The notes under the pieces: generated by a model
The model's input: the letters and a program-made list of their open reading frames with translations, nothing else
Database searches by the model: none
Told to the model about the DNA's origin: nothing
Translations under genes and position numbers: made by a program
Source: Candidatus Cloacimonadota bacterium
GTDB taxonomy: Bacteria > Cloacimonadota > Cloacimonadia > Cloacimonadales > Cloacimonadaceae
Assembly: GCA_028703735.1 (NCBI GenBank)
Contig: JAQVMI010000031.1
Coordinates: 1-11,057, forward strand
Direction of reading: 5' to 3'
DNA: 11,057 nt
Part shown: piece by piece, positions 1 through 11,057 of the stretch
Layout of the letters: the number at the start of each line of letters is the position of its first letter
How positions within the stretch are numbered: position 1 is the stretch's first letter

Positions 1-11
1 TCTAACGTTAC

Positions 12-36
12 AATTCAACTGCAATGCAGTTGGATT
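12..36 (+). terminator. possible hairpin terminator of an upstream gene
   Basis: CAACTGC (16-22) pairs with GCAGTTG (26-32) around a 3-nt AAT loop. The stem continues outward with one G-U wobble and A/T pairs (AATT with GATT), and the 3' side runs into TTTTCT. This could end transcription of a gene lying left of the window. The T-run is short and interrupted, so it may simply be a small palindrome. Confidence 0.3.
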
Positions 37-156
37 TTCTCATGGATAAGGTACGGTTTGAGGAGTATGTTTTGCTGAAAAATTCGGCTTTTTTGGGGGT
101 GGTTAAAATCCTACTGCATTAATTGGGGTAGTTACAAATAGGGTGGTAGCTAATAG

Positions 157-172
157 GCAAATTTGCTATAAT
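157..172 (+). promoter_or_regulatory. TATAAT box abutting a 10-bp palindrome
   Basis: A perfect palindrome GCAAATTTGC (157-166) is followed directly by TATAAT (167-172), the sigma-70 -10 consensus. No good -35 box is found 16-18 bases upstream, so this would need an activator or may be chance in AT-rich DNA. The placement of a palindrome against a -10 box is operator-like. Confidence 0.25.
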
Positions 173-186
173 AAAAAAAATTGTTC

Positions 187-216
187 TTGACGAGAAATCA
201 GCCTTGGGTTTATTAA
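187..216 (+). promoter_or_regulatory. candidate sigma-70-type promoter for the secreted hydrolase gene
   Basis: TTGACG (187-192) and TATTAA (211-216) are separated by 18 bases, and an A-rich tract (173-180) lies just upstream where an UP element would be. The start point would be near 223, giving a leader of about 145 nt before the ATG at 369. The -10 match is imperfect. A similar TTGACG-N18 pair preceded by an A tract occurs upstream of pgk. Confidence 0.35.
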
Positions 217-368
217 TAAATTGGTCGATTGTTACGGCTGTAATAACTAATAAGTATAGATTGTGTAAGGCGAAACCTTGCTGACAGGTTTTCCAAGAAG
301 ATAAAAAACCTATATAGGGGAATTGCCCCAACATTAGCATTTTAACTATTTAAGTACGGAGATGTAAC

Positions 369-3300
369 ATGAAAAAACTGTTTTTCATTCTGTTGCTGTT
401 ATCAATGATAATCGTTTTATCTGGGACACGGGCATCGGGTTATGCTGTATTTGGACCTGTTCCGGTAAATACCATGAACCAATTTAACCTTAGCGGGGTG
501 ATTCGTGATTATAATAATGTAGCCATCGATGGGGTTACGATTTCTGCCACAGGATTGAGTGGCACTCAGACTCTCACCAATGGCACATACCAGATTACCG
601 TCCCACGAGGTTGGAGCGGAACAATCACTGCCAGTAAACCAGGTTGGGTTTTCAGCCCTAACGGCAAAACATACAATAACGTAACAAGCAATCTCGTCAA
701 TAATAACTATAGCGGGAGACTGGCGCAGCCAGTTTTCACTCCCCCCGGAAATTCATATACAACTACTCAATATGTAGCTTTACAATCCCCAGCAACAGGA
801 AATGTGAAGTTTAGATACTCTATCTTTTCGACGCCAAGCTATTACTCGGGAAGCATTTATTACAATGAGCTCCCGATAGTTATCCAAAACAACACCACGA
901 TTAAGGCAGTAGCATATATTGAGGGAAGACCAGGAACCGTCTCAGTCGTGGCTGAAGCCTACTATGAAATTGCCCCAACTCAATTGAATTTATTAACGTT
1001 TGAAGTTATTGATGCTGATGTGAATGACAACCAGATTTATTATGTGTCGCTTATAAGCGATGATGGCTTTATCCGGTTACCAGTAGATACTAATAACAAT
1101 GTGGCATTTAGTAAAACTTTGCTTGGCAACTGTGCATTGGGTTTTTCAGAGATTAAGCGCTTTGAGATTCAAAAAAGTACTGGCGAATTGATCGGGCATA
1201 TTGAATTTAAATATACAATTGAAGATTTTAATGACAATTTTAAGGTTCGTGGAACGCTTATTGTTCATGGACAGCATACACCAAACAACAATCCCGGAGG
1301 AGAGAATTGGGAATATTACGAGCCAGGTGAGCACATGGTCTCAATGTTGATAAAACCAGAAGCCATCCATGCAGACCGGGAACCTTTGTTACTAGTACAT
1401 GGTGTGGGTGGCTCGTATCCATACTTTGGAGACTTGTTTATCAAACAGCTTAATGGTAACCCCAACACTACGATAGATGACACAAATGACATCTGGGAGT
1501 TCTATTATCCTTATGACCAGCAGATCGAATTATCTGCAACCCTTTTAGGGAATGCCGTGGCGACTGTGAGAGCGAATAATTACCAGCCGTATCCGGGGAG
1601 ATTGAATATAATTGCCCACAGCATGGGTGGGCTTGTAACCAGGAAATACATCCAACAATGTCAAGACAATGACACAGGGATTGGAAAATTCGTCATGCTT
1701 GGAACACCAAATCATGGTTCACATTCCTCGTTCAGAATCAGCAATCCACTAACATATCCTTATTCATCAATAGCGAATGATGTATTAATAAAGCAAGATA
1801 AATTCTCCCCTTCAATCCACCAAATGTTTCCAGGTTCATCATTTCTCACCAACCTGAATGCATCTTATCCTCGACAATTGCATCCTGGGGCACCTGTACA
1901 GGACACATATTTGGTTGTTGCCGGTACTAATAACCCGTTATTTTGGGCAAGCTCTGAGGTATTTTCACTCGCCAATGACGATCTGGTGGTTTCTATACCG
2001 AGTGCAAGTTTGTTAAACAAATCTATACCATTGGCCACAGTTAACGAGAACCACAACTCCCTTCGTGGAGTGTATATGCCTCCAAATTATTGCATTCCGT
2101 TCAATCCTGGATTTCTTTCTGTGTTCTTTTCTGACAACTACACCGCAAGCAATGAGCCTTTTGGTAATTCGGTAATTAATTTCTGGACATCGCTGCCAAT
2201 AACTAATTTATTGGGGAAGTCTTCCCTGGTTGTAATGCAGTTCAATGCTGAATTCAACACAGATTTGATAGATGTCTACAAAGTGCGGTTTCGGGATATT
2301 TATAAGTTAAGATTCAGGGACTATGAGGGTTTCTTTGACGGTATCAATCCAGACCAAATCAATAATCGTTTAAAAACTTGTGAGAATGGCACTTCGCCCG
2401 TCAAGACGTATATGTTTATGGAAAAACAGCTCGGTACCAGAAGGTGCTTGACTGATAACATCTCGTCCAGCAATTATGAGCTTAAACTGTACAATCGTGA
2501 GGGAGATTGGATAAAAACGATAGCAAACGCCCTCCAAGTTTTTGATGCCAGCACCTCAAGTTTGAATATCAATCTTGCACCAGGGGAAATCGCCTTAGCC
2601 AACTTTACAACCAAAAATGGCTGGCTGGAGAGTAAAAGAACCCGTGATAATCGTAACAGAACTCTTATAGAAGAAATGTACTATGTTGATTCGACCATTG
2701 ACTCGCTGATATTCCACATCTGTGCAGAAGGTGACACTATTGGTTTTGCGAACCACAATGCCCATCTTTTAGATCCGCAAGGTACAATAATCGACCCTGC
2801 CTATGCTTCCACATCACCAGAAATCGAATTCAGTGAAGATATCAGTGCAGGGAGCGCATTCTACTACGTGACAAATCCATTAACCGGTACATGGAGATTT
2901 AGATATAGCGATAATTTACAGGGAAGTTCCAGTGCCATGTATGTAGACAGCAATATCAACATCAATATCAATATTCAGGACACCCTGTTTTCGATAGGAG
3001 ATCAGGTACAAATTAATATACCCCAGCCTCTGCCAATGGTTTACAGCAATCCTCAAGTGTCCGTATCTGTGAGCTTTACGGATAGCAATGGCATTGTACA
3101 ACCATTACCTGATCTAATCGTGGTCTATAATCCTGTTGATTCCCTCTATGAAGGCTCATTTATCCCCGATGTCCCCGGTGATTATACCCTAAGTGTGAGT
3201 TTTCAGTGTCTGGTTGACGGATCGACAGTTTATCGGTATGTGGAAAAAACTATTCCCATTCATAGCTATCAGATACCCTTAACTGTATATCCTACAAGCG

Positions 3301-4721
3301 GAGAGGGAAATCTACCCACTACTGTCACACTACGTTGGAATTCAGTTTCCCTGGCAGACACATATAGTCTGACGATATTTGAAGCTGGTGATTCCTTATC
3401 CACGGTTAGCGTTAGTGTAAGCGATACTACCTACACCGCCCCCAACCTTGAACTTGGCAAGGAATACTATTGGCAAGTAAGTGCTGTTAACTCGTATGGA
3501 GTTGGTCTGCCTTCTGATCCGCTGAATTTCTTCACAAAACTACCCCAACCTCTTCTGCAAACCCCAGCCAACAATGCTATAGATTTGCCGCAAACAGTTA
3601 ATCTTGCCTGGCAAGCCGTCCCAGGAGCACACCGTTATCACCTGCAATTCACTGATGATCCTCTCTTTAGCAATTACTATATCAACGATTCATTAGTAGT
3701 GTCGCCTGGTTTAGAACTGAATGGTTTAAGCAATCTGGAAACTTATTACTGGCGGGTAGCCTCTGTGGACGAAAGGGGAACCAGCGACTGGTCTGAAACG
3801 CGCTCTTTCATGGTCCGCAACTATATGATTAGTTTCCCCCAAACTGTTCAGATGCGCGAAAATGAAGCTCTCACGCTCTATCTTGCCAACTATATTGACG
3901 ACTATAGCCCCGGGCAATTTGAAATCACCGTAAGTGGAGCGGCGAATCTGACCGCGACTGTAAGTTACGATAGGATTGTCATTACTCCCTTGGAGAATTG
4001 GTATGGCACCGAAGACTTGCTGCTTACTATTAACGATACTACGCGCTCTCTGCATAAGAATAACTCATCTTCCCGAACCGTTGTTTATCAGCAAACGATC
4101 TCGGTGCTTGTTACCGAGCTAAACAGTCTTCCCACTATGACTATGGGAGAGAACCTGATGCTTTGGAATAGTGAGGATAAAACCCTGAATCTCACCCCCT
4201 ATTTAGCTGATACCGATAATCCTATAGGTGAGATTCAAATTACCGGTATTGCCAGTGCACACATAGGTATTAGCAGTATTGGACAAAGTATCACTTTCCT
4301 TCCCCAACCCGGATGGTTTGGGCAAGAGCTAATCGAAATACGGCTTAGCAATGGTATGCCCCGTGCTATTGTAACGGCCCGCGATAAGAAATCGGTGGGT
4401 AGGACTGAAAATAACTACACCAGCTATTACATTCTGGTAAACATAATAGACGCTACCCCGGTGATTTCGGATTGGTCGGTTACCTTAAATGAGCTAAACC
4501 TTTTTTGGGACACGATACCTGGGGCAGATACATACCGTGTATTTAGTTCGGATACGATTAATGGAGTGTTCACCGATGTAACGAGCTCTGGCAGCTTAAC
4601 CCTGCAAAATGGCGAGATGAAATGGCAGCGGCTCACAAGCGCAGCCAGAGCCTTCTACTACATAAAAGAAAGTAAGGGCAGCAGAACCATGACAAGTAAA
4701 CCCATCTTGTTTAATAAGTAA
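369..4721 (+). CDS. secreted multidomain alpha/beta hydrolase (lipase/PGAP1-like) with Ig- and FnIII-like modules
   Basis: A 1450-residue protein predicted to be exported: it starts with a Lys-Lys then a long hydrophobic stretch (residues 4-17) and a likely cleavage site near residues 22-26. Order of modules as I read them: carboxypeptidase-regulatory-like beta domain (about 39-117); a chitobiase-C-terminal-like module (about 120-202); an uncharacterised beta-rich stretch; an alpha/beta hydrolase (about 335-600); two Ig-like sandwiches (about 770-968, with the hallmarks NPLTGTWRFRY and PGDYTLSV); two FnIII domains (about 969-1058 and 1059-1147); two cadherin/Ig-like units (about 1150-1365, each with a W-[YF]-G-x-E-x-L core); and a final FnIII-like end. 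Hydrolase evidence: oxyanion-hole motif HGVGG (344-348), nucleophile elbow AHSMGG with Ser418, and candidate Asp537 (ANDDLVV) and His562 (NENHNS). The AxSxG elbow is that of Bacillus-type lipases; the substrate (lipid ester, other ester or amide) is not determined. A GGAG ribosome site sits 7 nt before the ATG. The beta modules suggest cell-surface attachment or binding to a solid substrate. Confidence 0.85.
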   Translation: MKKLFFILLLLSMIIVLSGTRASGYAVFGPVPVNTMNQFNLSGVIRDYNNVAIDGVTISATGLSGTQTLTNGTYQITVPRGWSGTITASKPGWVFSPNGKTYNNVTSNLVNNNYSGRLAQPVFTPPGNSYTTTQYVALQSPATGNVKFRYSIFSTPSYYSGSIYYNELPIVIQNNTTIKAVAYIEGRPGTVSVVAEAYYEIAPTQLNLLTFEVIDADVNDNQIYYVSLISDDGFIRLPVDTNNNVAFSKTLLGNCALGFSEIKRFEIQKSTGELIGHIEFKYTIEDFNDNFKVRGTLIVHGQHTPNNNPGGENWEYYEPGEHMVSMLIKPEAIHADREPLLLVHGVGGSYPYFGDLFIKQLNGNPNTTIDDTNDIWEFYYPYDQQIELSATLLGNAVATVRANNYQPYPGRLNIIAHSMGGLVTRKYIQQCQDNDTGIGKFVMLGTPNHGSHSSFRISNPLTYPYSSIANDVLIKQDKFSPSIHQMFPGSSFLTNLNASYPRQLHPGAPVQDTYLVVAGTNNPLFWASSEVFSLANDDLVVSIPSASLLNKSIPLATVNENHNSLRGVYMPPNYCIPFNPGFLSVFFSDNYTASNEPFGNSVINFWTSLPITNLLGKSSLVVMQFNAEFNTDLIDVYKVRFRDIYKLRFRDYEGFFDGINPDQINNRLKTCENGTSPVKTYMFMEKQLGTRRCLTDNISSSNYELKLYNREGDWIKTIANALQVFDASTSSLNINLAPGEIALANFTTKNGWLESKRTRDNRNRTLIEEMYYVDSTIDSLIFHICAEGDTIGFANHNAHLLDPQGTIIDPAYASTSPEIEFSEDISAGSAFYYVTNPLTGTWRFRYSDNLQGSSSAMYVDSNINININIQDTLFSIGDQVQINIPQPLPMVYSNPQVSVSVSFTDSNGIVQPLPDLIVVYNPVDSLYEGSFIPDVPGDYTLSVSFQCLVDGSTVYRYVEKTIPIHSYQIPLTVYPTSGEGNLPTTVTLRWNSVSLADTYSLTIFEAGDSLSTVSVSVSDTTYTAPNLELGKEYYWQVSAVNSYGVGLPSDPLNFFTKLPQPLLQTPANNAIDLPQTVNLAWQAVPGAHRYHLQFTDDPLFSNYYINDSLVVSPGLELNGLSNLETYYWRVASVDERGTSDWSETRSFMVRNYMISFPQTVQMRENEALTLYLANYIDDYSPGQFEITVSGAANLTATVSYDRIVITPLENWYGTEDLLLTINDTTRSLHKNNSSSRTVVYQQTISVLVTELNSLPTMTMGENLMLWNSEDKTLNLTPYLADTDNPIGEIQITGIASAHIGISSIGQSITFLPQPGWFGQELIEIRLSNGMPRAIVTARDKKSVGRTENNYTSYYILVNIIDATPVISDWSVTLNELNLFWDTIPGADTYRVFSSDTINGVFTDVTSSGSLTLQNGEMKWQRLTSAARAFYYIKESKGSRTMTSKPILFNK

Positions 4722-4803
4722 GCATCTGCAGCTTAAGGTGTAAGAAATGAATGGCTTAATTAACGTGCTGATGAACAAGATAGATGTTTGTAAAGGAAAT
4801 TTT
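4722..4803 (+). other. 82-nt spacer between hydrolase and FGE-fold gene; start choice for the downstream gene
   Basis: An in-frame ATG at 4747 would add 19 residues with no signal-peptide character. The ATG at 4804 has AAAGGAAA at 4792-4799 in front and opens a textbook signal peptide, so 4804 is preferred. The spacer holds only a 5-bp inverted repeat (TAAGC/GCTTA) and no T-run terminator, which favours co-transcription of the two secreted proteins. Confidence 0.6.
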
Positions 4804-5949
4804 ATGAAAAAGCTAATAACTATAATAGCCCTGCTGAGCCTCACCCTGCTCTTTGCCAATGTTGCGCCGGTGGTTAGCAATATGAGCGCAGCCCAACGCA
4901 GCGATGGCAGCTACCTGGTGGATGTTTACTACAGTGCACTGGATGCAGATAGTGCCCTTTTAACTATCAGCCTGATGGTATCAAGCGATGGCGGCACCAC
5001 CTGGAATATCAGTTGCGACCTGCTTAGCGGTGATATTGGAGCAAATATCAGCCCTGGAACCAATAAACACATCATCTGGAACCTGGGCATGGAACACCCG
5101 AATATCGTGGCAAATTACCATTTCAAGATAACTGCCGATGATGGCTATGTTCCGGTTCCTATAGGTTTTGCTTATGTCCCCGGTGGTACCTTCACCATGG
5201 GTAGAACTGCTGGAACAGGAGATAGCGGCGAATTGCCCACCCATAACGTTACCTTGAGTTCCTTTTACTTAGGCAAGTACGAGGTATCGCAGGCGGAGTA
5301 TTCCCAGTATATGCAACCGGGTTATAACTGGACAAGTAGCTATGGTCTTGGAAATAATTATCCTGCCTATTATGTTTCCTGGTATGCCATCTTGAAGTAT
5401 TGCAATCTACGCAGTATGGCAGAGGGCTTAACCCCTGTCTATACAATTAGCGGTACCACCAACCCTGCCAGTTGGGGCACAGTTCCCACTTCCAGCAATG
5501 CCACCTGGAATGCAGCAATCTGCAATTGGGCAGCGAATGGCTACAGATTACCCACAGAGGCAGAATGGGAATATGCATCGCGGGGGGCAACCAATACTCC
5601 GGATTATCTTTATAGCGGCTCTAACGACATCAATACTGTGGCTTGGTATTACGACAACAATACTCCCTATGGAACCAAGCCAGTCGGCACCAAATCAGCC
5701 AATGGCCTGGGTTTGTATGATATGAGTGGTAACGTCTGGGAAAGGTGCTGGGATTGGTATAGCAGTTCCTATTACAGTAGCAGCCCCGGCACTAATCCGA
5801 AGGGTCCTGCGAGCGGGTCCTACCGTGTGAAGCGAGGCGGTTACTGGTACGATAGTGCCAGCAGCTGCCGTGTTGCGAGTCGGAGCTACGACTCCCCGTA
5901 CTACAGCGGCAACTACCTCGGCTTCCGGCTCTGCAGGGCGGGTCTGTAA
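4804..5949 (+). CDS. secreted FGE-sulfatase / C-type-lectin-fold (SUMF1-like) protein with a hypervariable-looking C-terminus
   Basis: A 381-residue exported protein. Signal peptide: Met-Lys-Lys then hydrophobic residues to Ala18, cleavage probably after LFA. Residues about 20-117 form a beta domain rich in D/S (VDVYYSALDADSALL, SSDGGTTWN, GTNKHIIWNLG), of the type often placed before FGE domains in secreted proteins. The FGE-sulfatase domain runs from FAYVPGGTFTMG (122-133) through RLPTEAEWEYASRG (248-261), GNVWE (309-313) and VKRGG (342-346) to LGFRLCRAG (372-380). Family members include the formylglycine-generating enzyme and EgtB-type oxidases, but also many binding proteins. The first catalytic Cys of human FGE (336) aligns with Asp350 here, and only Cys355 is left near the second, so enzymatic FGE activity is unlikely and a ligand-binding role more likely. 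Residues 347-371 are almost all Tyr/Ser/Asp/Gly/Asn in GC-rich NNC codons, unlike the rest of the gene, which suggests a DGR-type variable region. It follows the hydrolase gene closely and may share its transcript. Confidence 0.88.
   Translation: MKKLITIIALLSLTLLFANVAPVVSNMSAAQRSDGSYLVDVYYSALDADSALLTISLMVSSDGGTTWNISCDLLSGDIGANISPGTNKHIIWNLGMEHPNIVANYHFKITADDGYVPVPIGFAYVPGGTFTMGRTAGTGDSGELPTHNVTLSSFYLGKYEVSQAEYSQYMQPGYNWTSSYGLGNNYPAYYVSWYAILKYCNLRSMAEGLTPVYTISGTTNPASWGTVPTSSNATWNAAICNWAANGYRLPTEAEWEYASRGATNTPDYLYSGSNDINTVAWYYDNNTPYGTKPVGTKSANGLGLYDMSGNVWERCWDWYSSSYYSSSPGTNPKGPASGSYRVKRGGYWYDSASSCRVASRSYDSPYYSGNYLGFRLCRAGL
5821..5949 (+). other. candidate DGR variable region (VR) with 3' initiation-type segment
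   Basis: Between the framework codons for VKRGG and GFRLCRAGL the codons are TAC TGG TAC GAT AGT GCC, AGC AGC TGC CGT GTT GCG, AGT CGG AGC TAC GAC TCC and CCG TAC TAC AGC GGC AAC TAC CTC. Eighteen of these 26 code for Y, S, D, G, N or L and each is reachable from AAC or AAT by changing only A; 15 of the 18 end in C. All six Tyr codons are TAC, while TAT is frequent upstream in the gene. The constant codons (TGC CGT GTT GCG, CGG, CCG, GGC TTC CGG) contain no A. The A-poor, GC-rich stretch at 5920-5946 would correspond to the initiation-of-mutagenic-homology end. No template repeat copy is found elsewhere in the window, so this remains a pattern-based inference. Confidence 0.5.
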
Positions 5950-5989
5950 CCTTTTAGGATTCTTACCTTTTTACCTTTTGCATAGTAGT

Positions 5990-6008
5990 GACAGTCGCCC
6001 CGACTGTC
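5990..6008 (+). other. perfect 8-bp hairpin 3' of the candidate variable region
   Basis: GACAGTCG (5990-5997) and CGACTGTC (6001-6008) are exact inverted repeats around a 3-nt CCC loop, 40 bases after the stop codon of the FGE-fold gene. There is no T-run after it, so it is not a normal intrinsic terminator. DGR target genes carry a short hairpin/cruciform of similar stem length just downstream of the variable region, required for efficient retrohoming in the Bordetella phage system; position and size fit, the loop sequence differs. It could also be a REP-like repeat. Confidence 0.6.
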
Positions 6009-6012
6009 TTCA

Positions 6013-6029
6013 GCACACGAGGCGTGTGC
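6013..6029 (+). other. second perfect hairpin, 7-bp stem with 3-nt loop
   Basis: GCACACG (6013-6019) and CGTGTGC (6023-6029) pair around AGG, only 4 bases after the previous hairpin. The motif CACRCGAGG recurs at 6066-6074 just before a T6 run (6075-6080), and GCGTG (6022-6026) can alternatively pair with CACGC (6066-6070). The alternatives resemble an anti-terminator/terminator choice, but this is speculative. Confidence 0.5.
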
Positions 6030-6076
6030 AATTACGGCGAAGGGACAAAGCTATGCAGCTACGATCACGCGAGGTT

Positions 6077-6150
6077 TTTTGACTTATAATTCCGCCCCAA
6101 GGAATCTAATGCAGTCCTCTAACTACACAGGGCGGAATTATGAGTTAAAA
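6077..6150 (+). repeat. 21-bp inverted repeat (long RNA stem-loop, 32-nt loop)
   Basis: The left arm 6077-6097 and right arm 6130-6150 pair along all 21 positions in + strand RNA, 19 as Watson-Crick and 2 as G-U (6081/6146 and 6085/6142). The core is AATTCCGCCC with GGGCGGAATT. In minus-strand RNA the two wobbles become C-A mismatches, so the structure favours + strand transcription. It could be a 3'-UTR stabiliser or a small MITE-like element; it has no T-run on the 3' side, which argues against an ordinary terminator in the + direction. Confidence 0.6.
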
Positions 6151-6169
6151 GGAAAGTTAGATTTGATCC

Positions 6170-6278
6170 GGAATCCAGTTTTTACAAACCACATCGAGGA
6201 ATTGCTGTAATATGTTAGTTAACAGCATGTTATCTCTTTAACAATTCAAAATTGGATTCCTGCCTTCGCAGGAATGAC
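6170..6278. repeat. dispersed-type hairpin repeat with an inverted partner
   Basis: ATTCCTGC (6256-6263) pairs with GCAGGAAT (6268-6275) around a CTTC loop and is flanked by TGG and GAC. The form resembles the short palindromic repeats with ATTCC arms known from Neisseria (dRS3) and from many other genomes. The 5' part, AAAATTGGATTCC (6248-6260), is also an inverted copy, with one wobble, of GGAATCCAGTTTT (6170-6182), so the whole 6170-6278 block can fold as one unit. Likely a non-coding dispersed repeat. Confidence 0.5.
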
Positions 6279-6375
6279 AAGCAGAAAAAACCTCTACCCA
6301 TTTAGTTTGAAAGAGAGCCATATGAAATAACAATTTACAAATGCACGCAGGGCTTTTAGGAGGCAAACCGCCTGC

Positions 6376-6486
6376 TCCTTGCTTACTCTGTAAGGTCGTT
6401 AACAATATTGCGTTAAACCTAACTCAAAGAAAGCTTAGGTGCATTTTGGGAGGTTAGGAAGTTGCATTTTTCCGGGTGAGCAAGGA
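6376..6486 (+). other. long-range 11-bp stem enclosing a possibly structured RNA
   Basis: TCCTTGCTTAC (6376-6386) pairs with GTGAGCAAGGA (6476-6486), ten Watson-Crick pairs and one U-G. Inside lie CCTAAC/GTTAGG arms, the palindrome CAATATTG, and a direct repeat TGCATTTT at 6440-6447 and 6463-6470. This could be a leader or small RNA, but I recognise no known family, and a single stem of this span can arise by chance. Confidence 0.25.
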
Positions 6487-6601
6487 ACGTGAGAGCTTTA
6501 CTATACCCCTGGGGCGATTTGGAATTTGCCAGCCCGTTCCGGCTTTGAAGTCCATTTAGCTAAAATAGATGGTAACAAGCAGTTGACTGTTGCAGCCAAA
6601 T

Positions 6602-6670
6602 GAACTCCAAACCAACCTTTCATGAAAACTCCAAACCAGCCTTTCATGTGATTTCAAAACCGGTTTTCAT
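6602..6670. repeat. three 23-24-bp imperfect tandem repeats ending in a 12-bp palindrome
   Basis: Three consecutive units share the pattern TCCAAACCRRCCTTTCAT (third unit TTCAAAACCGGTTTTCAT), each ending in TTTCAT at 6623, 6647 and 6670. The third unit contains the perfect palindrome AAAACCGGTTTT (6657-6668), and a further AAACTGGTTT follows at 6676-6685. The array lies about 160 bases before the pgk start and just ahead of its candidate promoter, which is the layout of an operator array for a DNA-binding regulator. Confidence 0.5.
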
Positions 6671-6688
6671 ATAAAAAACTGGTTTAAT

Positions 6689-6715
6689 AAAAAAAACTCT
6701 TGACGTTTCAAGAGT
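6689..6715 (-). terminator. intrinsic-terminator-like hairpin on the minus strand
   Basis: Read on the minus strand, ACTCTTGA and TCAAGAGT form an 8-bp stem with an AACG loop, followed at once by eight T's (the A8 tract at 6689-6696 on the + strand). That is a well-formed rho-independent terminator, yet no minus-strand gene exists to its right in the window. It may stop antisense transcription from within pgk, or the resemblance may come from an A-tract UP element next to a -35 box. Confidence 0.4.
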
Positions 6716-6729
6716 GCTTAAAATGAAAT
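6700..6729 (+). promoter_or_regulatory. candidate pgk promoter
   Basis: TTGACG (6700-6705), 18-base spacer, TGAAAT (6724-6729, four of six consensus bases), with an A8 tract immediately upstream. The start point would be near 6736, giving a leader of about 98 nt that contains a 9-bp hairpin. The layout repeats that at 173-216 before the hydrolase gene. The same bases form a hairpin (previous entry), so the two readings compete. Confidence 0.3.
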
Positions 6730-6746
6730 GCCTTAATGAATTGTTT

Positions 6747-6768
6747 GGGGTTAATAACGATTAATCCC
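6747..6768 (+). other. 9-bp leader hairpin before pgk
   Basis: GGGGTTAAT (6747-6755) pairs with ATTAATCCC (6760-6768), with one G-U, around an AACG loop; the 3' flank is TTTGTTATGCTT, only partly T-rich. It could be a weak terminator or attenuator in the pgk leader. Its AACG loop is complementary to the CGTT loop of the hairpin at 6696-6715. Confidence 0.35.
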
Positions 6769-6817
6769 TTTGTTATGCTTACGTTTAGAACCATAGTGAT
6801 AAAGTTAAAAATACATT

Positions 6818-6836
6818 AGGAGTGAAAAGAGTTATG
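6818..6836 (+). promoter_or_regulatory. ribosome binding site deciding the pgk start
   Basis: AGGAG (6818-6822) overlaps an upstream in-frame GTG at 6822 and so cannot serve it. The first ATG after it, at 6834, lies 11 bases beyond and gives a protein opening MKKLPNMLNADLQGK, which matches where PGK proteins usually begin. Confidence 0.65.
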
Positions 6837-8117
6837 AAGAAGTTACCAAACATGCTTAATGCAGATTTACAGGGTAAAATATGCCTTATCAGATTTGATC
6901 ATAATGTAGTAAAGAAAGGATTGGTTAAGGATTCCATGCGGATTGATGCTACAATTCCGACTCTTTTACATATTTACAAACAGGGTGGTTTCCCTGTGTT
7001 AATGACTCATGTGGGACGTCCCTATGATAAAAAAACAGGGGAGATAACCATTTCTGAAGCGGATTCTGTGCAAGCTATTGTGGAATATTTACAGATTAAG
7101 CTTCAGCTTAAAGGGCTGATTCCGGATATTAACGCTGAAGACAAGAATGGAATAGTAAATTTAAACCCACTTAAGTCTGCCATAAACAAGTTAACAAAAG
7201 GTAAAGTAGATTTTGTGTATCTTCCCAATACGCGTTGGTTCAGAGGTGAAGAGGCAAAGGATGATAGTGCAGATGTTTTTGCTAAAAAATTAGCGCATTT
7301 TGCAGATGTGTATATAAACGATGCATTCGGATCTTGGCAGGCTCATGCCACCACTTTTTCAATCGTGAAATATTTACCCTCCTATGCCGGGTTATTGATG
7401 CAGAAGGAAGTGGATAATTTGCTGCAAGTTTTCCAGCCAAAACGTCCCTTAGTAGGTATTGTGGCCGGTTCGAAATTTGATACAAAGATAGGTCCCCTGT
7501 CTTCTCTGATAAAAATTGCCGATCACCTTGTTTTAGGTGGTGTGATATATAATGCTTATCTTTGCTATAAGTATGGCATACAGATCGAGGGAGTGGGTGC
7601 AGAAGACATTGCTGCAGCAGAGAAATTCATTTTGGACAGTAAGGAGCATGCTGCTAAGATTGTGGAAATGCCATTTATTGTGGAAAATAAGGGTATTGAA
7701 AATAGAAATGACAAGAGTTGGTGCATTCATAATGTGAAGAAACTGAAAAAAGGAACCAAGCTTGGCTTTGTTTTGGATGTGGCACCGCAGAATTTTGAAC
7801 TAAAAGAAATAGCACAGATTTTCAGCGAAGCCGGAAGTTTCTTCGTTAATGCTGTAATGGGCTATACAGCTTTATTCCCTGAAGGAAGCATGGCAATGTA
7901 TCGTCTTATCGATAGCTGCACACACGCAATTAAACTCTTTGGGGGTGGAGATACCATTCAGGATTTCAAAGAGTATCTGCCCGGTGTTTTTGCCAAAGCC
8001 CAAAATGACCCCAAATACTATTTCTTTACCGGAGGAGGAGCAATATTGGATGCAATTCAACAAGGCTCAGCTTATGGTATGAAACCCGTACAAGCTTTAA
8101 TAGAAAAGAAAAAATAA
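6834..8117 (+). CDS. pgk: phosphoglycerate kinase homologue, divergent in the 3-phosphoglycerate site
   Basis: A 427-residue soluble protein of PGK size, whose family transfers phosphate between 1,3-bisphosphoglycerate and ADP in glycolysis. Conserved: D22-x-N24 (IRFDHN, usually RVDFNVP), Arg36, THVGRP with His59 and Arg62, NTR with Arg134, NDAFG (162-166), AGSKFDTKIG with Lys214 and Lys218, GGGDT (370-374) and the FTGGGA near the end. Not conserved: the segment after NDAFG is SWQAH with Gln169, where typical PGKs have TAHRAH with a substrate-binding Arg and His, one residue being deleted; WNGPMGVFE is replaced by VNAVMGYTALFPEG. These changes sit in the phosphoglycerate pocket and the nucleotide loop. 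Either this lineage has a relaxed PGK, or this is a paralogue with a changed substrate. I would annotate it as PGK family. The leader carries a candidate promoter, two hairpins and an operator-like repeat array. Confidence 0.85.
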   Translation: MKKLPNMLNADLQGKICLIRFDHNVVKKGLVKDSMRIDATIPTLLHIYKQGGFPVLMTHVGRPYDKKTGEITISEADSVQAIVEYLQIKLQLKGLIPDINAEDKNGIVNLNPLKSAINKLTKGKVDFVYLPNTRWFRGEEAKDDSADVFAKKLAHFADVYINDAFGSWQAHATTFSIVKYLPSYAGLLMQKEVDNLLQVFQPKRPLVGIVAGSKFDTKIGPLSSLIKIADHLVLGGVIYNAYLCYKYGIQIEGVGAEDIAAAEKFILDSKEHAAKIVEMPFIVENKGIENRNDKSWCIHNVKKLKKGTKLGFVLDVAPQNFELKEIAQIFSEAGSFFVNAVMGYTALFPEGSMAMYRLIDSCTHAIKLFGGGDTIQDFKEYLPGVFAKAQNDPKYYFFTGGGAILDAIQQGSAYGMKPVQALIEKKK

Positions 8118-8120
8118 AAG

Positions 8121-8156
8121 GAAGGTGACAGGTACATCATCACCCCCTGTCCCTTC
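8121..8156 (+). terminator. hairpin downstream of pgk, possible terminator
   Basis: GAAGGTGACAGG (8121-8132) pairs with CCTGTCCCTTC (8146-8156) with one bulged T and a 13-nt loop, 3 bases after the pgk stop codon. The T-run after it is missing, so it may act as a 3'-end stabiliser or be part of a repeat rather than an efficient terminator. Confidence 0.4.
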
Positions 8157-8163
8157 GTAGCAT

Positions 8164-8176
8164 AGCTTTCAAAGCT
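8164..8176. repeat. AGCTTT/AAAGCT short palindrome
   Basis: AGCTTT and AAAGCT flank a single C. It directly precedes, and overlaps by two bases, the larger palindromic element that follows, and may be part of the same repeat unit. Confidence 0.35.
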
Positions 8177-8241
8177 GTTGTATTAGCCGGTTTGTAACCG
8201 GAGTAACAAGAGGATGGGTTACAAACCCAACCCTACAACAG
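8175..8241. repeat. cloverleaf-type palindromic repeat before mutA
   Basis: The outer arms CTGTTGTA (8175-8182) and TACAACAG (8234-8241) are exact inverted repeats. Inside are two hairpins: CCGGTT/AACCGG with loop TGT (8187-8201) and TGGGTT/AACCCA with loop ACA (8215-8229). The two hairpins are themselves inverted copies (11 bp, 8189-8199 against 8217-8227), so the unit can fold either as one long stem with an internal loop or as an outer stem with two hairpins. This looks like a REP/BIME-like or MITE-type dispersed element, lying 70 bases before the mutA start. Confidence 0.6.
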
Positions 8242-8297
8242 GATACTAATCCTATGTTACGAGCGGAAAGGTAGATGGAGTACTTACAACCTACACT

Positions 8298-8313
8298 AAG
8301 GAGTATCAGAGTG
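8298..8313 (+). promoter_or_regulatory. ribosome binding site deciding the mutA start (GTG)
   Basis: AAGGAG (8298-8303) stands 7 bases before an in-frame GTG at 8311. The upstream in-frame ATG at 8275 has only a purine run 3 bases away and would add 12 residues not expected in MutA, so the GTG is preferred. Confidence 0.7.
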
Positions 8314-10206
8314 GAGAACGAAAATAAACTGAACCTGAAAGAAAGCTTTCCTATCCCCAGCTATGAAGAATGGCTGAAAGCTGTGAATGATACCTTGAAG
8401 GGTGCAGATTTTGACAAAGTGATGAAGACCAAAACTTATGAGGGTATTACCCTGCAACCCATTTATCGAAAAGAGGATATTGCAGATTTAGCATTCACAG
8501 ATTGCGCTCCGGGTGCAGCACCATACTTACGGGGAAATAACCCGCAACGCTTCCTGGATGAAGGCTGGCTAATTGCCCAAAGCTACGACGAGTCAGATTG
8601 TCAGAAACTGAACACCATGCTGCGGCATGATCTGCAAAATGGCTTAACAGCAGTTAATCTATCCTTGAAGCATGAGGACACGAAACGTGGGGTTACGCTA
8701 AGGACAATTGATGATTTACGCATCGCACTAAAAGGTGTGGATCTGCAAGCAGCACCGCTTTTTATGCAAATGGATATCAGCGATAGCTATATATTGGTGA
8801 TGTTTGAACAGTATTGTAAAGAGCAAAATATTCCGCTTGCTACACTGGAAGTGGGGTTGGGGTTTGATCCCACTTCGGAATTTGCCCGTATTGGCAGTGT
8901 ATATCTTCCTTTGGATGAGTTCTGGAAACTTGAGGTGGATATTGTGAAATGGGCGTTGGAGAAAGCTCCAAAGATGCGAGTGCTTTCTCTGGATGGAAGT
9001 GTTTATGAAGCAAGCGGTGCATCCTCCACTCAGGAGCTTGGCTTTGTGTTATCCACAGCTATAGGGCTGATACATGGTTTACAGCAATCTGGCTTTACAA
9101 TTGACCAGCTTGCGCCGCTATTTCAGGTAAAGCTATCGCTTGGCTCAAATTTCTTCATGGAGATAGCCAAGATACGCGCTTTCAGATTGATGTGGGCTGA
9201 GATGATAAAGGCTTTCGGAGGTAGTGAACCCAGCCAGAAGGTTTGGATTCACGGTAAAACTGCCAGCTTTAACAAAAGTATATTTGATAATTATGTAAAC
9301 GTCCTTAGAACTTCCACGGAAGGATTTTCGGGCGTAATAGGTGGAGTGGACAGCTTAGAGATAGGATGTTTTGATGAGCTTGTCTCTGTGCCGGATGAAT
9401 TCTCGCGCCGGATGGCAAGAAACCAGCAGGTAATATTGAAGGAAGAAGCGCATTTCGGAAAGGTGGTTGATCCTGCGGGTGGTTGTTATTATATAGAGAG
9501 CTTAACTGCTGAATTGGCTAATAAAGCTTGGGAGACCATGCAAGAACTGGAAAATGCAGGTGGTATGATTCGGAGTTTAATTACAGGAAAGATTCATGAC
9601 ATGATTGAAGCGGTAGCCGAAGCAAGAATCGATGCGGTACATAAACGCAAGAATGTATTCATCGGAGTAAACATGTTTGCAAATCCACTGGAAAAGACCA
9701 GCCAACGTGATACTGACGTTATTGCTGAAGTAAGAACCCGGGCTGTAAGTTTGGATAAAGGTGCGTTGCCGCATCGCAGAGCTGTGGAAAAACTTGAATT
9801 ACTGCGTGAACAGATTAGCCGGACAAGCCAGAATATGAAAGTGTTCTTAGTTAATATGGGCACAATAGACGAATATAAAGCCAGAGCAGATTTTGCCGCT
9901 GGATTCCTGCAGGTGGGTGGTTTTGAAGTAATCTCTCCCGGTGGTTTTGCCTCTGTTGCAGAAGCAGTGAAAGCAGCTGTTGATTCTAATGCTGCAGCTT
10001 ATTGCATCTGCTCTACAGATGATAATTATCAGCATTTAGTGCCTGAACTTTGTTCTGCCCTAAAGGGCAAAACTATGATTCTGGCTGGTTATCCAACCGA
10101 GCTGGTGCAGAATTACAAAGAAAAGGTGATAAACTTGTTTATCCATCTTAGAGCAGATGTGTACGATACCTTAGCTGATTTAGCTATCCTGATGGGGGTG
10201 AAATAA
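8311..10206 (+). CDS. mutA: methylmalonyl-CoA mutase, small (beta, non-catalytic) subunit
   Basis: A 631-residue cytoplasmic protein. With MutB it forms the adenosylcobalamin enzyme that interconverts succinyl-CoA and methylmalonyl-CoA, used in propionate formation or use. The N-terminus ([26 protein letters not shown]...TYEG) is the usual MutA opening, followed by a mutase TIM-barrel-like region (to about residue 500, with PAGGCYYIE near 390). The C-terminal flavodoxin-like domain from Val511 on has [10 protein letters not shown] where the catalytic subunit has the cobalamin-binding DxHxxG; the lower-ligand His is absent, as expected for the small subunit. The stop codon overlaps the mutB ATG by one base (TAATG), so the pair is translationally coupled. 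The start is GTG with AAGGAG in front; an ATG 12 codons upstream is the alternative. Confidence 0.94.
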
Positions 10207-11057
10207 TGTATCCAGATTTTACAACGATTAAGCCTAAATTTGATGCAGTCCTCTCCAAAGATATATCCACCCAACCGGTGTGGAAAACTAATGAACAAAT
10301 AGACGTTAAATCCTTTTATACCAAGGCAGACCTGGAACATTTGGAACATTTGGATTATCTTTCAGGATTAGCACCTTTTCTGCGTGGTCCTTATCCCTCT
10401 ATGTATGTGCAACGTCCCTGGACTATCAGGCAATATGCGGGATTTTCTACTGCTGAAGAAAGCAATGCTTTTTATCGCAGAAATTTGGCAATGGGTCAGA
10501 AGGGTTTATCAATAGCCTTTGATCTTGCCACACATCGTGGATACGATTCTGACCATCCACGGGTAGTTGGTGATGTTGGCAAGGCTGGTGTAGCAGTGGA
10601 TTCTATCCTGGATATGAAGATTCTCTTTGATCAGATACCATTGGATAAGATGAGTGTATCGATGACCATGAATGGAGCTGTACTACCAATTATGGCATTC
10701 TATATCGTGGCTGCCGAAGAACAAGGTGTAGCTCCGGAATTGCTAAATGGCACCATCCAGAACGATATTTTAAAAGAGTATATGGTTAGGAATACCTATA
10801 TTTATCCACCCCTTTCCTCAATGAAAATTATTGCCGATATCTTCAGCTATACCTCTCGAAAGATGCCAAAGTTCAACAGCATCAGTATTTCCGGGTATCA
10901 CATGCAAGAAGCTGGTGCTACAGCCGATCTGGAAATGGCTTACACTCTTGCAGATGGATTGGAATATGTCCGCACAGGTATTGCTGCCGGTATCGATATT
11001 GATGTGTTTGCTCCCCGGCTTTCTTTTTTCTGGGCAGAAGGGATGAATTACTTTATG
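10206..11057 (+). CDS. mutB: methylmalonyl-CoA mutase, large (catalytic) subunit, 3' end cut by the window
   Basis: The first 284 codons of MutB are present and the frame is open to the window edge. The opening is [13 protein letters not shown], then a linker, then the substrate-channel segment [21 protein letters not shown]. Counting residues, Tyr77, Gln185, Arg195 and His232 fall at the spacing of Tyr89, Gln197, Arg207 and His244 of the Propionibacterium enzyme (constant offset of 12), in RQYAG, TIQND, MVRN and SGYHMQEAG. All substrate-binding and radical-controlling residues in this half are therefore intact. The cobalamin-binding domain lies beyond the window. It overlaps the mutA stop by one base and is clearly in the same operon. 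Confidence 0.97.

What the first reader, a model, noticed from the sequence alone, without database searches (positions are those of the whole stretch)
5821..5949. Putative diversity-generating retroelement variable region in a secreted C-type-lectin-fold protein
The ligand-binding C-terminus of the FGE-fold protein shows the hallmark of adenine mutagenesis. Eighteen of 26 codons at 5842-5919 are derivable from AAC/AAT by changing A only, 15 of them end in C, and the invariant codons lack internal A. The segment is GC-rich and its codon use departs from the rest of the gene. FGE/CLec folds are the classic DGR target (Mtd, TvpA). No template repeat or reverse transcriptase is in the window, so this would be a remote target of a DGR elsewhere.
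Basis: partly seen in the sequence, partly recalled or inferred. Interest (0 to 1): 0.75.

Follow-up and report, generated by a model that had tools for sequence, protein, structure and literature searches.

The report
Retroelement-written variable region, partner missing
The tail end of this secreted bacterial protein carries the signature of a mutation-making retroelement that rewrites binding sites, but the retroelement itself was not found in the incomplete assembly of this genome.

Summary
The window's FGE/C-type-lectin gene (4747-5949, likely start 4804) ends in a diversity-generating retroelement (DGR) variable repeat, about 5811-5935. Relatives in the same family carry complete DGRs; the template repeat (TR) of one (G041) reads GGNWNNNANNCRVANRNNNNPNN..., as predicted. 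Against it the window VR differs at 18/33 template-A and 4/59 other positions. A paralogue in the same genome differs from the window at 18/33 template-A but only 1/59 other positions. Their third codon positions agree at 29/30 in the VR but 152/327 upstream (p=2e-8), as copying from a template would give. The nearest solved structure is the DGR target TvpA. No intact RT, Avd or TR was found in this 80.8%-complete assembly; only an RT fragment running into a transposase-like frame lies near another VR gene. So it is a remote or stranded target; current activity is undecided. Extra: a pyrimidine tract, CCTTTTTRCCTTTTGCA, lies 16 bp after the stop codon; 11 of its 12 exact copies in 49 genomes follow a VR gene by 14-16 bp, the twelfth lying at a contig start. 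It is outside TR homology: a candidate target-recognition signal.

The parts
4747..5949 (+). DGR target gene: FGE-sulfatase/C-type-lectin-fold protein, 400 aa; likely real start ATG at 4804 (381 aa, MKKLITIIALLSLTLLFA... looks like a signal peptide)
   Evidence: PF03781, E=1.5e-49; database copy P0001 is 381 aa
5811..5935 (+). variable repeat (VR), full stretch homologous to the template repeat of relative G041 (GAGCGGGTC ... TCTGCA)
5842..5919 (+). mutable core of the VR: 16 codons that are AAC/AAT in the G041 template, all ending in C or T here, interspersed with invariant A-free codons
5966..5982 (+). conserved post-stop pyrimidine tract CCTTTTTACCTTTTGCA, outside TR homology; candidate cis signal of DGR targets
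5990..6008 (+). perfect 8-bp palindrome with 3-nt loop (GACAGTCG CCC CGACTGTC); the same motif follows own VR paralogue L005 and also occurs in own locus L017, where the script saw no VR gene; probably a dispersed repeat
6013..6029 (+). second short palindrome (GCACACG AGG CGTGTGC), also elsewhere in the own genome (L157)
6036..6050 (+). purine-rich stretch GGCGAAGGGACAAAG, like one that lies just downstream of the pyrimidine tract at several relatives' VR genes; possible right arm of an imperfect inverted repeat (weak)

Best explanation
The segment is the variable repeat of a DGR target gene. A DGR reverse transcriptase copied the RNA of an A-rich template repeat, misreading A as any base, and the cDNA replaced the 3' end of this gene (mutagenic retrohoming). 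AAY codons thus became NNY codons, which are never stop codons, and 16 residues, by homology to TvpA on the ligand-binding face of a secreted C-type-lectin-fold protein, were randomised. The same TR type also wrote the paralogue on contig C2. The TR/RT is not on this contig and was not found in the assembly, so the gene is a remote target, served in trans by an unassembled DGR or left behind by one since lost. Shown: the A-biased, template-like pattern, and complete DGRs in relatives, one of them with the matching TR type. Inferred: the act of retrohoming in this lineage, ligand binding, and trans service.
For: Window VR vs G041 TR over the 92-nt core: 18/33 A and 4/59 non-A positions differ, p=5e-7 (over 113 nt 20/38 vs 8/75). 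The 7 cis TR/VR pairs that the script caught show 0-1 non-A mismatches out of 58-61. Window vs own paralogue L002: 18/33 vs 1/59, p=3e-9; the other 3 of the window's 4 non-A deviations are shared, implying a common species TR. Third positions 29/30 identical in the VR vs 152/327 upstream; 6 of 7 VR pairs show such an excess, 0 of 4 control pairs. Entropy 3.23 bits at 16 template-Asn sites vs 0.93 over 219 other domain columns, 112 of the 119 listed homologues used. Avd over its curated cut-off and an RT beside the G041 TR. TvpA is the top hit by sequence (E=7e-39) and by fold.
Against: No intact RT, Avd or TR found in the own assembly. The best matching TR lies in another genus and has 4/59 non-A mismatches, against 0-1 in cis pairs. 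Own pair window/L003 does not show a significant third-position excess (18/30 vs 149/334, p=0.13), so not every own VR-like paralogue shares this template. No population data.
Confidence: 0.95

Rival explanations
1. Stranded target: the VR was written by a DGR that this lineage has since lost; it no longer changes. (This is a rival about the present state, not about the origin.)
For: No intact DGR gene found. Contig C414 holds about 28 codons of a DGR RT (61-88% aa identity to 13 relatives' RTs; 84% nt over 112 bp to G011's RT), about 125 bp downstream of VR gene L006 and running into a transposase-like frame. L006 itself shows 11/58 non-A mismatches, as if eroding. VR genes also occur in near-complete relatives without any RVT_1 match: G015 (99%) and G043 (92%).
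Against: The assembly is only 80.8% complete. The fragment's neighbour carries the other (type S) VR, whereas the window is type P. Window and L002 still differ at only 1/59 non-A positions while 18/33 A positions differ, so this pair is not visibly eroded.
Confidence: 0.45
2. Ordinary diversifying selection on a ligand-binding loop of a lectin-like protein, without a retroelement.
For: Binding sites can evolve fast, and FGE-fold proteins are numerous here (12 matches in this genome).
Against: Selection on protein does not keep third positions identical (29/30) where upstream third positions agree at 152/327, nor leave 58 of 59 non-A positions unchanged between paralogues. Pairs with non-VR paralogues show no such pattern (0 of 4).
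Confidence: 0.02
3. Gene conversion among FGE paralogues spread a C-terminal cassette; variation is recombination of pre-existing blocks.
For: VR genes share their 3' ends, and window and L005 share a post-stop palindrome block.
Against: Conversion copies all positions alike; here the differences fall on template-A positions (18/33 vs 1/59), and relatives carry AAC-rich templates, several beside an RT. Block sharing between VRs was not tested.
Confidence: 0.02

Closest known systems
Treponema denticola TvpA (PDB 2y3c) and its DGR
   Same: FGE-type C-type-lectin protein; best sequence (E=7e-39) and fold match (TM 0.77 by target length); its C-terminal stretch aligns with the window VR. That this stretch is TvpA's VR is recalled.
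   Different: Other phylum; here no RT/TR found in the assembly, and the model has an extra N-terminal beta-rich part before the FGE domain.
DGRs of relatives in the same bacterial family (G041, G001, G029, G034, G037 and others)
   Same: Same target family and VR architecture, and the post-stop tract; the TR of G041 is of the window's type.
   Different: There RT, Avd and TR sit beside the VR gene; here they were not found. The other four named have type-S TRs.
Trans-acting and transposon-damaged DGRs of Thiohalocapsa PB-PSB1 (PMC10907252, passages seen)
   Same: Candidate remote VRs that match a TR at non-A sites, and loci broken by transposons.
   Different: There a matching TR exists in the same genome and metagenome diversification was shown; here neither.
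Bordetella phage BPP-1 DGR target site (PMC3240598, passages seen, abstract among them)
   Same: A cis element just downstream of the VR, beyond TR homology.
   Different: In BPP-1 it is a GC-rich hairpin/cruciform with a 4-nt loop; here the conserved element is a pyrimidine tract with poor hairpin support.

Membership tests
Diversity-generating retroelement target (VR) | VR near-identical to a TR except at template adenines | tested here: met
   18/33 A vs 4/59 non-A mismatches to the TR of a relative; own paralogue 18/33 vs 1/59. The TR is from another genus, not the own genome.
Diversity-generating retroelement target (VR) | VR at the C-terminus of a C-type-lectin-fold protein | tested here: met
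   PF03781; TvpA top hit by sequence and fold; model mean pLDDT 80.5
Diversity-generating retroelement (complete element) | DGR reverse transcriptase in the genome | tested here: not met
   0 RVT_1 matches; only a fragment on C414; assembly 80.8% complete
Diversity-generating retroelement (complete element) | Template repeat in the genome | tested here: not met
   Inferred-TR query: the two VRs plus 4 hits of 14-17 nt. G041-TR query: only the C2 VR at E<=0.001; it did not list the window's own VR, so its reach to diverged copies is limited.
Diversity-generating retroelement (complete element) | Accessory protein Avd | tested here: not met
   Only a 25.5-bit hit on C211, below the 80-bit cut-off
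Diversity-generating retroelement target (VR) | Hairpin/cruciform just downstream of the VR, as in BPP-1 | tested here: inconclusive
   A perfect 8-bp palindrome lies 54 bp after the VR but recurs elsewhere in the genome. DNA folding of 11 related flanks: fraction of shuffles as stable 0.03-0.86.
Diversity-generating retroelement target (VR) | Population variation confined to template-A positions | not testable with these tools
   No reads; the database cluster of the window protein holds one member (P0001). Between-species variability fits.

The most novel reading that the evidence does not exclude
In this bacterial family the DGR recognises its targets by a conserved pyrimidine tract (CCTTTTTRCCTTTTGCA and close forms) 14-16 bp after the target's stop codon, instead of the GC-rich hairpin known from BPP-1. 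The tract tags cis and remote targets alike and so lets target genes be found in genomes where the RT is missing or lost.
Probability: 0.4. Interest if true: 0.65.

Novelty: new member of a known kind. Interest (0 to 1): 0.45.

Why it matters
A large DGR survey, Roux et al. 2021 (PMC8144416, passages seen), states that its approach would not detect remote targets, whose VR is not next to the RT. This gene is such a target, recognised from codon pattern alone and then confirmed by relatives. The genome holds up to eight FGE genes with VR-like ends, from at least two template types. The codon-position inversion test and the post-stop tract could be used to count remote and stranded targets, and the tract raises a testable question about how DGRs find targets without a clear hairpin.

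Tried and rejected
Chance codon bias: the NNY excess alone is weak (p=0.05) and another part of the gene reaches it too, so it was not used as proof. Phage origin: no DNA match to 5700-5960 in the phage collection. RTs with 441-474-aa frames in relatives such as G003, G004, G007 were set aside as group II intron type, by frame length and score only. Own Avd-like hit on C211 (25.5 bits, cut-off 80) rejected. DNA hairpin as explanation of the post-stop tract: an imperfect pyrimidine/purine inverted repeat is visible by eye in some flanks, but the consensus fold is weak (-2.7 kcal/mol, 9 pairs, 2 with a change on both sides) and shuffles are often as stable; left open. Contig breaks at VRs as a sign of population variation (L008 ends inside the VR; L003 66 bp and L004 233 bp from a contig end): suggestive, but a non-VR paralogue (L010) breaks too; not used. 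DGR RT in the 24 genome-contig loci: none by tblastn at 1e-3, with a positive control that rang (first tried). Literature: the two searches pairing DGR with Cloacimonetes/Cloacimonadota gave 1 and 0 papers. A search for orphan targets listed 12 of 77 papers, two of them on DGRs (PMC3521204, PMC4372165), neither read; one for a pyrimidine or T-rich DGR signal listed 12 of 212, none on DGRs. That is absence from these listings, not proof of novelty. Wu et al. 2018 was not held.

Full report
What is there. The window is contig C198 of a 2.50-Mb, 472-contig assembly judged 80.8% complete. The best matches among named genomes are Candidatus Cloacimonadota/Cloacimonetes MAGs, so the organism is very probably of that phylum (inference; the genome itself is unnamed). 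The gene at 4747-5949 encodes an FGE-sulfatase-family protein; the database copy is 381 aa, giving a start at 4804 and a signal-peptide-like N-terminus. It is one of 12 FGE matches in this genome. By reading, eight (window, L002-L008) have VR-like C-termini, L008 being cut by the contig end and L007 fitting a TR poorly (17/59 non-A mismatches); L009-L012 do not, or only doubtfully.

Checking the observation. Taken alone the pattern is weak: 'derivable from AAY by changing A' is the same as NNY, and 22/26 vs 242/374 gives p=0.05; NNC 17/26 vs 122/374 gives p=0.001.

Templates in relatives. PF00078 finds an RT in 28 of 49 genomes of the family and none in the own genome; some frames are of DGR size (344-370 aa), others of group II intron size or longer. 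The G041 locus carries, in order on one strand, an FGE gene ending in a VR, an HRDC-domain frame, Avd (NF033474, 88.9 bits over a cut-off of 80; PF22296), the RT and a TR. The TR translates as RGGNWNNNANNCRVANRNNNNPNNGNNNIGFR. Among the TRs read two main types stand out: type P (TGCCGGGTTGCCAATCGG...CCG and variants) fits window and L002; type S (TGCACCGTTTCCAATCG...GCGACC and variants) fits own paralogues L004-L006 and includes the same-genus TRs of G001 and G006.

Template-A specificity. Over the 92-nt core the window differs from the G041 TR at 18/33 A and 4/59 other positions (p=5e-7); L002 at 21/33 and 3/59. The seven cis pairs that the script caught (L030, L031, L033-L036, L038) show 0-1 non-A mismatches in 58-61; in six other TR loci (L029, L032, L039, L040, L041, L044) no VR gene end was caught. 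Window and L002 differ from each other at 18/33 template-A and 1/59 other positions and share three non-A deviations (5853, 5877, 5905), so both probably derive from one species TR that differs from G041's at those three sites.

Codon-position inversion. Window vs L002: third positions 29/30 identical in the VR, 152/327 upstream (p=2e-8), while first and second positions are 0.70 vs 0.74. Window vs G041 gene 27/30 vs 154/343; L002 vs G041 28/30 vs 131/330; the three pairs of L004, L005, L006 23-25/30 vs 0.40-0.51. Window vs L003 gives no significant excess (18/30, p=0.13), nor do four control pairs that include a non-VR paralogue. Protein-level selection does not produce this; copying from a template does.

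Protein level. Among 112 of 119 listed homologues, the 16 template-Asn positions have mean entropy 3.23 bits; the other 15 VR positions 0.76; the remaining 219 domain columns 0.93, none reaching the template-Asn median. The closest solved structure is TvpA, by sequence (E=7e-39) and by fold of an AlphaFold2 model (mean pLDDT 80.5; Foldseek E=4e-21).

Where is the DGR? An inferred TR query finds the window and C2 VRs plus four hits of 14-17 nt. The RT of G041 finds one fragment, C414:2380-2556: about 28 codons, PKERIISVAAFRDRVVHHALENIIVPIL, 61-88% identical to 13 relatives' RTs, 84% nt identical over 112 bp to G011, lying about 125 bp after own VR gene L006 and running into a frame with transposase similarity (DDE_5, 27.2 bits against a cut-off of 27). 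L006 has 11/58 non-A mismatches. So one DGR of this lineage has decayed; whether the type-P DGR is intact in the missing fifth of the genome is open.

A post-stop signal. Many VR genes of types P and S share a pyrimidine tract about 14-16 bp after the stop codon (window 5966-5982). In the own genome the pattern HCCTTTTTRCCTTTTGC has 5 hits with at most one mismatch, all five after VR-like genes (window, L004, L005, L006, L007), and 9 with two mismatches, none after an FGE gene (one, L155, tripped the script's loose motif but is not FGE-like); the reversed control pattern has 6 hits, so the two-mismatch hits are at chance level. Of the other own VR-like genes L002 has a shorter form, L003 none, and L008 is cut. 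In 49 genomes CCTTTTTRCCTTTTGCA has 12 exact hits, the reversed control none; 11 lie 14-16 bp after a VR gene's stop and the twelfth 32 bp from a contig start, where the gene would be cut off. A looser form occurs after 21 of 29 genes whose VR fits a TR (9 or fewer non-A mismatches) and 2 of 26 others (those two being own L006 and L007), p=1e-6; 22 of the 23 start 14-16 bp after the stop, one (L034) at 6; in the 400 bp upstream it occurs in 0 of 55 and at +48 to +400 in 1 of 55 (55 of 60 rows used; pattern written after seeing flanks). Eight TR-fitting VR genes lack it, among them L038, a cis pair. It is absent from the 3' flanks of 13 TR stretches, so it is not copied from the TR. BPP-1 needs a 24-bp element with inverted repeats at this place (PMC3240598, passages seen); here the conserved part is a tract, and hairpin support is poor. 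A shared ancestral 3' flank is the alternative to function; the low third-position identity upstream argues against mere recent ancestry, but this was not tested formally.

Mechanism and confidence. That a DGR wrote the VR: 0.95. That the element is still active on it: about 0.5. That the post-stop tract is a recognition signal: 0.4.

Noticed in passing
L074 (G000:C414) 2380-2556: Fragment of a DGR reverse transcriptase, running into a transposase-like frame and followed by what looks by eye like an FGE N-terminal fragment (1728-1964): debris of a decayed DGR in the own genome.
   Followed up: partly
window 6077-6150: Imperfect 21-nt inverted repeat with a 32-nt spacer (MITE- or terminator-like); a similar left arm lies downstream of paralogue L005 (L080 near 7380).
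   Followed up: no
window 5990-6029: Two short palindromes that recur at L005 and, one each, at own loci L017 and L157: probably a dispersed REP-like repeat that landed between the pyrimidine tract and a purine stretch.
   Followed up: partly
L060, L062, L071: Three FGE genes of one Verrucomicrobia MAG, with VR-like ends, share by eye a different G-rich sequence after the stop codon, hinting that lineage-specific post-VR signals may be general.
   Followed up: no
L164 (G015), L102 (G043): VR genes in 99% and 92% complete relatives without any RVT_1 match: possible stranded targets.
   Followed up: no
window 369-4721: 1450-aa probably secreted protein with a lipase/PGAP1-like alpha/beta-hydrolase region and an fn3 domain, directly upstream of the DGR target.
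   Followed up: no
L031 (G022): TR and its VR both carry one extra codon relative to other type-S TRs, so a template insertion appears to have been passed on to the target.
   Followed up: no
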